Below, piece by piece: positions 1 through 64,000 of a stretch of 64,000 nt of DNA; the stretch's first letter is position 1, and each line of letters starts with the position of its first letter. The stretch is from Phycisphaeraceae bacterium D3-23 (GTDB lineage: Bacteria > Planctomycetota > Phycisphaerae > Phycisphaerales > Phycisphaeraceae). The position numbers and the translations under genes are program-made. The DNA is taken from positions 2,108,001 through 2,172,000 of the forward strand of contig CP114179.1 of assembly GCA_039555135.1 (NCBI GenBank), in the 5' to 3' direction. The notes beneath the pieces were generated by a model. It searched no databases. It saw nothing but the letters and a program-made list of their open reading frames with translations, and was not told the DNA's origin.

Positions 1-1287
1 GCCGCGTCGGCCGCCCCGGCGTTCGGGCAAGCGGACTTCCACTTGGCCGGCACCATTGCGGCGGTACTCAAGGTGGAAGTCTTCGCTGAAGTTCGCCCAG
101 CCGTTGGCGTAGACGGCGACGATCCGCACCTGGCCCCGCTCGCCGGCAAACGCGGTACAGTCGAACGCGATATTGCCCTCGTCATCGGGCACCGCCACAT
201 GCGTCGTCGCGTTGTAGTCGCTGCCGCCCTCGGGGTCGAGGTAGGCGATCACGGCATGCACGGGGATGTCGCTCTCGATCTGCCCGGTGAGGCGGACACC
301 CTTGTTGTCGTCGATGGGCTCGAAGTCGAAGGCGGCGAACCCGCCGCGCGGTCGGCGGTTCATGTCGCGCACCGAGCCGGAGAAGCTGGGGTGGACGGCG
401 AGCTTCATGGCGTGGGCGAGGGTGAGGAACGAGCCGGGCCCTTCGCCGCGGAGCTCTTCGCCGTAGGTGCGGTTGCCCGAGCCCATGAGCGCGGTGCCCC
501 AGAGCGCCCGTTCGTCGGCGCGTTCCTTGTTGTGCGGGAGCCCGAACGCATGGCCCAGCTCGTGGCACGTCCCGCCGACGAAGATGGACTGGTACCGGCC
601 CAGGGAGATCCGGCCGTACTGCCCGTCGCGGAGGTACTGGTCGCGGTCGGTGTTTTCGAGCTCGGCCGCATCGAGCAGCGCCGAGTCGAGCTGCCAGGCG
701 ATCCCCTCGCGCGACGAGCCGATCGCGTAGTAGGGGCTGTGGTGGCGCATGGTGCGGCGCTCGGGGTCCCAGACGGTGAGGTTGCAGAAGATGACGACGG
801 TGCGCTGGACGCCGTTGATCTCTTCCTCGGCGAGCGCACGGTTGACGATGCCGCGGATCTCCCGGCCGTGGTCGCCGTTGTACTCGGCGTTGGGCCGGTC
901 CCCGCGCACGACGCGGACCTTGATGAGCCCGTCGTCTTCGGTTTCGAGGCCGAACGTCAGCGGGCCAAAGCCGTGGCGTTCCATCTCGTCGGCGTAGAAC
1001 TGCTGGATGTGGTGCATGGTCCGCGTGAGGCGCTCGCGGTATTCGGGGGCGGGGTCGGTGTCGCTGCCGGTGAAGAGCGTGACGATGAGCGGGCGGTCGC
1101 CCTGGACATCGCCTTCGCCGGAGGCGCGCCAGGATTCGATGATCGCGCGGGCGGCTGCGGCCTGCCCGTGCTGCTGGGCGACGAGCGCAGGGGGCGCGGC
1201 CTCCTCGGCTTGCCGAGGGGGCTGTGCCAAGGCCGGGGAAAATGTTGCGGCGATCATCAACACAGAGAGCGGGAGGGCGTACATCAT
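1..1287 (-). CDS. Secreted metzincin-type zinc metalloprotease (3' end beyond window)
   Basis: Read on the minus strand from ATG at 1287 the frame stays open to base 1, giving 429 codons with no stop, so the C-terminus lies outside the window. Residues 1-21 form a signal peptide ending in ALA. At residues 242-252 there is HELGHAFGLPH, the full HExxHxxGxxH zinc site of metzincins, with a Met-turn-like ALMG about 20 residues later. This points to an exported zinc endopeptidase; the substrate is unknown. The C-terminal part seen here is beta-rich and may be an accessory domain. A long plus-strand frame over the same bases is an antisense shadow with skewed composition. Confident on fold class, not on family. 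Confidence 0.85.
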   Translation of the reverse strand, partial: MMYALPLSVLMIAATFSPALAQPPRQAEEAAPPALVAQQHGQAAAARAIIESWRASGEGDVQGDRPLIVTLFTGSDTDPAPEYRERLTRTMHHIQQFYADEMERHGFGPLTFGLETEDDGLIKVRVVRGDRPNAEYNGDHGREIRGIVNRALAEEEINGVQRTVVIFCNLTVWDPERRTMRHHSPYYAIGSSREGIAWQLDSALLDAAELENTDRDQYLRDGQYGRISLGRYQSIFVGGTCHELGHAFGLPHNKERADERALWGTALMGSGNRTYGEELRGEGPGSFLTLAHAMKLAVHPSFSGSVRDMNRRPRGGFAAFDFEPIDDNKGVRLTGQIESDIPVHAVIAYLDPEGGSDYNATTHVAVPDDEGNIAFDCTAFAGERGQVRIVAVYANGWANFSEDFHLEYRRNGAGQVEVRLPERRGGRRG

Positions 1288-1508
1288 GGTGGGGCTGCTC
1301 GGGGGCGAAGCGGGAAAACATAGGGCGACACAACGTTGAGGTCGCCGATACGGATGGGGCATGTTAGCGACGCGGGATAGGCCCCAGTGTTTCAGGGTCA
1401 GTGGCACCCACGGATGAAATCCGCGGGCTTCGCCTGGCTACCCGTACGAACCCGCCCCACCCCACGGACGTTAGGATATGCCCTTGCCGTCCCTGTTCTG
1501 GAGCCCGT

Positions 1509-2504
1509 ATGTCTGCTAACGGTTTGGTGATCGATCTCAAAGGCGTCGAGAAGCGCTACGGCCGCAAGGTCCACGCGCTCCAGGGCGTCGATATCCAGGT
1601 CCACCCCGGCGAGGTGTTCGGCCTGCTCGGGCCCAACGGCGCGGGCAAGAGCACACTGGTCAAGTGCATGCTCACCGTCGTCCGCCCGACCGCCGCGACG
1701 GGCACCGTGCTGGGCGAGCCGCTTGGCCACAAGCCCGCGCTTCAGCGGGTGGGCTACCTGCCCGAGCACGCGCGGTTCCCGAGGCACCTGACGGGCCGGC
1801 AGGTCGTCGAGTTCTTCGGCGCGATGGCGAATATGCCGCGCGACGAGCGCAAGAAAAAGGCCCAGGAGCTGATCGACCTCGTGGGTGCGCACGACTACGC
1901 GGACCGCAAGGTCGGGGGCTACTCCAAGGGCATGCAGCAGCGCATCGGCATCGCGCAGGCGCTGGTCAACGACCCCGACCTCGTCGTGCTCGACGAGCCC
2001 ACCGACGGCGTCGACCCCGTGGGCCGACGCGACATCCGCGAAGTGCTCATGGCGATCAAGGACCGCGGCAAGACTGTGTTTGTGAACAGCCACCTGCTCA
2101 GCGAGCTCGAAATGATCTGCGACCGAGTCGCGATCATGGTCGGGGGCAGGGTCGTGCAGCAGGGCACGATCGACGACCTGACGGTGGACGAGAAGCACTA
2201 CCTCGTCGTGCTGGACTGGAACAAAGAAACCGCCGCGCCGGGCAAGCTGAGCGAGGCGATCGGCGTCGCGCTCAAGCAGGAGGCCGAGCGCGGCGGCGTG
2301 CCCGTCCTCGTGGGCAACCTGGAGGGCGTGCGGTACGAGCTGCACGGCCCGAAGCTGAAAGTGATGGTGACCGAGCCGCCCGCGATCCAGCCCGTGATCG
2401 ACAAACTCCGCGGCGCGGGGATCGTGCTGCGTAGCGTCGAGCCCAAGCGGCCGTCGCTTGAGGACCTATTCATGCAGGCCGCCGGCGAAGGGGGTGCCCA
2501 TTGA
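1509..2504 (+). CDS. ABC transporter ATP-binding protein
   Basis: 331-residue ATPase subunit of an ABC-2-type exporter. Walker A GPNGAGKST lies at residues 41-49, the signature YSKGMQQ at 138-144 and Walker B LVVLDEP at 158-164, followed by a switch histidine in NSHLLSE. The C-terminal ~100 residues are the extra domain usual in CcmA/YhaQ-like subunits. ATG at 1509 was chosen because the open frame upstream to 1401 reads as low-complexity non-protein. The stop TGA overlaps the permease start (TGATG), so the two are translationally coupled. Substrate unknown; partners of this kind export lipids, drugs or small molecules. Confidence 0.92.
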   Translation: MSANGLVIDLKGVEKRYGRKVHALQGVDIQVHPGEVFGLLGPNGAGKSTLVKCMLTVVRPTAATGTVLGEPLGHKPALQRVGYLPEHARFPRHLTGRQVVEFFGAMANMPRDERKKKAQELIDLVGAHDYADRKVGGYSKGMQQRIGIAQALVNDPDLVVLDEPTDGVDPVGRRDIREVLMAIKDRGKTVFVNSHLLSELEMICDRVAIMVGGRVVQQGTIDDLTVDEKHYLVVLDWNKETAAPGKLSEAIGVALKQEAERGGVPVLVGNLEGVRYELHGPKLKVMVTEPPAIQPVIDKLRGAGIVLRSVEPKRPSLEDLFMQAAGEGGAH

Positions 2505-3607
2505 TGAACCAGACCTTGGCATTGCTGCTGGACGCCTACCGCGAGTTGAATGCGAAGAAGCTTTTTTGGATCACACTGATTCTGTCTGGGGTGCTTTGCC
2601 TGATTGTTTTATTGATTGGCCGAAAAGGTGACAGTTATCAGGTTTTATGGTTCAGTGGCATGAGTTTTGGCGCAGGGAGTTCTCCGGAAGAGTTCTATGT
2701 CCAAAACTTGTTTTATATTTTTGGCTACAAGGCCTGGCTTACATTTGGGGCAGGCATCATCGCGCTGGTGTCAACGGTCGGCATCTTTCCGGAGTTTATC
2801 AAGGACGGATCGATCGACCTGGTCTTGAGTAAACCCATCAGCCGGCTTCGCTTGTTTTTGATGAAATGGGTTAGTGGCCTCCTCTTTGTGTTTCTGCAGA
2901 TTACCGTTTTTACAACCGCCTGTTTCTTGGCGATCGGGTTTCGGGGTGGTGTGTGGGCCTTCTCGATTTTCTGGGCGATACCGCTGACAGTTTTGTTTTT
3001 TAGTTACCTCTACTCGTTTGCGGTACTCATCGGTGTGCTGACGCGATCGACGATCGCGGCGCTGATCCTGACGATGCTGCTTTGGGCGCCGATCATTTTG
3101 GTGGACTTTGTGGAGCGCAATATGCTGCTTCCGATGGTTGTGCAACTTGAGTACAACGAAGCGATCCTCGATCGAGACCGCATTGCGGCATACAGCCAAA
3201 TCGATCAGCGCATAGACCCTGCGACTATGCAATTCGAAAAGATGCCTGAGATTAACGAGGCGTTGGTTCAGAAGGATCTTGATTCCCTCGAACGTGTGGG
3301 GGGTGGGTGGAGTGGTGTCCAGCGATGGGTGTACATCGTCAAAACGGTACTTCCCAAGACCGGCGAGACAACATCCTATCTCACCCGCTTTATGTATCCC
3401 GAAGAGTTTGAAGCCGATTACCTCGAAGATATGGAAGCCGGGACAGTTTATGGCTACGGCTATGAGTTCGATCCTGAGCTTGCACTTGAAGTCAAAAACA
3501 AAGTCGAGAACAACCGCGGCCCTTTCTGGGCGCTTGGCACTTCGCTGTTGTTTGAGCTTGTCTGCTTGTCCCTCGCCGCGTGGAAGTTCTGCCGGCGCGA
3601 TTACTAA
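2504..3607 (+). CDS. ABC-2-type transporter permease
   Basis: 367-residue membrane subunit paired with the preceding ATPase. About six hydrophobic segments are visible: near residues 20-40, 75-95, 115-135, 140-160, 170-195 and a last one at 345-362. A hydrophilic loop of about 130 residues separates the last two. Start ATG at 2504 shares its A with the upstream stop; a TTG at 2501 is also possible. The gene is visibly poorer in G+C than its ATPase partner (many TTT, ATT and TTG codons), which is odd for coupled genes. Function follows from the membrane topology and context; no substrate-specific motif was recognised. Confidence 0.88.
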   Translation: MNQTLALLLDAYRELNAKKLFWITLILSGVLCLIVLLIGRKGDSYQVLWFSGMSFGAGSSPEEFYVQNLFYIFGYKAWLTFGAGIIALVSTVGIFPEFIKDGSIDLVLSKPISRLRLFLMKWVSGLLFVFLQITVFTTACFLAIGFRGGVWAFSIFWAIPLTVLFFSYLYSFAVLIGVLTRSTIAALILTMLLWAPIILVDFVERNMLLPMVVQLEYNEAILDRDRIAAYSQIDQRIDPATMQFEKMPEINEALVQKDLDSLERVGGGWSGVQRWVYIVKTVLPKTGETTSYLTRFMYPEEFEADYLEDMEAGTVYGYGYEFDPELALEVKNKVENNRGPFWALGTSLLFELVCLSLAAWKFCRRDY

Positions 3608-3628
3608 TCTAAGAACGACTTTACATTC

Positions 3629-4954
3629 ATGAAACCCACCCCCCGCCCCTACCGTCTGGCGCTTGCGCCGCTTGCCCTGTCCGGCTTCCTCTTGATGCCC
3701 GGGTGCGGGTCGTCGCCGAGCACCGCCGCGCCGCCGGTGATGAGCGCGCCGACGACGCAGGCCCGTGCCGAAGTCTTTGAGCAGATCGTCGCGACGCTTT
3801 GTGAGGACGTGATGGAGGGGCGCGACGCCGGGACGCGCGGGATCGATATTGCGCGCGACTATCTCGTGTACCAGTACGCCAAGGCTGGCCTCGAGCCGGG
3901 CTTTATCGTCGACGGTGTGACGACCTACACCCAGGAGTTCCAGCTCGGCATCGGGCGCGACGAAGCGGGCGACGTCATCAACGCCCCGATCAGCAACATC
4001 GGCGGGATCCTCCCGGGCGTCGGCGAGCTCGCGGATGAGGTCGTCATCATCGGCGCGCACTACGACCACATCGGCTACGGCGACATCGGCAGCCGCGCGC
4101 CCCGCCGCCGCGGCGAGATCCACCCCGGCGCCGACGACAACGCCTCGGGCACCGCCGGGCTCGTCATCCTCGCCCGCCACATGTCCGACTTCGCCCGCGA
4201 AAACCCCGACACGCCGAGGCGCACCATCCTCTTCACCAGCTTCGCCGGCGAAGAGCGCGGGCTGCACGGCTCGCGCTTCGAGACCGAGAACGCCGAGTCT
4301 TGGCCCTTCGAACTCACCGACATCAGCGGCATGATCAACATGGACATGATCGGCCGGCTGCGCGACGAGAAGCTCATCGTCTACACCACTGAGACCGGCG
4401 AGGAGTGGCCCGCGTGGATCACCGAGGCCAACGAAAGCTCCGGCGACCCGCTGAACGTCGCGATGGAAGTCGATGCGCCCGGCGGCAGCGACCACAGCAG
4501 CTTCATCCGCGTTGGCGTCCCGGCGGTGTTCTTCTTCACGGGGCTCCACGCCGAGTACCACACGCCCGACGACACGCCAGAGACGCTCAACAACCTCGGT
4601 GCCGCTCGCGTGCTCAATGTCGTGGGCGCGACGCTCGAACGTGTCGCGACCGACCCCAGCCGGGTGACGTTCATCCCGCCCCCGCCGCGCCAGCCGCGCG
4701 CGTTCATCGGCGTGATGCTGGGCGAGACCGACGAGCCGGGCATCCTGTTCGAGTCGGTGATCGACGGCGGGCCGGCGGCCGAGGCGGGCGTCATCGACGG
4801 CGACCGCGTGATCGCCATTGATGGCGAAGCGGTCGAGGGGCTCCGCGACCTCCGCAGTGTCCTGCGCAGCTCTAAGCCCGGCGACGAAGTCACCCTCACC
4901 GTCGTCCGCGACGGCGAAGAGATCGAGTTCACCGTCGAGCTCGGCGGGCGGTAA
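3629..4954 (+). CDS. M28-family zinc aminopeptidase lipoprotein with C-terminal PDZ domain
   Basis: 441 residues. A lipobox (LMPGC, Cys26) predicts a lipid-anchored protein outside the cytoplasmic membrane. The M28 di-zinc ligands are all present: His144 in GAHYDHIGYG, Asp169 in GADDNASGTAG, the Glu pair in AGEERGLHGS near 208-209, Asp in MINMDMIG and His in GGSDHSSF. Residues about 353-441 form a PDZ domain (FIGVMLGE, then GPAAEAGVIDGDRVIAIDG), which usually presents substrates or partners. It sits 21 bp after the ABC permease, so it may be co-transcribed with it. A strong terminator follows at 4977. Peptide substrate unknown. Confidence 0.93.
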   Translation: MKPTPRPYRLALAPLALSGFLLMPGCGSSPSTAAPPVMSAPTTQARAEVFEQIVATLCEDVMEGRDAGTRGIDIARDYLVYQYAKAGLEPGFIVDGVTTYTQEFQLGIGRDEAGDVINAPISNIGGILPGVGELADEVVIIGAHYDHIGYGDIGSRAPRRRGEIHPGADDNASGTAGLVILARHMSDFARENPDTPRRTILFTSFAGEERGLHGSRFETENAESWPFELTDISGMINMDMIGRLRDEKLIVYTTETGEEWPAWITEANESSGDPLNVAMEVDAPGGSDHSSFIRVGVPAVFFFTGLHAEYHTPDDTPETLNNLGAARVLNVVGATLERVATDPSRVTFIPPPPRQPRAFIGVMLGETDEPGILFESVIDGGPAAEAGVIDGDRVIAIDGEAVEGLRDLRSVLRSSKPGDEVTLTVVRDGEEIEFTVELGGR

Positions 4955-4976
4955 GACGTATCCTTCACAGAAACCT

Positions 4977-5006
4977 AAAGCCCGGGGGTGGCCACCCCCG
5001 GGCTTT
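4977..5006. terminator. Perfect 30-bp palindrome, intrinsic terminator
   Basis: The right half is the exact reverse complement of the left half (AAAGCCCGGGGGTGG and its complement), ending in a short T-rich tract. It lies 23 bases after the M28 peptidase stop. A near twin of the same design occurs at 23329-23358, so this may be a recurring bidirectional terminator of this genome. Confidence 0.8.
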
Positions 5007-5060
5007 ACTTTTGCCTCGGGGACGCGCGACGCCGCAACCCGGACCGCCTACGATAGAGCC

Positions 5061-5537
5061 ATGCACGAAGACCCCCTACTGAACGCGGAGTTCCTTGAAA
5101 CCCTCGGCGTGGTCATCGTCGACCACGGCTCGCGCCGCGCGGAGAGCAACGCGATGCTCGAAGCATTTGTCGAGCTGTTCATTCAGCACTGCCCGCAGTA
5201 CCCCATTGTCGAGCCTGCGCATATGGAGCTGGCCGAGCCGTCGATCGCGACGGCGGTTGAGCGCTGCGTCGAGCGCGGCGCGGAGCACGTCGCTATCTGC
5301 CCGTACTTCTTTGCGCCGGGCAAGCACTGGCACAAGGATATCCCCGAACTGGCGAAGGACGCGGCCGAGCAGGCCGGTGTGCCGTGGGTCGTGACCGCGC
5401 CGATCGGGCTGACGCCGTTGATGGTCGATGTGATCGACAACCGGCTGCAGCACTGCCTGTCACACATCGCGGGCAATGCCGAGGAGTGCGAATCCTGTGC
5501 GGGGATGGACCGCTGCAGGCTGCACGAGGTCGCATAA
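5061..5537 (+). CDS. cbiX: CbiX-type sirohydrochlorin chelatase
   Basis: 158-residue single-domain chelatase of the CbiX(S)/SirB class, which inserts metal (cobalt, iron or possibly nickel) into sirohydrochlorin for cobalamin, siroheme or related cofactors. The family pattern is seen in VVIVDHGSRR (catalytic His22) and in ICPYFFAPGKHWHKDIPEL, with the second metal-binding region. Length is that of the short archaeal-type or half-size enzymes. The C-terminus has an unusual cysteine group, CESCAGMDRC, suggesting a bound iron-sulfur cluster or zinc. ATG at 5061 begins right where family similarity starts; the longer upstream frame overlaps the M28 gene and is rejected. Metal specificity cannot be told. 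Confidence 0.87.
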   Translation: MHEDPLLNAEFLETLGVVIVDHGSRRAESNAMLEAFVELFIQHCPQYPIVEPAHMELAEPSIATAVERCVERGAEHVAICPYFFAPGKHWHKDIPELAKDAAEQAGVPWVVTAPIGLTPLMVDVIDNRLQHCLSHIAGNAEECESCAGMDRCRLHEVA

Positions 5538-5658
5538 CGCTCTATTTTTGCCGTAATCTCGCCTTTTTCCGCGATACCACTTCCGGCAGGCGGGGTTGTG
5601 CTGGTAAACTGTTGCCGGATCGTTGTGGCTCAGAGACTTAGCTCCAGAGGGATTGATG

Positions 5659-6516
5659 ATGCTTAGACTCCGTAACGGGTTTGTATGCCTGGCGGCTGCG
5701 GCGTGCCTGGTGTTCGCGGCCGGGGCTTGGGCGGGTGACGCCCCCGAGGGCTGGGCCAGCGGTGAAGACGCGGCCCAGGCGCTGGCGGTTGCCAGGGAGC
5801 GCGGTCTGCCGGTGGCCTTCCTCTACATGGATTTCGACGAGCGGTGAGGCCCCTGCGTCCGGGCCGGTCGGTCCATGGCGGAGGACAGAGCAACAGCGGG
5901 CATGGTGCGGGTGGTCGTTAATGCCGGTGCCGACGAGGAGAACGCCGAGGGGATGCAGGAGGTGGCTCGTGGCCTGATTGGTCAGGTCCCCCGGGCTTCG
6001 AAGTATCAGCCCCGGCTGTTCTTCCTCACATCCGAGCAGGCGGTGATCGGGTATGTCGATTACCTGGACGACCACGACGGCCCGTACGCGTCTGGTGTTC
6101 AGGCCCTGCAGATTCTCGAGTGGGCCGAGGACGCGCAGCGTGTCGTGTCGCGTGCGGACCGCCGCGCCACGCGGGGTCGGTACGCCGAAGCGCTCGGCGA
6201 GTGGGACGAGTTGCTGGAGCAGGACCGCCGGGTCAGCCACCTGATCCGCGTGGCCTTGGGCCACACCGACGCGGAAGAACCCACCGACGACACGCCGGCG
6301 AGCCCGATCTTCCAGGGCCTCCGCGAAGCGAAGTTCGCCGAGTACGAGGCCATGGCCCGCGAGCAGCTCGACGCCGCGCGCGCGTTGGCCGACGCGGGAG
6401 ACGATCAGGCCGCGATGCGTCTGTTGCGGAACCTGGTCCGTGGCCCCGAGGCGTTTTCCACGACCGCGGAAGCCAAGGCCCTGTACGACGAGGTCGTCGA
6501 GAAGCTGCGCTCCTGA
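5659..6516 (+). CDS. Exported thioredoxin-like protein with in-frame TGA (candidate selenocysteine, UGPC)
   Basis: Read through the TGA at 5845-5847 this is a 285-residue protein. Residues 1-19 are a signal peptide (cleavage near AWA-GDA). Residues 25-130 resemble a thioredoxin fold: helix AAQALAVARERG, strand LPVAFLYMDF, then DER-U-GPC with the TGA as residue 63 and Cys66 in the usual CxxC spacing. The same frame continues without other stops to 6516 with protein-like sequence, ending in helical, TPR-like repeats. Just after the TGA a stem-loop (5861-5874, loop GGUC) fits a bacterial SECIS. ATG 5659 has GAGGG seven bases upstream; ATG 5656 is an alternative. The other reading is a nonsense mutation or sequencing error. 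Confidence 0.65.
5857..5886 (+). promoter_or_regulatory. Candidate bacterial SECIS hairpin
   Basis: GGGCC (5861-5865), loop GGUC (5866-5869) and GGUCC (5870-5874) form a five-pair stem. An outer helix GUCC/GGAC (5857-5860 with 5883-5886) is possible across a 3' bulge. The loop starts 18 bases after the in-frame TGA and its first two bases are G, which matches the spacing and the loop-G rule known for bacterial SECIS elements. The GC-rich local sequence makes chance hairpins common, so this supports but does not prove Sec insertion. Confidence 0.5.
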
Positions 6517-6567
6517 TCCATTGGCCTGGGCGATCGATCGCCGGGCGAAACCACCTAAACCAAGGCG

Positions 6568-6599
6568 AACCGCCGGCTGCGCTCAGCTGGCGGTTTTCT
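6568..6599. terminator. Bidirectional intrinsic terminator
   Basis: Hairpin with arms AACCGCC and GGCGGTT, extended inside by GCTG/CAGC, followed by TTCTT on the plus strand and preceded by an A-rich stretch. It separates the rightward thioredoxin-like gene from the leftward acidic membrane protein gene. Confidence 0.6.
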
Positions 6600-6616
6600 T
6601 CTTGTGACGCGGGGGT

Positions 6617-7093
6617 CTACCGCCAAGGCTCGTCGGGATCGACCCCGTCGTCGGGTTCTTCTTCCTCATCGTTGGGATCGGGATCGACGTAGGGCTTATC
6701 TTCAAACAGGCCGTAGGGGTCGTCCTCGCCCTCGTCTTCCTGCTGCTCGCTGGCGATCGCGTCGTCCCAGGTCGAGCCCGTGTCGGTCGCATCGCTGTCG
6801 TCGTCGCCGGGGTCCTCGGCCGCGCGCTGCGCGATCTCCTCGGGGGTCAGCGCATCGGCATCGACGTAGCGCTCCGAGCTCGTTTTCCAGACGTCGGCGT
6901 GCGGGACGCCGGGGTCGTTTCGGCGTTTCTCGATCTCGCGTTCGAGCATTACCGTCCGCCGCCGCGCCATGCGTCGCGCAATGATGACCGAGAGTACGAG
7001 GATCACCGCCACGAGCCCGACGGCCGCGATCATGACGATCATGCCGTAGGCCTCGAGCAGCGTCTCCTGGTTGTCCTGCGCGAGCTGAAGCAT
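6617..7093 (-). CDS. Single-pass membrane protein with acidic tail, function unknown
   Basis: 158 residues. A short N-terminal stretch precedes one transmembrane helix (about residues 17-40) followed by a basic stop-transfer run (RRMARRRT). The rest is hydrophilic, ending in a very acidic, proline-rich tail (about residues 95-158). No family was recognised. It is the first gene upstream (on the minus strand, downstream in position) of the terminator at 6568 and lies head-on to the thioredoxin-like gene. Protein-like composition and clean start ATG at 7093 support coding. The PTPS gene on the same strand ends at 7138, so both may share a transcript. Confidence 0.65.
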   Translation of the reverse strand: MLQLAQDNQETLLEAYGMIVMIAAVGLVAVILVLSVIIARRMARRRTVMLEREIEKRRNDPGVPHADVWKTSSERYVDADALTPEEIAQRAAEDPGDDDSDATDTGSTWDDAIASEQQEDEGEDDPYGLFEDKPYVDPDPNDEEEEPDDGVDPDEPWR

Positions 7094-7137
7094 GGCTCAA
7101 TTGTACGGTGGCCGCGCGGCCGAAGGAACCGTGTTGT

Positions 7138-7935
7138 TCAATCCCCGCGATACGTGCACGCCGTCTTGTCGGTCTCCCACACCGTGAGCGCTTCGAGCGT
7201 CGCCCCGCCGGGCATATGGTCGGCGAGCATGGTCCAGATCGTCTGGGCGATGTGCTCGACCGAGGGGTTTCGCTCGGCGAAGGCGGGGACGTCGTGGTTG
7301 AGGTGCTTGTGGTCGAGCGGCTCGATGACGTGCGCACTCACGGCCGCGTCGAGCGCGGCGGGGTCGAGCGTCGTGCCGTCGTCGGCCAGGGCGCAGCGGG
7401 CGACGACTTCGAGGCGGTAGTTGTGGCCGTGGCCCGCGGGGTTGTTGCATTTGCCAAACGTCGCGCGGTTTTCGTCGTCGCTGAGTGCGGGGACGTGGAG
7501 GCGGTGGGCGGCGGAGAAGTCGTACTGCTGGCTGAGCGTGAGGTGGGCCATGTCGTCTTGCTCGATCGCGTAGTGGAGGGTCGGGGTGAGGACGAGGGCG
7601 AGCCGGTGGACCGTGCCGTTGAGCGGCGGCTGGACTGCGGCGAGGAGGCCGGCGAGCAGCGCGCCCATCGGGGTGTCGGCGGCGGCGGGCTCGTCTTGCA
7701 CCGCGGCGCGGAGCAATGGCAGCGCGTGGTCGCGGGTCGTGGTGTCGATCTGCTTGATGTTGATGAAGTACCCGGTCTGCGCGTCGGCTTTGCCCCGGCA
7801 GGTCACGCGCAGCTCGTAGTACCGCCCAAGCCCGCGCATCGGGGGCCAAGCGGCGAACGTGTTGTCCCGCGGCGCGTCGTGTTCGCCAGCGTCGCCGGTC
7901 AGGCAGAAACGGACCGTCCGCGTCAGTTCAAGCAT
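7138..7935 (-). CDS. Tandem-domain 6-pyruvoyl-tetrahydropterin synthase / QueD-like protein
   Basis: 265 residues with two T-fold (PTPS) halves. The C-terminal half (about 140-265) has the zinc ligands of the family: His in FSAAHRLH and the pair in GHGHNYRLEV, with a later LDHKHLNHDVP segment. The N-terminal half (about 1-125) has a similar T-fold pattern (RTVRFCL, GRYYELRVTCRGK) but lacks the His pair, so it is probably structural. The enzymes act on dihydroneopterin triphosphate, in queuosine (QueD) or folate/biopterin routes; which one cannot be told here. ATG at 7935 was preferred over an upstream ATG at 8022 because the extra residues are not conserved-looking. Confidence 0.83.
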   Translation of the reverse strand: MLELTRTVRFCLTGDAGEHDAPRDNTFAAWPPMRGLGRYYELRVTCRGKADAQTGYFINIKQIDTTTRDHALPLLRAAVQDEPAAADTPMGALLAGLLAAVQPPLNGTVHRLALVLTPTLHYAIEQDDMAHLTLSQQYDFSAAHRLHVPALSDDENRATFGKCNNPAGHGHNYRLEVVARCALADDGTTLDPAALDAAVSAHVIEPLDHKHLNHDVPAFAERNPSVEHIAQTIWTMLADHMPGGATLEALTVWETDKTACTYRGD

Positions 7936-8106
7936 GATCGGAGTATAGCCCGCTACGGGTCGTGCGGGTCGTACTGCCGTAGCGCACGCCCGAAGCATGT
8001 TTCGCCCGACGCTGGCTTGCATTTGGGCGCGCCGTATCGGTCAATCTCTTTGCCCGCGTCACCCTCGGCGCGCGGCACGACAACGGATCTGACAGAGGTA
8101 CCGGCT

Positions 8107-8340
8107 ATGCCATCATGGGCACGCTATGCGGTCGCGGTCTATTTCGGGTTGATGATGTCCGGCTCGCTGCCTACGCAGGGCTGGGCCAAGTCGCCCAACC
8201 CCCGCGCGGCGCCCGCGTTGGTGAAGTCTACCCAGTTCGCGCCTTTGAAACAGCCCTACCGCTACCCGCCCGCGGCCGAGGCCCGGCACGGTGCGCAGCA
8301 CGAACGCGCCCCACAGATCGCGCTCGACCTGCTACGCTGA
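8107..8340 (+). CDS. Small exported protein, function unknown
   Basis: 77 residues starting MPSWARYAVAVYFGLMMSG, a plausible signal peptide with cleavage near GWA-KSP, followed by a basic, proline-rich segment. No family recognised. GAGGTACCGG precedes the ATG. Its stop is 7 bases before the GTG chosen for the TPR protein, so the two could be an operon. It could also be a chance frame in GC-rich DNA. Confidence 0.4.
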   Translation: MPSWARYAVAVYFGLMMSGSLPTQGWAKSPNPRAAPALVKSTQFAPLKQPYRYPPAAEARHGAQHERAPQIALDLLR

Positions 8341-8347
8341 TTGGGCT

Positions 8348-9442
8348 GTGAGCCCCCGTACCCCCAACCTGTACCCGCACCCGCGACGTGCGCTCGGCAA
8401 GAGCTGGGCGGTGGTCGTGGTGGCGCTCGTCGTCGTCGGGGTCGTGGGCACGACGACCTTCATCCTCCTTAGCCGCACCGCCGACTACAACCCGCCGCCG
8501 CCGGACGCCGACCCGGTCGCGGAGATCATCGCGCTGCAGGAAGACTTCAAGCGCTACATGGAGAACCAGCTCGACATGATCGACCTGCTCCCGGCGGTGA
8601 AGGCGTACACGAAGCGCTACCCCGATCGCGACGCGGGGTATATTTTGCTCGCGCAGGTATTGATGAAGATGGAGCTGTACAGCGAGGCGTACCCGGCGCT
8701 CGACCGCGCGTTGGCGGGGAACGCCGACAACTTCGAGTTGCGAAAGCTGACGGGGACATGTGCCGCGAAGCTCGGGCTGTGGGACGAGGCCGAGGTGCAT
8801 CTGCTGGCAGCGGATGCGCTCAAGGAAGACGACGAGACGGTCGTGCTGCAGTTGGCGAACCTCTATTTCCAGACAGGCCGGCTGGACGAGGCGTTTGCGC
8901 GCTATGAGGATGCGAAGAAGCTGAGCGGCAGCACCCCGCCGCACAAGGCGAACGCGGGTTTGGCGGAGGTGTACGCCGCGCGCGGGGACTACGAGAACGC
9001 GCTCAAGAAGATCGCGCTGGCGATCAAGTGGGCGGATGGCGACAGCCAGGCGGAGCTGTGGGTCTACCAGCTCAGCATGGTGCGGATGTTGTTTGATGAC
9101 GGGCAGTGGGAGCGCGGCGAATCGCTGCTCGATACCACTCAAGGCGACAATGCGGACCTGGTGCTTCGGCTCCCGTTTGCCCGGCTGCGAGCGCGTTTGC
9201 AGGCGCACCAAGGCAAGCCCGGGCTGGCGGCGGGCGAGCTGGCGATCATCGCCAACCCCGCGTTCGCGCCGGAGGGCCAGACCGACCGCGAGAAGGCCGA
9301 CATCCTCGCGGAGTATGCGTACTGGTGCCTCGTAGCGGGCGACACGGCCCAGGCGCAAGAGCCGCTCGATGCGCTGCGCGGGCTGATGCCCGAGCACCCG
9401 CGTTTGGCGGAACTCGAAGCGCGTGCTGCGGCCGCGCCATAA
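8348..9442 (+). CDS. Membrane-anchored TPR protein
   Basis: 364 residues. A transmembrane helix lies at about residues 19-41 (VVVVALVVVGVVGTTTFIL) after a short basic N-terminus, so the body is probably outside the cytoplasm. From about residue 75 to the C-terminus there are at least six TPR-like helical pairs, for example AYPALDRALAGNADNFELRK and ANLYFQTGRLDEAFARYEDA. TPR arrays mediate protein contacts; no enzyme domain is present. GTG at 8348 was chosen as start; an ATG at 8291 would overlap the small gene upstream. It is convergent with hldE, with a long hairpin between. Confidence 0.78.
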   Translation: MSPRTPNLYPHPRRALGKSWAVVVVALVVVGVVGTTTFILLSRTADYNPPPPDADPVAEIIALQEDFKRYMENQLDMIDLLPAVKAYTKRYPDRDAGYILLAQVLMKMELYSEAYPALDRALAGNADNFELRKLTGTCAAKLGLWDEAEVHLLAADALKEDDETVVLQLANLYFQTGRLDEAFARYEDAKKLSGSTPPHKANAGLAEVYAARGDYENALKKIALAIKWADGDSQAELWVYQLSMVRMLFDDGQWERGESLLDTTQGDNADLVLRLPFARLRARLQAHQGKPGLAAGELAIIANPAFAPEGQTDREKADILAEYAYWCLVAGDTAQAQEPLDALRGLMPEHPRLAELEARAAAAP

Positions 9443-9448
9443 TTCGGT

Positions 9449-9554
9449 CCGGGTGCCACACAAGTGCCCGGTCCGCCGGGCTGCTGCGTGTGTATGACCC
9501 ATGTCGATCACGTCCCACACACAGCAGCCCTACGGGCAGTTGTGTGGCACCCGG
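9449..9554. repeat. Long imperfect hairpin repeat between convergent genes
   Basis: About 106 bases that fold on themselves. The outer arms (CCGGGTGCCACACAA at 9449-9463 and its exact complement at 9540-9554) extend inward through GTGCCC/GGGCAG with one mismatch. The inner arms contain GGGCTGCTG and its complement. It fills nearly the whole gap between the TPR gene and hldE, so it can act as a bidirectional terminator. Its structure resembles palindromic intergenic repeats spread through planctomycete genomes. Confidence 0.75.
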
Positions 9555-9573
9555 AGCAACGCGCTGGGCGGTT

Positions 9574-11046
9574 TTACTCCGCGCCGATCTGCTTGAGGAT
9601 GTTCGTGGTGCTTCGGCCTTCGACTTCGCCGACCAGGACGATGTCGCCGCCGTACTGCTCGACGATCTCCCAGCCGACGACGTCCTGCTTGTCTTTGTAG
9701 TCGCCGCCCTTGATGAGTTTGTCGGGCTTGATCGCTTCGATGAGTTTCGTCGGCGTGTCTTCATCGAACACGACGAGGTAGTCGATGCTCTGCAGCTCGC
9801 TCATGACCATGAGGCGGTCGTCGATCCGGTTGACGGGTCGGCCCGCGCCCTTGAGGCGGGTGATCGAGTCGTCGCCGTTGAGCGCGACGACGAGGAGGTC
9901 GGCGGTCTGTTTCGCTTGACGTAGGTACTGGACATGGCCCGCGTGGAGGATATCGAAGCAGCCGTTGGTAAACGCGATGGTTTTCCCGGCCGCACGGTAG
10001 GCGGCGAGCTCGGGCATCAAGTCGTCGAGTTGGCGGTGCTTGCCCAGGCGGTGCCCGCGGAGTTCGAGGAGCGAGAGCAGCACTTCGCCCAGCCGGATGG
10101 GCACGACGCCGAAGCGTTCGACCTCGAGCCCGGCCGCGACGTTGGCGAGCTCGACCGCCTGGCCCCAGGCCGCGCCGTTGGCGAGCGCCCCAGCCAGCAT
10201 CGCGATGACCATATCCCCCGCGCCGGTGACGTCGTAGACCTGACGCGCGACGGTAGGGACGGTGATCGGCTCGCCGTCGCGCCCGATCAGCAGCGCGCCC
10301 TGCTTGTCGAGTGTGAGGACGACGTAGTCCAGGTCGACCGACGCGAGCAGCGACTGCGCCAGCGCGGCGGGGTCGGCGCTGTCCATGCCGGTCGCGCGTT
10401 CGGCCTCGGTGCGGTTGGGCGTGATGCAGGTCGCGCCGCGGTACTTGGTGTAGTCGTCGATCGATGCGGGGTCGACGTAGACCGGCACGCCGCGCTCTTT
10501 GGCAAGCGCGATGAGCCCTTGGCAGACGCGCTCGGTGAGCACGCCCTTGTTGTAGTCCTCGAGGATCAGCGCGTCCGCGCCGTCGAGCGCGGCCTTCGCG
10601 GCGTCGAGGAGGCGGTCGGCGGCGGGGTCGTCGATCGGGCGTTTATCCTCGACGTCGATGCGGAACATTTTCTGTGGGTGGCGGTGCTGCGCGAGCCCGA
10701 CCAGACTGTGCTTGAGCGTGGTGGGCCGGGTGTCGTCGGCGATGAGGCCTGCGGTGTCGATGCCGGCGGCGTCCATCGCGGTGCGCAGGGCTTTGCCTGT
10801 GTCGTCGTTGCCGACGATGCCCAGCGCGGTGACTTTGCATTGGAGCGCGGCGAGGCAGAGCCCGACGTTGGCCGACCCGCCGGGCTTGTCTTCGGTGCGT
10901 TTGACGGCGAGGACGGGGACGGGTGCATCGGGCGAGAGGCGGTCGGCGTCGCCGTAGGCGTAGCGGTCGAGCATGAAGTCGCCGGCGACGACGATGCGTC
11001 GGGGCTGCCAGCGATCGACGAGGTGGATGAGGGAGTTCGTGGGCAT
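9574..11046 (-). CDS. hldE: Bifunctional D-glycero-beta-D-manno-heptose-7-phosphate kinase / heptose-1-phosphate adenylyltransferase
   Basis: 490 residues, the usual length of HldE (RfaE). Residues 1 to about 330 are a ribokinase-type sugar kinase with the substrate-binding GGSANVG and the phosphotransfer motif GAGDMVIA. Residues about 355-490 are the nucleotidyltransferase, with GCFDILHAGHVQYL holding the HxGH signature. It makes ADP-heptose for the LPS inner core in the cytoplasm. It lies downstream of lpxK on the same strand, 49 bases away with a hairpin between, fitting an LPS gene group. The start at 11046 (MPTNS) is chosen over the upstream in-frame ATG at 11064, which lies within the repeat hairpin. 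Confidence 0.95.
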   Translation of the reverse strand: MPTNSLIHLVDRWQPRRIVVAGDFMLDRYAYGDADRLSPDAPVPVLAVKRTEDKPGGSANVGLCLAALQCKVTALGIVGNDDTGKALRTAMDAAGIDTAGLIADDTRPTTLKHSLVGLAQHRHPQKMFRIDVEDKRPIDDPAADRLLDAAKAALDGADALILEDYNKGVLTERVCQGLIALAKERGVPVYVDPASIDDYTKYRGATCITPNRTEAERATGMDSADPAALAQSLLASVDLDYVVLTLDKQGALLIGRDGEPITVPTVARQVYDVTGAGDMVIAMLAGALANGAAWGQAVELANVAAGLEVERFGVVPIRLGEVLLSLLELRGHRLGKHRQLDDLMPELAAYRAAGKTIAFTNGCFDILHAGHVQYLRQAKQTADLLVVALNGDDSITRLKGAGRPVNRIDDRLMVMSELQSIDYLVVFDEDTPTKLIEAIKPDKLIKGGDYKDKQDVVGWEIVEQYGGDIVLVGEVEGRSTTNILKQIGAE

Positions 11047-11059
11047 GGGAGTGTTGTGA

Positions 11060-11083
11060 CCCACGCTCGGCGAGCGTGGGCTT
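11060..11083. repeat. Hairpin repeat in lpxK-hldE gap
   Basis: CCCACGCTCG and its complement CGAGCGTGGG meet almost directly, forming a strong stem just before hldE. The same stem sequence (CCCACGCT/AGCGTGGG) is used at 16458-16484, so this is a recurring palindromic unit. It may cause partial termination between lpxK and hldE. Confidence 0.6.
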
Positions 11084-11095
11084 CTATTCTAGTCG

Positions 11096-12169
11096 CTACG
11101 GCGTGGGTAACTGGATACGCTCGTTGACTAGGGCTGTGAGCGCTTCTGTCCCGTCGCGGAAGCGGAGTTCGAGTGCGGCGCGGTAGATCGGAAACGTCGG
11201 CGGGTCGTCTTCGAGCAGCAGGGACCACTTGACCCAGTCTTTTTCGGTCGTCACGAGCGCGGTTGCGTTGGCGGCCTTGGCGAGCTCGATCAGGTTGTTG
11301 AGCTGGCTCGTGGTGTAGCGGTGGTGGTCGGGGAGCTGTTCGCAGTGGACGACGGCCCCGGCGTGATCGGCGAGGGTGTCGGCGAAGGCGGCGGGGTTGC
11401 CGATGCCGACGACGCCCATGACGTTCTGGTCCCGGAGTTCGTCGAGCGGCTTGAGCGCGCCGGGCTGGTGGGGCTTGCCGATGCGGTAGCCGGCCCAGGC
11501 GTGCTCGGCGTGGGCGAGCGGCGGCCGACCCGTGAGGTGTGCGATCTCCCGGTCCAGCGCGTTGAGCTTGGCGTCATCGATCTGGTCGGCGCGGGTGACG
11601 ATCACGGCGTCTGCGCGGCGCAGCGCGTTTTTGGGTTCGCGCAACAGCCCGCGCGGCAGCAGCCGGCCAAAGCCCCAGGGATTGGTCGCATCGATCAGCA
11701 CGAGGTCGAGGCCGCGCTGCGCCCGGCGGTGCTGGAAGCCGTCATCAAGCACAAAGCAGGTCGTCTCGGGCTGCTCGGCCAGCACGCGCGCGGCGGCGGC
11801 GACACGGTCGGGGTCGGGCTCAATGTGCGCGAGCCCGTCGAGCGCTCGGCGGTGCTCCTCTGCCTCGTCGCCGCCCTTGTACCCGCGCAGCAGGACGCAG
11901 GGCTTGTGGCCCGCGTCGGCGAGTTGGCGGGTCAGGTGCTGCACCATCGGCGTCTTGCCGGTGCCCCCGGCCGTGAGGTTGCCGACGCTGACAGTCGGCC
12001 GGCCCAGCGGGAGTGAGCGTTTCGCGCCGACGGCGAACCCGGCCGAGCGCAGCGCGTTGCCCGCGCGGTAGGCGGGGGTAAAGAGCGACAGCGCCGCGCG
12101 TGTGAGTGCGCCGCGCGGGGAGGTGTCATCGCCGGACATGGCGTCGAGGATGCGTTGCCGCTGGGACAT
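11096..12169 (-). CDS. lpxK: Tetraacyldisaccharide 4'-kinase
   Basis: 357 residues, typical for LpxK, the membrane-associated kinase that phosphorylates the lipid A disaccharide at the 4' position using ATP. Visible signatures are SVGNLTAGGTGKTP (P-loop, near residues 60-72), VLLRGYKGG, and FVLDDGFQHRR (the DDGFQH motif). The N-terminus is the usual amphipathic membrane-contact region. It is followed on the same strand by hldE and preceded by the Maf gene with a 9-base gap, forming a leftward group of three. The ATG at 12169 is the first in frame; an ATG at 12139 is possible. Confidence 0.94.
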   Translation of the reverse strand: MSQRQRILDAMSGDDTSPRGALTRAALSLFTPAYRAGNALRSAGFAVGAKRSLPLGRPTVSVGNLTAGGTGKTPMVQHLTRQLADAGHKPCVLLRGYKGGDEAEEHRRALDGLAHIEPDPDRVAAAARVLAEQPETTCFVLDDGFQHRRAQRGLDLVLIDATNPWGFGRLLPRGLLREPKNALRRADAVIVTRADQIDDAKLNALDREIAHLTGRPPLAHAEHAWAGYRIGKPHQPGALKPLDELRDQNVMGVVGIGNPAAFADTLADHAGAVVHCEQLPDHHRYTTSQLNNLIELAKAANATALVTTEKDWVKWSLLLEDDPPTFPIYRAALELRFRDGTEALTALVNERIQLPTP

Positions 12170-12178
12170 GGGGGGAGT

Positions 12179-12865
12179 TTAGCGGTCGTCGCGGACGGGT
12201 GGACGGAGGCCGAGTTCGGCGAGCGCGGCGACGAACTTGCGCATCGGCAGCCCGACCACTGTGGTCGGGTCGCCCTCCACCGTGATCGGCCAGCCGGCGG
12301 TTTGGCGGTCGAAGAGGTTGTAGCCGCCTGCCTTGCCCTGCCAGTCGCCGGCGTCGAGGTAGCGTTCGAGGTCGGCGTCGGGCACGTGGCCGAGGGTGAC
12401 GACGGCGGTGTCGGCGAGAGTCTTTTCGAGCGGCTGTCTATCCGCTTGACCCGCGTTCACTTCGAGCAGCGCGACGCCCGTCACCACCGCGTGAGCTCGG
12501 TTCATGAAACCCGTAATCATCGACCGCGCATCCGCAAGGCCGGTCGGCTTGCCGATCAGCATTCCTTCAGTATCCGGCGACAGCGAGACGCACAGCGTGT
12601 CGGCCGAGAGGATGAGCGCGGGGTGGTCGACCGCCTGAACCATGCTCAACGCCTTTTGCATCGCGAGCCCCGCGGCGTATTGCTCGGCCTCATGCAGGCT
12701 CTGGGGCCGGGTCTCCTCGGGCTGGTCGGGGTCGGCGTAGGGCGGCGACTGCTGGGTGATCGTGAACCCCGCGTCGCGCAGGAGCTGCGCGCGGCGCGGG
12801 GATTGGCTGGCGAGGATGAGTGTCGGGTACGGGGTCTCGTGTTTGGGGTTTCGGGCGTTAGTCAT
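12179..12865 (-). CDS. maf: Maf-family nucleotide pyrophosphatase
   Basis: 228 residues. The family start LILASQSPRRAQLLRDAG (about residues 16-33) is clear, as are LSADTLCVS (catalytic Asp region) and the later GKAGGYNLFDRQTAGWPI, the GxAGxY motif region. Maf proteins hydrolyse non-canonical or modified nucleoside triphosphates to monophosphates, a housecleaning role formerly linked to septum formation. Length is slightly above the usual ~200 because of an N-terminal extension and an insertion around residues 45-60. It begins the leftward Maf-lpxK-hldE group. Substrate choice (dTTP/UTP or m7GTP type) cannot be told. Confidence 0.9.
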   Translation of the reverse strand: MTNARNPKHETPYPTLILASQSPRRAQLLRDAGFTITQQSPPYADPDQPEETRPQSLHEAEQYAAGLAMQKALSMVQAVDHPALILSADTLCVSLSPDTEGMLIGKPTGLADARSMITGFMNRAHAVVTGVALLEVNAGQADRQPLEKTLADTAVVTLGHVPDADLERYLDAGDWQGKAGGYNLFDRQTAGWPITVEGDPTTVVGLPMRKFVAALAELGLRPPVRDDR

Positions 12866-13160
12866 GCGGGCAAGCTACAAGATGCAATGTCGTGCGGCGC
12901 GATAGTAGCTCATCGTTGTACTCTGATCCGGGCCTTCGCGGACTCAGGCATCAGTTTGCCCAAATCTCCATTCTTCAAGCCCCTGCGGCCACGACCCCGA
13001 TAAGAACCGCAAGCGGCTGGTTGATGGCCGTGGTTTTCGGGGGGTTGTTCGTGCGGATCGGCGGAGCCGGCCGCGGTTGTGGATCCATTCTGATCGGGGC
13101 GTGCCGGCGAGGTTGAGCCGCGGCACGACCGCCCGCCGACGTTCAAGGACGAAACACACC

Positions 13161-14660
13161 GTGCGCACCATCGCGATCATTAATCAGAAGGGCGGCTGCG
13201 GTAAGACGACCGTGTCGATCAATCTTGCGGCGACGCTCGCGGCGATGGGGCAGAAGACGCTGCTTGTCGATATGGACCCGCAGAGCCACTGTGCGTTGGG
13301 GCTCGCGGTGCCCGAGGCACAGATCGACCGCTCGACCGCCGACCTGCTGCGTGCGGGGATGAGCGGCGAGATCGGCGTGGCCGACATCACCTGGCAGATC
13401 TCGCGGAACCTTGACCTCGCGCCGTCGACCGTTTCGCTCGCGGCCGTCGAGCCACAGCTCGCCACGGCGTCGGACCGCGACCGCCGGCTGGCGCAGGTGC
13501 TCGCGACCTGTGCGGACCGCTACGACTACTGCATCATCGACTGCCCGCCGAGCATCGGGCTCTTGACTTTCAATGCGCTGCGTGCGGCCGATGAAGTGAT
13601 TGTCCCCGTCGAGACCGGCTACTTCGCGATGCAGGGCAGCTTCCGCCAGGAGCAGACCATCGAGATGCTTGCGCAGAAGGTCGGCCATCGGGTGCGGTTC
13701 AAGATTTTGCCCACGCTCTACGACGTCCGCACGAAGCTGGCGCGTGAGATCCTGAGCGAGCTGAAAAAACACTTCGGCGACAAGCTCCTGCCGCTGGTCA
13801 TCAACTTCAACGCGAAACTCAAAGAGGCGGCGAGCTTCGGCCAGCCGATCACGGAATACGACGCCGGCTCGCGCGGGATGAAGGACTTCGAGGAGCTTGC
13901 GACCTGGCTCCAGCACAACGTCCCGCAGCACGGCCAGCCACTCGTCGCGCAGCACGCAGACCCGGCCGATGTCCACGCCAATGCCGCGCCACAACCGCAG
14001 GCGAATGGTCAGGCAAACGGCTTCGCCAATGGTCGCGCGGGCAGCCACGCACCCGCCCAGCCGCAGTCCACCGCGCCGCCGTCCGTGCAACCGCCGTCGA
14101 ACAACCCCGCGCTCTCTCGTGCGGCCGAGCTCGTTGAGCGTGCCCGCGAACTATCGACCCGAACGGCCGCGATCTCGCAGCGCCTGCACCGGCAGACCGA
14201 GGAACAGAACATCGGCCAGCCGATCCCGCCGCGGCTGGTCGAGGACCCCGCGCCGACGCCGTCCAACACGACAACGGCCGCGCCGGCAACACCTATGACC
14301 GCACCGACGCCGTTGCGGCCGACCGCCGCCGTGCAGCCCGCGCCCGAGCGTCCCGGCCTCGCGGCGAAGCTCGAAAAGATCTACGGCATCAAGCACACCG
14401 CCGATGGCGTGCTCTTTGTCCAGCCCGGTGAGGCCGCAAACCGTGTCGGCATCGCGGGCGACTTCAACAACTGGAACCCCGCCTCGACGCCGATGCGTAG
14501 AAACGAGCAGCTCGGCGTCTGGCAGGCCTGCATTAAGATCCCCGCCGGCCGCTACCGCTACCGCCTGGTCGTCGATGGCCAGTGGGTACAGGACCCGCAC
14601 AACCCGCTCACCGAAACCAACCCCTTTGGCGAACTGAACAACGTTGTCGAGGTCGACTGA
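13161..14660 (+). CDS. ParA-like P-loop ATPase fused to a CBM48/AMPK-beta-type domain
   Basis: 499 residues from GTG 13161. Residues 1-255 are a ParA/Soj ATPase with deviant Walker A KGGCGKTT (residues 9-16), LLVDMDPQ and IIDCPPSIG. Residues about 258-405 are a Gln/Ala/Pro-rich linker. Residues about 410-499 are a compact beta domain (GDFNNWNPASTPM, GRYRYRLVVDG, DPHNP) of the early-set glycogen-binding type found in branching enzymes and AMPK beta subunits. ParA proteins position DNA or cell structures; a sugar-binding-type tail is unusual. The next gene lies 74 bases on and is probably its partner. There is no parB next to it. GTG was taken as start because the P-loop begins at once. Confidence 0.87.
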   Translation: MRTIAIINQKGGCGKTTVSINLAATLAAMGQKTLLVDMDPQSHCALGLAVPEAQIDRSTADLLRAGMSGEIGVADITWQISRNLDLAPSTVSLAAVEPQLATASDRDRRLAQVLATCADRYDYCIIDCPPSIGLLTFNALRAADEVIVPVETGYFAMQGSFRQEQTIEMLAQKVGHRVRFKILPTLYDVRTKLAREILSELKKHFGDKLLPLVINFNAKLKEAASFGQPITEYDAGSRGMKDFEELATWLQHNVPQHGQPLVAQHADPADVHANAAPQPQANGQANGFANGRAGSHAPAQPQSTAPPSVQPPSNNPALSRAAELVERARELSTRTAAISQRLHRQTEEQNIGQPIPPRLVEDPAPTPSNTTTAAPATPMTAPTPLRPTAAVQPAPERPGLAAKLEKIYGIKHTADGVLFVQPGEAANRVGIAGDFNNWNPASTPMRRNEQLGVWQACIKIPAGRYRYRLVVDGQWVQDPHNPLTETNPFGELNNVVEVD

Positions 14661-14734
14661 CCCGCGACCGTTTTCCGCGCCGATCGCCGGCGCTTCCCCC
14701 CTACCCACGCACGCATCCCGTGCCCGGAGCAGTC

Positions 14735-16423
14735 ATGGACGACCCCCGGACCCGGCAGTCGATCGACGACCTCGCCGAGCATTACCTCACCGGTGTCAGT
14801 GCGCCCGAGCAGACGCCGAGCATCGCGCCCAAGAGCGCGGACCCGATCACGGGCCCCGCGCCGATCCGTCTGTCGCCCAAGCCGGCGGGGACCCACAGTG
14901 TCGCGCAAAACGCCGCCGCGCTCAGCGCGATGGCCGACACCCCGCAACTACGCCCCGCGACGCAGGCCATCCGCACTGGCGGGTCAAACGGCAACGGCAC
15001 GCCCGGGGACGGCCACCCGATCCTCCGGCTCGCGGATGCCGACACCGACCACCCTGGCCCGGCCGAGCACCTGGGTTCGCAGACCCTTGACGCGCCGGCC
15101 CGCAACACCGATAGGGCATATGCGACGACGCAGGCCGTGCTGATGGGCAACCTGCCCGGGCTCAGCGGGCCCTGGCTGACGCAGTATGCGCAGACCCTCG
15201 CGCAGGCACAAGGTCCGGTCGCGATCGTTCACATTGACGACGACATGATCGACCTCGAACTCGTCGAGCCCCGACTCGAAGCCAGCCCGCAGCCCAGCGC
15301 CGCCGTCGCCTCGACCCGTGTCCCGGCCACGACGGACGACGGGTTGGTCGGCTTGCTCGATGCCCTGGTCCGCAACACCGACGCCCCTGTCCGTACGGTG
15401 CTGATCCGATTGAAGGCCGATACCGAGGCGATGTCCGCCTCGCGCCTCGCCGCGCTGGACCGCTGGACCGTGCTGTGCGGCGCAGATGATGCGGCGGTTG
15501 TGGCGTGCTACTCGGTGCTCAAGCGCATCGTCGAGCACGACCCGCGCAACGCCGGCAAACACGTCGGGCTCATGGTCATGGGCAGCGACGAGGCCTCCGC
15601 GCAGCGGGCCGTGCAGAAGGTCGCCGACACCGCGAACAGCTTCCTGAGTACACCCGTCGAGTCGGTCGGCCATCTTCGTCAGATGCAGCCCGTCACCGTC
15701 CGTCAGATGGGCAGCTTCCCCGACCCCGTCGCGCTGTGGCCCCAGCTCGTCGGCTGGCTCGACACGCTCGAAGCCCCCGCCGCCGCGCCGCCGACCCAGA
15801 CGGCACCCACCGATTCGCCCGCGCATCAAAACCCGATGGAGCCCGTCATCAACCAACCTCTCTCGATCCCCCCGCCGCGCCGCGCTGCAGTGCCGTCCCC
15901 ACAAGCCGCCGCGCATCCCGCAATGCCGCGTCAGCAAGAACCCGCCACCGCGCCGCGCACCGCCCAGGCGGTCGCACCCGGCGCGCCCGACCAGGCCGTT
16001 GGCTCGACACCCGTCGACGACCTCTTCGCCCTCCTCGCGCAGGGCCCCGCCGCGATCCCCGGCGGCGTCGCGCTCGACGCCCGGCCCCCCGCCGCGCCCG
16101 CGATCCAGCTCGCCGTCGATGAAGCCGGCACCGTCCATCTCCTGATGCACCACAGCCAGGCCGACGACCCCCGGCGGGCCGTGCCCGAGATGCTTGATGC
16201 CCGCCGCTGGGTGAGCGAGCACCGCGACCTGCTCGCACTGACCCAGCGCGACCGCGCCTTCGCCGACCCCGCCGCCGCCCCGCCGGTGCTGCACCTCTTC
16301 ACCGACCGCGCCGAGCAGGCCACCGCCCTGGTCGCCCGGCTGGGCGATTCGTTCAAGCTCCACCTGCTCCAGAAAGTCACCCTCGGCCGCGAGACCGGCT
16401 GGTTCTGCACCCCACTCAACTAG
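14735..16423 (+). CDS. Large low-complexity protein beside the ParA fusion, function unknown
   Basis: 562 residues. There are three regions: an N-terminal Pro/Ala/Thr-rich segment (1-125); a central alpha/beta region (about 130-350) with VAIVHIDDDMIDLEL and HVGLMVMGSD that has the look of a degraded P-loop/MinD-like fold without a Walker A; and, after a second Pro-rich linker (about 350-430), a C-terminal alpha/beta region with VLHLFTDRAEQATALVARLG. No family is assigned. It starts 74 bases after the ParA fusion and shares its style of linkers, so joint function is likely. It ends before the terminator at 16458. Confidence 0.7.
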   Translation: MDDPRTRQSIDDLAEHYLTGVSAPEQTPSIAPKSADPITGPAPIRLSPKPAGTHSVAQNAAALSAMADTPQLRPATQAIRTGGSNGNGTPGDGHPILRLADADTDHPGPAEHLGSQTLDAPARNTDRAYATTQAVLMGNLPGLSGPWLTQYAQTLAQAQGPVAIVHIDDDMIDLELVEPRLEASPQPSAAVASTRVPATTDDGLVGLLDALVRNTDAPVRTVLIRLKADTEAMSASRLAALDRWTVLCGADDAAVVACYSVLKRIVEHDPRNAGKHVGLMVMGSDEASAQRAVQKVADTANSFLSTPVESVGHLRQMQPVTVRQMGSFPDPVALWPQLVGWLDTLEAPAAAPPTQTAPTDSPAHQNPMEPVINQPLSIPPPRRAAVPSPQAAAHPAMPRQQEPATAPRTAQAVAPGAPDQAVGSTPVDDLFALLAQGPAAIPGGVALDARPPAAPAIQLAVDEAGTVHLLMHHSQADDPRRAVPEMLDARRWVSEHRDLLALTQRDRAFADPAAAPPVLHLFTDRAEQATALVARLGDSFKLHLLQKVTLGRETGWFCTPLN

Positions 16424-16457
16424 CCCGATCTCGGCCGCCCACATTGCTACGATAACG

Positions 16458-16487
16458 AAGCCCACGCTTGATGAGCGTGGGCTTTTC
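16458..16487 (+). terminator. Intrinsic terminator after ParA-partner operon
   Basis: AAGCCCACGCT and its exact complement AGCGTGGGCTT separated by five bases, then TTTT. It lies 34 bases after the stop at 16423. The stem core is the same as in the hairpin at 11060-11083. Confidence 0.85.
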
Positions 16488-16599
16488 TGCCATTCTGGCA
16501 GACCCACAAGCCGCCGATAGCCCATAAATATCTAAAAAACAAGAATTTGCGACTCAACAGTTTGGCAAGCCCTTTGCACTTACCCACCCGAGGGAACCC

Positions 16600-17502
16600 A
16601 TGGCTCTGAAGTTTGAAGACTACTACAAGACGCTCGATGTGCCGCGCGACGCCTCGGCGGACGTGATCAAGCGCGCCTACCGCAAGCTCGCCAGCAAGTA
16701 CCACCCCGACAAAAACAAAGACGACCCCGACGCGGCCGAGAAGTTCTCCAAAGCCAACGAGGCCTACGACGTCCTGTCCGACCCCGACAAGCGAAAGAAG
16801 TACGACCAACTCGGCTCGAACTGGAAGCACGGCCAAACATTTGATCCCCCGCCCGGCTACGGCTCGCAGTTCCGCCCCGGGCAGGACGGGTTCAGCTTCC
16901 AGAGCGGTGGCGGTGGCGGCGGCGGATTCAGCGACTTCTTCGAGATGTTCATGCGCCAGCAAGGCGGGCCCAAAATGAGTGAGGGCTTTGGCGGCGGCGG
17001 GCCACGCATGCAGTCTCAGCCCACCGCGCAGGAACACGACCTCACGATTTCCTTGCACGAGGCCTACCACGGCGCCAACCGCCAGCTCCGGCTCACCGGC
17101 CCCCGGGGCGACAAGACCCTCGACGTCCGCATCCCGCCCGGCTCTACGACCGGCACGAAGCTCGGGCTTAAGAACGATGGGCTCGTCCTCAAACTCACCG
17201 TCTCGCCCGACCCACGCTTCGAGGTCAGCGGCCGAAACCTCACGACTACCGCCCGCGTGCCCTGCTGGGACGCGGCGCTGGGCGCGAAGGTTGACGTCAC
17301 CACGATGGACGGCACGATCGCCCTTACCATCCCGCCCGGCACGACCAGTGGCGCGAAGCTCCGCCTCAAAGGCAAGGGCATGCCCGGTAGGCGTAAAGAT
17401 GACACCCCGGGCGACCTGATGGTGCGCATCATGGTCGACGTGCCCAAAGAACTGACCGATGCGCAGCGCGAACAGTTCGAGAAGCTGCGCGGCGACGAAT
17501 AG
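16600..17502 (+). CDS. DnaJ-domain co-chaperone (CbpA-like, no zinc finger)
   Basis: 300 residues. The J domain spans about residues 4-70 with the HPD triad in [11 protein letters not shown], which stimulates DnaK ATPase. A Gly/Phe-rich stretch follows (about 80-140, with a GGGGGGG run). The C-terminal substrate-binding domains (about 145-300) contain [15 protein letters not shown] and the DVRIPPG and [22 protein letters not shown] motifs. The Cys-rich zinc domain of true DnaJ is absent, giving the CbpA architecture. It is followed by clpB, so this is a disaggregation/refolding gene pair. Start ATG at 16600 has GAGGGAACCC upstream. Confidence 0.93.
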
Positions 17503-17506
17503 AAAG

Positions 17507-17598
17507 GTGGGGCGGGCTTCCAGCCCGCCGCCAGGCCGCAGGACTGGACGAACCGAGTCGCGGCTGCGCCACAATGGCGGGCAGGATGCCCGCCCCAC
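17507..17598. repeat. Intergenic palindromic repeat between dnaJ-like gene and clpB
   Basis: GTGGGGCGGGC at 17507 is matched by its complement GCCCGCCCCAC ending at 17598, with further inner pairing (CAGCCCGCC/GGCGGGC). It nearly fills the gap between the two chaperone genes. Such GTGGGGCGGGC-bounded hairpins are a familiar style of dispersed repeat in planctomycetes (general knowledge, not checked here). Confidence 0.6.
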
Positions 17599-17623
17599 TT
17601 GAACCCAACCCGGGAGAACAACG

Positions 17624-20350
<2,727 letters not shown>

Positions 20351-20400
20351 CAACGCGGCTGCTTGCCTCGCCACGACCTGACCCTACCCCGGCCTCCACC

Positions 20401-20586
20401 ATGCCCGACGACGACACCCCCGAGACCCCGAAGACCGACAAGCCCGCCGTCCCCGAGGTCGCTCGTGGGATGGGCGAGTCGAACATGATCGACCCGACGC
20501 CGGGCTGGGTGCCCTTCGTCGTGGTGATCGGGCTGGGGGTGGTGCTGGTGTTCGCGTTTGCGCTGGCGGCGATCCTGATCCCCTGA
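20401..20586 (+). CDS. Small single-pass membrane protein
   Basis: 61 residues: a hydrophilic, Asp/Pro-rich N-terminus and one C-terminal transmembrane helix (about residues 37-59, FVVVIGLGVVLVFAFALAAI). No family recognised. It lies 50 bases after clpB on the same strand and may be co-transcribed. The helix is convincing, which argues against a chance frame. Confidence 0.55.
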   Translation: MPDDDTPETPKTDKPAVPEVARGMGESNMIDPTPGWVPFVVVIGLGVVLVFAFALAAILIP

Positions 20587-20735
20587 GCCGGTTTCTGGGC
20601 AATCAGGCGCGATTTGGCGGTTTTCCCTAGCATCCTGCGCCGGGCTGAATTACACTGGGGTGCTGGGCCCGGCCCGGTGGGATACGCTGCCGCACGGTTT
20701 TTACCGGACGCTCATGCCCGGCTCACACGCGGGCT

Positions 20736-20784
20736 TATAATCGCACGTTCAAACAAGGGGACGGAACCCCCTTCGCCCCTTGTT
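20736..20784 (+). promoter_or_regulatory. Possible promoter -10 and leader hairpin for PEP-CTERM gene
   Basis: A perfect TATAAT at 20736-20741 is followed by a leader hairpin with arms AACAAGGGG (20752-20760) and CCCCTTGTT (20776-20784). The coding start is 47 bases further on. No good -35 was found, so the promoter reading is tentative; the hairpin could instead end upstream transcripts. Confidence 0.4.
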
Positions 20785-20830
20785 GACCGATTTTTTGAAT
20801 CGATACCTAACCCCCTTTGAGGAGAATCCC

Positions 20831-21478
20831 ATGAAGCTTCGCACCGCCATCGCCCTGTCCGCATTCGCTGCCCTCACCGCCGGCACCGCCAACGCCGACA
20901 TGATCATCACCGGCCTTGTCGACGGCGACCAGTCGGGCGGCAACCCCAAGGCCATCATCGTCACCGCCACTGCAGCGATCGCCGACCTCACCATCTACGG
21001 CATCGGCTCGGCCAACAATGGCGGCGGCAGCGACGGCGAAGAGTTCACCTTCGCGGCCGGCTCTGCCGCTGCGGGTGACGTGTTCATCATCGCCGGCAAC
21101 ACCGCCAGCTTCGACTTCTTCAACAATAACTACACCGGCACGTTCACCCTGCTCACCAACGGTGCCGCCAACATCAACGGCGACGACGCCGTCGAGCTCT
21201 TCATGAACGGCGGCGTCATCGACACCTACGGCGACATCAACGTCCTGGGTGACGGCGAGACCTGGGACTACTCCGACGGCTACGCCGTCCGCACCGGCGG
21301 CAGCGCCGGCGCCTTCGTCCAGGCGAACTACAACTCCAACGCCTTCGGCCTCGACGGCCTCGACGAAGCGACGACCATCTCGACCCTCGACAACGTCTTC
21401 GGGCTCAACATCCCCGAGCCCGGCTCGCTCGCGCTGCTGGGCCTCGGTGGCCTCGCGCTGCTCCGCCGCCGCCGCTAA
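20831..21478 (+). CDS. PEP-CTERM secreted protein with lamin-tail-like domain
   Basis: 215 residues. Signal peptide 1-21 (ANA-DMI). The body has GGNPKAIIV, DLTIYGIGSANNGGG and NGDDAVELF, the pattern of lamin-tail-like beta-sandwich domains often attached to secreted nucleases in bacteria. The C-terminus is a textbook PEP-CTERM signal: [18 protein letters not shown] followed by arginines, which would be cut by an exosortase and directs the protein to the envelope or matrix. ATG at 20831 has GAGGAG nine bases upstream. A terminator follows at 21495 and a second PEP-CTERM gene begins 98 bases after this stop. Confidence 0.9.
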   Translation: MKLRTAIALSAFAALTAGTANADMIITGLVDGDQSGGNPKAIIVTATAAIADLTIYGIGSANNGGGSDGEEFTFAAGSAAAGDVFIIAGNTASFDFFNNNYTGTFTLLTNGAANINGDDAVELFMNGGVIDTYGDINVLGDGETWDYSDGYAVRTGGSAGAFVQANYNSNAFGLDGLDEATTISTLDNVFGLNIPEPGSLALLGLGGLALLRRRR

Positions 21479-21494
21479 TCGCTCACCGACTTTG

Positions 21495-21526
21495 GCCGGC
21501 CCGCCCTGATCGGCGGGCCGGCTCTT
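21495..21526 (+). terminator. Intrinsic terminator
   Basis: GCCGGCCCGCC and GGCGGGCCGGC form an 11-pair stem, followed by TCTTT. It lies just after the first PEP-CTERM gene. Confidence 0.85.
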
Positions 21527-21575
21527 TCCCCTTTGTTTCCAACGTCCACGCATGCAACGCATTGAGGAGAAAACA

Positions 21576-22328
21576 ATGCAGATTCGGACCCTGACCACCC
21601 TCGCGGCCCTGGCCGCACTGGCCACCGGCGGCGCGAACGCCGCAGTGGTGACCGTGTTTAGTGACGACTTCACCGGCTTCGACGGCTCGGGCTTTGCGTC
21701 TACCCCCGCCGCGGGCCAACTCGACTCGGACACCTACCGCGTCACCGGCATGAGCGACGGGGCCGGCACATTCGGCGGCACCCACACCTCGGGCGACTTC
21801 GCACGCGGGTCTTCGACCGGTGGCGTGGGCTCGGGCGGCGTCTACGCCTTCGACATCGGCGGCGGTAACGTCGCGCTGGGCTTCCAGCCCGGCGGCTCGG
21901 ACTTCACCCCCGGCACGTTTGAGGTCCGGTTCACCTACACCGGCATCGGCCTGACGACGCTCGAAGTCGACTTCGACATCGCCGTCTTCAACGACCAGGC
22001 CCGGGCCAACACCCTCGAGCTGACCTCGATCGATGTCGCCGGCTCCGAGGTCCTCGGTTCCAGCGTCGGGCTGACCTCGCCCGAGGCCGCTGACGGCACC
22101 CCGGCCTGGGTCGTCGCCGCTCAGTCCACCGGCAGTATCGCAACCACCGTCAACAACGGTGACGTCATCACACTGACCTTCACCGGCGACGACGACACCG
22201 GCGGTGGCAGCCGCGACGAGTTCGCCCTGGACAACCTCGAAGTCTCCGGCGCCCTCACCCCCGAGCCCGGCTCGCTGGCGCTGCTGGGCCTGGGCGGCCT
22301 GATGATCGCCCGCCGACGACGCGCCTAA
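21576..22328 (+). CDS. PEP-CTERM secreted beta-sandwich protein
   Basis: 250 residues. Signal peptide 1-22 (GGANA-AVV). The body is Gly/Asp/Thr-rich and beta-predicted, with [16 protein letters not shown] at the start and [20 protein letters not shown] near the end, in the manner of secreted carbohydrate-binding or jelly-roll proteins, but no specific family is claimed. The C-terminus [18 protein letters not shown] plus arginines is a PEP-CTERM sorting tail. ATG 21576 has GAGGAG at the right distance; the earlier in-frame ATG at 21552 precedes that ribosome site and is rejected. A terminator follows at 22411. Confidence 0.88.
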
Positions 22329-22410
22329 GATGCTGCGGGGCCTTGCCCAAGATTTGAAAAACCATGAACCCGCAGCCGACTCCAGCGGGTATCATTCAGT
22401 AACAACCCGT

Positions 22411-22445
22411 AGGGGGGTAGGCCAGACCGGCCTATCCCCCTTTTT
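22411..22445 (+). terminator. Intrinsic terminator
   Basis: GGGGG plus TAGGCC pair with GGCCTA plus CCCCC around a short loop, followed by TTTTT. It ends transcription from the second PEP-CTERM gene. Confidence 0.85.
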
Positions 22446-22485
22446 AGAAACAGATCGGCCCGGACCCCCTCCCCGGAACCCCACG

Positions 22486-23247
22486 ATGCAAAACCCCCTC
22501 ACCCGACGCGCCCCCCGCACCCGCAGCGACGGCTTCACCCTCATCGAGCTGCTCGTCGTCATCTCGATCATCGCCGTGCTGATCGCCATCCTCCTCCCCG
22601 CGCTGGGCGCGGCCAAGCGGTCGGCACAGATGGCCAACTGCCTGAGCAATATGAAGCAATGGGGCACCGCGCAGGCCGCCTACTCCACCGAGAACCAGGG
22701 CTACCTCCCGCAGACCGGCAACGGCGGGCAGAACACCCTCGACGGCACGTGGTACAACGAGCTGCCCCCGCTCATCGACTACAAAAAGTACGGCGAGGTC
22801 TTCCCCGGCACGCCGGTCAACATCAACGACGTCTATGACAAAGAGTCGATCTGGTTCTGCCCCAGCCGAGCCAGCGAGAACAACTTTCTCTCCGGCTCCT
22901 CAAGGAACGGCTACCACTACGGCATGAACACCGTGCTCAACGGCACCGGGTCGCTGGGCCCGACGACCAGCGCTTATGTGCAGACCGCGAAGGTCCCGGA
23001 GCTGCCAGAGACCGTCTTCCTCTCCGAGCCGTTCAATAACCAGCCCTACGTCCTCCCCAACAGCGGCGTGGGCTCGACGAGCGGCGGCAACGTCGAGTGG
23101 GACCGCCATTCAAACACGAAGGTCAACATCCTCTTCCTGGATACGCACGTCTCGACGCTGGCCTCCAAGTCGGGTGTGAATGTGCTTGACTCCGACACCC
23201 CCCACTACGCTAACCGCGAGCTGGGCATCGTCTGGGGCCCGTTCTAA
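22486..23247 (+). CDS. Type II secretion-like pseudopilin (prepilin N-terminal methylation signal)
   Basis: 253 residues. The prepilin cleavage signal is [18 protein letters not shown] at about residues 16-33, a class III leader followed by the long hydrophobic helix. A prepilin peptidase would cut after Gly. The rest is a globular domain beginning [25 protein letters not shown] and containing FLDTHVSTL near the end, typical of the large pseudopilin families expanded in planctomycetes. The role is structural, in a secretion or surface pseudopilus; no assembly ATPase is nearby. ATG 22486 was chosen because the upstream extension overlaps the preceding terminator. Confidence 0.9.
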
Positions 23248-23276
23248 AACGGCGCATCGAATCAATAGCAAGATAG

Positions 23277-23304
23277 CCGGCGGCCTTCGGGCCGCCGGTT
23301 TTTT
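23277..23304 (+). terminator. Intrinsic terminator
   Basis: CCGGCGGCC, a TTCG tetraloop and GGCCGCCGG, followed by six T. It lies 30 bases after the pseudopilin stop. Confidence 0.92.
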
Positions 23305-23328
23305 GTTGGGTGGGTGGGCGGCGTGACT

Positions 23329-23358
23329 AAAGCCCGGCCGAGGCCTCGGCCGGGCTTT
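23329..23358. terminator. Perfect 30-bp palindrome, bidirectional terminator
   Basis: AAAGCCCGGCCGAGG followed directly by its reverse complement. It begins with AAA and ends with TTT, so it can terminate on both strands between the pseudopilin and the leftward CPBP protease. It has the same layout as the palindrome at 4977-5006. Confidence 0.75.
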
Positions 23359-23380
23359 ACAAACGGCCGGGCTTTGGAAC

Positions 23381-24361
23381 CTAAAGAAACTGCCAGTCGC
23401 CGTAGTGCAGGGTCCAGGCCCACAGCAGCGCGTTGGTGATGCCGTGGCTCCACACCACCGGGCCCAGGCCCGTGCGGCCGCCCTCGGGCAGGTTGTCCCA
23501 CGTCTCGCCTTTGCCCGCGCGAGGCCGATTGGTCCACCACACCATCAGGCACCACACCACGCCGCAGGCGACACAGCCCGCCCAGTCGCGCGGGGCGTGG
23601 CTGAGCATGAACACCACCGTCGAGGCGATGACGCTGAACAGGCTGATCTTGCCCAGGGGGATGGTCGTGAGCTGCTCGGTAAACGCGGGCGGCTCGGCGT
23701 CGGCGCGTCGGCCCTGCTTGGACCCGCCGACCATGTCGCCGATCAGCGGCAGGTCGCCGACGACCTGAAGGATGCCGGTCCAGGTCTTGCGCCGGCTGAA
23801 CGTGCTGCGCAGCGCGGCCGAGCGTATGAAGAGCTCTTCGAAGAGCGGGACAACCAGCGTCATGCCGATCAGCCGGAGGACCATGGTGGCCCAGAACCAG
23901 ACGTCGCCGAAGTGTTGTTGGCCGCGCTCGAAGGCGTGGAGTTTTCGGTTATCGACGTCGGTGACGGAGAGCGCGTTGGACCCGCCGACGAAGAACTCGG
24001 CCAGCGGGCCGAGCACGGGGGTGCCCTGCGCGGCGGTGGCGAGCTGGTTGGTCCAGTACCCGAGGTAGACCCAGGCGAACAGCAGCCCGACGCCGGTGGG
24101 GACCGCGAGCCAGTGGAACTTGATATTGAGTTCGGGCAGGAGCTTGCGGTAGCGCCAGAGCAGGAAGACGATGATGGCGACGACGAGGGTGTAGACGAAC
24201 GGGCGGGTGACGGGGACGGGCGTGATGAGGTAGCCCGTGGCCATGAGCCCGAGGATGTAGACGAAGAACGGCACGAGGCGCGGGTGCCACATGCTCTGGG
24301 CCATCCACGCGTCGAGCTTGGCCAGGGCGGAGTCGGGTGCGGGTGCTGGGTCGTCGTTCAC
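23381..24361 (-). CDS. CPBP-family intramembrane metalloprotease
   Basis: 326 residues with about eight hydrophobic segments. The family motifs are present: EELFIRS (EExxxR), FMLSH (FxxxH) and WSHGITNALLW (HxxxN). These glutamic-type intramembrane proteases (CAAX processing and bacteriocin processing/immunity relatives) cut substrates within the cytoplasmic membrane. The start is taken as GTG 24361 because the frame upstream runs into low-complexity sequence; a later start is also possible. The gene is convergent with the pseudopilin, with two terminators between. Physiological substrate unknown. Confidence 0.85.
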   Translation of the reverse strand: MNDDPAPAPDSALAKLDAWMAQSMWHPRLVPFFVYILGLMATGYLITPVPVTRPFVYTLVVAIIVFLLWRYRKLLPELNIKFHWLAVPTGVGLLFAWVYLGYWTNQLATAAQGTPVLGPLAEFFVGGSNALSVTDVDNRKLHAFERGQQHFGDVWFWATMVLRLIGMTLVVPLFEELFIRSAALRSTFSRRKTWTGILQVVGDLPLIGDMVGGSKQGRRADAEPPAFTEQLTTIPLGKISLFSVIASTVVFMLSHAPRDWAGCVACGVVWCLMVWWTNRPRAGKGETWDNLPEGGRTGLGPVVWSHGITNALLWAWTLHYGDWQFL

Positions 24362-24549
24362 TAGGGGGTCTATCGGCTGGATTCGGGCTTGGGATGGTAC
24401 CTTAGAGATCGCGGATGTGGGAGGGGTGATGGCGGAAGGAGAGGGGCACATCCTCGAAGCCCACGGCTTGCCGTCCGCGGCACACCGTGGGATCGGTGGG
24501 CTGAGTAGAACGCTTCCGCCACCCCCGCCGCGCGTGACGCAGCGGATAC

Positions 24550-24594
24550 CATCATCCCATCCCCCATCCCCCATCCCCCATCCCCCATCCCCCC
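24550..24594 (+). repeat. Tandem ATCCCCC heptamers ending at a start codon
   Basis: About five copies of ATCCCCC (the last with an extra C) run directly into the ATG at 24595. There is no purine-rich ribosome site in this tract, so the repeat occupies the leader where one would be expected. Copy-number slippage is possible here. Confidence 0.8.
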
Positions 24595-25107
24595 ATGCCC
24601 CACCCCGCCGCCTTGGAGATCGACGACCTTCTGGCCGACTGTGATGTGCAGCGGACGCGGGGCTCGGGGCCCGGCGGGCAGCACCGCAACAAGGTCGAGA
24701 CGGCCGTCCGCCTGACGCACCGCCCGACGGGCTTGAGCGTGCTGGCCAGCGAACGCCGAAGCCAGGAACAAAACCGCGCGGCCGCGGCCGCGCGCCTGCG
24801 GGTCAAGCTCGCGCTGACGGTCCGCCGACCCGTCGGCGCCGATCCGGGCGAACCGATCCCCAGCGCGCGTTGGTCGGCGCGGGTCAAGGGCGGTCGGCTG
24901 TCGATCAACCCGTCGCACGACGACTTCCCCGCGCTGCTCGCCGAGGCGCTCGATCATTTGGCCGCAGACGAATACGACGTGGCCGTCTCGGCGCAGGCGC
25001 TGGGGGTGAGTACGTCACAGCTCGTCAAGCTGCTCCGCCACGAGCCCGCGGGGCTGGAGCAGGTCAATCGTGAACGTAAGCAGCGCGGCCAACGCACGCT
25101 GTCGTAG
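24595..25107 (+). CDS. GGQ-motif peptide chain release factor-like protein
   Basis: 170 residues. The class I release-factor catalytic loop RGSGPGGQHRNKVETAVRL lies at about residues 21-40, where GGQ triggers peptidyl-tRNA hydrolysis. There is no codon-recognition domain, so it belongs with RF-1-domain rescue factors and their short relatives rather than RF1/RF2. The C-terminal half (about 95-170) is helical and basic (RERKQRGQRTLS), consistent with ribosome contact. It differs from classical ArfB in lacking its typical C-terminal tail, so the exact role is uncertain. The start follows directly on the heptamer repeat. Confidence 0.83.
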   Translation: MPHPAALEIDDLLADCDVQRTRGSGPGGQHRNKVETAVRLTHRPTGLSVLASERRSQEQNRAAAAARLRVKLALTVRRPVGADPGEPIPSARWSARVKGGRLSINPSHDDFPALLAEALDHLAADEYDVAVSAQALGVSTSQLVKLLRHEPAGLEQVNRERKQRGQRTLS

Positions 25108-25263
25108 CGGCGATGACCGACCGTCCGCATGGCATCGTGTTGAATCGCCACGTCGCTACGCGACGCCGGGGGCTAAGTCGGGGGCAGCGATTCATGTTGC
25201 GACCCGGCACTGCGTTGCGGTGCGGCTATTGGACAACCTACGGCCCGGATTGCTGATGGAGAC

Positions 25264-25752
25264 CTAACCGATCAGCGCCAGGATATAGAGGAAGCACGTG
25301 ACATCGATCACGACGGGGATCGTCGCGCAGACGACCTGGGGGGTCGCGGGCAGGCGTGAGAACCATCGGCGCAGCGCGACCGCAGAGATGCTCAGCGGGA
25401 TGCAGGCGATCGTGTAGCCCACGGCGAACATGGCGAAGGCCTGCTCGGCGTCGCGCGGGACCAGGTCGCCGGGCGATATGTACTGCATCGCCATCGCGAC
25501 GCCGATGCAGCCGAACAGCCCGATCCCCGCCGGCAACAGCAGCGCGGCGAGCATCGTGAGCCAGGCGCGGTTGAGGGGCGACGACGAGCCGACCGAGAGC
25601 ACCAGCCCGTTGCCGCACTCCGGGCAGCTGGGCTGGGTCAGCCCGCGCAGGTTGTACCCGCACCGCGGGCAGGGCACCTCGCGCTGGGCGACATAGTCGA
25701 GCAGCGCCTGCGTCTCGCTTTGGGGGGTGTGGGTTTCGTCTTGCACCCGCAT
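25264..25752 (-). CDS. Zinc-ribbon membrane protein
   Basis: 162 residues. Near residue 28 begins CPRCGYNLRGLTQPSCPECG, a four-Cys zinc ribbon of a type very common in planctomycetes. Three hydrophobic segments follow (about 63-88, 107-128 and 138-160). Function unknown; the ribbon faces the cytoplasm by the likely topology. It is divergent from the EamA transporter gene, with a hairpin in the gap. Confidence 0.75.
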   Translation of the reverse strand: MRVQDETHTPQSETQALLDYVAQREVPCPRCGYNLRGLTQPSCPECGNGLVLSVGSSSPLNRAWLTMLAALLLPAGIGLFGCIGVAMAMQYISPGDLVPRDAEQAFAMFAVGYTIACIPLSISAVALRRWFSRLPATPQVVCATIPVVIDVTCFLYILALIG

Positions 25753-25764
25753 ACTCTATCGAAG

Positions 25765-25830
25765 CCAACGGATTTTATCCGTGGGTCGCATTCTATTGAT
25801 GGGAGCGCCTGGTTGCTGAAGCAACCAGGC
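25765..25830. repeat. Two small palindromic repeats in a divergent promoter region
   Basis: ACGGATTTTATCCGT (about 25769-25783) is a 15-base palindrome followed by GGG. GCCTGGTTGC at 25807 and its complement ending at 25830 form a perfect 10-pair hairpin with a TGAA loop. Related CACGGAT palindromes occur at about 1409 and 45170. They lie between the start of the zinc-ribbon gene and that of the EamA gene. Confidence 0.6.
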
Positions 25831-25881
25831 CGGGCTTGACTTGTGTGAAGCAAAACTTCAGGGGGTCTCTACAATCCCGCG

Positions 25882-26832
25882 ATGCCTTATGTGTTGTTTG
25901 TCTTGATGTGCATGATCTGGGGGACGAGTTTCCTGCTGATGCGCTGGGCGTCGGGGGTGTTCAATGCGCCGGCGATCAACACCGGCCGGATGCTCGGCGG
26001 GTCGGCGGTGCTGTTCCTCATATGGTTCGTGCTTCGTGCGCACGCGAAAGGCGCGAAGCGCTGGACGCTGTCGCGCGGCGACCTGCCCGCGTTAGCGATC
26101 GTGGTCATCGTCGGGTTTGTGCTGCCGTGGACGCTTCAGCCGTTCCTGATCGGCCGATACCAGCAGAGCGGGTTCTTCGGCATGATGGTGTCGCTCGTGC
26201 CGCTGCTGACGATGGTGGTGTCGGTGCCGATGCTCGGGCTCAAGCCGACGCTTCGGCAGTCGGCGGGTGTGTTGCTCGGGCTTGTGATGGTCGTCGTGTT
26301 GTTCGGCGACGCGGTGAGCACGCGCGGCGTGCCGGCCTGGGCGATGGCGCTCGCGGTGGTGGTGCCCTGCTGCTACGCCGTGAGCAACACGTGGGTCAAG
26401 CAGCGCTTCCAGGGCGCGGACATGCTCGCCCTGTCGGCGTCGGCGATGGCGCTGGGGCTGGTGTTCGTGCTGCCGTTTGCACGCGTCAATGAAGTCCCGG
26501 CCAACGACGTGCCGATGGGCAAGGCCGTCGCGTCGCTCGCGTTCCTCGGGGTGGTGTGCAGCGGGCTGGCGATGTGGATGTTCTACAAGATGGTGCAGCT
26601 CAAGGGGCCACTCTTCGCGGGGATGGTGACGTATGTCGTGCCGGGCATCGCCGTGCTGCTGGGCTGGGCGATCGAGGGCGAGGTCGTCACGACGGGTCAG
26701 CTTATCGCGCTGGGCGGGATTCTCCTCTCCGTCGCCCTCGTGCAGTGGCCGAAAAAACAACACCCCGGCCTGGCGGCTTCAGCCGCCAGGATTCCCACCG
26801 ATCCTCTAGCGCCCACCCATCCCCCCGAATAA
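25882..26832 (+). CDS. EamA/DMT-family transporter
   Basis: 316 residues with ten hydrophobic segments in two EamA repeats, beginning MPYVLFVLMCMIWGTSFLLMRW, a typical DMT start. The second repeat begins about residue 152 (AWAMALAVVVPCCYAVSN). DMT proteins export or exchange amino acids, nucleotides or drugs; the substrate cannot be assigned. The Pro-rich C-terminal tail after residue 295 is not conserved-looking. Start ATG 25882 lies close after the hairpin repeat region; no other gene is clearly linked. Confidence 0.88.
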   Translation: MPYVLFVLMCMIWGTSFLLMRWASGVFNAPAINTGRMLGGSAVLFLIWFVLRAHAKGAKRWTLSRGDLPALAIVVIVGFVLPWTLQPFLIGRYQQSGFFGMMVSLVPLLTMVVSVPMLGLKPTLRQSAGVLLGLVMVVVLFGDAVSTRGVPAWAMALAVVVPCCYAVSNTWVKQRFQGADMLALSASAMALGLVFVLPFARVNEVPANDVPMGKAVASLAFLGVVCSGLAMWMFYKMVQLKGPLFAGMVTYVVPGIAVLLGWAIEGEVVTTGQLIALGGILLSVALVQWPKKQHPGLAASAARIPTDPLAPTHPPE

Positions 26833-26961
26833 CCCGCACAAACGCGCCACCCAAGCGCCCGTCAATGCTTACGCAGCCGACACAGCCCGCACGGCTTTAC
26901 ATGCACCGCCGATAAGCCGACGTATGCACTGGAGCCGCGCCGACCGCGCGGGTGAACGTGC

Positions 26962-28167
26962 ATGCTGCGAGTTGACCTACGAAAAGCCCGGCCCGGCATG
27001 TCGCTGGCGCTGCCCGTGATGAACCCGCGTCTGCCGGGTCACGTGCTGCTGAAGACCGGCTACGCGCTGACGCCGGATGTCATCGAGAAGCTCGAAGACC
27101 TCTCCATCCGCACCGTCTGGGTCGCGTACCCGAGCTTGTCGTTCCTCGAAAAGTTCATCGACCGCGACGCGATCGAGAAGCAGGGCCACGTCGTTTCACA
27201 GATCCGCGACACGTTCGAGGCCCTGCAGACCGAATCCAACGCGAAGCTCGACTACGACACCTACACCCGCGGCATCGGCGACCTCGTCGAGAGCGTCATC
27301 GCCAACCCCAACGCCGCGATCTTCGTCGGCGACCTGAGCCACCACGACGACAACCAGCACATGCTCCGCCAGAGCTCGGCCGTGACGTACCTCTCGCTGC
27401 TCATCGGGCTCAAGCTCGAGGGCTACCTCATCAAGCAACGCCGACACGTCAACGGCGAACGCGCGAAGGAAGTCACGAACCTCGGCGTCGGCGCGATGCT
27501 CCACGACATCGGCGTCACCTTCCTCCCGCACGAGGTCGTCGAGCGCCACGAAAAAACAGGGGACGAGACCGACCCCGCCTGGCGCGAGCACCCGGCGCTG
27601 GGCTACCAGGTCGTGCGCGGGAAGATCGACCCGACCGCCGCGGCCGTCGTGTTGCACCACCACCAGCGTTTCGACGGCACGGGCTACGCCGGCAAGGACT
27701 ACCCCGTGCAGTCGGGCGAGTCGATCCACATCTTCCCACGCATCGTCGCGGTCGCGGACCTGTTTACCCGCCTGCGCCGCCCGCCGGGCCAGCCCGAGCG
27801 CCCCGCCGCGGCCGTGCTGCGCGCGATGCTCTCGGAGAAGGTCCGATGCCGGTTCGACCCCAACGTATTGCGCGGGCTGATCGAGGTCGTGCCGCCCTAC
27901 CCGCCCGGCTCGTTCGTGAAGCTCAGCAGCGGCGCGACGGCAGTCGTCATCGACCACAACCTCGCCGACCCGTGTCGGCCGACCGTGCAGATGCTGCCGG
28001 GCGACGAGCTGCCCGACACCGACATCAAGCTTGGTCCGACGGTTAACCTCAGCGAGCAGATCGCGGAGCTGCAGATCATCGCATGTGACGATGTGCCGAC
28101 GCACCGGTTCAACTTTACGCCCGAAGACATCCCCGGGTACCGTGAGGCGGTGCTGGGGTGGGCGTGA
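26962..28167 (+). CDS. HD-GYP-type cyclic-di-GMP phosphodiesterase-like protein
   Basis: 401 residues. The HD domain contains MLHDIGVTFLP (the HD pair near residue 181), HPALGYQVVRG and VLHHHQRFDGTGYAGKDYP, which match the HD-GYP signature HHExxDGxGYP with Gln for Glu. The usual Lys in HDIGK is Val. HD-GYP proteins degrade cyclic-di-GMP; the two changes make activity probable but not certain. The N-terminal 60 residues (ARPGMSLALPV, LLKTGYALTPDVIEKL) are the small DUF3391-like module often found before HD-GYP. The C-terminal 80 residues form a beta-rich tail. No receiver domain is present. Confidence 0.85.
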   Translation: MLRVDLRKARPGMSLALPVMNPRLPGHVLLKTGYALTPDVIEKLEDLSIRTVWVAYPSLSFLEKFIDRDAIEKQGHVVSQIRDTFEALQTESNAKLDYDTYTRGIGDLVESVIANPNAAIFVGDLSHHDDNQHMLRQSSAVTYLSLLIGLKLEGYLIKQRRHVNGERAKEVTNLGVGAMLHDIGVTFLPHEVVERHEKTGDETDPAWREHPALGYQVVRGKIDPTAAAVVLHHHQRFDGTGYAGKDYPVQSGESIHIFPRIVAVADLFTRLRRPPGQPERPAAAVLRAMLSEKVRCRFDPNVLRGLIEVVPPYPPGSFVKLSSGATAVVIDHNLADPCRPTVQMLPGDELPDTDIKLGPTVNLSEQIAELQIIACDDVPTHRFNFTPEDIPGYREAVLGWA

Positions 28168-28219
28168 GGCAATGTGACTCACATTGCGACGCGCTGAAAA
28201 GGAAACGTTTTTGCCGCGC

Positions 28220-28294
28220 CGTTTAGCCGTCGCCCAGCGGGCGGCGCGTTGGCTTCTCCGAACAACGCGCCGCCCGCTGGGCGACGGCTAAACG
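28220..28294. repeat. Perfect inverted repeat with 31-base arms
   Basis: The arm at 28220-28250 (CGTTTAGCCGTCGCCCAGCG...) is the exact reverse complement of 28264-28294, with a 13-base loop. It fills the gap between the convergent HD-GYP and NeuC-like genes and must act on both transcripts. The sequence style (GTTTAGCCGTCGCCCAGCGG) is a known kind of dispersed planctomycete repeat (general knowledge). Confidence 0.85.
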
Positions 28295-28296
28295 AG

Positions 28297-29364
28297 TTAG
28301 TACGTGTTCCGCTTTCTGCGTGAGACCTGTGCAAGATCGGTCGCGGCAAGTCTTTCAATGATGCGCGGCCCGGCGTCGCCTTTGCCGTATGGGTGACGCA
28401 GCTTGGACGTGTCGAGCTGGAGCGCCTGCTTAAGCGCATCGCGCACCCTGCCCACGCCGTACCCGCACGACACGACGCTGCTCGGCGATTCACGCCCGCC
28501 CTGGCGCGGGCCGATGTTGACACCCGCGGTGCGCAAGGCGGCCGCCTCGATTAGCCCGGCCGAGGAGTTGCCCAGGATCACCCGCGCCCCGGCGAGCAGC
28601 GATAAGAACCGTTCACGCGGGAGGTGCTCGACGGGCTCGATGCCATGGTCGGCGATGGCCTTGCGGATGCCTGGTGCGCCCGGGTCGTGGTTGGGTGCGA
28701 AGACGGTGCGCTCGTGCTTGGCGGTCGCGCGGAGTGTCGCGTCCATCCAGCCCCGTTCCGCCTCGTCCGACGCGCCGATAGGGTGCTGCATGATGAGTAG
28801 TGCCGGCGCGTCCGGGTCAGGCGCGACGTGCTTGAGCGCATCGATCGCTGGCGAGCCGACGTTGTGGATCAGCGCCGGGTTTTCGCCCATGCGGATGAGC
28901 CGGCGTTTACTCTGCGCCGTCGCGGGGAAGTGCAGATGCGCGAGCTTGCTGATCGCGTGCCGCATCGCCTCGTCGGCGACACCCTCGGCCCGGTCCCCGC
29001 CGTGGAGATGAACGAGCACACGCCCGCCGACACTCGCCGCCGTCGCCGCCGCGAGCATCTCGACACGGTCGCCGAGCACAACGACCGCAGCGGGCTCCAG
29101 CGCCGCGAAGACCCGCCCAAACCCCTCGACCCCGCGCGAGAGCGCCTGGACGTCCGCGTCGTAGCCGGTCGCCTCTTTACGCTGCATGCGCACGCGCGCG
29201 TGGATCCGGTGGGTGATGTCTTTCACGCTAGATGTGGTCAGGTGCGTCCCCGTGACGACCAGCCGGGGGTCGATCGCCGGGTGCGCCTGGGCCGCGTCGA
29301 GCACGCTTAGCAGGATGCCATACTCCGCCCGGGTGCCGGTGATGAAGGCGATGCGTTGCGTCAT
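28297..29364 (-). CDS. UDP-N-acetylglucosamine 2-epimerase (hydrolysing), NeuC-like
   Basis: 355 residues. The family start RIAFITGTRAEYGILLSVLDA is diagnostic, with VLGDRVEML, HLHGGDRAEG and GNSSAGLIEAAALRTAGVNIG (substrate and UDP sites). The enzyme converts a UDP-sugar to a free 2-epimerised sugar, here probably for sialic, legionaminic or a related nonulosonic acid. Its ATG overlaps the stop of the cytidylyltransferase gene by 4 bases (ATGA), so the two are coupled. It is the last gene of a leftward operon with NeuA-like and Maf-type genes. The nonulosonate synthase (NeuB type) is not in the window. Confidence 0.9.
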   Translation of the reverse strand: MTQRIAFITGTRAEYGILLSVLDAAQAHPAIDPRLVVTGTHLTTSSVKDITHRIHARVRMQRKEATGYDADVQALSRGVEGFGRVFAALEPAAVVVLGDRVEMLAAATAASVGGRVLVHLHGGDRAEGVADEAMRHAISKLAHLHFPATAQSKRRLIRMGENPALIHNVGSPAIDALKHVAPDPDAPALLIMQHPIGASDEAERGWMDATLRATAKHERTVFAPNHDPGAPGIRKAIADHGIEPVEHLPRERFLSLLAGARVILGNSSAGLIEAAALRTAGVNIGPRQGGRESPSSVVSCGYGVGRVRDALKQALQLDTSKLRHPYGKGDAGPRIIERLAATDLAQVSRRKRNTY

Positions 29365-30107
29365 CCCGCGTTTCGTGTCGTGGATGGCCGGGCGCTCAGG
29401 ATTGCCTCGGCGACATGCAGGTCGATCGCGCGATCGACATCGATGACGTCGCCGGGCTCGGTCGTGACAGCCCGGCGGTCGGTGCCGAGGAAGGCGTGCG
29501 GCTCGCCGGGCTTCGTGTTGAACAAGGCGTCGCGCGTGACGGCGATGATCCCGCCGTCGAGCTCATAGACCGGCGGGAGGTCTTGGCGTCGGTAGATGTG
29601 GTTGTCTTCGTAGGCGAGGAGCGCGCCGTCGTCGCCGAGCTGTTTCATCCAGTACGGGTGGTGCTTGCCGACGGGGCAGACGCTCTGCACGCTGTCCGCG
29701 CCGGTGCGGTGGAGCATCGCGGTCGCGCGGTCGGTGAGGTCGGCGGGCCGGACCGGGATGTTGCCGTAGAGGATGACGATGTGGCGGTGCAGCGAGACGA
29801 TCTGGCTGACCGCGTGGCGTGCTGCGGCGTCGACGGTCGCCGTGTCGCTGGCGAGTTCGTCGGGGCGCATCACGACCTCGACCCCGGCGTAGCGTCGGCC
29901 GACATCGGCGAGCGCCTCGCCATCGGTGGAAAGCACAACACGGTCCACCGACGCGCTGTCGAGCGCGTGTTCGAGGGCCCACGCCAGCATCGGCTTACCC
30001 GCGACATCGAGCGCGTTTTTCTGTGGCAGCCCCTTGCTCCCCGCCCGCGCGAGGACGATCGCCAGGGCGGGCGGCTGTAGGTTTGGGGTGGTCGGGTCGG
30101 GCATCAT
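29361..30107 (-). CDS. Acylneuraminate (nonulosonate) cytidylyltransferase, NeuA-like
   Basis: 248 residues. The nucleotide-binding start ALAIVLARAGSKGLPQKN (family RxGSKGxxxKN) is clear, with VVLSTDGEALADVGRRYAG and ILYGNIPVRPADL. It would activate a nonulosonic acid (sialic, legionaminic or pseudaminic type) as a CMP-sugar in the cytoplasm. A second Met two codons in is also possible as start. Its neighbours are NeuC-like downstream with a 4-base overlap, and upstream a frameshifted large gene and a Maf-type glycosyltransferase gene. The context suggests glycosylation of flagellin or another surface protein. Confidence 0.9.
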   Translation of the reverse strand: MMPDPTTPNLQPPALAIVLARAGSKGLPQKNALDVAGKPMLAWALEHALDSASVDRVVLSTDGEALADVGRRYAGVEVVMRPDELASDTATVDAAARHAVSQIVSLHRHIVILYGNIPVRPADLTDRATAMLHRTGADSVQSVCPVGKHHPYWMKQLGDDGALLAYEDNHIYRRQDLPPVYELDGGIIAVTRDALFNTKPGEPHAFLGTDRRAVTTEPGDVIDVDRAIDLHVAEAILSARPSTTRNAG

Positions 30108-30137
30108 GTTCGTCTTGCTGTGGATGGGTATCGTCGG

Positions 30138-31849
30138 CTACGCGGAGACAAGCGCGGCGCTGTGTTGATGCTGCACGGTCAGCCAGTCTTGGCAGCGTGG
30201 ACAGATCGCTTGTTCGGCAGGATTTTGCCGGGCCCGTGCATCGTTGGCGTGGGGCGCGCTGTGCCAGAGCCCATGCAGCGGCGTCGCCGTGATGTTGCCG
30301 AGCTTGGTCCGTCCCAGCCAGTCCTGCGCGCGCAGAGCGTGACGCCGCCGTCGGAGAGGATCGTCAGCCGCTGCTTTTGCCGTTCGATCGGCGGCGCAAA
30401 GCCCGGCGGGCGCGGGGGCTGCATCGGGACCGGGCCCTGGTCGGCGATGAGGCCTTGCCCCGTCTCGAACCGGTCGATCACCGCCCAGCCCGCGAGCTGG
30501 GTCCAGCGCTCGAAGAAGGTCTCCATATCCGTCAGGTTGTCGGCGACCTTGACCAGCCGGGGCACGACCCAGCCGCGCTGATGCGCGCCGCGGCTGAACC
30601 GGCCGTCGCCGGTCATCAGCGCTTGCAAGTTGTCCATCACCGTCTTGAAACCGTCGCGCCCCATCAGTTGTTCGTAGACCGCGGCCGAGTCGGCGTTGAT
30701 GCGGACGCTCAGCACATCGACAGGCGCATCGCTGAGCTTCGCGATCGTGTCGGCATCGCAGAGCAGATCGGTCTCGATGCCGATGCCGCGTACGCCGGCG
30801 TCGCGTGCGGCGCGCACGATGCCGAGCCAGCTGTCGTGCAGCAATGCATCGCCCAGCCCGCCGAGGAGGATCACGCTGTCGCCCTGCTCACCAATCTGCT
30901 GGACCAGGTCGATCGCCAACGCGGTGCCCATCGGCTCGCGCGGCAGGTCGAGGTGGTACTGCGGGGTGATCGGGCCCGTGGCCGGGCGGTTGGGTGTGAG
31001 CTCGAGGGTCAGGTGTGGGGGCAGGCGATCGAGCTGCGCGGTCGGGTTTTTACGATCGATGGCGAGTGAGCCGGCCGCGAGCGTTTCGGCGTCGGCGTCG
31101 TCAAACTTCGTTCCCAGGCGCTCGGCGATCGCGCGGAGGTGCGCCTGTGACCGCGGCGTGTCATAGATAAACCGGCGATGCCGATCGCGGACCGCTGCGG
31201 GGACGGCGACGCAGACGTCCCGGCTGATCGGGTCGAGCGCGGGCTTCTTGGGGTTGTAGCAAAGCAGCTGCGCAATGGTCGAGCGGTGCTGCGCGAGGTC
31301 GTCGGCCACCATACGGTCAACGACGAGCGCGCCCAGCCCGGGCGGGGCCTGCGAGAAGACCAGTCGAAGCGACTCGGGCGCGGAGCGGTGGACCTTGAGT
31401 TGTTCGCCGGCGAGGGCCGGGTCGAAGCAGCACCAGTCGCCGCGCACGACCACGGCCGCGTCGGCGTGGCACTGGGCCATGAGGCGCGACACCGGCCCGG
31501 CGGGGAGCAGCTCGTCGTAGATGGACATGCCCGCGATGCCGCCGCGCCAGCAGGTGGCCGACCATTGTCGCGCCGCGGCGATGGCGTCGGCGTGTGTCTG
31601 TTCATCGGGCTGGAGCGACCAGGCGATCGTCCGGTGTTTCACGCCCGGCGGGACTTCGCAGGGGAGCGCGGCATCCCCTGCGCCTCCGTCGCGCACGGCG
31701 AGGACGACTTCGTCGATACCCGTGATGCGTGCGGCGCGGTTGACCGTGTGCTGAAGCACACCGCGCCCAGCGAGTGTTTCGTCGAGGCGTGCGGTGTGCC
31801 CCAAGCGGCCTTGGCCCGGGTCGATCAGGATGAGGGCGATGGCTTTCAT
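30138..31849 (-). CDS. NTP-transferase-like / degenerate radical-SAM protein, interrupted by a frameshift
   Basis: The first 505 or so residues run from ATG 31849. The N-terminus (MKAIALILIDPG) resembles a nucleotidyltransferase. The middle (about 285-440) resembles a radical-SAM barrel (LTLELTPNRP, SVILLGGLGDALLHDSW, VRGIGIETDLL) but the three cysteines expected after LELT are missing. After LCA the frame becomes nonsense. Deleting two bases in the CG run at about 30330-30337 restores a sensible end, CAQDWLGRTKLGNIT and CPRCQDWL, with stop at 30138, like a SPASM-type cysteine tail. Either a real frameshift or a sequencing error. It lies between the Maf-type gene and NeuA, 5 bases after the former. 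Confidence 0.7.
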
Positions 31850-31854
31850 CGTGT

Positions 31855-33831
31855 TTACGCGGCGGCGGGCGCGGCCTTGGGCGGCGCGGCTTGTTTGGCG
31901 GACTGGACCGCGTCTTCGAGGCGCTGGCGGGCCTCTTCGAAGATCTCCACGGCCTCGTCGCAGGACTGCTGGATAAAGTCGAGGTTGTCGAGGTCGCGCT
32001 CGATCTGCGCGAGCTGCTGGGTAAAGGCGTCGCCGGCCGCGCGGTGGCTGATCTGCCGGTCGGTGCGTTCCCGGCGGAAGGTGCCGATCGTGTTGACCGA
32101 GCTGACCAGCCGGAACGCGCCGTCGAGCTCGGTCTGGACCCGCTTGGTGTTGCGTGTGACTTTTGCGAAGAGCTTGTCGACGCGCGCGGCGTCGCGCTGG
32201 TCTTTCTTGATGCGTTTGAGCAGCCCGATCGTCTCGGTCGTGACTTTACGCAGCGCGCGGATGTCGCGCAGGTGGTCTGCCATCAGCGCCTTGGTGTGCC
32301 GCAGGCGTTCGAGCTCGAGCACGGCGTCGGCCGTGGGCAGCGTGGGCACCTCGGCGAGCGCGTGCTGCGCGAGCGCGTCGCGCAGTGTCATCTGCTTTGT
32401 GTGCGCCTTGGGCATCCCGCCCTCGGTCGCGTCGATGAGGGTCGTGCCCTGCTGCTCGGCCTCGGCGAAGTCGCGCTCGAACTGGCTGAGGTAGGTCGAC
32501 ATCTGTTCGTCGGTGAAGATCGGTCGGCCGTGGACGTCTTCGGCCCGGCGGAGGTTGCCGCGCATACGGACGATGCGGGTCCACTCCATCGTCTCGATCG
32601 TGTTGAAGGGCCCCAGCTCGCCGGCCCAGACGTTGTGGACCGCGGTGCCCGGGCAGTAGTAGAGCCCATCTGAGAAGCCGAGGTCCTGGCCGATGAAGAT
32701 GATCGGGTCGCAGCCCAGGAGCTGGGCGAGGTAAAACGAGAGGTGCGCGACGGTGGTGCCCGAGCGGATGGGCTCGATGGGTCGGGCGAGGCCGCCGAGG
32801 AGGTTGTCGTTGATCGGGGATTGGCAGACGCGGACGGGCCCGGGGTAGGCGGCGATGATGGCGGGGTTGCACTTGGGCTCGGCGACGAGGGTGACGTCGG
32901 GCAAAGGCGGGAGGCCTTCGTAGAAGCGTGTGCAGATGGCGGAGTAGTCGAGCGCGGTGACGAAGTCGGGCCGGATGCCGCGGTCGAGCATGGGCTTGAG
33001 TGTGGTCTGCACACCGATGACGACGACCTTCTTGCGGAGCGTTTCGTCTTGCAGCACGTCGAGGTTTTTGACGAGCGAGGGGCCCGCGCCGACGCACACG
33101 GCTGGGTGTCCTTGCGCGGCGCCGACGAGGTCCTGCACGGTCGCGCCGGCGGCGTAATGCGGGAGGTTGCAGGCGAGGTTTCGGACGGTGCGCGACGCGT
33201 TGACGAGCGCGGTGGCGACGTTGGTCCGGCAGTAGGCGAGGGTCTGGGTGACGAGTTTGCCAAAGGCGTTGACGGCGTCGGGTTTGCGTTGGCGGGTGAC
33301 GGGGTGGGTGACGAGCTGTGTGCCGAGGGTGAGCGTGCCGGATCGGCTGTCGAGCCGGCGGAGCAGCGCGGCCTTGTCGGTGTCGGGCCCGGCGAGGATG
33401 ACGCTGGGGTGGCCCAGCCAGTCGCTGTAGTCGAGCCGGTCGAGTACGGCGCGGAGCAGCGCGAGGTCGGGTTCGAAGACGATGAGCAGGTCGCGGGGGG
33501 TGAGGGTGATGGGCCCGGCGTGTTGGCCGCCCCGCGCGAGCTGGTCGGCGTGATAGCCCAGCCCGAAGCCGAGGACGGCGACGCAGGCGGTGGTCTGCCG
33601 GTCGATGTCGCCGATGAGCTTGGCGGCTTCTTTCGCCGGGTCGTACCGGCTTGCGAGCGCGAGGGGCTTGCCGTTTTCGGTCAGCGTCGCGGTGAGCGGG
33701 CCTGCTTTGGACGCGGCCCAGCCGAGCGTCGCGGGCTCGGCGTCGGCGATCTGCTGCGCCAGCGCGGGGTCTTCACGCGACAGCGCCGAGAGGTTCCGCA
33801 TCAACGTCGGGCTCGGTGTGGGCGCAGTCAT
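31855..33831 (-). CDS. Maf-type (motility accessory factor / DUF115) glycosyltransferase-like protein
   Basis: 658 residues. The central domain holds HPAVCVGAGPSLVKNLDVL and VVVIGVQTTLKPMLDRGIRPDFVTALDYS, the hallmark GxGPSL and D-x-D-like region of MAF_flag10/DUF115 proteins, followed by IFIGQDLGFSDGLYYCPGT. Such proteins transfer nonulosonic acids to flagellin in several bacteria. The C-terminal ~180 residues are helical and probably coiled-coil. It is the first gene of the leftward operon with the frameshifted gene, NeuA and NeuC, which supplies a donor sugar and supports the transferase role. Start ATG at 33831; an upstream ATG at 33891 precedes non-protein-like sequence. Confidence 0.85.
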   Translation of the reverse strand: MTAPTPSPTLMRNLSALSREDPALAQQIADAEPATLGWAASKAGPLTATLTENGKPLALASRYDPAKEAAKLIGDIDRQTTACVAVLGFGLGYHADQLARGGQHAGPITLTPRDLLIVFEPDLALLRAVLDRLDYSDWLGHPSVILAGPDTDKAALLRRLDSRSGTLTLGTQLVTHPVTRQRKPDAVNAFGKLVTQTLAYCRTNVATALVNASRTVRNLACNLPHYAAGATVQDLVGAAQGHPAVCVGAGPSLVKNLDVLQDETLRKKVVVIGVQTTLKPMLDRGIRPDFVTALDYSAICTRFYEGLPPLPDVTLVAEPKCNPAIIAAYPGPVRVCQSPINDNLLGGLARPIEPIRSGTTVAHLSFYLAQLLGCDPIIFIGQDLGFSDGLYYCPGTAVHNVWAGELGPFNTIETMEWTRIVRMRGNLRRAEDVHGRPIFTDEQMSTYLSQFERDFAEAEQQGTTLIDATEGGMPKAHTKQMTLRDALAQHALAEVPTLPTADAVLELERLRHTKALMADHLRDIRALRKVTTETIGLLKRIKKDQRDAARVDKLFAKVTRNTKRVQTELDGAFRLVSSVNTIGTFRRERTDRQISHRAAGDAFTQQLAQIERDLDNLDFIQQSCDEAVEIFEEARQRLEDAVQSAKQAAPPKAAPAAA

Positions 33832-34130
33832 CGCTGTAAGAGGTATCGGGTGGTGGTCGGGTGGGGCTTGGAAAACGGGGGGATGAACCACGGAGGCACA
33901 GAGGGCGGAGTTTGGAACAGCAGATGGGCGTAGATCAACGCAGATGCCGGAGGTGAAAAATTAGACCGCTTGTTTCTGAGAGACACGATGCAGTTGGGAT
34001 CCAAGATGGAGTTTCCACGGCTCCATCTGCGTTGATCTGCGTCCATCTGCGGTTTCACCTCCCAGCGTTACTCCGATCTCGGTGTCCTCCGTGTCTCTGT
34101 GGTTCAATCATCCCCGGTATCATGTGAACC
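33832..34130. repeat. Intergenic stretch of dispersed-repeat sequence
   Basis: No gene seen. GAACCACGGAGGCACAGAGG near 33882 is mirrored by CCTCCGTGTCTCTGTGGTTC near 34087-34106. Inside, GTAGATCAACGCAGATG near 33930 is mirrored by CATCTGCGTTGATCTGCGTC at 34024-34043. The result is a nested inverted repeat of about 225 bases. Both units resemble very common bacterial intergenic repeat words. The stretch lies between the divergent starts of the Maf-type gene and the gene at 34131, so promoters must be inside or beside it. Confidence 0.65.
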
Positions 34131-34742
34131 ATGCTCAACACGACGCTTGCTTTGGGGAATCTGTTGTTTGAAACGCCTTGGCCGATCGTGGTGGGGCTGG
34201 TGGTGGTGTGGGCGTTGATGCGGCTGGTCGGCGTTCGGCTGACGGGGGAGCGCGAAGCGACGGGTAAACGGCTGCGCTCAGCGTCGTGGTCGTTGCTGGT
34301 GGTCGCGGCGGGGTTGCTGGCGTTGGCATGGTATGTCCAGACCCCGGCCGAGCGCATGACGATGTCAATGCGTCAGTTGCTCGCGGCGGTCGAGCAGGAG
34401 GACTGGGAGACGTTCGACCAGCTCGTGGCCGAGGATGCGACAGCGCGTTACGGCGGGCTCGAGATCCCACGGATGCTGGTGGACAGCCGGCTGCACAAGG
34501 TCAAGGTGGAAGATATCACGCTGCTCTCGCAGGACGTGGTGTACTACCCCAAGCTTGACGAGGGCGTGACGGGGATCCATATCCGCGTGCGGGGCGGGTC
34601 GAATGATGCGACCTTCGACGGGATCATCGGGGTTGATATCTCGGTGTGGGCGATCCACTGGCGGCGGCGGGCCGATGGACAGTGGGAGGCGACGCGGTTC
34701 GAGCACCTGGGCAGCGGGATCGATGAGGTGTTGGGGGAGTAG
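34131..34742 (+). CDS. Two-helix membrane protein with C-terminal NTF2-like domain
   Basis: 203 residues. Two hydrophobic segments (about 17-37 and 54-70) are followed by a soluble part from residue 80: MTMSMRQLLAAVEQEDWETFDQLVAEDATARYGG, helices and an opening typical of SnoaL/NTF2-like folds, and then strands ending WAIHWRRRADGQWEATRFEH. Function unknown; such domains bind small ligands or act as extracytoplasmic modules. It is followed by a convergent secreted protein gene with only 78 bases between. Confidence 0.7.
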   Translation: MLNTTLALGNLLFETPWPIVVGLVVVWALMRLVGVRLTGEREATGKRLRSASWSLLVVAAGLLALAWYVQTPAERMTMSMRQLLAAVEQEDWETFDQLVAEDATARYGGLEIPRMLVDSRLHKVKVEDITLLSQDVVYYPKLDEGVTGIHIRVRGGSNDATFDGIIGVDISVWAIHWRRRADGQWEATRFEHLGSGIDEVLGE

Positions 34743-34762
34743 CGCGGGCTGAACGATCAATA

Positions 34763-34790
34763 CCTGACGCTTCGCGGACTCAGCGTCGGC
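34763..34790. repeat. Dispersed hairpin repeat, copy 1
   Basis: GACGCTTCGCGGACTCAGCG followed by TCGG. The same 24 bases occur in inverse orientation at about 45289-45312. The unit itself can fold (CCGACGCT with AGCGTCGG). It lies between convergent genes. Confidence 0.65.
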
Positions 34791-34820
34791 GTGGGGACTG
34801 GTTGCACATGTTTCCGGGGG

Positions 34821-35816
34821 CTATTCGTCTTCCGCGATGCGGAGGGACTGGCCCTGGCTGGTGGTCGTGGTTTCGCTGGTGAGCGTTTGGCCGTCGGGCC
34901 CGGTGAGGGTGGCGCGGATGACGCGTCGGCTTTGGCCGTGGCTGGCGACGATTTCGTGGCGGGTGAGGTCGAGGATCGTCTCGCCCGCGCTGGTCGATTC
35001 AACCAGTTGCACGGCGACGGGCAGCTCGGCGGGAAGCTCAGAAGTATCGACCTCCAGCTCGCTGCGGGTCTGCGAGGTGACGGTCGCGACGGGGACGCCC
35101 TCGATCTCGCCGACTTCTTGAAAGGTGAAGGTAACGACGCTGGCGATCGTGCCGGGCAGCTCGATCATCTGTGGGACGACGGGGACCTGCGTGGTGTTCG
35201 TGTCGTTGTCGTTCCATGTACCGCCGACGGCGAGCCCGGCGGGGATGCCGGGCAGGGTCGCCATGGCCTCGGCCTGCTGCATGAGTTCGTCGTCGTCGGA
35301 GGCGAGTTCGGCGAGTTCGCCCAATGCATCGCGGATCTGCTGCCCGCCGGTGACGGACTGGATCGAGCCGTCCGGGGCGACGCGGTAGGTGAGCGGGTGG
35401 TCGACCATGGCCTTGATGAGCCGGTCGTAGGCCTCGGCGTCGCCGGTCGGGTTGCGCGAGCTGATGGTGATCGTCTGTGGGCCGTCGGGGCTGGAGTCGG
35501 CTTCGAGGGTGAGGGTGGCCTCGATGAAGTGGGTCTCAAGTTTGCAGATGCTCGTGCCGTCCGGCTCGACGGATTCGACGGTCCAGGTCTGCTCGCCTTC
35601 GGACACGACCGTGGTGGTGAGGGTCTGCGACTCGCCCTGCGCGGTGAGGGTGGTGGCGGAGATTTCCTGCGACCAGGTCATGTACCGTGCGGACTGGCCG
35701 GCGGCCCACTGCGGGCGGAGTGACGGGGCGTCCTGCGCGGCGGCGATCGACGCCGGGGCGAGCGCGAACAGGGCCAGCAGGAACGGGGTCAGCAGGCGCA
35801 GGGTTTTCGTGGGCAT
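34821..35816 (-). CDS. Secreted protein of unknown function
   Basis: 331 residues. Signal peptide 1-27 (MPTKTLRLLTPFLLALFALA, cleavage near AAA-QDA). The mature part is beta-rich and Thr/Glu-rich with no Cys after residue 90, including WAAGQSARYMTWSQEISATT and AGETILDLTRHEIVASHGQS. This pattern (how a treatment changes a scalar with many threonines) is seen in uncharacterised planctomycete periplasmic proteins; no enzyme motif is visible. ATG 35816 has GAGGAGACC seven bases upstream, which decides the start against the earlier in-frame ATG at 35849. Confidence 0.75.
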   Translation of the reverse strand: MPTKTLRLLTPFLLALFALAPASIAAAQDAPSLRPQWAAGQSARYMTWSQEISATTLTAQGESQTLTTTVVSEGEQTWTVESVEPDGTSICKLETHFIEATLTLEADSSPDGPQTITISSRNPTGDAEAYDRLIKAMVDHPLTYRVAPDGSIQSVTGGQQIRDALGELAELASDDDELMQQAEAMATLPGIPAGLAVGGTWNDNDTNTTQVPVVPQMIELPGTIASVVTFTFQEVGEIEGVPVATVTSQTRSELEVDTSELPAELPVAVQLVESTSAGETILDLTRHEIVASHGQSRRVIRATLTGPDGQTLTSETTTTSQGQSLRIAEDE

Positions 35817-35944
35817 GGTGGGGTCTCCTCTCGGGTTTCGGGGCTTCATTGTAGGGGCTCAGGGACGGGTTCCGGGTACTTGAGGTTTGGCGTGCCGGTC
35901 GGTGTTGAACCCGCCGGAACGTCCGCTACACTATGGGGCTCGTT

Positions 35945-36016
35945 GCCGACGTAGCTCAGCGGTAGAGCTAGGGATTCATAAGCCCTCGGTCGCTGGTTCA
36001 AATCCAGCCGTCGGCA
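35945..36016 (+). tRNA. tRNA-Met (anticodon CAT)
   Basis: Cloverleaf seen directly: acceptor GCCGACG with CGTCGGC, D arm GCTC/GAGC, anticodon loop TTCATAA (CAT at 35977-35979), T arm GCTGG/CCAGC with TTCAAAT. The base pair next to the anticodon loop is an A-G mismatch. The CCA end is not encoded. CAT could also be an Ile tRNA with a modified C, but Met is the default. A terminator follows directly. Confidence 0.9.
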
Positions 36017-36020
36017 TTGC

Positions 36021-36057
36021 CCGCCCCGTGTTTTCTTGACTCGGGGCGGTTTTTTTT
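36021..36057 (+). terminator. Intrinsic terminator of tRNA-Met
   Basis: CCGCCCCG (36021-36028) and CGGGGCGG (36042-36049), followed by eight T. Confidence 0.9.
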
Positions 36058-36265
36058 CAGGTCAGGGCCACGTGCGTGGTGCCAGTGCTGAGACGGTGTG
36101 GATTCTCGGACGGCTTGTGCACACGCCGCCCGGACGCGGGATCGTGCTGTAAACTGTTCATGTTACGAGTCGGCGATATCACGCCGTAATGCTTGTTTTT
36201 TCGGCTTTGCCTGACGCGGGATGCTGTGGCCCGGGCGGGTGATTCGTGATTGAAAGGTTGGACGG

Positions 36266-37261
36266 ATGGGTTTGGGATTCACACTGGCACAGGCCGAGGG
36301 CCCCACGGGCGGGTCGGCAGACACGCCGACCGAGGGCTCGGCGGGCGATGCGGCGGGGGCCGGCACCGCGCCGGGCGAGGATGTTGCACCGCTGAACGGT
36401 GGCTCGGTGAAAGATGACACCGCAACCGCGTGGGAGGGGCTGCGCGAGGGCGATTTTTCGGCCGCGATGCCGCTCATCGAGAAGTACCTGGTCCCCGCAG
36501 TGGTGGCGATCCTGGTCCTGATCGTCGCGTACTTCGTGGGCAAGTTCCTGGCCCGGACGCTGAGCTCGCCGATCAAAAAACGCGTCGACGAGGCGCTCGG
36601 GCTCTTTGTTGGCAAGATGATCTTCTGGGCGATCATGGTCTTCGCGCTGCTCGGGGTGCTGGGGCGCTACGGCATCAGCGTCGCCGGGTTCGCCGCCGTT
36701 CTCGCCGCGGCTGGGTTCGCGATCGGCATGGCGTTCCAGGGCACGCTGGGCAACTTCGCGGCCGGGATCATGCTGCTCGTGTTCCGCCCGTTCAAGGTCG
36801 GCGACACGGTCAACGCCGCAGGCATCACCGCCAAGGTCATCGAGATCGATCTCTTCAACACCGTCTTCGACACGCCCGACAACCGGCGGATCATCGTGCC
36901 CAATAGCGCGATCGCGGGCAACACGATCGAGAACGTCACGTTCCACCCCGTCCGCCGATGTGATGTCGTCGTCGGCGCGGACTACGGTGCATCGATCGAC
37001 GCGACCCGCGCCGCGCTGGAGAAGGCCGCGCAGTCCCTGGGTGACATGCTCGTCGAGGGCGAGGGCCGGGGCTACAAGATCGTGCTGGGCGAGCTCGGGG
37101 ATTCGAGCGTGGCTTGGACCGTACGTTTCTGGTGCAAGACGGCCGACTTCTGGGATGTGAAAGAGGCGCTGACCCGTGCCGTGAAGATGCACCTGGACGA
37201 GGCGGGGATCGGCATCCCGTACCCGCAGATGGATGTGCACCTGGTCAAGGACGCGAGCTAA
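36266..37261 (+). CDS. Small-conductance mechanosensitive channel (MscS family)
   Basis: 331 residues. After a Gly/Ala-rich, possibly cleaved N-terminus (1-70) come three transmembrane helices. TM3 is the pore helix with the Ala/Gly pattern (AAVLAAAGFAIGMAFQGTLGNF at about 149-170). The beta domain follows with FRPFKVGDTV and VPNSAI, both diagnostic, then the C-terminal alpha/beta domain. MscS channels open under membrane tension and release solutes on osmotic downshock. The gene for the large channel MscL follows 112 bases later, so both safety valves are encoded together. Confidence 0.94.
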   Translation: MGLGFTLAQAEGPTGGSADTPTEGSAGDAAGAGTAPGEDVAPLNGGSVKDDTATAWEGLREGDFSAAMPLIEKYLVPAVVAILVLIVAYFVGKFLARTLSSPIKKRVDEALGLFVGKMIFWAIMVFALLGVLGRYGISVAGFAAVLAAAGFAIGMAFQGTLGNFAAGIMLLVFRPFKVGDTVNAAGITAKVIEIDLFNTVFDTPDNRRIIVPNSAIAGNTIENVTFHPVRRCDVVVGADYGASIDATRAALEKAAQSLGDMLVEGEGRGYKIVLGELGDSSVAWTVRFWCKTADFWDVKEALTRAVKMHLDEAGIGIPYPQMDVHLVKDAS

Positions 37262-37373
37262 CCAACGTGGGGCCGGTGAGTGTTCTCCGACCCGATTTCA
37301 TTTTCATCGTGTCGCCCCACCGTGGGCCTGCCGAGCAGGCCACGCCCCGGCGACAAACTAAGGAGCCCCAATC

Positions 37374-37799
37374 ATGGGCATGATCAAAGAGTTCAAAGAG
37401 TTTGCGATGCGTGGCAACGTGATCGACATGGCCGTTGGCATCGTGATCGGTGCGGCGTTCGGTAAGATCGTGAGCAGCATCGTCGGCGACATCATTATGC
37501 CTATCGTCGGGTTTATCACGGGCGGGGTAGACTTTTCCAAGGCGAGCTACACGCTGAAGGAGGCCGTCCCCGCCAGCGAGGGTGTCGAAGCGACCGAGGC
37601 CGTAGTCGTGGGCTACGGCAACCTGGTGCAGACGACGATCGACTTCATCATCATCGCTTTCGCGATTTTCATGGTGATCAAGGTGATCAACACCGCGAAG
37701 AAGCGCTTTGAAGAAGAAAAGGTCGAAGAGCCCGCCAAGGCCAGCGCCGAGGTGCAGCTCTTGACCGAGATCCGCGATTCGCTGCAGGCGAAGAACTGA
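37374..37799 (+). CDS. mscL: Large-conductance mechanosensitive channel
   Basis: 141 residues, typical length. The amphipathic N-terminus [30 protein letters not shown] runs into TM1 with the pore-lining [15 protein letters not shown], followed by the conserved DIIMP turn. A periplasmic loop and TM2 ([15 protein letters not shown], about 82-100) follow, then the cytoplasmic helix with basic and acidic residues. It forms a pentameric emergency release pore. ATG 37374 follows AAGGAGCCCC. A perfect palindromic terminator follows the stop. Confidence 0.96.
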
Positions 37800-37827
37800 T
37801 CGATGGTTTTCCAGGTATTCGCGCAGA

Positions 37828-37864
37828 GGCCGGGTGACTTAAGTCACCCGGCCCCGCGCTTTTT
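37828..37864 (+). terminator. Intrinsic terminator after mscL
   Basis: A 26-base perfect palindrome (GGCCGGGTGACTT plus its complement) at 37828-37853, followed by a T run at 37860-37864. Confidence 0.85.
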
Positions 37865-37904
37865 AGTTTGTTTTCCCTACTTTTTTCCAAGGACGATTCG
37901 AGAA

Positions 37905-38864
37905 ATGACCAAGCTCTTTACCACCACCGCGCTGATGCTTGCCGTATGCGGCTTCGCTTCGGCCGAGACCATCGAACTTGTTGATGGCGACGTGATCAAC
38001 GCGCCCATCACCGCGCGCGACGCCGCGTCGGTCACAGTCAACCACCCGTCGCTGGGCGAGATGACCATCTCGCGCGACCGCATCACCGCGATCCACGAAG
38101 ACGTCGATGCCCACGCCGAGGCCCAGGCCGAACAGGAAGCCGCCGAGGCCGCCGACGCGCTCGCCGCCGAACGCGCCGCTGACGAAGGCATGTTCGGCAC
38201 CGGGCTGTTCAAGGGCTGGAACCGGCAGATCTCGCTGGGTATCAACGGGGCCGAAGGCAACTCGCAGAACATCAACATCCGCGGCAACTTCCACACCGAC
38301 TACGAGGACGACACCGACCGCTGGATCTTCGACATGCTCTACCGCGTGTCCCGCTCCAACGGCTCGACCACCGAGAACCGATTCCAGGCCGAACTCATCA
38401 AGGACTGGCTCCTGCCCGACGAGGACTACTTCTTCTGGGCCAACGCCAAGTTCGAGTGGGACGACTTCGAGGTCTGGGACAACCGCATCAGCGGGTTCGT
38501 CGGCGTGGGCTACCAGTTTGTCGACAACGACAAGTGGAACGTCCGCGGCCGGGCTGGCATCGGCGGCAACCAGACCAACGGCGGCGGGACCAACGAGTTC
38601 ACCGTCGAGGCGCTGCTCGGCGTCGAGGTCGACTACACCATCTCCGACAGCCAGTCGGTGCAGTTCACCAACTACCTCTACCCCTCGCTCGAAGACGCCG
38701 CCGACTTCCGCAACATCACCACCCTCGCGTGGCAGATCGAGATCGACAAAGACAAGGGCATGTCGCTCCAGCTCGGCGTCGCCAACGAGCACGACTCGGC
38801 CGCGCCCGCCGGGTTCAAGAAGAACGACTTCACCTATTACGCCGCGCTGGTCTGGGATTTCTGA
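37905..38864 (+). CDS. DUF481-type outer-membrane beta-barrel protein
   Basis: 319 residues. Signal peptide 1-20 (ASA-ETI). Residues 21-65 form a small beta module (ELVDGDVINAPITARDAASV) and 66-95 a Glu/Ala-rich helix. From about 105 to the end there are alternating amphipathic strands ending in the aromatic residue F (YYAALVWDF), the pattern of an outer-membrane barrel of the DUF481 kind. Function in this family is unclear; it is often a salt-stress-induced outer-membrane protein, which would suit the mechanosensitive channels upstream. ATG 37905 follows AAGGACGATTCG. Confidence 0.85.
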   Translation: MTKLFTTTALMLAVCGFASAETIELVDGDVINAPITARDAASVTVNHPSLGEMTISRDRITAIHEDVDAHAEAQAEQEAAEAADALAAERAADEGMFGTGLFKGWNRQISLGINGAEGNSQNINIRGNFHTDYEDDTDRWIFDMLYRVSRSNGSTTENRFQAELIKDWLLPDEDYFFWANAKFEWDDFEVWDNRISGFVGVGYQFVDNDKWNVRGRAGIGGNQTNGGGTNEFTVEALLGVEVDYTISDSQSVQFTNYLYPSLEDAADFRNITTLAWQIEIDKDKGMSLQLGVANEHDSAAPAGFKKNDFTYYAALVWDF

Positions 38865-38893
38865 TCCCTCCTCACGCGACACCAGAACCGATG

Positions 38894-38920
38894 AAAACCC
38901 GCGGCAGCCCCGCGGGTTTT
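38894..38920 (+). terminator. Intrinsic terminator after DUF481 gene
   Basis: AAAACCCGCGG, a short loop and CCGCGGGTTTT. Stop-proximal, about 30 bases after the coding end. Confidence 0.85.
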
Positions 38921-39043
38921 CGTTTTATCGGGGGGCGATCTACAATCCGGATGATGGCCGATTCGCCCTCTCGCCAATGCCGTGTCACGCCGATGATCAT
39001 TTTGCAAGTGGCTTTGGGCCGCTGTTAGAGCTGTATCAAACAC

Positions 39044-39655
39044 ATGTGTTTCGGATCGGGAAGGCCGTTGGCATTGAACGAGTTCCATTTCGTGGATCGG
39101 TGGAGCGTCGAGGCGACGGCTCGGGAAGCGGTCGAGGTCTTCGCCGACCACGCCGACGCTGGGCGCTGGTGGCCCGCGACGTTCCTGGTAGCCGAGCAGG
39201 TCGACCCCGGGGCCCCCGACGGGACGGGGCGGACGATCCGCGCGCTGACGGCCGGCTTCCTCCCGTACCGGCTGCAGGTCCGTATCCGCCTCCAGTTGAT
39301 CAACAGCGATAACGACTACACGCTCGCGTTTTCGGGCGACCTCTGCGGGCTGACGCGCGTCAAGACCACACAATGCGGCGATCGGCTTGACATCATTTTC
39401 GAGTCGCGTCTTGCTCCGCAGAAGCCCGTCGTCCGATTCCTGATGCCGATCTTGAAGCCGCTCTACATCTGGAACCACAGCTGGCTGATGACGCGCGGCG
39501 AACGGAGCATCCGGCTGGAGATCGCCCGGCGACGCGCCCAGCGCGACGGCGACACGCGGGGGGCACCGCTCCCCGCGCCGCCCCAGCCGACCACGCTGCA
39601 CCAGCTCGGTCTCCGCGTGCTCAAGCCGCGCTGGAAGCGGAGTGTCCAGCATTGA
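39044..39655 (+). CDS. SRPBCC-like (START/polyketide-cyclase fold) protein
   Basis: 203 residues. The region FVDRWSVEATAREAVEVFADHADAGRWWPATF matches the opening of SRPBCC ligand-binding folds, followed by long strands (RLQVRIRLQLINSDNDYTLAFSG) and a C-terminal helix. Such proteins bind hydrophobic ligands; here the ligand may relate to the MMPL exporter that follows. The start is uncertain: ATG 39044 has no clear ribosome site, while TTG 39068 has GGGAAGG upstream. The stop overlaps the exporter's TTG start (TTGA), so the two genes are coupled. Confidence 0.72.
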   Translation: MCFGSGRPLALNEFHFVDRWSVEATAREAVEVFADHADAGRWWPATFLVAEQVDPGAPDGTGRTIRALTAGFLPYRLQVRIRLQLINSDNDYTLAFSGDLCGLTRVKTTQCGDRLDIIFESRLAPQKPVVRFLMPILKPLYIWNHSWLMTRGERSIRLEIARRRAQRDGDTRGAPLPAPPQPTTLHQLGLRVLKPRWKRSVQH

Positions 39656-41919
39656 AATCCCTCGCCAAGCTGCTGGTCGATCGACTTTGGGTGCCGATCA
39701 TCGTCTTGGCGGTTGTCACGACGGCGGCGCTCTACGGGCTCACCCAGCTACGCCTCAACGACGACTTCAATGCGGTGTTCGACTCGGGTAGCGAGGAACA
39801 ACAGCACCTGCGCGAAGCACAGGCCGCGTTCGATCTGGGAGAAGACCAGTTCCTGGTGCTCGTCGAGCACGACGACGTGCTGTCCCCCGAGGGGGTGTCG
39901 GCCCTGCGTTCGCTGCACGCGGAACTGGCGTTGATCGACGGCGTGGACGAGGTGGTGTCGGTGGAGCAACTCACGCGAGTCCCGCGCTCGCCGCTCGAGA
40001 TGGGTCGCCCCCTGCTCCCGCCCCAAGGCGCGTCGCGTGCGGATTTCGCGGCGGCGCGTGTGCAGGTGCTCGACCACCCACTGGGCGGTGGCGTGCTGGT
40101 CTCGGCCGACGGCAAAGCGGCGCTTCTCGCGGTTCGGCCGCAGGAAGGGCTTTCGAATGTCCAGGACCTGATGCCGATTGATAAGGCGATCGGTATTCGA
40201 CTATCGGCATTGAACGCGCAGGGGACGATGAGTGCGAGCCGGACGGGGACGCCGGCGATCCGCTGCGCGATCGCGCGGATCGAGGGCCGGGAGTTGGCGC
40301 TCTACATGCTGTCGGGGATGGTGCTGGGGACGCTGGTCGCGCTGGTGCTGTTTCGTCGGCTCGCGTCGCTCGTGTTTGTGCTGCCGGTGCCGCTGCTGGC
40401 GGCGGTGTGGTCGCTGGGGCTGATGGGGCTGTTCGGGATCGAGATCGACCTGCTGGGGATCGTGATCCCGGCGTTGGTGATGTCGATCGCGCTGACCGAT
40501 GTGGTGCATCTGGTGTACGCAGTGCGTGAGCAGTTAGATGATGGGCACGCCGAGCGCGAGGCGACACGGCGTGGGCTTGAGCTGGTGGGCGGCGCCTGCC
40601 TGCTCGCGTCGGTGACGAGCGCAATCGCGTTTGCGTCGCTGGTGTTTTCGCGGTCCCCGGCCCTTGGCCGATTCGGTCTGATCTGTGCGGGGGCGACGCT
40701 GCTGGTCTTTGTCGTCGTGGTCTGCTGGGTGCCGGTCGCTGCGCGTACCGGTGCCGCCCGCCGACTCGTGCGCAAGGTGGACCCGGACTCGACGACACAA
40801 CAAGATTCACGCCGGTGGGCATTCTTGCGGGCAGTCCTGGCCCGGCCCGCGTGGGTCGGGGTTGGCGGGGTCATCCTGCTGCTCGCTTGCGTCGCGCTGA
40901 GCGCCCAGCTCCGCCCCGACTTCCACTACAGCGAGCACCTGCCCGAAACGGGCAAGGCGGGCGAGTCCGTCCGCACGCTGCACCGGATCGACACTTCGTT
41001 CGGCGGGTCGGCACCGCTCGTCGTCATGGTCGGCTGGCCCGAGGGGATGTCGGCCGACGACCCGCGCCTGGCGCAGGCCATCGACCAAACGGAAGATGCG
41101 CTCGCGCGATGGGGGGCACCGGCCACGGCGGTCTCGCCCCTGACCCTCGGCCGCGCCGCAGGCGCACCGCCGGGCACCGGCTACGCAGCCGATCAGCTGA
41201 GACGCGCCGTCCACCTCGTCCCCGAACACGAGCGGGCCAGACTCCTCAACACGTCACGCCGTCGCGCGATCGTCCGCATCGCGGTCCCCGACCAGGGCTC
41301 GCGCCGCCTCAACCCCCGGCTGGATGGGCTCGACCAGCAACTCGACGCGCTGCGCAAAGAGTACCCCGAGCTCACCTTCCGCCTCACCGGCGTCTCAGCC
41401 GTCCACCCCCGCATGAGCCAGACGATGATCGGCGACGCGCTCCAGTCTCTCGCGGTCGCAGCCGGGGGCATCTTCCTCGTCGTCGGGCTCATGCTGCGAT
41501 CCGCCCGGCTGGCGGCCCGCAGCATCCTACCCAACGTCCTCCCCCTCGCCGGTGCGAGCGCGATGCTCCTGATCGTCGGCCACCCCTTCCGCTACAACGT
41601 CGTCCTCGGGCTCACCGTCGGGCTTGGGCTCGCGATCGACGACTCGATCCAGATGCTCTACCGCTACCAGCACGAACGCCGACAAGGCCTCGGCCACGCC
41701 GACGCCGTGCACCGCTCGGCCCGGCGCGTCGGCAAGGCGCTCATCACCACGACCCTGGTCCTCTCGGCCGGGCTCGGTGTCTTGCTGTTCAGCCAGCTCC
41801 CGATGGCGCGACTCTTTGCGCAGATGCTGATCGCGGTCCTGGCCTTTGCGCTCGTCGCAGACCTCGTCTTGCTCCCCGCGCTCTTGATGTGGGGGCATCA
41901 AGACGAGGCGCAGACCTAG
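39652..41919 (+). CDS. MMPL/RND-superfamily exporter
   Basis: 755 residues with two repeats of one plus five transmembrane helices and large extracytoplasmic loops (about 35-205 and 425-600). TM4-type motifs are IALTDVVHLVYAVREQ in repeat 1 and GLGLAIDDSIQMLYRYQHE in repeat 2, where Asp residues relay protons. MMPL proteins export lipids, hopanoids or siderophore-like compounds. The TTG start at 39652 overlaps the SRPBCC gene's stop, so a lipid-binding protein and an exporter form a coupled pair. No outer-membrane or adaptor genes are adjacent, as usual for MMPL. Confidence 0.9.
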   Translation: MKSLAKLLVDRLWVPIIVLAVVTTAALYGLTQLRLNDDFNAVFDSGSEEQQHLREAQAAFDLGEDQFLVLVEHDDVLSPEGVSALRSLHAELALIDGVDEVVSVEQLTRVPRSPLEMGRPLLPPQGASRADFAAARVQVLDHPLGGGVLVSADGKAALLAVRPQEGLSNVQDLMPIDKAIGIRLSALNAQGTMSASRTGTPAIRCAIARIEGRELALYMLSGMVLGTLVALVLFRRLASLVFVLPVPLLAAVWSLGLMGLFGIEIDLLGIVIPALVMSIALTDVVHLVYAVREQLDDGHAEREATRRGLELVGGACLLASVTSAIAFASLVFSRSPALGRFGLICAGATLLVFVVVVCWVPVAARTGAARRLVRKVDPDSTTQQDSRRWAFLRAVLARPAWVGVGGVILLLACVALSAQLRPDFHYSEHLPETGKAGESVRTLHRIDTSFGGSAPLVVMVGWPEGMSADDPRLAQAIDQTEDALARWGAPATAVSPLTLGRAAGAPPGTGYAADQLRRAVHLVPEHERARLLNTSRRRAIVRIAVPDQGSRRLNPRLDGLDQQLDALRKEYPELTFRLTGVSAVHPRMSQTMIGDALQSLAVAAGGIFLVVGLMLRSARLAARSILPNVLPLAGASAMLLIVGHPFRYNVVLGLTVGLGLAIDDSIQMLYRYQHERRQGLGHADAVHRSARRVGKALITTTLVLSAGLGVLLFSQLPMARLFAQMLIAVLAFALVADLVLLPALLMWGHQDEAQT

Positions 41920-44900
41920 AACGACACCTCCACAGACGCGTCCGCATCATCCGCGAGCCGCTGGCCGCGCAGCGTCCGCCGTGCGCCCGTGTCCGGCTCG
42001 CTGACGATGACGGTGTACCCCCCGTCCTCGAACACGGCCGGGCGGAATGAATCGCCCTTGATCCGCAGGGCATAGACCAACTCGCCGGTCTGCTCGTGAA
42101 TCACGTGGATCACCGGGTCAACGAGCCCGGTCACACGAACGGTCGGCAGATACCCCGCCGGTGCCTTGGCGTAGTTGTCCTGTTGCTCGATCACGCGCGG
42201 CCAACCCTCGTACTGCTGCGACGGGTCGCTCGGGTCCGCCGAGCGTGGCCAGCACTGCACGTCGTACGCGCGTTCGTCTTTGCGGATCACCACGATGCCG
42301 TAGCCCGGCATGTTGTTGTGCAGCAGCGGCCAGTCCGTGCCCATGTCGCGCCCCGGGTTGCTCGCGGCATACACCGTCACGAGGTTCTTGAACCCATCCA
42401 TCCGGTGGCCCATGAATTCTTCGTTGCTCGGCCATTCGTACGGCTCACGCACCTCCGGCGCCCAGGCGCGCGGGTACGCATTCGCCACACTCGGCACACA
42501 CAGCGACCACACCGCGTCCTCGTGCGCATCGATCCCGTGATGCACCAGCGTCGCCAAGTGCTGGTCGCCCGCGATGTGCAGCGCAAACGCGCGACGCAGT
42601 TCACGCAACGCGTTGTTGCGCCCTGTCTGTGGCCAACCGTTACTGTCCAGGTCCGCGATGACGTAGCTCATCCCCCCACCGTGGTGCGTCGCCATGTTCG
42701 CGAAGATCGTCTGGCTCAGGCAGACCTTCATATCCGCGCCTTCCCAGTCGCCCGCCCAATGGTTGAGGAACGAGAGCTGGCGATCGCCCAGCAACACCAG
42801 CCCCGGCAGGTCGAGGTCGGCCGTATCAAACTCGGTGTTGTTGTAGTGGTCGGGCCGGCCCGTGCCCGACTCGGGCAGCCCGTGCCCCGCGCAGCCGCTC
42901 TTGAACATCCGGTCGGCGATCACCGCGAAGCTCACCCGGCCGTACACCATGTCGGTGTAGTACGCCGTGATGCCCCGGTCGATGGGCGTCGGGTCGTGCG
43001 GGTCGGGCAGGTGGCTGGTCTGTGTCCGGTGCACGACATTCACGAACTGCGCCGAGTGGATGTACCCGCCGGTGTTGTCGCGCCCCGGCGCGGCGCGCCC
43101 ACCCTCGCCCCAGATGTTGCCCTGATACACATCATGGTCATCCGGGATCGTGACTGTCGGGGTGTCGGCCGTGATGTCCCGGTACGCCCAGCACCACAGC
43201 AGCCACTTGTAGAGGTAGTCGATCTCGACGTGCGCGCGGTCCGCGAAGCTCGGGCTGCCGCCCTCGTAGAGCTGATCGCCCGAGAAAAAAAGCACATCCG
43301 GCTCGTGCTGAACTACGCGCTCGACCAGGTCGTGGTGCGGGAAGAACGTGATGTTTTTCCAGTTGCTGCGGTTGCCCCAGGGCATACTGATGTTGCCCGT
43401 GAACGCCGCGACGGTGAGGTCTTCGTCATCAACCGGGTCGCGGCGGATCGTGCCCGCCCAGGTGTAGATGCGTTCGCCGTCATCCGAGCCGGGCAGCGCG
43501 TAACGCACGCGGTAGTCGTGGTCGGCCGAGTCGTCCCAATCGGGCACGCGGAAGTTCGCTGTCCAGCTCAATGTGTCCAGCTGGGCCGTTGCGAGGGTCG
43601 CCCACCGCCCGCCGCGTCGGACCTGCAACTGCGCGCTGTGCGCAGCGTCCTCGTCCATCGGCAGGAACTGGGCCGTCATCTTCAGCACGCCGCGCGACAG
43701 CGTATGCTGTGCACAGGCGATCGGGCCGAACGTCTGGTCGGGGTGGTACACGACGCCGTCGCCCGCGATCGTCCAGCCCTCAAACGCATAGAGCGCCGGC
43801 TCAACGCCGGGCCCCCGCGTCCCCGGGTGCGAGACCAGCGCCACATTGCCCAGCAGCCGAGCCGCATCAACGACCTTCGCCGCCGCGCTCACGACCTCGC
43901 CCGACGCGGGGTCGGTTGCCGTCACCGTCAGCGTCGCCCGGCCATTCCCCGCAGGCACCGCCTCGACCACCAGGTCAACAACGCCCGTGTAGTCCGCAGT
44001 TGTCCGCGCCGCGCCGTCGCCTTCAACCCCAGCGTCGGCTTCACCCGCATCGCCCTGGCCGTGGGTCACCCAAAGCTCTGCGACGCTCGTCACCGGCTGG
44101 ATCCGCTGCGCATTGAGCGCTTCGAGCATGACGTAACGGGCCGTGACTTCGTCGAACGACACGCGCCGCATCAGGTCGCTGTCCGGGAACGTGCCAGACG
44201 CGACCGCGTCGCTCCAGTTCTGCGCATCGGCGCTGACCTTGACGCGGTACTGGCCCACACGGCCCGAGTTGCTGTCCTGCCGCGGCAGGTACGCGATGCC
44301 ATCAAAAGTCACCTGCTCGCGCATGTCGATCACAATCGCGTGGGGGTGCGGGTCGCGCGTCTCGCGGTAGGCCGTGTGCCATAGCGTGTTCGGATCGCCA
44401 TCGATCGCCTGCTCCGCCGCGCCGTCTGCTTCCTCGCTGTCCGCCGCAACCTGCCAGTCCTCACGCGAAAGCGCTCCGGCCGGCTCGGCCGCGCCTGCCG
44501 TCGCCGCGCCCGCTTCGCCCAGCGACCACGCCGCCTCGTTATCGACGATAAAGCAATCGCCCGCGCCGTTGATGCCGACGAACAGCCCGCCGCCCCACGC
44601 CTGCCACTCATGCACCAGCGCCGCAGACCGATAGTCCATCTCGCCCCGTCCGACGCCGACCAGGAACCCGCCTCCGCCGTCGGCCGCGACGCCCGCGCGA
44701 TCCGTGGTCAGCGACACACGCGCCGAGACGCGCACCGTTCCGTCGGTATCTTCTACCTGCCGCGTCAGGTCGTGCACCGTCCTCACGTTCAGCCAGCCCT
44801 GCGGCGTCACACACTCGATCCGGCCGTCCTCAAACCGCCAGTCGTGCAGCCGGTTGCCCCAGTAGCCCGGCCCAAGCCAGTGCCGTGAACCCACCGTCGG

Positions 44901-45038
44901 CACCTCCGCCGCCGCGTTGGGCCCACCACTCCGCGCCCCACCCGCGACCCCGGCCGAGGTCGTGCTGCACCCCCAGCCCGTGAGCAGAACAAGACACACC
45001 ACCGCCGTCAGACGCCAATCCATCAGCTTCGCTTTCAA
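41916..45038 (-). CDS. Large PhoD-type metallophosphatase lipoprotein with F5/8 C (discoidin-like) domain
   Basis: 1040 residues from TTG 45038 (GGGA six bases upstream); ATG 45023 is the alternative. A lipobox TGWGC near residue 24 predicts a lipoprotein. Residues about 230-370 form a discoidin-like F5/8 C domain (AIDGDPNTLWHTAY, VTSVAELWV). The catalytic part (about 590-940) carries PhoD/metallophosphatase motifs: DVLFFSGDQLYEGG, TIPDDHDVYQGNIWG and HIAGDQHLATLVHHG. It is likely an exported phosphodiesterase/phosphatase or sulfatase-like hydrolase acting on polymers. Its 3' end overlaps the MMPL gene's 3' end by four bases (convergent). Substrate not assignable. Confidence 0.87.
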   Translation of the reverse strand: MKAKLMDWRLTAVVCLVLLTGWGCSTTSAGVAGGARSGGPNAAAEVPTVGSRHWLGPGYWGNRLHDWRFEDGRIECVTPQGWLNVRTVHDLTRQVEDTDGTVRVSARVSLTTDRAGVAADGGGGFLVGVGRGEMDYRSAALVHEWQAWGGGLFVGINGAGDCFIVDNEAAWSLGEAGAATAGAAEPAGALSREDWQVAADSEEADGAAEQAIDGDPNTLWHTAYRETRDPHPHAIVIDMREQVTFDGIAYLPRQDSNSGRVGQYRVKVSADAQNWSDAVASGTFPDSDLMRRVSFDEVTARYVMLEALNAQRIQPVTSVAELWVTHGQGDAGEADAGVEGDGAARTTADYTGVVDLVVEAVPAGNGRATLTVTATDPASGEVVSAAAKVVDAARLLGNVALVSHPGTRGPGVEPALYAFEGWTIAGDGVVYHPDQTFGPIACAQHTLSRGVLKMTAQFLPMDEDAAHSAQLQVRRGGRWATLATAQLDTLSWTANFRVPDWDDSADHDYRVRYALPGSDDGERIYTWAGTIRRDPVDDEDLTVAAFTGNISMPWGNRSNWKNITFFPHHDLVERVVQHEPDVLFFSGDQLYEGGSPSFADRAHVEIDYLYKWLLWCWAYRDITADTPTVTIPDDHDVYQGNIWGEGGRAAPGRDNTGGYIHSAQFVNVVHRTQTSHLPDPHDPTPIDRGITAYYTDMVYGRVSFAVIADRMFKSGCAGHGLPESGTGRPDHYNNTEFDTADLDLPGLVLLGDRQLSFLNHWAGDWEGADMKVCLSQTIFANMATHHGGGMSYVIADLDSNGWPQTGRNNALRELRRAFALHIAGDQHLATLVHHGIDAHEDAVWSLCVPSVANAYPRAWAPEVREPYEWPSNEEFMGHRMDGFKNLVTVYAASNPGRDMGTDWPLLHNNMPGYGIVVIRKDERAYDVQCWPRSADPSDPSQQYEGWPRVIEQQDNYAKAPAGYLPTVRVTGLVDPVIHVIHEQTGELVYALRIKGDSFRPAVFEDGGYTVIVSEPDTGARRTLRGQRLADDADASVEVSF

Positions 45039-45163
45039 AGCAATTCCCTTTCGATAAATCGCAACTACCACGCGGTAACACGGCATATTCATCACATCGC
45101 CTGCGCAGAGTTTACGCGAAGCCCCCACCGTCTGCCGTTCGGTGGATAGGACGCGCATGAAAC

Positions 45164-45320
45164 CCAGATGCCCACGGATTCCATCCGTCGGCGCAAACTC
45201 CGAATCGTTCCACCAACGAAGCGATCCCCGACCAACGCCGATGCCAGTACGAACTCGCTCAAATCTCAACCCCACCTACCCCCCGCCGACGCTGAGTCCG
45301 CGAAGCGTCGGGTACCCCTT
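45164..45320. repeat. Repeat-rich gap before tRNA-Ser
   Basis: No gene seen. GCCCACGGATTCCATCCGTC near 45167 is a member of the CACGGAT palindrome group (also near 1409 and 25769). The 24 bases at about 45289-45312 (CCGACGCTGAGTCCGCGAAG plus CGTC) are the inverse copy of the unit at 34763. The tRNA promoter should lie downstream of these. Confidence 0.55.
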
Positions 45321-45385
45321 GCCCGCCCCGCCGCCCCTGCTACAATGCCCGACTGCCCGGGGCCGGCCACGCCGCGCCCCCCTCT

Positions 45386-45480
<95 letters not shown>

Positions 45481-45482
45481 AG

Positions 45483-45520
45483 AAAACCCGCTCGCCTAAA
45501 CCCTTAGGCAGGCGGGTTTT
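45483..45520 (+). terminator. Intrinsic terminator after tRNA-Ser
   Basis: AAAACCCGC and GCGGGTTTT enclose CGCCTAA/TTAGGC pairing. It lies inside the left end of the element, so the element seems to bring its own terminator for the tRNA. Confidence 0.8.
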
Positions 45521-45560
45521 GCGTTTAAGGGGGTTAGTCGCTCAGCCCAGTGTCCCAAAA

Positions 45561-45572
45561 TTGTCCCGATCC
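45561..45572 (+). repeat. End-associated direct repeat TTGTCCCGATCC (left end)
   Basis: TTGTCCCGATCC recurs at 56470-56481 near the other end. At each end it is preceded by a related word about 11 bases upstream (TGTCCCAAAAT here, TTCCCGATT there). These could be arm-type integrase sites; this is inference only. Confidence 0.4.
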
Positions 45573-45586
45573 GAAGTGCAGAGGAT

Positions 45587-45832
45587 TCATCGAGCCGCCT
45601 TCAAGTACCGCTTCACGGCAGCGACGGGTTCAACGCTGCAAGCCCTCGACCAACGAACGAACTCAGCGAGATCAACTCGACGGTTGGCTGTCTCGCAGTT
45701 GTAGATCCAACTCTGCGGCTTTTTGAGCTTCGACCCAAGCTCTCGTTGAGTCAGGTCCGCCTCCTCTCGCATCTGTTTGAGCAGCGGAGGGATGGGGCCG
45801 TACTCCCGATCATGTTGAGCTTTGGTTGACAC
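45587..45832 (-). CDS. XRE-family transcriptional repressor
   Basis: 81 residues from GTG 45832. The helix-turn-helix is MREEADLTQRELGSKLKKPQSWIYNCETANRRVDL (about residues 20-55), a clear HTH_3/XRE pattern. The upstream open frame to 45934 would cover the operator palindromes and reads as non-protein, so the GTG is preferred; the first operator overlaps this start, consistent with self-repression. It is the leftmost gene of the element and divergent from 45949, in the position of a phage-like master regulator. Confidence 0.78.
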   Translation of the reverse strand: MSTKAQHDREYGPIPPLLKQMREEADLTQRELGSKLKKPQSWIYNCETANRRVDLAEFVRWSRACSVEPVAAVKRYLKAAR

Positions 45833-45903
45833 GGGAAAAGTGTCGGCGAGATCGCCCTTGACACGATTTGCGTGTCTCGCTAGCGTGACACGGATTCCGT
45901 GTC
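45828..45903. promoter_or_regulatory. Three tandem 17-bp operators and a rightward promoter
   Basis: GACACGGGAAAAGTGTC (45828-45844), GACACGATTTGCGTGTC (45860-45876) and GACACGGATTCCGTGTC (45887-45903) share the dyad GACACG-N5-CGTGTC; the second and third are perfect, the first has one mismatch. A promoter-like TTGACA (45858-45863) with a 17-base spacer to TAGCGT (45881-45886) overlaps sites 2 and 3. They lie between the XRE gene and the divergent gene at 45949, an arrangement like phage repressor switches. Confidence 0.75.
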
Positions 45904-45948
45904 TGCATGCTTGCGGGGGAGTACCCCTGCTCAACCAAGGGGAACCCG

Positions 45949-46668
45949 ATGGACTTTCATTTCCAAGCCAAACGAGCCGGAGGCGGTCAGGTCAGCAGCC
46001 GCATCTCGGCGAGGGACTATGCCGAAGCCCGATCAATGTTGGAGTCAAGGGGTTTTCGAGACATCGAACTGACGAAGGTCGATTCGTTATCTGGAGAAAA
46101 TCGGGGCTCATCGTCAGCTTCAGAGTTTCCAGTTTTGAGAGTTGGTTTAGTCCTCATCTTCCTCGTCTTAGCTGTTGGCGGAATCGCTGCTTCCATTGAC
46201 GGGAGCAGAAAAGAAGAGCAGGGTGAAGATGAGGAGCAACTGGCTGCCACCCAGACAGAACCTCATGCCATTCGTTCAACCCCGCCCCCAACCCCGGTTC
46301 CTCAGGTTACTTTTGCCCCGCATAAGTTGCGAGCAAATCTGGAACAAGCCCTAACATCAGAAACCATTTCAACTCCGTTCGAGGTCTTAGGCAACAGAGA
46401 TGTGGCTTTCGCCGACATCACCAGAATCTCAATTTTAAGGTCTGACGAGGTTGGCTACGATTATGTGGTACGAGTTGAATGGCATGAGCAAACGAGGGCT
46501 AACGCAATTCTTGGAACCAGAAATGACTCGGCGCTCGAAGTCTATCTGACGGAGGATTATGGAACCACCCCTCGCCGAATCATGCAGAGCGGAGGCGCAT
46601 TCCACAACCGCCAGAAGCTGATCGACATCATCCTTCGGACCATCGAGGGGATGAGGAGGCGTAGGTAG
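45949..46668 (+). CDS. Single-pass membrane protein with GspF-N-terminus-like segment, unknown
   Basis: 239 residues. Residues 1-48 (FHFQAKRAGGGQVSSRISARDYAEARSMLESRGFRDIEL) resemble the small N-terminal module of type II secretion F proteins, which recognises partners. A transmembrane helix follows (about 68-88), then a soluble region (about 125-239). Function unknown. ATG 45949 has AAGGGGAACC upstream, which favours it over ATG 45907. It is the first gene right of the operators, so probably under XRE control. Moderately AT-rich, as the rest of the element. Confidence 0.7.
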   Translation: MDFHFQAKRAGGGQVSSRISARDYAEARSMLESRGFRDIELTKVDSLSGENRGSSSASEFPVLRVGLVLIFLVLAVGGIAASIDGSRKEEQGEDEEQLAATQTEPHAIRSTPPPTPVPQVTFAPHKLRANLEQALTSETISTPFEVLGNRDVAFADITRISILRSDEVGYDYVVRVEWHEQTRANAILGTRNDSALEVYLTEDYGTTPRRIMQSGGAFHNRQKLIDIILRTIEGMRRRR

Positions 46669-46894
46669 CTACTGGATTCTGACCCAACGCAAGGATTTCT
46701 GTCCATGCGTTTTCTTGTGCGTAACAAAAAATTCCAGACAAAAAGAATGTGAATATATAGAAACGTATTTCTTGATGCCACCAGCGAACCCGCTTGTGAA
46801 ACTGGTGAAGCCACAAAAATAACCTTCTAAAACAGCTTGTTAATGAAATCACGCACGGTAGTGTTTCCTCGTAATCAAACCGAGGAGACTCCTG

Positions 46895-47533
46895 TTGCAA
46901 CTGACAACCCCAGACGCTCTTATCAATCATTTTGTCCCCGATGGCTTTTGGAATCAAGGCTACCTTGACTTAGCCGTTGAGCAGATGCTCAAAGATCGCT
47001 GGGTCATCAGCTACCATCCAGACATCGAATGGCCCTTCAGGCCCATCGCCCAAACGCAGCCCTTCGAGCATCTCGCTCCGATCATCAGCAGCGCCTACGA
47101 GGCTTCCCGAACAGTTCATTCTCCGGTCATCGAACTGCCCCGTGGCATGGTCGAAACCCGAGCAGGCCATCTCATTGGCAACCCTGAATGTGGAGCGCGC
47201 CTCGCCAGACGAGGGCTGATCATTGTTGCCTGCTCCGAGACAACCATCAATTTAAGAGGGTTCGACCCTGCTGTAGCGCTGCTGGTCAATGCATCTCGGT
47301 ACGGAACCAAAAGCAGAGGGCAACTCGCAACCTCGATTGTCAAAGCTGCCCTTGGGAAGCAGATGCGCCCCAAGGAGTTGTCGGAATCCAATCTCTTCGA
47401 GTCTCAACAGATCCTGAATCGGTTCGGGGTCTCGATGGATGAGGTCCGGCCCAATAGTACATGGATCAAGCTCCGGTCGGATTGGCAGATCCCAAATGCT
47501 CGGCAGTTCATGTCATGGGGAGGACGACGATGA
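46895..47533 (+). CDS. Module gene A1: conserved unknown protein of the recombinase module
   Basis: 212 residues. The start is TTG 46895, well supported by GAGGAG seven bases upstream. No known family recognised. It matches the gene at 57694 in position and, weakly, in sequence: both have a ~40-residue N-terminal block, and a C-terminal block with RYGTKSRGQLATSIVKAALG here against RYSRPRRGFKIRTLLRDVLG there, then ILNRFGV against NLDEFGI. The stop overlaps the next start by 4 bases (ATGA). The role may be regulation or recombination accessory; unknown. Confidence 0.7.
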   Translation: MQLTTPDALINHFVPDGFWNQGYLDLAVEQMLKDRWVISYHPDIEWPFRPIAQTQPFEHLAPIISSAYEASRTVHSPVIELPRGMVETRAGHLIGNPECGARLARRGLIIVACSETTINLRGFDPAVALLVNASRYGTKSRGQLATSIVKAALGKQMRPKELSESNLFESQQILNRFGVSMDEVRPNSTWIKLRSDWQIPNARQFMSWGGRR

Positions 47534-47982
47534 TTCCGTATTGGATGCATAAGGCGTACCTCCAACTTCGCTGCCCATTATGCCATACGACTCCATTTGG
47601 CTACGACACCCAGCAGATCAAAGCCAAGCTGGCCAACCCGGAGGTCTTCGATCCCCGACCAGATCTGCGGATCGTCTGCATTGTGAGATGCAACAAGTGC
47701 AAGTCGTATTGTCGCTACATCTTCGTCCGGGAATGCAAAGACCTCTACAAACTGATGAACGGGCTGTTCGTCCGCCCGAACTTCGAGGTCACCCTCAATC
47801 CTCTTTACAAAACCCCGCCGGAGCGGATCGAGCCCCGAGGTCGGATGGCTAAGTACCTCGACCGACCCATCTCGGATCGAGAGGTTGAGGGCTTTATCAA
47901 TACGCTCCATCGGACCTCGTTCAATCGGAACTCGAAGTCGTTCGAGCGATGGCTCAGCCGTTTCGAGCTAGGCAAAAATTGA
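47530..47982 (+). CDS. Module gene B1: zinc-ribbon protein
   Basis: 150 residues. Two Cys pairs, CPLC (about 17-20) and CNKC (about 57-60), form a zinc ribbon. The C-terminus ISDREVEGFINTLHRTSF then NRNSKSFERWLSRFE closely resembles the end of the gene at 58352 (TSFNRCTKTFEKWIERM), so the two are homologues. Translation is coupled to gene A1. Function unknown; zinc ribbons next to recombinases often bind DNA or other recombination proteins. Confidence 0.75.
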   Translation: MIPYWMHKAYLQLRCPLCHTTPFGYDTQQIKAKLANPEVFDPRPDLRIVCIVRCNKCKSYCRYIFVRECKDLYKLMNGLFVRPNFEVTLNPLYKTPPERIEPRGRMAKYLDRPISDREVEGFINTLHRTSFNRNSKSFERWLSRFELGKN

Positions 47983-48025
47983 TGCAAATTGCTGGGCAGG
48001 ATTTTCCCCTATGCCAATTCGCATC
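47981..48025. repeat. Inverted repeat between module genes B1 and C1
   Basis: GATGCAAATTG and CAATTCGCATC pair at 10 of 11 positions around a 23-base loop. It starts at the B1 stop. The equivalent gap of the second element has another inverted repeat at 58917-58947 with different sequence. It could be a terminator or a recombination-protein site. Confidence 0.5.
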
Positions 48026-48202
48026 AGACGCTTTGTGAAGTAGGGCGTTTGTAAATCGCAATTGAAAAAGAGCTTAGATGCCAATGAGGCCGTCGCCAGA
48101 AGGCGGGGCCACAAGAATTCTTAACCCTAGATTTTGAACGGACTGGCTTTCGACTCGGCAAACGGCCACGGAATCCCAGTCCCCCAAGTCGAGTCGCTCC
48201 CA

Positions 48203-48508
48203 ATGAACCCTCCTCCAATCCAAACCAGTTCTACGACAAAATCCGCTCCGCCATCGCCCAAGTCTAGGGCAACTGGCGGGGTCAGCCTGACTCTTAAAGA
48301 GGTTCGACAGATCGTTGAGATCTGGTCTCTGCCTCCATTTGTTGCTCTGGATCAGGCGGCGAACATCGCAAACCTGACGCCCGGCAGCCTTCGAGGCATG
48401 GTCAGCGAGGGGCGTTTTCCGAACAGCGCCGTTAAGGGCAAGCCCCTCATGTTCGTAACGGTCAAGTTCATTCAGGAAGTTGCCCGCCGGACGGGAGGTT
48501 CCCGATGA
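48203..48508 (+). CDS. Module gene C1: small HTH (excisionase-like) protein
   Basis: 101 residues. The C-terminal ~75 residues (GVSLTLKEVRQIVEIWSLPP, then FVALDQAANIANLTPGSLRG) look like a MerR/HTH_17-type winged helix as in excisionases. The matching gene at 59102 shares GVRLSKKDAQQIIEAHGLPP and the later RPLQFITLLFIQD against KPLMFVTVKFIQE. The start is uncertain: ATG 48203 is taken; a TTG at 48134 is possible. The stop overlaps the integrase ATG by 4 bases. A role in excision or integrase control is inference. Confidence 0.75.
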   Translation: MNPPPIQTSSTTKSAPPSPKSRATGGVSLTLKEVRQIVEIWSLPPFVALDQAANIANLTPGSLRGMVSEGRFPNSAVKGKPLMFVTVKFIQEVARRTGGSR

Positions 48509-49677
48509 AATGGACTGATTCATACATCGTAGAAGGAACTGACCCGCTGGTTACGATCGGCCGAGCAGATCGTATCGACCCAAAGACAGGCATAAGGAAG
48601 GTCAGTCCGGTCTATCACGAACGGTTTACCGTTGATGGCAGGCAGGTATCCCGTACCCTTCATACCAACAACAAGCGGGAGGCGATCCGGCGGGCTCTTC
48701 AACGCCAACTTGGCGGAGAGACGGCCATCGTACCAGTACCGTCGGATCCCGAAGAAGTTGTTGAGGTAGTCAGCATCGGTGACGGACTGGACGAATACAT
48801 GTCCGTCTGTCGTAGCCGGGATCTTGCGCGCCGAACGATCCTGACCTACGAGCTGGTCATTCGTCAGATCAAGGAGATGCTCGGCAAACGAATTGCGCGC
48901 CCGGTGTCTTCGTTCTCCGAGAAGGATTTCTGGACATACAACCAGATGATGCTTGATGGCGGGCTCTCTCCAAAGACTCGATACGTCCGACTCGTCACTG
49001 TCAAGCAAGCGTTCAAATACGTTCATCAGGCGGGCTACATCGAGAAGAACCCGCTGGCCCCAATCCGAATGCATAAACCTGAATCGAAGCAGCAGCCCTG
49101 CTTCTCCGTCGAGCAAGTTCAGGAGTTACTGAAGCAAGCAGACGAGCATACTCGCCCAATCTTCGCTCTTATGGCATATACAGGCCTGAGGTTCGGCGAG
49201 GTTGCTGAGTTGCGATGGGCGGACCTGCTATTGGATCAGGGGGACTGCGGTTTCATTCGAGTCATGCGGGGCGGATCTCATGGCTTGCCGAAGAACAAGA
49301 CATCTCGGCTAGTCCCGGTCCATCCAGACTTAAAGAAGGTTTTGGTAGAGATGCCTCGTAAAGGCGAGCGGGTCTTCTATGACCGGATCCTGATGAAGCC
49401 GTTGAGCCAGAAGAAGCTTCTTAGGGAGATCAAGGCGCTCTGCGAGAGATGCGGGTTTGAAAATTCTCAGCAATACAAGCTGCATAGCTTCAGGCATTTC
49501 TTCTGCTCATGGGCTGCTCGGCAGAACTTGTCATACAAATACGTCTTGGGCTGGCTCGGACATTCCGACAGCCGAATCGTTGACCTCTACTTTACGATGT
49601 TCGACGACGCTTCTCATGCTGCAATGTCGTCGTTGAGAATTGACGCCAAACAATCAGAATCAAAGGGGAGCCGCTGA
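48505..49677 (+). CDS. Module gene D1: tyrosine site-specific recombinase (integrase)
   Basis: 390 residues. The SAM-like core-binding domain (about 90-185) precedes the catalytic domain with TGLRFGEVAELRW (first Arg), HSFRHFFCSW (HxxR), GHSDSRIVDLYF (His and nucleophile Tyr). All five catalytic residues R-H-R-H-Y are visible, with Lys in the beta-hairpin region KNKTSR. It should integrate the element at tRNA-Ser. Translation is coupled to C1 on one side and E1 on the other (TGATG). It resembles the gene at 59557 closely in architecture and motifs. Confidence 0.93.
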   Translation: MKWTDSYIVEGTDPLVTIGRADRIDPKTGIRKVSPVYHERFTVDGRQVSRTLHTNNKREAIRRALQRQLGGETAIVPVPSDPEEVVEVVSIGDGLDEYMSVCRSRDLARRTILTYELVIRQIKEMLGKRIARPVSSFSEKDFWTYNQMMLDGGLSPKTRYVRLVTVKQAFKYVHQAGYIEKNPLAPIRMHKPESKQQPCFSVEQVQELLKQADEHTRPIFALMAYTGLRFGEVAELRWADLLLDQGDCGFIRVMRGGSHGLPKNKTSRLVPVHPDLKKVLVEMPRKGERVFYDRILMKPLSQKKLLREIKALCERCGFENSQQYKLHSFRHFFCSWAARQNLSYKYVLGWLGHSDSRIVDLYFTMFDDASHAAMSSLRIDAKQSESKGSR

Positions 49678-49859
49678 TGGAGCCCCCAGACAAGAGAAAC
49701 AAAGGCGATCCTGCGCCCGTATCGAGAAAGCAAGAGCCCATCGAGATTGATGGGGTTCGAATCGAGATTACATGGGTCCAGATGTCGGACCAGCAAGAAA
49801 CAGAATTTATGGCTGAGCTACAAGTCGTAGTCAGCTATCTCCTCCGAACTTTTTCATAA
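49677..49859 (+). CDS. Module gene E1: small conserved protein
   Basis: 60 residues. ATG 49677 shares its A with the integrase stop, so translation is coupled. The part VRIEITWVQMSDQQETEFMA then ELQVVVSYLLRTF aligns with IRARVVYLRPSSQTDRDFAL then AIERFVAAQVRRTL of the 60801 gene. The shared pattern suggests a real small protein conserved between both modules. No known domain recognised. Confidence 0.65.
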   Translation: MEPPDKRNKGDPAPVSRKQEPIEIDGVRIEITWVQMSDQQETEFMAELQVVVSYLLRTFS

Positions 49860-49869
49860 GGATTAAAAC

Positions 49870-51960
49870 ATGATTCATGGTAAAAACTACTCAGGTCGTA
49901 GCGCTGTTCTTCTCGCCCGAGCAAGCACAAAAAAACAGAGTCTTAGCGTAGAAGATCAGATTAATACGATGGAAAGGTTTGCTAGACGAGAGGGGATTGA
50001 AGTCATAGCAACTATTGGGCAAGCAGGGGTCTCTGCCAGTAACTCTAAGTATCGCCCCGACTTGGATGAGGTCGTCAACCGGAAGTTAGCATCTGATGAC
50101 TTTGATCTTTTGCTTGTTTACAACATGTCTCGCTTTACCAGAGCCAGAGGGCTAGAGGGCTTAGCTCAGATTCAAGATTTTCATCGGCTTGGCATTGAGG
50201 TTTTATCTTGTACGGAAAAATTTCTGCCGGGTAACAACGGCATGATTCAGAAATCTCAGAAGACCGCGCAGAACAATGATTTTGTAAAAGATGCGAGCTT
50301 GGTTATTTGTCGGGGGCGCATGAAGGCCATGCGAGAACGACGGGCACTACCAACAACTCATACTCCATTTGGAACTGACCGATTCATTCGAAATGCCGAT
50401 GGGACTCCGCTACATATCGTCAGAGAGAATCGGGATGGATCGCAAACAGTTTTTGATGCGAATGATCCACTACGAGTTGTTCGAGAATATCCAGCATCAA
50501 TAAGTGGGAAGCGAGCCCGGTATATTAAGTCTAAACATGACATGGTTGAACTCTGCCCCGGCGACCCCGAGATAGTCGAGATTGTCCTCAGAATTCTCCG
50601 GCAGCGTCACATAGATGGTTGGGGCGCAGCGATGATTGCCAAGAAGTTAAATGAAGATGCTATTCCAAGTTGCAGAAACAAAGTATGGAATTCCTGCATC
50701 ATTCAAAAATTCTTTCGTCAACCAGCATACATCGGATACCTTGTTGCAAATCAAATGTCGGATGCCTTGTTCTATCGGGCGAGTAAAGATGATCCAATCG
50801 AGATCGAAGAAGACATTTCTGGAGAGTCTGAAGGAGAGATGATTTACCGATCTCCCGAAGACTGGTTTCATATTGACCAGCCGATGCTGGCAAACTATCT
50901 GCCTGATGATATCAGGCCATTAGCCCAGAAAGAGGTTGAGTATAAGATGCGACTTCGGGCTGAGAATTCAAACAAGCGACGGGAAGATATGAAAGGTCGC
51001 CCGAAAAACAGGCATAAGCAAACTAAATACTTACTGACGGGCCTACTTCGAGAGGCCAGCACAGGCTTGCCAATGGTAGGGCAAGGCGGTCGAAGTAAGT
51101 ACCGATACTACAAAATTGGTAAGGCAGTTTCATCTCCCGGCATTCAGTTGCCAAAGCCTAATACCATTTCGGTAAAGCCGGTTGAGGCAGCTACGATCGC
51201 TGCTCTCCGTCTCGCTTTGCGGTCTGCCAGAGACTATAAAGCTATGATCATGGCTGAAGCTGAACGTCAACGACAAGCTGCCAGCCTTTCTGATCACAAG
51301 GCTGAAAAGTATAGGCAGAGTCTTGCTGATCTTGAAGCTGATTGCAATCTCATCCATCGTCAGATCAATATCTATGGCGAAGAGTTTGGGATGAAGCTTA
51401 TCAAAGATAATCGAGACAAGGCTGAGATGTTCAAACGAAAACTTGAGAAGGCAGAACGCCTGAATGAACACTGGGGCCAAGATGTTGCTGAGCGAGTTGA
51501 TGAGGTCGCGCAGAAGCTAGTTAAAGTCTCGGGCTGGATTACGGATGGCCCTTCGGCGACAAATCGTCATTTGCTGGAAATCTTCATCGCTGATGCGACG
51601 GCTAATACGAGGACAAAGGAGCTAAAACTGTCTTTCCGCATCCCTAGAGCAGTTTTTGCTGATCCCGCCGGAGTTAGTCTCGAATGTGGATCATTATACT
51701 ACTCAACATACGAGACTAACAGCCCTGACGGCATCCCTCTCCCCTCCTACGTCTTCGTTTGGGACGCCGAGGCCAAGCAGTACGAGCCCCCTGTCGTCCT
51801 GCTACCCGCCCCGCCGCCAGCTCCTCTGCCCGGCGAGACGCCCGAGACTGCCTTCGAAGTCAACGTAGACGAGGTAGGCGGTCGGGCTGCTGAAGCGTCT
51901 GAGGAGAAGTCTACTCTGGAAGACAGGCACTCGGATTCTGTTGTCGGGGATCTTGACTAG
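49870..51960 (+). CDS. Module gene F1: large serine recombinase
   Basis: 696 residues. The N-terminal resolvase domain has the nucleophile in LLARASTKKQS (Ser19) and FDLLLVYNMSRFTR (catalytic Arg region). The recombinase domain (about 165-300) follows. The zinc-ribbon position (about 380-415, LLTGLLREASTG...YRYYKIGKA) has lost its cysteines. A coiled coil follows (about 460-560). The last ~70 residues are Pro/Glu-rich and GC-rich, unlike the AT-rich body. ATG 49870 follows AAGGATTAAAAC. It follows E1 by 10 bases, so it belongs to the same operon. Catalytic residues look intact. Confidence 0.92.
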   Translation: MIHGKNYSGRSAVLLARASTKKQSLSVEDQINTMERFARREGIEVIATIGQAGVSASNSKYRPDLDEVVNRKLASDDFDLLLVYNMSRFTRARGLEGLAQIQDFHRLGIEVLSCTEKFLPGNNGMIQKSQKTAQNNDFVKDASLVICRGRMKAMRERRALPTTHTPFGTDRFIRNADGTPLHIVRENRDGSQTVFDANDPLRVVREYPASISGKRARYIKSKHDMVELCPGDPEIVEIVLRILRQRHIDGWGAAMIAKKLNEDAIPSCRNKVWNSCIIQKFFRQPAYIGYLVANQMSDALFYRASKDDPIEIEEDISGESEGEMIYRSPEDWFHIDQPMLANYLPDDIRPLAQKEVEYKMRLRAENSNKRREDMKGRPKNRHKQTKYLLTGLLREASTGLPMVGQGGRSKYRYYKIGKAVSSPGIQLPKPNTISVKPVEAATIAALRLALRSARDYKAMIMAEAERQRQAASLSDHKAEKYRQSLADLEADCNLIHRQINIYGEEFGMKLIKDNRDKAEMFKRKLEKAERLNEHWGQDVAERVDEVAQKLVKVSGWITDGPSATNRHLLEIFIADATANTRTKELKLSFRIPRAVFADPAGVSLECGSLYYSTYETNSPDGIPLPSYVFVWDAEAKQYEPPVVLLPAPPPAPLPGETPETAFEVNVDEVGGRAAEASEEKSTLEDRHSDSVVGDLD

Positions 51961-52293
51961 CGCTGCTGAGGACCGCTAGACTGGTTGGGAGAATGTTGCC
52001 CCCGGAAGCTGCCCTGTTGAGTCTTAGTACTCGCAGGGCGGTTTTTAATCCGCAGATGAGATGCTCAGTTGACCGGACTGCTGTTTGAGCTGAGTTGATG
52101 TTGTCAGGCTAGCGCCGGGCCAATCAGTTCGGGTAGTCGAATAGTGCTTATCCCTGCGCAAAAAATGCTCCATGAACATGGGTCACGTCCCTTTTTGTGG
52201 ATTTAGGGAGCATACTATCTGGCATTGTGGTTGCTGTGAGTCACTCTACTACCTGACGTATTTGCAAGGCTAGTGAACTCGGCTGGAATCATA
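51961..52293. other. Gap between recombinase module and methyltransferase
   Basis: No gene seen over about 330 bases. A terminator lies at 52011-52046; the rest is AT-leaning sequence that probably holds the promoter of the methyltransferase gene. Confidence 0.6.
52011..52045 (+). terminator. Intrinsic terminator of the recombination operon
   Basis: GCCCTG and CAGGGC enclose a second small stem GAGT/ACTC, followed by GGTTTTT. It lies 50 bases after the serine recombinase stop. Confidence 0.8.
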
Positions 52294-53280
52294 ATGGCTC
52301 GCAAGCAAAAACATCGCCCCACCGTCGTCGAACTCTTTGCCGGTGCAGGATTACTCAGCCATGCATTCAAGCTGGAAGGGTTCGATGTCGTCCAAGCAGT
52401 TGAGATGGACTCGGCCGCTGCCGAAACCTACCGCATGAACCTAGGTGATCATATTTGCGTTGGCGATGTAAGGGAAGTCACGCCAGTTGGGAGGGTTGAT
52501 GTCCTAATTGCAGGACCGCCATGCCAAGGATTCTCTACCCTAAATCAGAACCGAAAGACTGATGTAAGGCGAGAGCTATGCATGGAAGTTGTCCGGTGGT
52601 CTGAAGAAGTTAGGCCTCGGTTTGTTGTCGTGGAGAATGTTGCTACTTTTCTGGAGTCGGACGCTTCTCAACGTATGGAAGCTGGGCTTGAAGCGCAGGG
52701 CTTCATGCTGTTCAAGTTCATTCTTGACGCCCATGATTTCGGTGTTGCTCAACGACGGCGACGTTCGTTTGTGATCGCAACTCGTGGCTCGAAACCAATG
52801 ATAAAAGCATTGCGAGTGTCTAATCGGGCATCGACTGTTCGAGATGCTTGGCGTGGTTTGTCTACAGTCCCTGATGGCAAGAACCATCATGTCGCGCCTA
52901 CACCGTCTCAACTTGCAGAAGACCGGATGAAAGCAATGCCGAAGGGAGGCGGCAAGCAGGACGTGATGGCTAACCGTCCCGACCTTGCACCAAAATCATG
53001 GTGGGCGCTAGGCAGAAATGCTACAGATGTTTGGAGTCGTCTCCGTTGGGATGAACCAGCGAACACATTGCGGACCTGTCTTCTCAACCCTTCAAAAGGC
53101 CGGTATATCCATCCCAAACAAAATCGAGTTATCTCAATCCGTGAGGCTGCTCGACTTCATTCGATTCCAGATACATGGAAGTTCACAGGTAGCCCAACCA
53201 GCAGTGCAAGGCAGATTGGCAACAGTGTCCCGCCCTTGCTAGGCCGTGCTGTTGCTCGTGCCGTCCGCCGATGCGGTTGA
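52294..53280 (+). CDS. C5-cytosine DNA methyltransferase
   Basis: 328 residues. Motif I VVELFAGAGLLSHAF (residues 11-25), motif IV GPPCQGFS with nucleophile Cys77, motif VI VVVENVATF, motif VIII AQRRRRSFV, and motifs IX/X REAARLHSIP and QIGNSVPPLL are all present. It methylates cytosine C5 at an unknown site. It is the first cargo gene; the MORC-like ATPase gene runs towards it and the two 3' ends overlap by 42 bases. Start ATG 52294 is preferred; GTG 52273 is possible. Confidence 0.95.
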   Translation: MARKQKHRPTVVELFAGAGLLSHAFKLEGFDVVQAVEMDSAAAETYRMNLGDHICVGDVREVTPVGRVDVLIAGPPCQGFSTLNQNRKTDVRRELCMEVVRWSEEVRPRFVVVENVATFLESDASQRMEAGLEAQGFMLFKFILDAHDFGVAQRRRRSFVIATRGSKPMIKALRVSNRASTVRDAWRGLSTVPDGKNHHVAPTPSQLAEDRMKAMPKGGGKQDVMANRPDLAPKSWWALGRNATDVWSRLRWDEPANTLRTCLLNPSKGRYIHPKQNRVISIREAARLHSIPDTWKFTGSPTSSARQIGNSVPPLLGRAVARAVRRCG

Positions 53281-55392
53281 TGCAGCATCATCTGAGTTTT
53301 CTTCTTGACTCGTGGCATCAGCCTCACTGGCCTCATGCGCAGTGATTAGTTCGATATGAGCAGCTTTTGTTCCGGTAAGAACCTCGGTATAGTCTCTTAC
53401 AGACCAAGGAGTGTTTGGGCCAGCTTCCTCGATTTCAGCATTAAGGACAAGAACTCCTTTTGCTTTTGATGTCGGCTCTGCAACAGAACCAATCAGATGG
53501 CCTTCAACCTTGACATGTCCCAGTTGATGATCTCGCAGCCACTGTTTTGCTAGTTGCCGATATCCCTTGAGCTGCTGTAAATGTTCGTCAATCAATGGTG
53601 TGTTTGCAGATTTGAGTTCTATAATGACAATCTTACCAAGCCCCATGTTTCCATTGAGAAAGACAAGATCTGGACGTTTCGCATCATTCTCCGATCCAAG
53701 AGGGGCATAGTTTGAGATACCGAGCGACCTTGCTAAACGATCAATCGTTTCTTTATATTGCGTATCTCCTGAGAGCATATGGGCATAAGTCGGGTCAATC
53801 AGCCACGGTGAATTTTCTAATAGTTTTTGTATTTCCTTTTCATTTTGTTTTTCCTTGAAAGATTGATCTCCAACAATTTTTTCTAATGCTTCTATGCCTT
53901 TGAGCCTTGCCCTAGCGTAGCCGACGGATCTCTCTAGTTCATCCTTCGTAAGACGAGCTATCTCAACTGCAACTCGGTTTAGGGCGGGATGCTGTTCATT
54001 GGCGAGATCTGTAATTGTCGTAAGAATGTTCCCATGCCCAACCCCCTGAATAATGGGTTCCAGTTTCCCCTTGTATATTGGGTCGTCGATCCCTTGCTTG
54101 CAAGATGAAGCAAGAGAAGATGCGATGCGCAAACCTAATGTTTTATCTTTCCCAGAAAGGCTGTATTTCGAGAGAAGTCCTTGAGTATAGACATCGCTTT
54201 TTACTGCGTTAGGAGTTACATCGTCACGATGCTTCTGATAGGCCGCGCAGGCAGCTTTTATCTCCTTGCTTAAGAATTCTCTGAGAGGCTCTAAAAGTGG
54301 CGTCTCCCATCTCAAACTCTGCCTGTCGGTGGCGATGTAATCGGCTTCTTGATCATCAATAAAATCGGCCTCCAATACGCCATCTAGATAATCCGTCATC
54401 CGAAAGCCATGCATGTTTGTGTCTGCATCTAGCAACGAAGGGGCAGCAGCCAACCTTCGGTGAGCATAGACCCTAACACCTCGGCGCTGAGCAGGTAACG
54501 CATCCTTGTCGCCAGTAAAACGGATGCGGTAGTTAAATGTAATCGCTCCATCTTCTGTATCAAGGTCATGCTTCACGAGATCGGTATTTTTAAGCGAGGC
54601 ATCTTCAGGGTAAGCAAAAGCTAGTGATCGTTTGATCGGCTGAATTTCTCCGCCATTGAATCTGACCAAAAACTCTTGCTTTCTGATAAACTCAAAATGT
54701 TCAGCAATTTGGCCCACAATTGTCCCAGCACGACTTTTTACAGGTTCAAACAAGAGTCTAGACAAGACAATGACTGTCCCCTTTTTCCTTATACCACCAC
54801 CATCATCCAGTCTGACCGCTGGAATCTTGATCTCTGAGATGTCTCCTGATTGGCGTATCTGATCGAAATCTAGAGTGATCTGAGTTGCCCAACTCTCGTC
54901 CTCTTTTTTGGAAATGACGGAGATATGCTTCGCAACGCCAAATCCTGCGAACTTGCCCAACCCCTTCCGACCCATGATAAGTCGGCCCTTAGGCGTTCGA
55001 GCTGGATCCCCGTCAGTGGGTTCCTTGCGTCGGCGACGGCCAGCGACTAAGAACTTATTATCAAGGTCATCTTGCGACATGCCATCGCCATCATCTTTGA
55101 TGATGATTTGGATGTCTTCGGGAAGTTCTTGATGAGCCAGAGCAAGAGGAGGAGTATCTCGCTTTCCGAGTTGATGCTGCTCCTTTTCATTCTTGTAAGC
55201 GCTCCGCATCGACTTGCGCTCAGTCTCAATACGCTTTGTATCACATGTTATCTCGCATGAGTCGGCATCAGCATCATGTGCGTTGGCAACATACTCAACG
55301 AGGACTCGTGGCAAGTCAGTGTAGAGGTTCAGTCCTAGATCTTCGACGAGGTGAGATGCTACATTGAGACTCAGAAGAGTTGGTTCGCTCAT
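53239..55392 (-). CDS. MORC-like GHKL ATPase with C-terminal PD-(D/E)xK-like nuclease domain
   Basis: 717 residues. GHKL ATP-site motifs: the N-box EYVANAHDADAD (residues 33-44), DDGDGMS (100-106) and GRKGLGKFAG (141-150). The S5-like second domain follows. Near residues 575-605 there is RPDLVFLNGN...IVIIELKSAN, the D...ExK spacing of restriction-type nucleases. The tail after 675 is acidic and Ser-rich. Comparative-genomic work has placed MORC/MutL-like ATPases in restriction-modification loci beside C5 methyltransferases, as here. It should be the restricting or sensing half of such a defence system. ATG 55392 has GGAAAGCC upstream. Confidence 0.85.
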   Translation of the reverse strand: MSEPTLLSLNVASHLVEDLGLNLYTDLPRVLVEYVANAHDADADSCEITCDTKRIETERKSMRSAYKNEKEQHQLGKRDTPPLALAHQELPEDIQIIIKDDGDGMSQDDLDNKFLVAGRRRRKEPTDGDPARTPKGRLIMGRKGLGKFAGFGVAKHISVISKKEDESWATQITLDFDQIRQSGDISEIKIPAVRLDDGGGIRKKGTVIVLSRLLFEPVKSRAGTIVGQIAEHFEFIRKQEFLVRFNGGEIQPIKRSLAFAYPEDASLKNTDLVKHDLDTEDGAITFNYRIRFTGDKDALPAQRRGVRVYAHRRLAAAPSLLDADTNMHGFRMTDYLDGVLEADFIDDQEADYIATDRQSLRWETPLLEPLREFLSKEIKAACAAYQKHRDDVTPNAVKSDVYTQGLLSKYSLSGKDKTLGLRIASSLASSCKQGIDDPIYKGKLEPIIQGVGHGNILTTITDLANEQHPALNRVAVEIARLTKDELERSVGYARARLKGIEALEKIVGDQSFKEKQNEKEIQKLLENSPWLIDPTYAHMLSGDTQYKETIDRLARSLGISNYAPLGSENDAKRPDLVFLNGNMGLGKIVIIELKSANTPLIDEHLQQLKGYRQLAKQWLRDHQLGHVKVEGHLIGSVAEPTSKAKGVLVLNAEIEEAGPNTPWSVRDYTEVLTGTKAAHIELITAHEASEADATSQEENSDDAASTASADGTSNSTA

Positions 55393-55651
55393 GGCTTTCC
55401 CAGAAAGATTGACTCATCGATCTATTTAGTCACGTGGCCGGTCAGCATTGTGGCCGCCCCAGTCATACGGCTAAGGCCCACCCTATTCGACTACCAATAT
55501 AGCCACTCTTGACAATCAGCACCATGCCTAACTGAGACGCCGATAAAGCCCTATTGCACCACCACCCCGATCCCACTACCCTGACACAAATGACCGACGG
55601 TCGGGTCTTCTTCCAAGGCCCACGACTTCTTCTTACTCTGGGAGCGTTGCG

Positions 55652-56140
55652 ATGGATGAAAATGAAGTCTTCAGAGCGCATGCTCCCGACAACTACTGGG
55701 ACGGAACCTCTGACTTCTCGACCAACTGGTATAAGAAGCAGAAGGAAAAAGATGTAACTAATGAAGTAGCATTGAAATCTCTGAGCCATGTTTGGCAGAG
55801 CATCTTTCAGTTGCCGCTGAGTTCCCTAGCAGATCTTGACATGGCAGTGGCTAAGAAAACTTGCTCCCAATGGTATGCTGGGATTACAAGTGAACCAGAA
55901 AATCGACCAAGTGGGCATCGATCTGACTATGAGACCGTCGAACATTGGAAGTGGGTTTCTGGCCTCCTTCCCTATACAGTCGCAGCCAAGATCGAGACAC
56001 ATCTTCAGTTAAAGTATGAGTTCCAATCGGGGAACAATCAGAATGAACAAAAAGAAGCGTCGAGCGAGAAAGTGAAGATCTCAGATCGACCTCATGTTGT
56101 TTACGTCTTCTACTGTCCTGAAAATGCTAGAGCGGAATAG
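55652..56140 (+). CDS. GIY-YIG-like protein, possible second nuclease of the defence locus
   Basis: 162 residues. WYAGITSEPENRPSGH (about residues 71-86) recalls the second motif of GIY-YIG nucleases (YxGIT...R...H). PYTVAAKIETHLQ (about 109-121) has the A..E helix where the metal-binding Glu lies. The first strand motif VYxFYC appears at the C-terminus (HVVYVFYC) instead, so a circularly permuted or degenerate version is possible. ATG 55652 has GGAG eight bases upstream. It is divergent from the MORC-like gene. Alternative: an unrelated unknown protein. Confidence 0.55.
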   Translation: MDENEVFRAHAPDNYWDGTSDFSTNWYKKQKEKDVTNEVALKSLSHVWQSIFQLPLSSLADLDMAVAKKTCSQWYAGITSEPENRPSGHRSDYETVEHWKWVSGLLPYTVAAKIETHLQLKYEFQSGNNQNEQKEASSEKVKISDRPHVVYVFYCPENARAE

Positions 56141-56381
56141 AATCGTATAGCTCCTCAATCGCTCGTCGATGGCGGGCATAACGATCACTTACTTTCTGCT
56201 TGGCATCCTCCCCGACCGAAGCGCTGGCTTGGCAATCTTTCACCATATCTCGTAATGTGGCATCAGTCATTTTCCAGAATAGGTTAAAATAATAAGCTAA
56301 TTCTGCATCGCTTCCGAATAACTTGACTTCACCGGCAGGGCCACATTGGGTGCCCTTATGTTCGTCCTGTAGTTGCCTCAT
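56127..56381 (-). CDS. Small helical protein, function unknown
   Basis: 84 residues, helical and charged, no known domain. ATG 56381 has GGAG upstream on its strand. Its 3' end overlaps that of the 55652 gene by 14 bases. It is the last gene before the right attachment site. Composition fits the element. Confidence 0.5.
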   Translation of the reverse strand: MRQLQDEHKGTQCGPAGEVKLFGSDAELAYYFNLFWKMTDATLRDMVKDCQASASVGEDAKQKVSDRYARHRRAIEELYDSIPL

Positions 56382-56510
56382 AGCAGGTCTCCGTAAAGAA
56401 TGATTCCTCTTATCCTATCTTCAAATTCTATCCCTGATCTCCTTCACTCACATTAATAATGTTCCCGATTTGTCCCGATCCCTAGGTTCACAGAGCCCAA
56501 CGGGCAAACA

Positions 56511-56609
56511 TGTTCACTGACATTCACCGAATCACAACATGCTGCCTACACCCGATTTAACGATCTGAGGGCTGCTCAGAGAGCAGTGAACATAATTTGA
56601 GTGAATGTC
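56511..56609. repeat. Interrupted inverted repeats next to the att core
   Basis: TGTTCACT plus GACATTCAC at 56511-56527 are answered by AGTGAACA (56585-56592) and GTGAATGTC (56601-56609), each the reverse complement. The right copy abuts the att core. Such arms suit binding sites for integrase or excisionase. Confidence 0.6.
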
Positions 56610-56626
56610 CCGCCCTCTCCGCTTCC
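56608..56626 (+). other. att core shared by element 1 right end and element 2 left end
   Basis: TCCCGCCCTCTCCGCTTCC, identical to the tRNA-Ser 3' end at 45462-45480. Only the tRNA tail is copied here; no tRNA precedes it. Because a second recombinase module follows, this site is also the probable left attachment site of element 2. Confidence 0.82.
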
Positions 56627-56644
56627 GCAAACACGCGAACTGTA

Positions 56645-56678
56645 AGGGCCTGACGCAACAACACTTGCGTCAGGCCCT
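56645..56678. terminator. Strong hairpin at left end of element 2
   Basis: AGGGCCTGACGCAA and TTGCGTCAGGCCCT pair perfectly over 14 bases with a six-base loop. No T run follows, so it may be a terminator of weak kind or a structural element. It takes the place that the tRNA terminator occupies at 45483 in element 1. Confidence 0.6.
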
Positions 56679-56783
56679 GTCAGTTGGGACCACGGAATTC
56701 CCAACTTCTTCCCAACATTCGGACACGCCGATCGCTGGCAGTCCGCACGACTGCACTTCACGGTGAGCGACTGAGCCAGGGGT

Positions 56784-57461
56784 TCACTGGCGCGGTTCGA
56801 GCGCGGCCATCGCGCTCCGGGCCTTCGTCTTGAACTTCTCGGCGTCGTCGAACAAGACCTTGTACCCGTCGCGGATCCCGTTGATGAGGTCGGGCTTGGC
56901 CTGCTTCAGGAAACGGAGCACGGTGCGTAGCTGGTAGGACGATACGGTGTCCGCCCCGCCGTGTCTGACAAATGCGTCATGCACCTGTTTGAAGCTCGCG
57001 TGCCGCCCCATGCCGACCTCGACCAGTGCCGCAAGCGCCGCATCGAAATCCTCGACGCCGATGTGGAACGGCTTGCTGCTGCCGGGCCGTGCCTCGACCA
57101 GCTCCGGCCCATCCTTGCCTTCACGCCTGAAGTACTGGAGGTCGGCCCGAGCACGTTTCGGCTGCGGCGCTGTGGTGACGGACTGCCCGCTGAGAACACC
57201 GCCGACCAGTGCCAGAAGGTTGCCGATCGCGGTCGGGTCTTCAGTCTTCTCCAGCAGGCCAGCCAGGTGCCGGATGATCTCCGCAACACACTGGCGCGCG
57301 ACCCGCGACTGCGGCCGATCCAGGTGCGGCTTGAGGTCCGTGACCTGGATCAGCAGCGCGGCGGGGCTTTCCTGCTTGGCGGCTACTTTCGCGGCCTCAT
57401 TGACGAGGTCTTGGAAGGTCGGGCTATGGCCATGGGGCGGCGTTACGTCATCTTCTGGCAT
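56784..57461 (-). CDS. Unknown leftmost gene of element 2
   Basis: 225 residues, mostly helical, with no known domain recognised. A charged middle (RARADLQYFRREGKDGPELVE) is followed by helices that may form a DNA-binding region (FKQVHDAFVRHGGADTVSSY). It is divergent from 57694, in the same place as the XRE repressor of element 1, so a regulatory role is guessed only. GC-rich codon use like the host. Confidence 0.65.
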   Translation of the reverse strand: MPEDDVTPPHGHSPTFQDLVNEAAKVAAKQESPAALLIQVTDLKPHLDRPQSRVARQCVAEIIRHLAGLLEKTEDPTAIGNLLALVGGVLSGQSVTTAPQPKRARADLQYFRREGKDGPELVEARPGSSKPFHIGVEDFDAALAALVEVGMGRHASFKQVHDAFVRHGGADTVSSYQLRTVLRFLKQAKPDLINGIRDGYKVLFDDAEKFKTKARSAMAALEPRQ

Positions 57462-57614
57462 GCATCAATAGTCCCACATTTCTTGTGTTTACGCAATTGT
57501 TCCATTAAATCTCATCGATAAGCACATGGATAGGCGCAGTGATGCCGCTTAAATGCTTGGAGAGGCCCATTCCGAGAACTCCGCAAGAAAAATGCGCCAA
57601 AGTTGTTGCGTGGT

Positions 57615-57656
57615 GATAATATCTTGTTATTATCTATCTTGGGCCTGCACGTGCAG
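57615..57656. promoter_or_regulatory. Operator-like dyads upstream of module A2
   Basis: GATAATA-TCTTGT-TATTATC (57615-57634) is a perfect 7-6-7 dyad and CTGCACGTGCAG (57645-57656) a perfect 12-base palindrome. A TATTAT (57628-57633) could be a -10 for the rightward operon. They lie between the divergent genes at 57461 and 57694, as the operators do in element 1, but the sequences differ. Confidence 0.45.
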
Positions 57657-57693
57657 CCCAGTCACATTCCCTTACTCCACTGGAGCCCTCCCT

Positions 57694-58359
57694 ATGAAAC
57701 GACTCACCACCCGCACCCTCGTTGACCAGCGGCTCGGCGGCCGCAACAACCTCACCCAGGCGAAGATGCGCCGCGTGTTGGACGCGATGCGCCTCGACGG
57801 CTGGCAGCCGGGCTACAGCCCAACCCCTGAAGACGGAGACCGGGTCCTCGTCTTCCTCCGCGAGGAACACCCCTTTGCCCCGTTGTTCAAGGCGTTGGAA
57901 GAACGCGCGACCCTGCCCCTCCCGATCTCCGAGCTTCAGCGGTTGGTTGCCCGAGCGACTCGGCGCGACCTCGTTGATCTGAGATCGACCTGTGCCCGTG
58001 ACTTGCTGACGCGACATGGCCTGATCCTTAACCGGATCGAGGGGGAGGCCGTGTACCTCGCTTCCTCTTCGCCGGAGTTTGCGCGTTACATCAACCTGCC
58101 GCGATACAGCAGACCACGGCGCGGTTTCAAGATCCGCACCTTGCTCCGTGACGTGCTCGGCATGGCGAACGAGCCGAAGCGGGTCACCGAACACGCCCGG
58201 CTCGCCGCCGCGCAGAATCTGGATGAGTTCGGGATCGATGCCAGCGATCTGCTGATCGCCGACGGCTACTGCAAGCTCATCTCCAACTGGATGATCGATG
58301 AGGTCGAGTTCCCGATCGATACCACCCTGTCGCTTGGTGGGGAGGACAGACATGTCTGA
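57694..58359 (+). CDS. Module gene A2: conserved unknown protein of the recombinase module
   Basis: 221 residues, starting MKRLTTRTLVDQRLGGRNNL with TGGAG upstream of ATG 57694. It is the positional and probable sequence counterpart of gene A1 at 46895 (see there). No known family recognised. The middle (ISELQRLVARATRRDLVDLRS) has a helix-turn-helix look. Its 3' end overlaps gene B2 by 8 bases. Codon use is GC-rich, unlike A1. Confidence 0.75.
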   Translation: MKRLTTRTLVDQRLGGRNNLTQAKMRRVLDAMRLDGWQPGYSPTPEDGDRVLVFLREEHPFAPLFKALEERATLPLPISELQRLVARATRRDLVDLRSTCARDLLTRHGLILNRIEGEAVYLASSSPEFARYINLPRYSRPRRGFKIRTLLRDVLGMANEPKRVTEHARLAAAQNLDEFGIDASDLLIADGYCKLISNWMIDEVEFPIDTTLSLGGEDRHV

Positions 58360-58888
58360 AGAGTTCCTACGCGCGCAGACCTCAAAGTATCAATGTGCCA
58401 GCTGCAAACGCGGTATGGCTGACTGCCGAATCAACGGAATCGGTATTCAGTTCGTTCGGCCGCACCCTTCCTCAAAGCCCAAACTCGTTATGCGCATCTG
58501 TGTGCAATGCCGAGGTTGCGACGAGATCGGGTCAATCGGTGCTGAAGCAAGCCCAAAACTCTGGGAGCAGTGCCAGGCCCACGTGCTTGAAACGAATAGC
58601 CGCGACCCGTTCGGCCCGGCCTCCGTCAACCACATCCAGGCGATGGCAGACGACCAACCTGTAACACACCCAGGCAAGCGATCTAAACAGACGAAACGAC
58701 ACGAAACGAAGCGGAAACGTCTTGTCCGTCCTTCGATCCGACCCGGCACGCCCGACACGCCGATCACCTGGGATGAGCAACGCAAGTTCTTGCGGCAGAC
58801 CTCATTCAATCGCTGCACGAAGACGTTTGAGAAATGGATCGAGCGGATGACTCCCCGCGAAAACCACGATCCTCTCCCACCGTTCTAG
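58352..58888 (+). CDS. Module gene B2: zinc-ribbon protein
   Basis: 178 residues. Cys pairs CASC (about residues 15-18) and CVQCRGC (about 50-56) form a zinc ribbon. After a basic linker (KRSKQTKRHETKRKRLVR) the C-terminus TSFNRCTKTFEKWIERM matches gene B1. ATG 58352 has GGAGG six bases upstream, deciding the start. Translation is coupled to A2. Function unknown. Confidence 0.78.
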   Translation: MSEEFLRAQTSKYQCASCKRGMADCRINGIGIQFVRPHPSSKPKLVMRICVQCRGCDEIGSIGAEASPKLWEQCQAHVLETNSRDPFGPASVNHIQAMADDQPVTHPGKRSKQTKRHETKRKRLVRPSIRPGTPDTPITWDEQRKFLRQTSFNRCTKTFEKWIERMTPRENHDPLPPF

Positions 58889-58916
58889 TCAACGCTAATT
58901 GAAGTGGATCAACTCA

Positions 58917-58947
58917 CCGGCCTATTTCTTTAGCGAGATTAGGCCGG
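58917..58947. repeat. Inverted repeat between module genes B2 and C2
   Basis: CCGGCCTA and TAGGCCGG, a perfect 8-pair stem with a 15-base loop. It holds the same place as the inverted repeat at 47981 in element 1 but has unrelated sequence. Confidence 0.5.
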
Positions 58948-59101
58948 ATTATGCGTCAAATGCATAGGTATTATCGAGATCGAAAAGAAACCTGAAAAAA
59001 TGCTCAGCGTACATAATGTGAAACTGACTCATGGTATTACGGGCTCACCGGCACGGCGGTCACCGATCGTGGTCGCAGTTGACCGGGCCGAGAGTTTACG
59101 T

Positions 59102-59560
59102 ATGTCTAAGTCAGAACCAAGCCCAATAGCTATCCGCATCACCCGTCGGGTTGTTTCAACCAATCCTCGCCGTAGTGGTTGTTTTAGTGAAGTTGTTCGC
59201 CCGCAACCTGAAGTTTATTCTGACGCGCGGTCTACGACAACAATCCACGATGAGCCATTGAACAGCACCAATGTGCCGGAGCTGGACGAACCCGCTCCCG
59301 CCGAACGCCGGGTCCGCCGCACCACGCACGGCGTCCGTCTGAGCAAGAAGGATGCCCAGCAGATCATCGAGGCGCACGGCCTGCCGCCCATCTTGAGCCT
59401 CGACGAAGCGTCCGACTACGCGCGGCTGAGCAAGGGTACCGTCCAGAACCAGGTGACCCAGGGCAGGTACGCCCGTTCGGCGCTCACGGGCCGACCGCTC
59501 CAGTTCATCACGCTGCTCTTCATTCAGGACCACGCCGCCCGTGGCGGAGGTCGGGCATGA
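59102..59560 (+). CDS. Module gene C2: small HTH (excisionase-like) protein
   Basis: 152 residues from ATG 59102; ATG 59000 is an alternative. The last ~75 residues align with C1: GVRLSKKDAQQIIEAHGLPP, ILSLDEASDYARLSKGTVQN and RPLQFITLLFIQD. The pattern is that of a winged-helix excisionase-type DNA binder with a poorly conserved N-terminal arm. The stop overlaps the integrase start by 4 bases, as in element 1. Confidence 0.72.
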   Translation: MSKSEPSPIAIRITRRVVSTNPRRSGCFSEVVRPQPEVYSDARSTTTIHDEPLNSTNVPELDEPAPAERRVRRTTHGVRLSKKDAQQIIEAHGLPPILSLDEASDYARLSKGTVQNQVTQGRYARSALTGRPLQFITLLFIQDHAARGGGRA

Positions 59561-60711
59561 AGTGGGTTAACAGCACCGAGGTCCCGGGCACCGACCCGGT
59601 CGTGACGATCGGCAAGCCGGTCTCGGGCAAGAATGGGAAGCCCGGGCGGTACTACCACGCGCGGTGGACGGTGGCGCGGAAGCCGCATACCCGAACGCTG
59701 CGGACCGGGAACAAACAGGAGGCCTGCCGACGGGTGATCGAGATGCAGGCCAGGGAGCAGCGCGGCGAGCCGGACCTGTTCGCTAAGTCGATCAGCGTCG
59801 AGGCCGGGCTGGACGAGTTCCTCGCGGTCTGCCGCGACAGGGGGCTGGGCCCCAAGTCGCTGTCGAAGTACGACCTCGTGGTCCGTGGAGTCAAGGACTC
59901 ACTCCGCGAGCGCCTCGGAATGCCTGCGAACCAGTTCGGCGAGCGGGAGTTCTGGCAGTACCGCAGAGTGATGAAGGACGCGGGGCTCAAGGACAAGACC
60001 ATCTACGACCGGCTCATCGTCGTGAAGCAGGCGTTCAACTATATGGAGCGCGTCGGCTTGATCCCACGCACGCCGCTCAAGGCGATCAAGATGTCCAAAC
60101 CCGAGTCGGACGCCCAGCCCGTCTTCACGCCGGAGCAGGTCGCGGCCATCCTCGCCCGTGCCACGGCGTACGAGCGCCCCATCTACAAGTTCCTGGCCTA
60201 CACCGGCTGCCGGTATGGCGAGGCGCGGGACGTGCTGTGGTCCGACATCGACTTTGAGCGCGGCGCGTCGGGCTTCGTGCTCATCAGCAAGGGCGGCTCG
60301 GCCGGTCGCACCAAGGACAAGGAGTCGCGGCGGATCCCGATCCACGCCGAACTCAAGACGGCGTTGATGAAGCTCGATCACATCGGCGACCGTGTTTTTC
60401 ACGGCATCCCTTCTCCACGGTACCCGCTCGGCACGATGCCGATCAGCGCACCCATGCTGCTCCGCCGCGTGAAAGAGATCTGCACCGAGGCGGGATTCGA
60501 GAACCCCAGGCAATACAAGCTACATACCTTCCGGCACTTCTTCGCCTCGATGCACGCCCGCGCGGGCACGAGCTACAAGTACGCGCTGGAGCTGATGGGC
60601 CACAGCGACAGCCGTGTGTTGGACCTCTACTACCACATGTACGACGAGGACTTGGAGAAGTCGATCGAGGCGATCAGGATCCCGCCATTGACCGACGGCC
60701 GCGCGGCGTAG
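59557..60711 (+). CDS. Module gene D2: tyrosine site-specific recombinase (integrase)
   Basis: 384 residues with the same layout as D1. Catalytic motifs: TGCRYGEARDVLW (Arg), KDKESRRIP (Lys region), HTFRHFFASMH (HxxR) and GHSDSRVLDLYYHMY (His, Tyr). It should act at the same tRNA-Ser att sequence, since element 2 begins at that core. GC-rich and host-like in codon use, so it was probably acquired from a related genome or long ago. Not a recent copy of D1. Confidence 0.93.
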   Translation: MKWVNSTEVPGTDPVVTIGKPVSGKNGKPGRYYHARWTVARKPHTRTLRTGNKQEACRRVIEMQAREQRGEPDLFAKSISVEAGLDEFLAVCRDRGLGPKSLSKYDLVVRGVKDSLRERLGMPANQFGEREFWQYRRVMKDAGLKDKTIYDRLIVVKQAFNYMERVGLIPRTPLKAIKMSKPESDAQPVFTPEQVAAILARATAYERPIYKFLAYTGCRYGEARDVLWSDIDFERGASGFVLISKGGSAGRTKDKESRRIPIHAELKTALMKLDHIGDRVFHGIPSPRYPLGTMPISAPMLLRRVKEICTEAGFENPRQYKLHTFRHFFASMHARAGTSYKYALELMGHSDSRVLDLYYHMYDEDLEKSIEAIRIPPLTDGRAA

Positions 60712-60800
60712 CGATCCCCGATCTCACCACGATTAGGCACCCTCATAAGCAATGGTTTTGGGCTATGTCAAAAACTTCAAGAACAGAAGAAGGAATCGCC

Positions 60801-61025
60801 ATGCAACCTCAGAACAAGAAACAAACACAACCGGCAAAGCGCCGGTCGGCTTCCGCCCCGACTCCTCAGGCCCGTCGCCTGGAGCTCGGCCACCGGATCA
60901 GGGCGCGGGTCGTCTACCTGCGGCCCTCTAGCCAGACCGACCGGGACTTTGCATTAGCCATCGAGCGTTTTGTCGCGGCACAAGTCCGCAGGACGCTCCA
61001 ACCCACGGAGACTCAATATGATTGA
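60801..61025 (+). CDS. Module gene E2: small conserved protein
   Basis: 74 residues. ATG 60801 has AGAAGGA six bases upstream, which favours it over ATG 60765. The basic N-terminus is followed by IRARVVYLRPSSQTDRDFAL, the part shared with E1. Overlaps F2 by 8 bases. No known domain. Conservation in the two modules supports it as real. Confidence 0.68.
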   Translation: MQPQNKKQTQPAKRRSASAPTPQARRLELGHRIRARVVYLRPSSQTDRDFALAIERFVAAQVRRTLQPTETQYD

Positions 61026-62961
61026 TCCTAACAACCGCAACCTTCTGGAGGGGTTACGTTACCTGTGCTGGGTCCGCTGCAGCACGCTCGGCCAGGCAGA
61101 CACGAGCATCGAAGACCAGATCAACTTCATCCAGGCCTTTGCCCAGAGCGCCGGGATGGTCTGGGTCGATGATGTCATCCTCGATGGCGTCTCTGGGCAG
61201 AGCCCAAAGGTCATGGCGATGGTCGATCAGATCGTCCAACGCAAGCGAGAGCACAACGATTTTGATGTCGTCCTCGTCCACGACCTGTCCCGCCTGACCC
61301 GTAGGGGGGTCACCGATGGCGGCAAGATCGAATGGGAGTTCCGCAACGCGGGGATCGAACTGATCTCCGTGGCCGACGGCGTTCAGGACGGGGAACACGC
61401 CGAGATCATGCGCAGCTTCAAGCACTTCGCTTCTGAAAAGCAGAGCATAGACATCTCCCGGTCGACAACCCGGGGCTCCATGACGGCGCTGCAACGCGGC
61501 AAACGCCCCCATGCCCAGACCGCTCCTTACGGGACCGACAAACTGGTGCTCGGCCCCGACGACAAGCCACGCTTCATCCTCCATCTCCTGCCCGATGGCT
61601 ATCAGCAAAAGCTCGCCTATCCCGGGCGCGAGCTGATCGAGATCTATGGACGCAAGCCCTGCGGCGCGTCGGCGCACTACCGGCTTCAACACGGCGAGAA
61701 CTTCGACTTCATCCCCGGCGATCCGGCCGAGATCGATACGATCAACAACATCTACAACTGGAAGTTCCGCGAAGGCATCAATGCCCACAGCATCGCCAAG
61801 CGGCTCAACGACCAAGAAATCCTGTCGCCGCGCGGCAATCTCTGGCACGCCAACACGATCGAGAAGATGCTCAGCAACCCGACCTACCTCGGCGGCGGGT
61901 ACAGCAATACCATGACGACCGGCCGGTTCTTCAAGCGCGGCCGCAACGGCCCGCTGCCGACCCACCGCACAGCCCAGGAGTTGGCGATGAATCAGCCGCC
62001 CCGCCGCTACCGGCCGGAGGAAGACTGGGAGCGCCGGGAGCTGGTACACCTGACAGAGTTCATCCGGGACAAAGAAGTCCGGGCCATGGCAGCGCGGTAT
62101 CACGAAGAGGCACGCGAGCGACAACTCGGCAAGCGGCCCAAGCGGATCAAGTCCACCAAGCCCAAGCACCAGTCGAAGTTCTTCCTGACCGACCGACTCA
62201 CCTGTGCCAAGACCGGCCTGAAGCTGCGCGGCTATGCGCCATCCAAAGGCAAGAGCTACAGGTACTACGGCGTTGGCAAGGGCCGTGCCTACCCCAAGAC
62301 CGAGGCGATTGCGCCAACACAACTTCTCCCCGCCGCCCCAGTCGAGCTGCTGGTCCTGACCCAGCTCCGTAAAGTCTTACTGCACGCCCCCGCCCTTAGG
62401 CAGGAGATCAGGTCTCAGGCACACCGGCTGTTCACCGAGCAAACTCCGGTCGATCTCGATGTTCAGAAACTGGAAGCCGAGCGGGATCAACTCGATCAAC
62501 AGATGTCACTGCTGGTTGACATGATGCCATCGATGGGTCGCGAAGCCGCCGACGCCAAGGCCAAGGAACTCAGCACCAAACGGAAAGCCATCGAGCGGCA
62601 ACTCCAGGCAGCAGCACCCAAGGCGACCCCCACCCCCGCCGATCTCGACCGCGCCGTCGAACACATCATCCAGACACTAACCGACAGCGAGGAATGGGTC
62701 CGCCAGCACCACATGCCCGCCGTCAAGCAGCTGCTCGACCTTCTGCTCGCGCGCTGCGACGTCGATCTGGAGACAAGACTCGTCCAGATCGAGTTCCGCC
62801 TCCCAAAATGGGTCCTGGAGAGCCCTGAACGCATCTGCCTGACCACCACCCGTGATTCCACGGGTTGGCGCGAGGCAGACTGGATGGACAGCATCCTGCT
62901 GCGGCGCGGCATGGTTCTGATCGGTGCGGATAGCGCTCACGGCGTCATGAAGAAGGGTTAG
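61018..62961 (+). CDS. Module gene F2: large serine recombinase
   Basis: 647 residues from ATG 61018 (GGAG eight bases upstream). Resolvase motifs: WVRCSTLGQ (Ser22) and DVVLVHDLSRLTR. The recombinase domain covers about 175-330. The zinc-ribbon position (about 395-430, FLTDRLTCAKTGLKL...YRYYGVGKG) keeps one Cys only, matching the Cys-less form in F1. A coiled coil lies about 480-540. With D2 it gives this module two unrelated recombinases. Lacks the Pro/Glu tail of F1. Confidence 0.92.
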   Translation: MIDPNNRNLLEGLRYLCWVRCSTLGQADTSIEDQINFIQAFAQSAGMVWVDDVILDGVSGQSPKVMAMVDQIVQRKREHNDFDVVLVHDLSRLTRRGVTDGGKIEWEFRNAGIELISVADGVQDGEHAEIMRSFKHFASEKQSIDISRSTTRGSMTALQRGKRPHAQTAPYGTDKLVLGPDDKPRFILHLLPDGYQQKLAYPGRELIEIYGRKPCGASAHYRLQHGENFDFIPGDPAEIDTINNIYNWKFREGINAHSIAKRLNDQEILSPRGNLWHANTIEKMLSNPTYLGGGYSNTMTTGRFFKRGRNGPLPTHRTAQELAMNQPPRRYRPEEDWERRELVHLTEFIRDKEVRAMAARYHEEARERQLGKRPKRIKSTKPKHQSKFFLTDRLTCAKTGLKLRGYAPSKGKSYRYYGVGKGRAYPKTEAIAPTQLLPAAPVELLVLTQLRKVLLHAPALRQEIRSQAHRLFTEQTPVDLDVQKLEAERDQLDQQMSLLVDMMPSMGREAADAKAKELSTKRKAIERQLQAAAPKATPTPADLDRAVEHIIQTLTDSEEWVRQHHMPAVKQLLDLLLARCDVDLETRLVQIEFRLPKWVLESPERICLTTTRDSTGWREADWMDSILLRRGMVLIGADSAHGVMKKG

Positions 62962-62964
62962 CCC

Positions 62965-63135
62965 ATGATCTCTCCATACGAGGGCAAGGACCTGGCTGGT
63001 TTGGCTACAGGACCAAGTTCACCGTCATCAACTGAGTCCGAGAAACAAGCCGCCTCCCGAGCCCTGGCGCGGATCATCTGCGAGTACAGCATCCAGGCGA
63101 GCAAGGCCTGTTACCGCTGCCGAAGAGCAGCGTAA
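62965..63135 (+). CDS. Small ORF after serine recombinase
   Basis: 56 residues from ATG 62965, three bases after the serine recombinase stop, with AAGGG upstream. Sequence MISPYEGKDLAGLATGPSS and a C-terminal SKACYRCRRAA with a Cys pair. No family recognised and no counterpart in element 1. Close coupling to F2 supports translation, but it may be chance. Confidence 0.42.
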   Translation: MISPYEGKDLAGLATGPSSPSSTESEKQAASRALARIICEYSIQASKACYRCRRAA

Positions 63136-63207
63136 TCTTGACGGCGATAGGGGATCGCATATGCAGGTAAAACCTGAGGTCGAGGCATCTTCCGAAGACA
63201 TCCTTGT

Positions 63208-64000
63208 TCAAGTGTCAAGAGCTGATCTACGAAAGAATGCCGCACGCTGTTGGTGCAGCTTGTCTCGGAATCGCCTGAGCTCATCGACATCACTAGCCAT
63301 GACCGGGCGTTTAAAGTGAAAAACGACATTGCGGATCGTGGCAACTCGATCGATCGTATCGATCATTGCATTGCGGTCACCTAGAAACATGGACTCAAAA
63401 TTTGGCCAGCGTTTCTTGCTGCACGCCAAGCTGCCGTACATGGAGAACGTGAGGTCTGTTAGTGCTGTCGGCTGCGTCTTCATGCCCGGCGGCACAGTCA
63501 TCTTCGAGATCATGTCCACCAGCACTTCATCACCTACTGCATCCGTCAACATATCACGTAGGAGATGCTCAACTTCATGGATGAGGAAGAAAGACTCGCC
63601 AAAATCCTGCAACCGCCCAACCACGTCATAGATAGCCAGTAGACCGATCATCTCCCCAGGGGAGCCTACAAGCACGCAATCTTGGTCTGTCCATTCGACC
63701 TCGGTATCAATGTATGCATCTGGCGGAAGGAATTTTGCCTTGGCGAGACACTCTACAACAGGCGTCGCCTTCAATGCGGATTCATCCATACGTTCGCCCG
63801 CGTAAATCCCAAATGAGCGCCACGAGAACAGACCAATGATCTCCCCGTTACGTTCAACGGGTACTTGTGAGTATTCGTTATCCGACATCCGTTCAATGGC
63901 GGCACCGACCGGTTCATTGTGTTGAACCTTCTCAATCCGCTGCTCCTTTGGGAGTAGATCGATCACTGGTCCAAAGGGCCCTGGTGTACGTCGTGTCGTA
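63208..64000 (-). CDS. CBS-domain protein (5' end beyond window)
   Basis: At least 263 residues; the frame stays open to the right edge, so the true start is outside; a GTG at 63966 is the only in-frame candidate seen. Two CBS-like motifs occur: IERMSDNEYSQVPVERNGEIIGLFSWRS and a later CVLVGSPGEMIGLLAIYDVV. CBS pairs bind adenine nucleotides. The C-terminal ~130 residues are helical with HEVEHLLRDML and RNVVFHFKRPV. Probably cargo of element 2; function unknown. Confidence 0.68.
   Translation of the reverse strand, partial: TTRRTPGPFGPVIDLLPKEQRIEKVQHNEPVGAAIERMSDNEYSQVPVERNGEIIGLFSWRSFGIYAGERMDESALKATPVVECLAKAKFLPPDAYIDTEVEWTDQDCVLVGSPGEMIGLLAIYDVVGRLQDFGESFFLIHEVEHLLRDMLTDAVGDEVLVDMISKMTVPPGMKTQPTALTDLTFSMYGSLACSKKRWPNFESMFLGDRNAMIDTIDRVATIRNVVFHFKRPVMASDVDELRRFRDKLHQQRAAFFRRSALDT

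Follow-up and report, generated by a model that had tools for sequence, protein, structure and literature searches.

The 64,000-nucleotide stretch of Phycisphaeraceae bacterium D3-23 DNA analysed here (the window) contains a forward-strand frame from position 5659 to 6516 that is crossed by a TGA at 5845. The question raised by this locus is whether the TGA ends a protein, marks a damaged gene or is read as selenocysteine (Sec). A first-pass annotation of the window had suggested that the frame may encode a Sec-containing exported thioredoxin. This reading is supported by the sel genes of the genome, by Cys-containing orthologues and by a fit to the model of bacterial SECIS elements, and the probability of an exported thioredoxin-fold selenoprotein, with UGA 5845 read as Sec63, is put at 0.92.

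The reading frame and its orthologues

Retranslation bears out the earlier statement that the TGA at 5845 is the sole break in a single frame. The coding sequence (5659–6516) comprises 285 codons and a terminal TGA (6514–6516) when the TGA at 5845–5847 is counted as a residue (codon 63), and frame translation reveals no other in-frame stop and no frameshift between 5659 and 6516. The start codon, ATG 5659, is directly preceded by a second in-frame ATG at 5656 and lies 7 nt downstream of a Shine-Dalgarno-like AGAGGG (5646–5651; read by eye). Judged by eye, residues 1–25 (5659–5733) form an apparent signal peptide with Arg residues, a hydrophobic core and an AxA motif, likely cut after AWA, and similar signal-peptide-like starts are present in both aligned orthologues (see below). 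The proposed Sec codon belongs to the motif DER-U-GPC (residues 60–66), and G+C content by codon position differs little between the parts before (76/55/79%) and after the TGA (76/46/85%). Since long chance open reading frames are common in this DNA, with 51 of at least 80 aa overlapping the first 12 kb of the window, the open frame alone proves little, and homology along nearly the whole length is what counts. Just downstream of the gene, a terminator-like inverted repeat followed by T-rich DNA was read by eye at 6568–6604; a below-threshold match to the Rfam DnaX element (6539–6598) touches this repeat.

A protein search across 301 genomes of the order produced matches in four, namely the genome itself, two genomes of the same genus that carry orthologues (G076 and G088) and one genome with a weak partial match (L013). 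The orthologues show 41% and 38% local identity to the window protein over nearly its whole length in the protein search; once aligned, the sequences are 40 and 35% identical. Because identity is present before the site (32 and 29% for residues 1–62) as well as after residue 63 (43 and 37%), the homology extends through both halves in a single frame. At the place of the window UGPC, both orthologues carry CPKC, with the codons TGT and TGC for its first residue. The TGA stands, as claimed previously, at the first Cys of a CxxC-type motif, and the homologue residue at position 63, which the first-pass annotation had proposed to inspect, is Cys in both. As stated in the available text of PMC1088965, a selenoprotein should have at least two Cys homologues at the UGA position, and this is what is found here (2/2 orthologues).

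The orthologous loci also match the window in gene order, the gene lying between a CbiX gene, with an M28 peptidase gene beyond it, and a gene for a small acidic protein. In the window, the corresponding neighbours are an M28 peptidase with a PDZ domain (3629–4954, forward strand), which is present in 5/5 genomes of the genus, a CbiX-domain protein (4818–5537, forward strand), the listed frame of which overlaps the peptidase gene and probably has its true start further in, and the small acidic protein (6617–7093, reverse strand), which served as the downstream marker of the locus in the gene-order comparison. The tally for the genus is one Sec form, two Cys forms and two genomes (G026 and G139) in which the neighbours are present and the gene is absent from the syntenic place. 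A hidden TGA form in G026, missed by the search, was considered and rejected, as the syntenic place holds no such gene. In the genus, the nearest peptidase neighbour is that of G026, and this genome is without the gene, which may therefore be dispensable.

Searching 392 genomes of the phylum with a profile yielded eight further matches, all weak and partial. These eight and L013 were excluded from the orthologue count for being weak and covering the protein only partly. The site is covered in three of the nine weak matches (L013, L040 and L045), which read CGPC, CPLH and CPHC, respectively, with the Cys assigned by eye. No relatives were found by a single-sequence scan of wider genome and viral contig collections, and a profile scan of the wider genome contig collection returned the two orthologues and nothing else.

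Sec machinery and the hairpin downstream of the UGA

A genome search for selA, selB, selC and selD, as had been suggested on first reading, retrieved all four genes within about 8.4 kb (C1:3621249–3629622). They comprise selA (450 bits), selB (361 bits over 2–579 of 581), a tRNA-Sec with a TCA anticodon (selC; 65 bits) and a selD that itself contains one in-frame TGA, at DCGG-U-AGK. The formate dehydrogenase of the same genome likewise has a TGA at its Sec site (CAAT-U-H). Across the order, SelA is found in 22 of the 301 genomes, with 21 above the cut-off. SelD was searched in 20 of these SelA genomes, two with a weak or split SelA being left out, and contains one TGA in 17 of the 20 (L033, L089–L103 and L107); among the remaining three, one genome has a complete SelD lacking a TGA, and in two the match is partial and begins past the site. 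No SelA match was obtained in the two genomes carrying the Cys orthologues, G076 and G088, the latter being only 89% complete.

The first-pass annotation had also described a stem-loop that begins its loop with G 18 bases after the TGA. This hairpin is recovered (5852–5884; −18.9 kcal/mol in a fold of bases 5845–5890): an apical 5-bp stem (5861–5865/5870–5874) closes the loop GGUC (5866–5869), which starts 18 nt past the UGA and occupies bases 22–25 counted from the U of the UGA. For bacterial SECIS elements, the available text of PMC13188914 gives a loop of 3–9 nt with G in one of its first two places, a stem of 4–16 bp, a distance of 16–37 nt from the UGA and an energy of −7.5 kcal/mol or lower, and the hairpin, with its 4-nt loop, 5-bp stem, distance of 18 nt and energy of −18.9 kcal/mol, lies within these limits.

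The position of the loop is shared with other selenoprotein genes. GGUC stands at bases 22–25 in Escherichia coli fdhF and in the formate dehydrogenase gene of the same genome; in the genome's VPGU-type thioredoxin gene these bases read GGUU, and in the G026 relative of that gene GGUG. The Cys orthologues, by contrast, carry GGCC and GCGC at the same bases, without GGUC. The stem sequence differs from that of the fdhF SECIS, and base 17 is G in the window gene and U in both fdhF and the genome's own formate dehydrogenase. U at base 17 is important for E. coli SelB. Among the TGAs of the window, GGT at bases 22–24 from the U occurs in 38 of 1781, and GGT combined with a loop of 4–5 nt on a stem of 4 bp or more in 3 of 1770 (both strands, window ends left out). 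TGA 5845 is one of these three and the only one in long open frames, the other two sitting in short open stretches.

The fold of bases 5845–5890, proposed earlier as a check, places a hairpin that agrees with the SECIS model where fdhF has its own, although the stability of this hairpin carries no information by itself. For DNA so rich in G+C the stability is unexceptional (z −0.45; 57/200 shuffles fold at least as well). The hairpin is kept in the fold of bases 5839–5899 (z −0.28; 69/200 shuffles at least as stable) and gives way to another structure in the 85 bases 5836–5920 (z +1.19; 178/200 shuffles). Such folds discriminate poorly here, as over 39 bases the hairpin of the genome's own formate dehydrogenase does not come out as the best fold either. 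An Rfam search gave no match at the window hairpin, to a SECIS family or otherwise. SelD SECIS sites of the order were read at 16 of the 17 TGA-bearing loci (L107 unread), and the best hairpin, chosen by a rule of our own, lies 29–32 nt from the UGA in 16/16 sites, with a CA-GGU-UG tip 32 nt past the UGA in 11/16. Given this distance, as opposed to 18 nt in the window gene, hairpin spacing is not uniform for the clade. GGU is found at one fixed distance from the UGA in three selenoprotein genes of this planctomycete, its selD not being among them.

The lone stop at the catalytic Cys, the well-placed hairpin, the Sec genes and the Cys orthologues make a selenoprotein much likelier than a pseudogene or an error. 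Among the points against it are that the Sec form has been observed in one genome only and that Cys to UGA is a single substitution, for which reason a fresh nonsense mutation or a base error would look the same at the codon. In a young pseudogene, an ancestral Cys codon would have mutated to TGA by chance in a dying gene, which takes one step from TGT or TGC and would agree with the absence of the gene from the syntenic locus of G026 and of G139; it is nevertheless improbable, as the sole lesion in 285 codons would have struck precisely the residue at which Sec is of use. The genome moreover has Sec genes, the TGA precedes a GGUC hairpin that occupies the fdhF position and is missing from the Cys orthologues, and the frame shows neither a second stop nor a frameshift. 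A sequencing or assembly error, in which the true codon would be a sense one (TGC or TGG, for example), has even less in its favour: errors are possible, as the frame of another Sec gene of this genome (L146) is interrupted here and whole in its relative, but a substitution error would not create a hairpin at the exact place, and the genome is in one contig and 98.26% complete. Equally implausible is a split into two products, with a short secreted peptide terminated at 5845 and a separate 213-aa protein from the open frame that begins at ATG 5875, as the frame runs through the site in both orthologues, no Shine-Dalgarno-like sequence is seen by eye ahead of 5875 and the second product would have neither a signal peptide nor the fold's first strand.

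Predicted fold and known relatives

An AlphaFold2 model built from three sequences (mean pLDDT 71.7, pTM 0.56; means per ten residues of 58–78 over residues 31–160 and above 90 in 231–285) consists of two parts. Residues 29–154 (5743–6120) are predicted to form a thioredoxin-fold domain, whose best VIA-align match among thioredoxins has a Z of 9.8 (rmsd 2.9, 105 residues), to be read with the moderate confidence of the model and with the caution that VIA-align often gives Z values of 7 to 8. In the model, residue 63 stands just ahead of the helix that follows the strand, which puts UxxC at the N-end of the second helix of the predicted thioredoxin fold. Residues 155–285 (6121–6513) make up a predicted helical C-terminal part that is possibly TPR-like (AlphaFold2 model, Foldseek). 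The earlier designation as a thioredoxin holds for the fold and is too narrow for the protein, which has a helical C-terminal half in addition and finds its best full-length Foldseek match in YbbN/CnoX (3qou; E 3.0e-5, 278 columns, 15% identity). As the whole-chain TM-score to YbbN is only 0.23, it is the domain order that is alike rather than the whole shape.

Sequence family models do not recover the protein. No Pfam model reaches its cut-off (Thioredoxin_7 scores 13.6 of 27 bits, and TPR matches are also below), 0 NCBIfam families, selenoprotein models included, match at E up to 1, and a PDB sequence search gave two chance-level matches only. The gene would thus add a selenoprotein that the tested family models miss, and routine annotation would probably split or drop it.

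Bacterial UxxC thioredoxin-fold selenoproteins are well known (inventory of PMC13188914; PMC1794560). As far as the available text of these sources describes them, they are like the window protein in the Sec replacing the first Cys, the SECIS-like hairpin just downstream and the thioredoxin fold, whereas the window protein has a signal peptide (by eye) and a helical C-terminal part and is without an NCBIfam match or a Pfam match above cut-off. The UxxC trick itself is known, and the protein family is one not previously catalogued for Sec. YbbN/CnoX resembles the window protein in combining an N-terminal thioredoxin fold with C-terminal helices. According to the available text of PMC6282202, the motif of E. 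coli CnoX is SXXC and the protein is not active as an oxidoreductase, in contrast to the UGPC and the signal peptide (by eye) of the window protein. A chaperedoxin of the CnoX/YbbN kind would also act as a holdase and pass its substrates on to GroEL/DnaK; an exported protein could not meet GroEL, the signal peptide being in this case read by eye. The VPGUxxT family NF041383 comprises Sec proteins with Thioredoxin_7, of which the same genome (L146) and G026 (L147) have examples. It is a separate family by sequence, marked by the motif VPGU and a second TGA further on, and these two examples share with the window gene the place of GGU after the UGA. The earlier remark that few planctomycete selenoproteins are described needs adjusting insofar as some are already in print, as indicated by the available text of PMC4807772. 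In the titles and abstract starts of the literature searched (planctomycete or Phycisphaer selenoproteins, bacterial SECIS, CnoX), no description of this protein was found.

Proposed function, history and further Sec candidates

If the gene encodes a selenoprotein, a ribosome arriving at UGA 5845 would meet SelB and Sec-tRNA-Sec bound to the GGUC-loop hairpin just downstream, and selenocysteine would be put in at residue 63. The protein would be exported after its synthesis, and UGPC at the start of the second helix may then serve as a fast thiol/selenol redox site, as in a disulfide reductase or isomerase, with envelope proteins as its putative substrates and perhaps with the helical C-terminal part holding it. 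A more specific and rather speculative proposal is that of an exported selenocysteine chaperedoxin, a thioredoxin-TPR protein of the planctomycete envelope in which the UGPC redox site would be joined to a helical domain that binds peptides, the Sec having been gained from a Cys ancestor within the genus whose Cys relatives have no SelA match.

The simplest history suggested by the sequences would be a Cys-to-Sec change in the lineage of this genome, as the orthologues have Cys and their genomes no SelA match; alternatively, Sec may have been lost on the other branch. The genus could in this respect be regarded as a small natural experiment in Sec gain and loss.

Several other candidate Sec genes were observed. 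The genome studied here has another thioredoxin-like selenoprotein candidate, with the motif VPGUQGC, at about 1058–2200 of L146 (G000:C1:4524500–4527200). This candidate carries a further TGA within the MsrA-like motif AMF-U-FWEG, and its frame is broken between the two TGA sites. Its relative in G026 (L147, 935–2095) scores above the NF041383 cut-off and has an intact frame of 386 aa with two TGA. Further Thioredoxin_7 matches with an in-frame TGA are L148 and L149 in G160 and L150 in G026; L148 reads CIP-U-HAC and L149 CER-U-HAC, each followed by a hairpin with the loop GGU 26 nt from the UGA. Finally, a Molybdopterin-family (PF00384) protein (L063, G003:C1) carries an in-frame TGA in the context QARI-U-HSATVA, with a GUU-loop hairpin after it.
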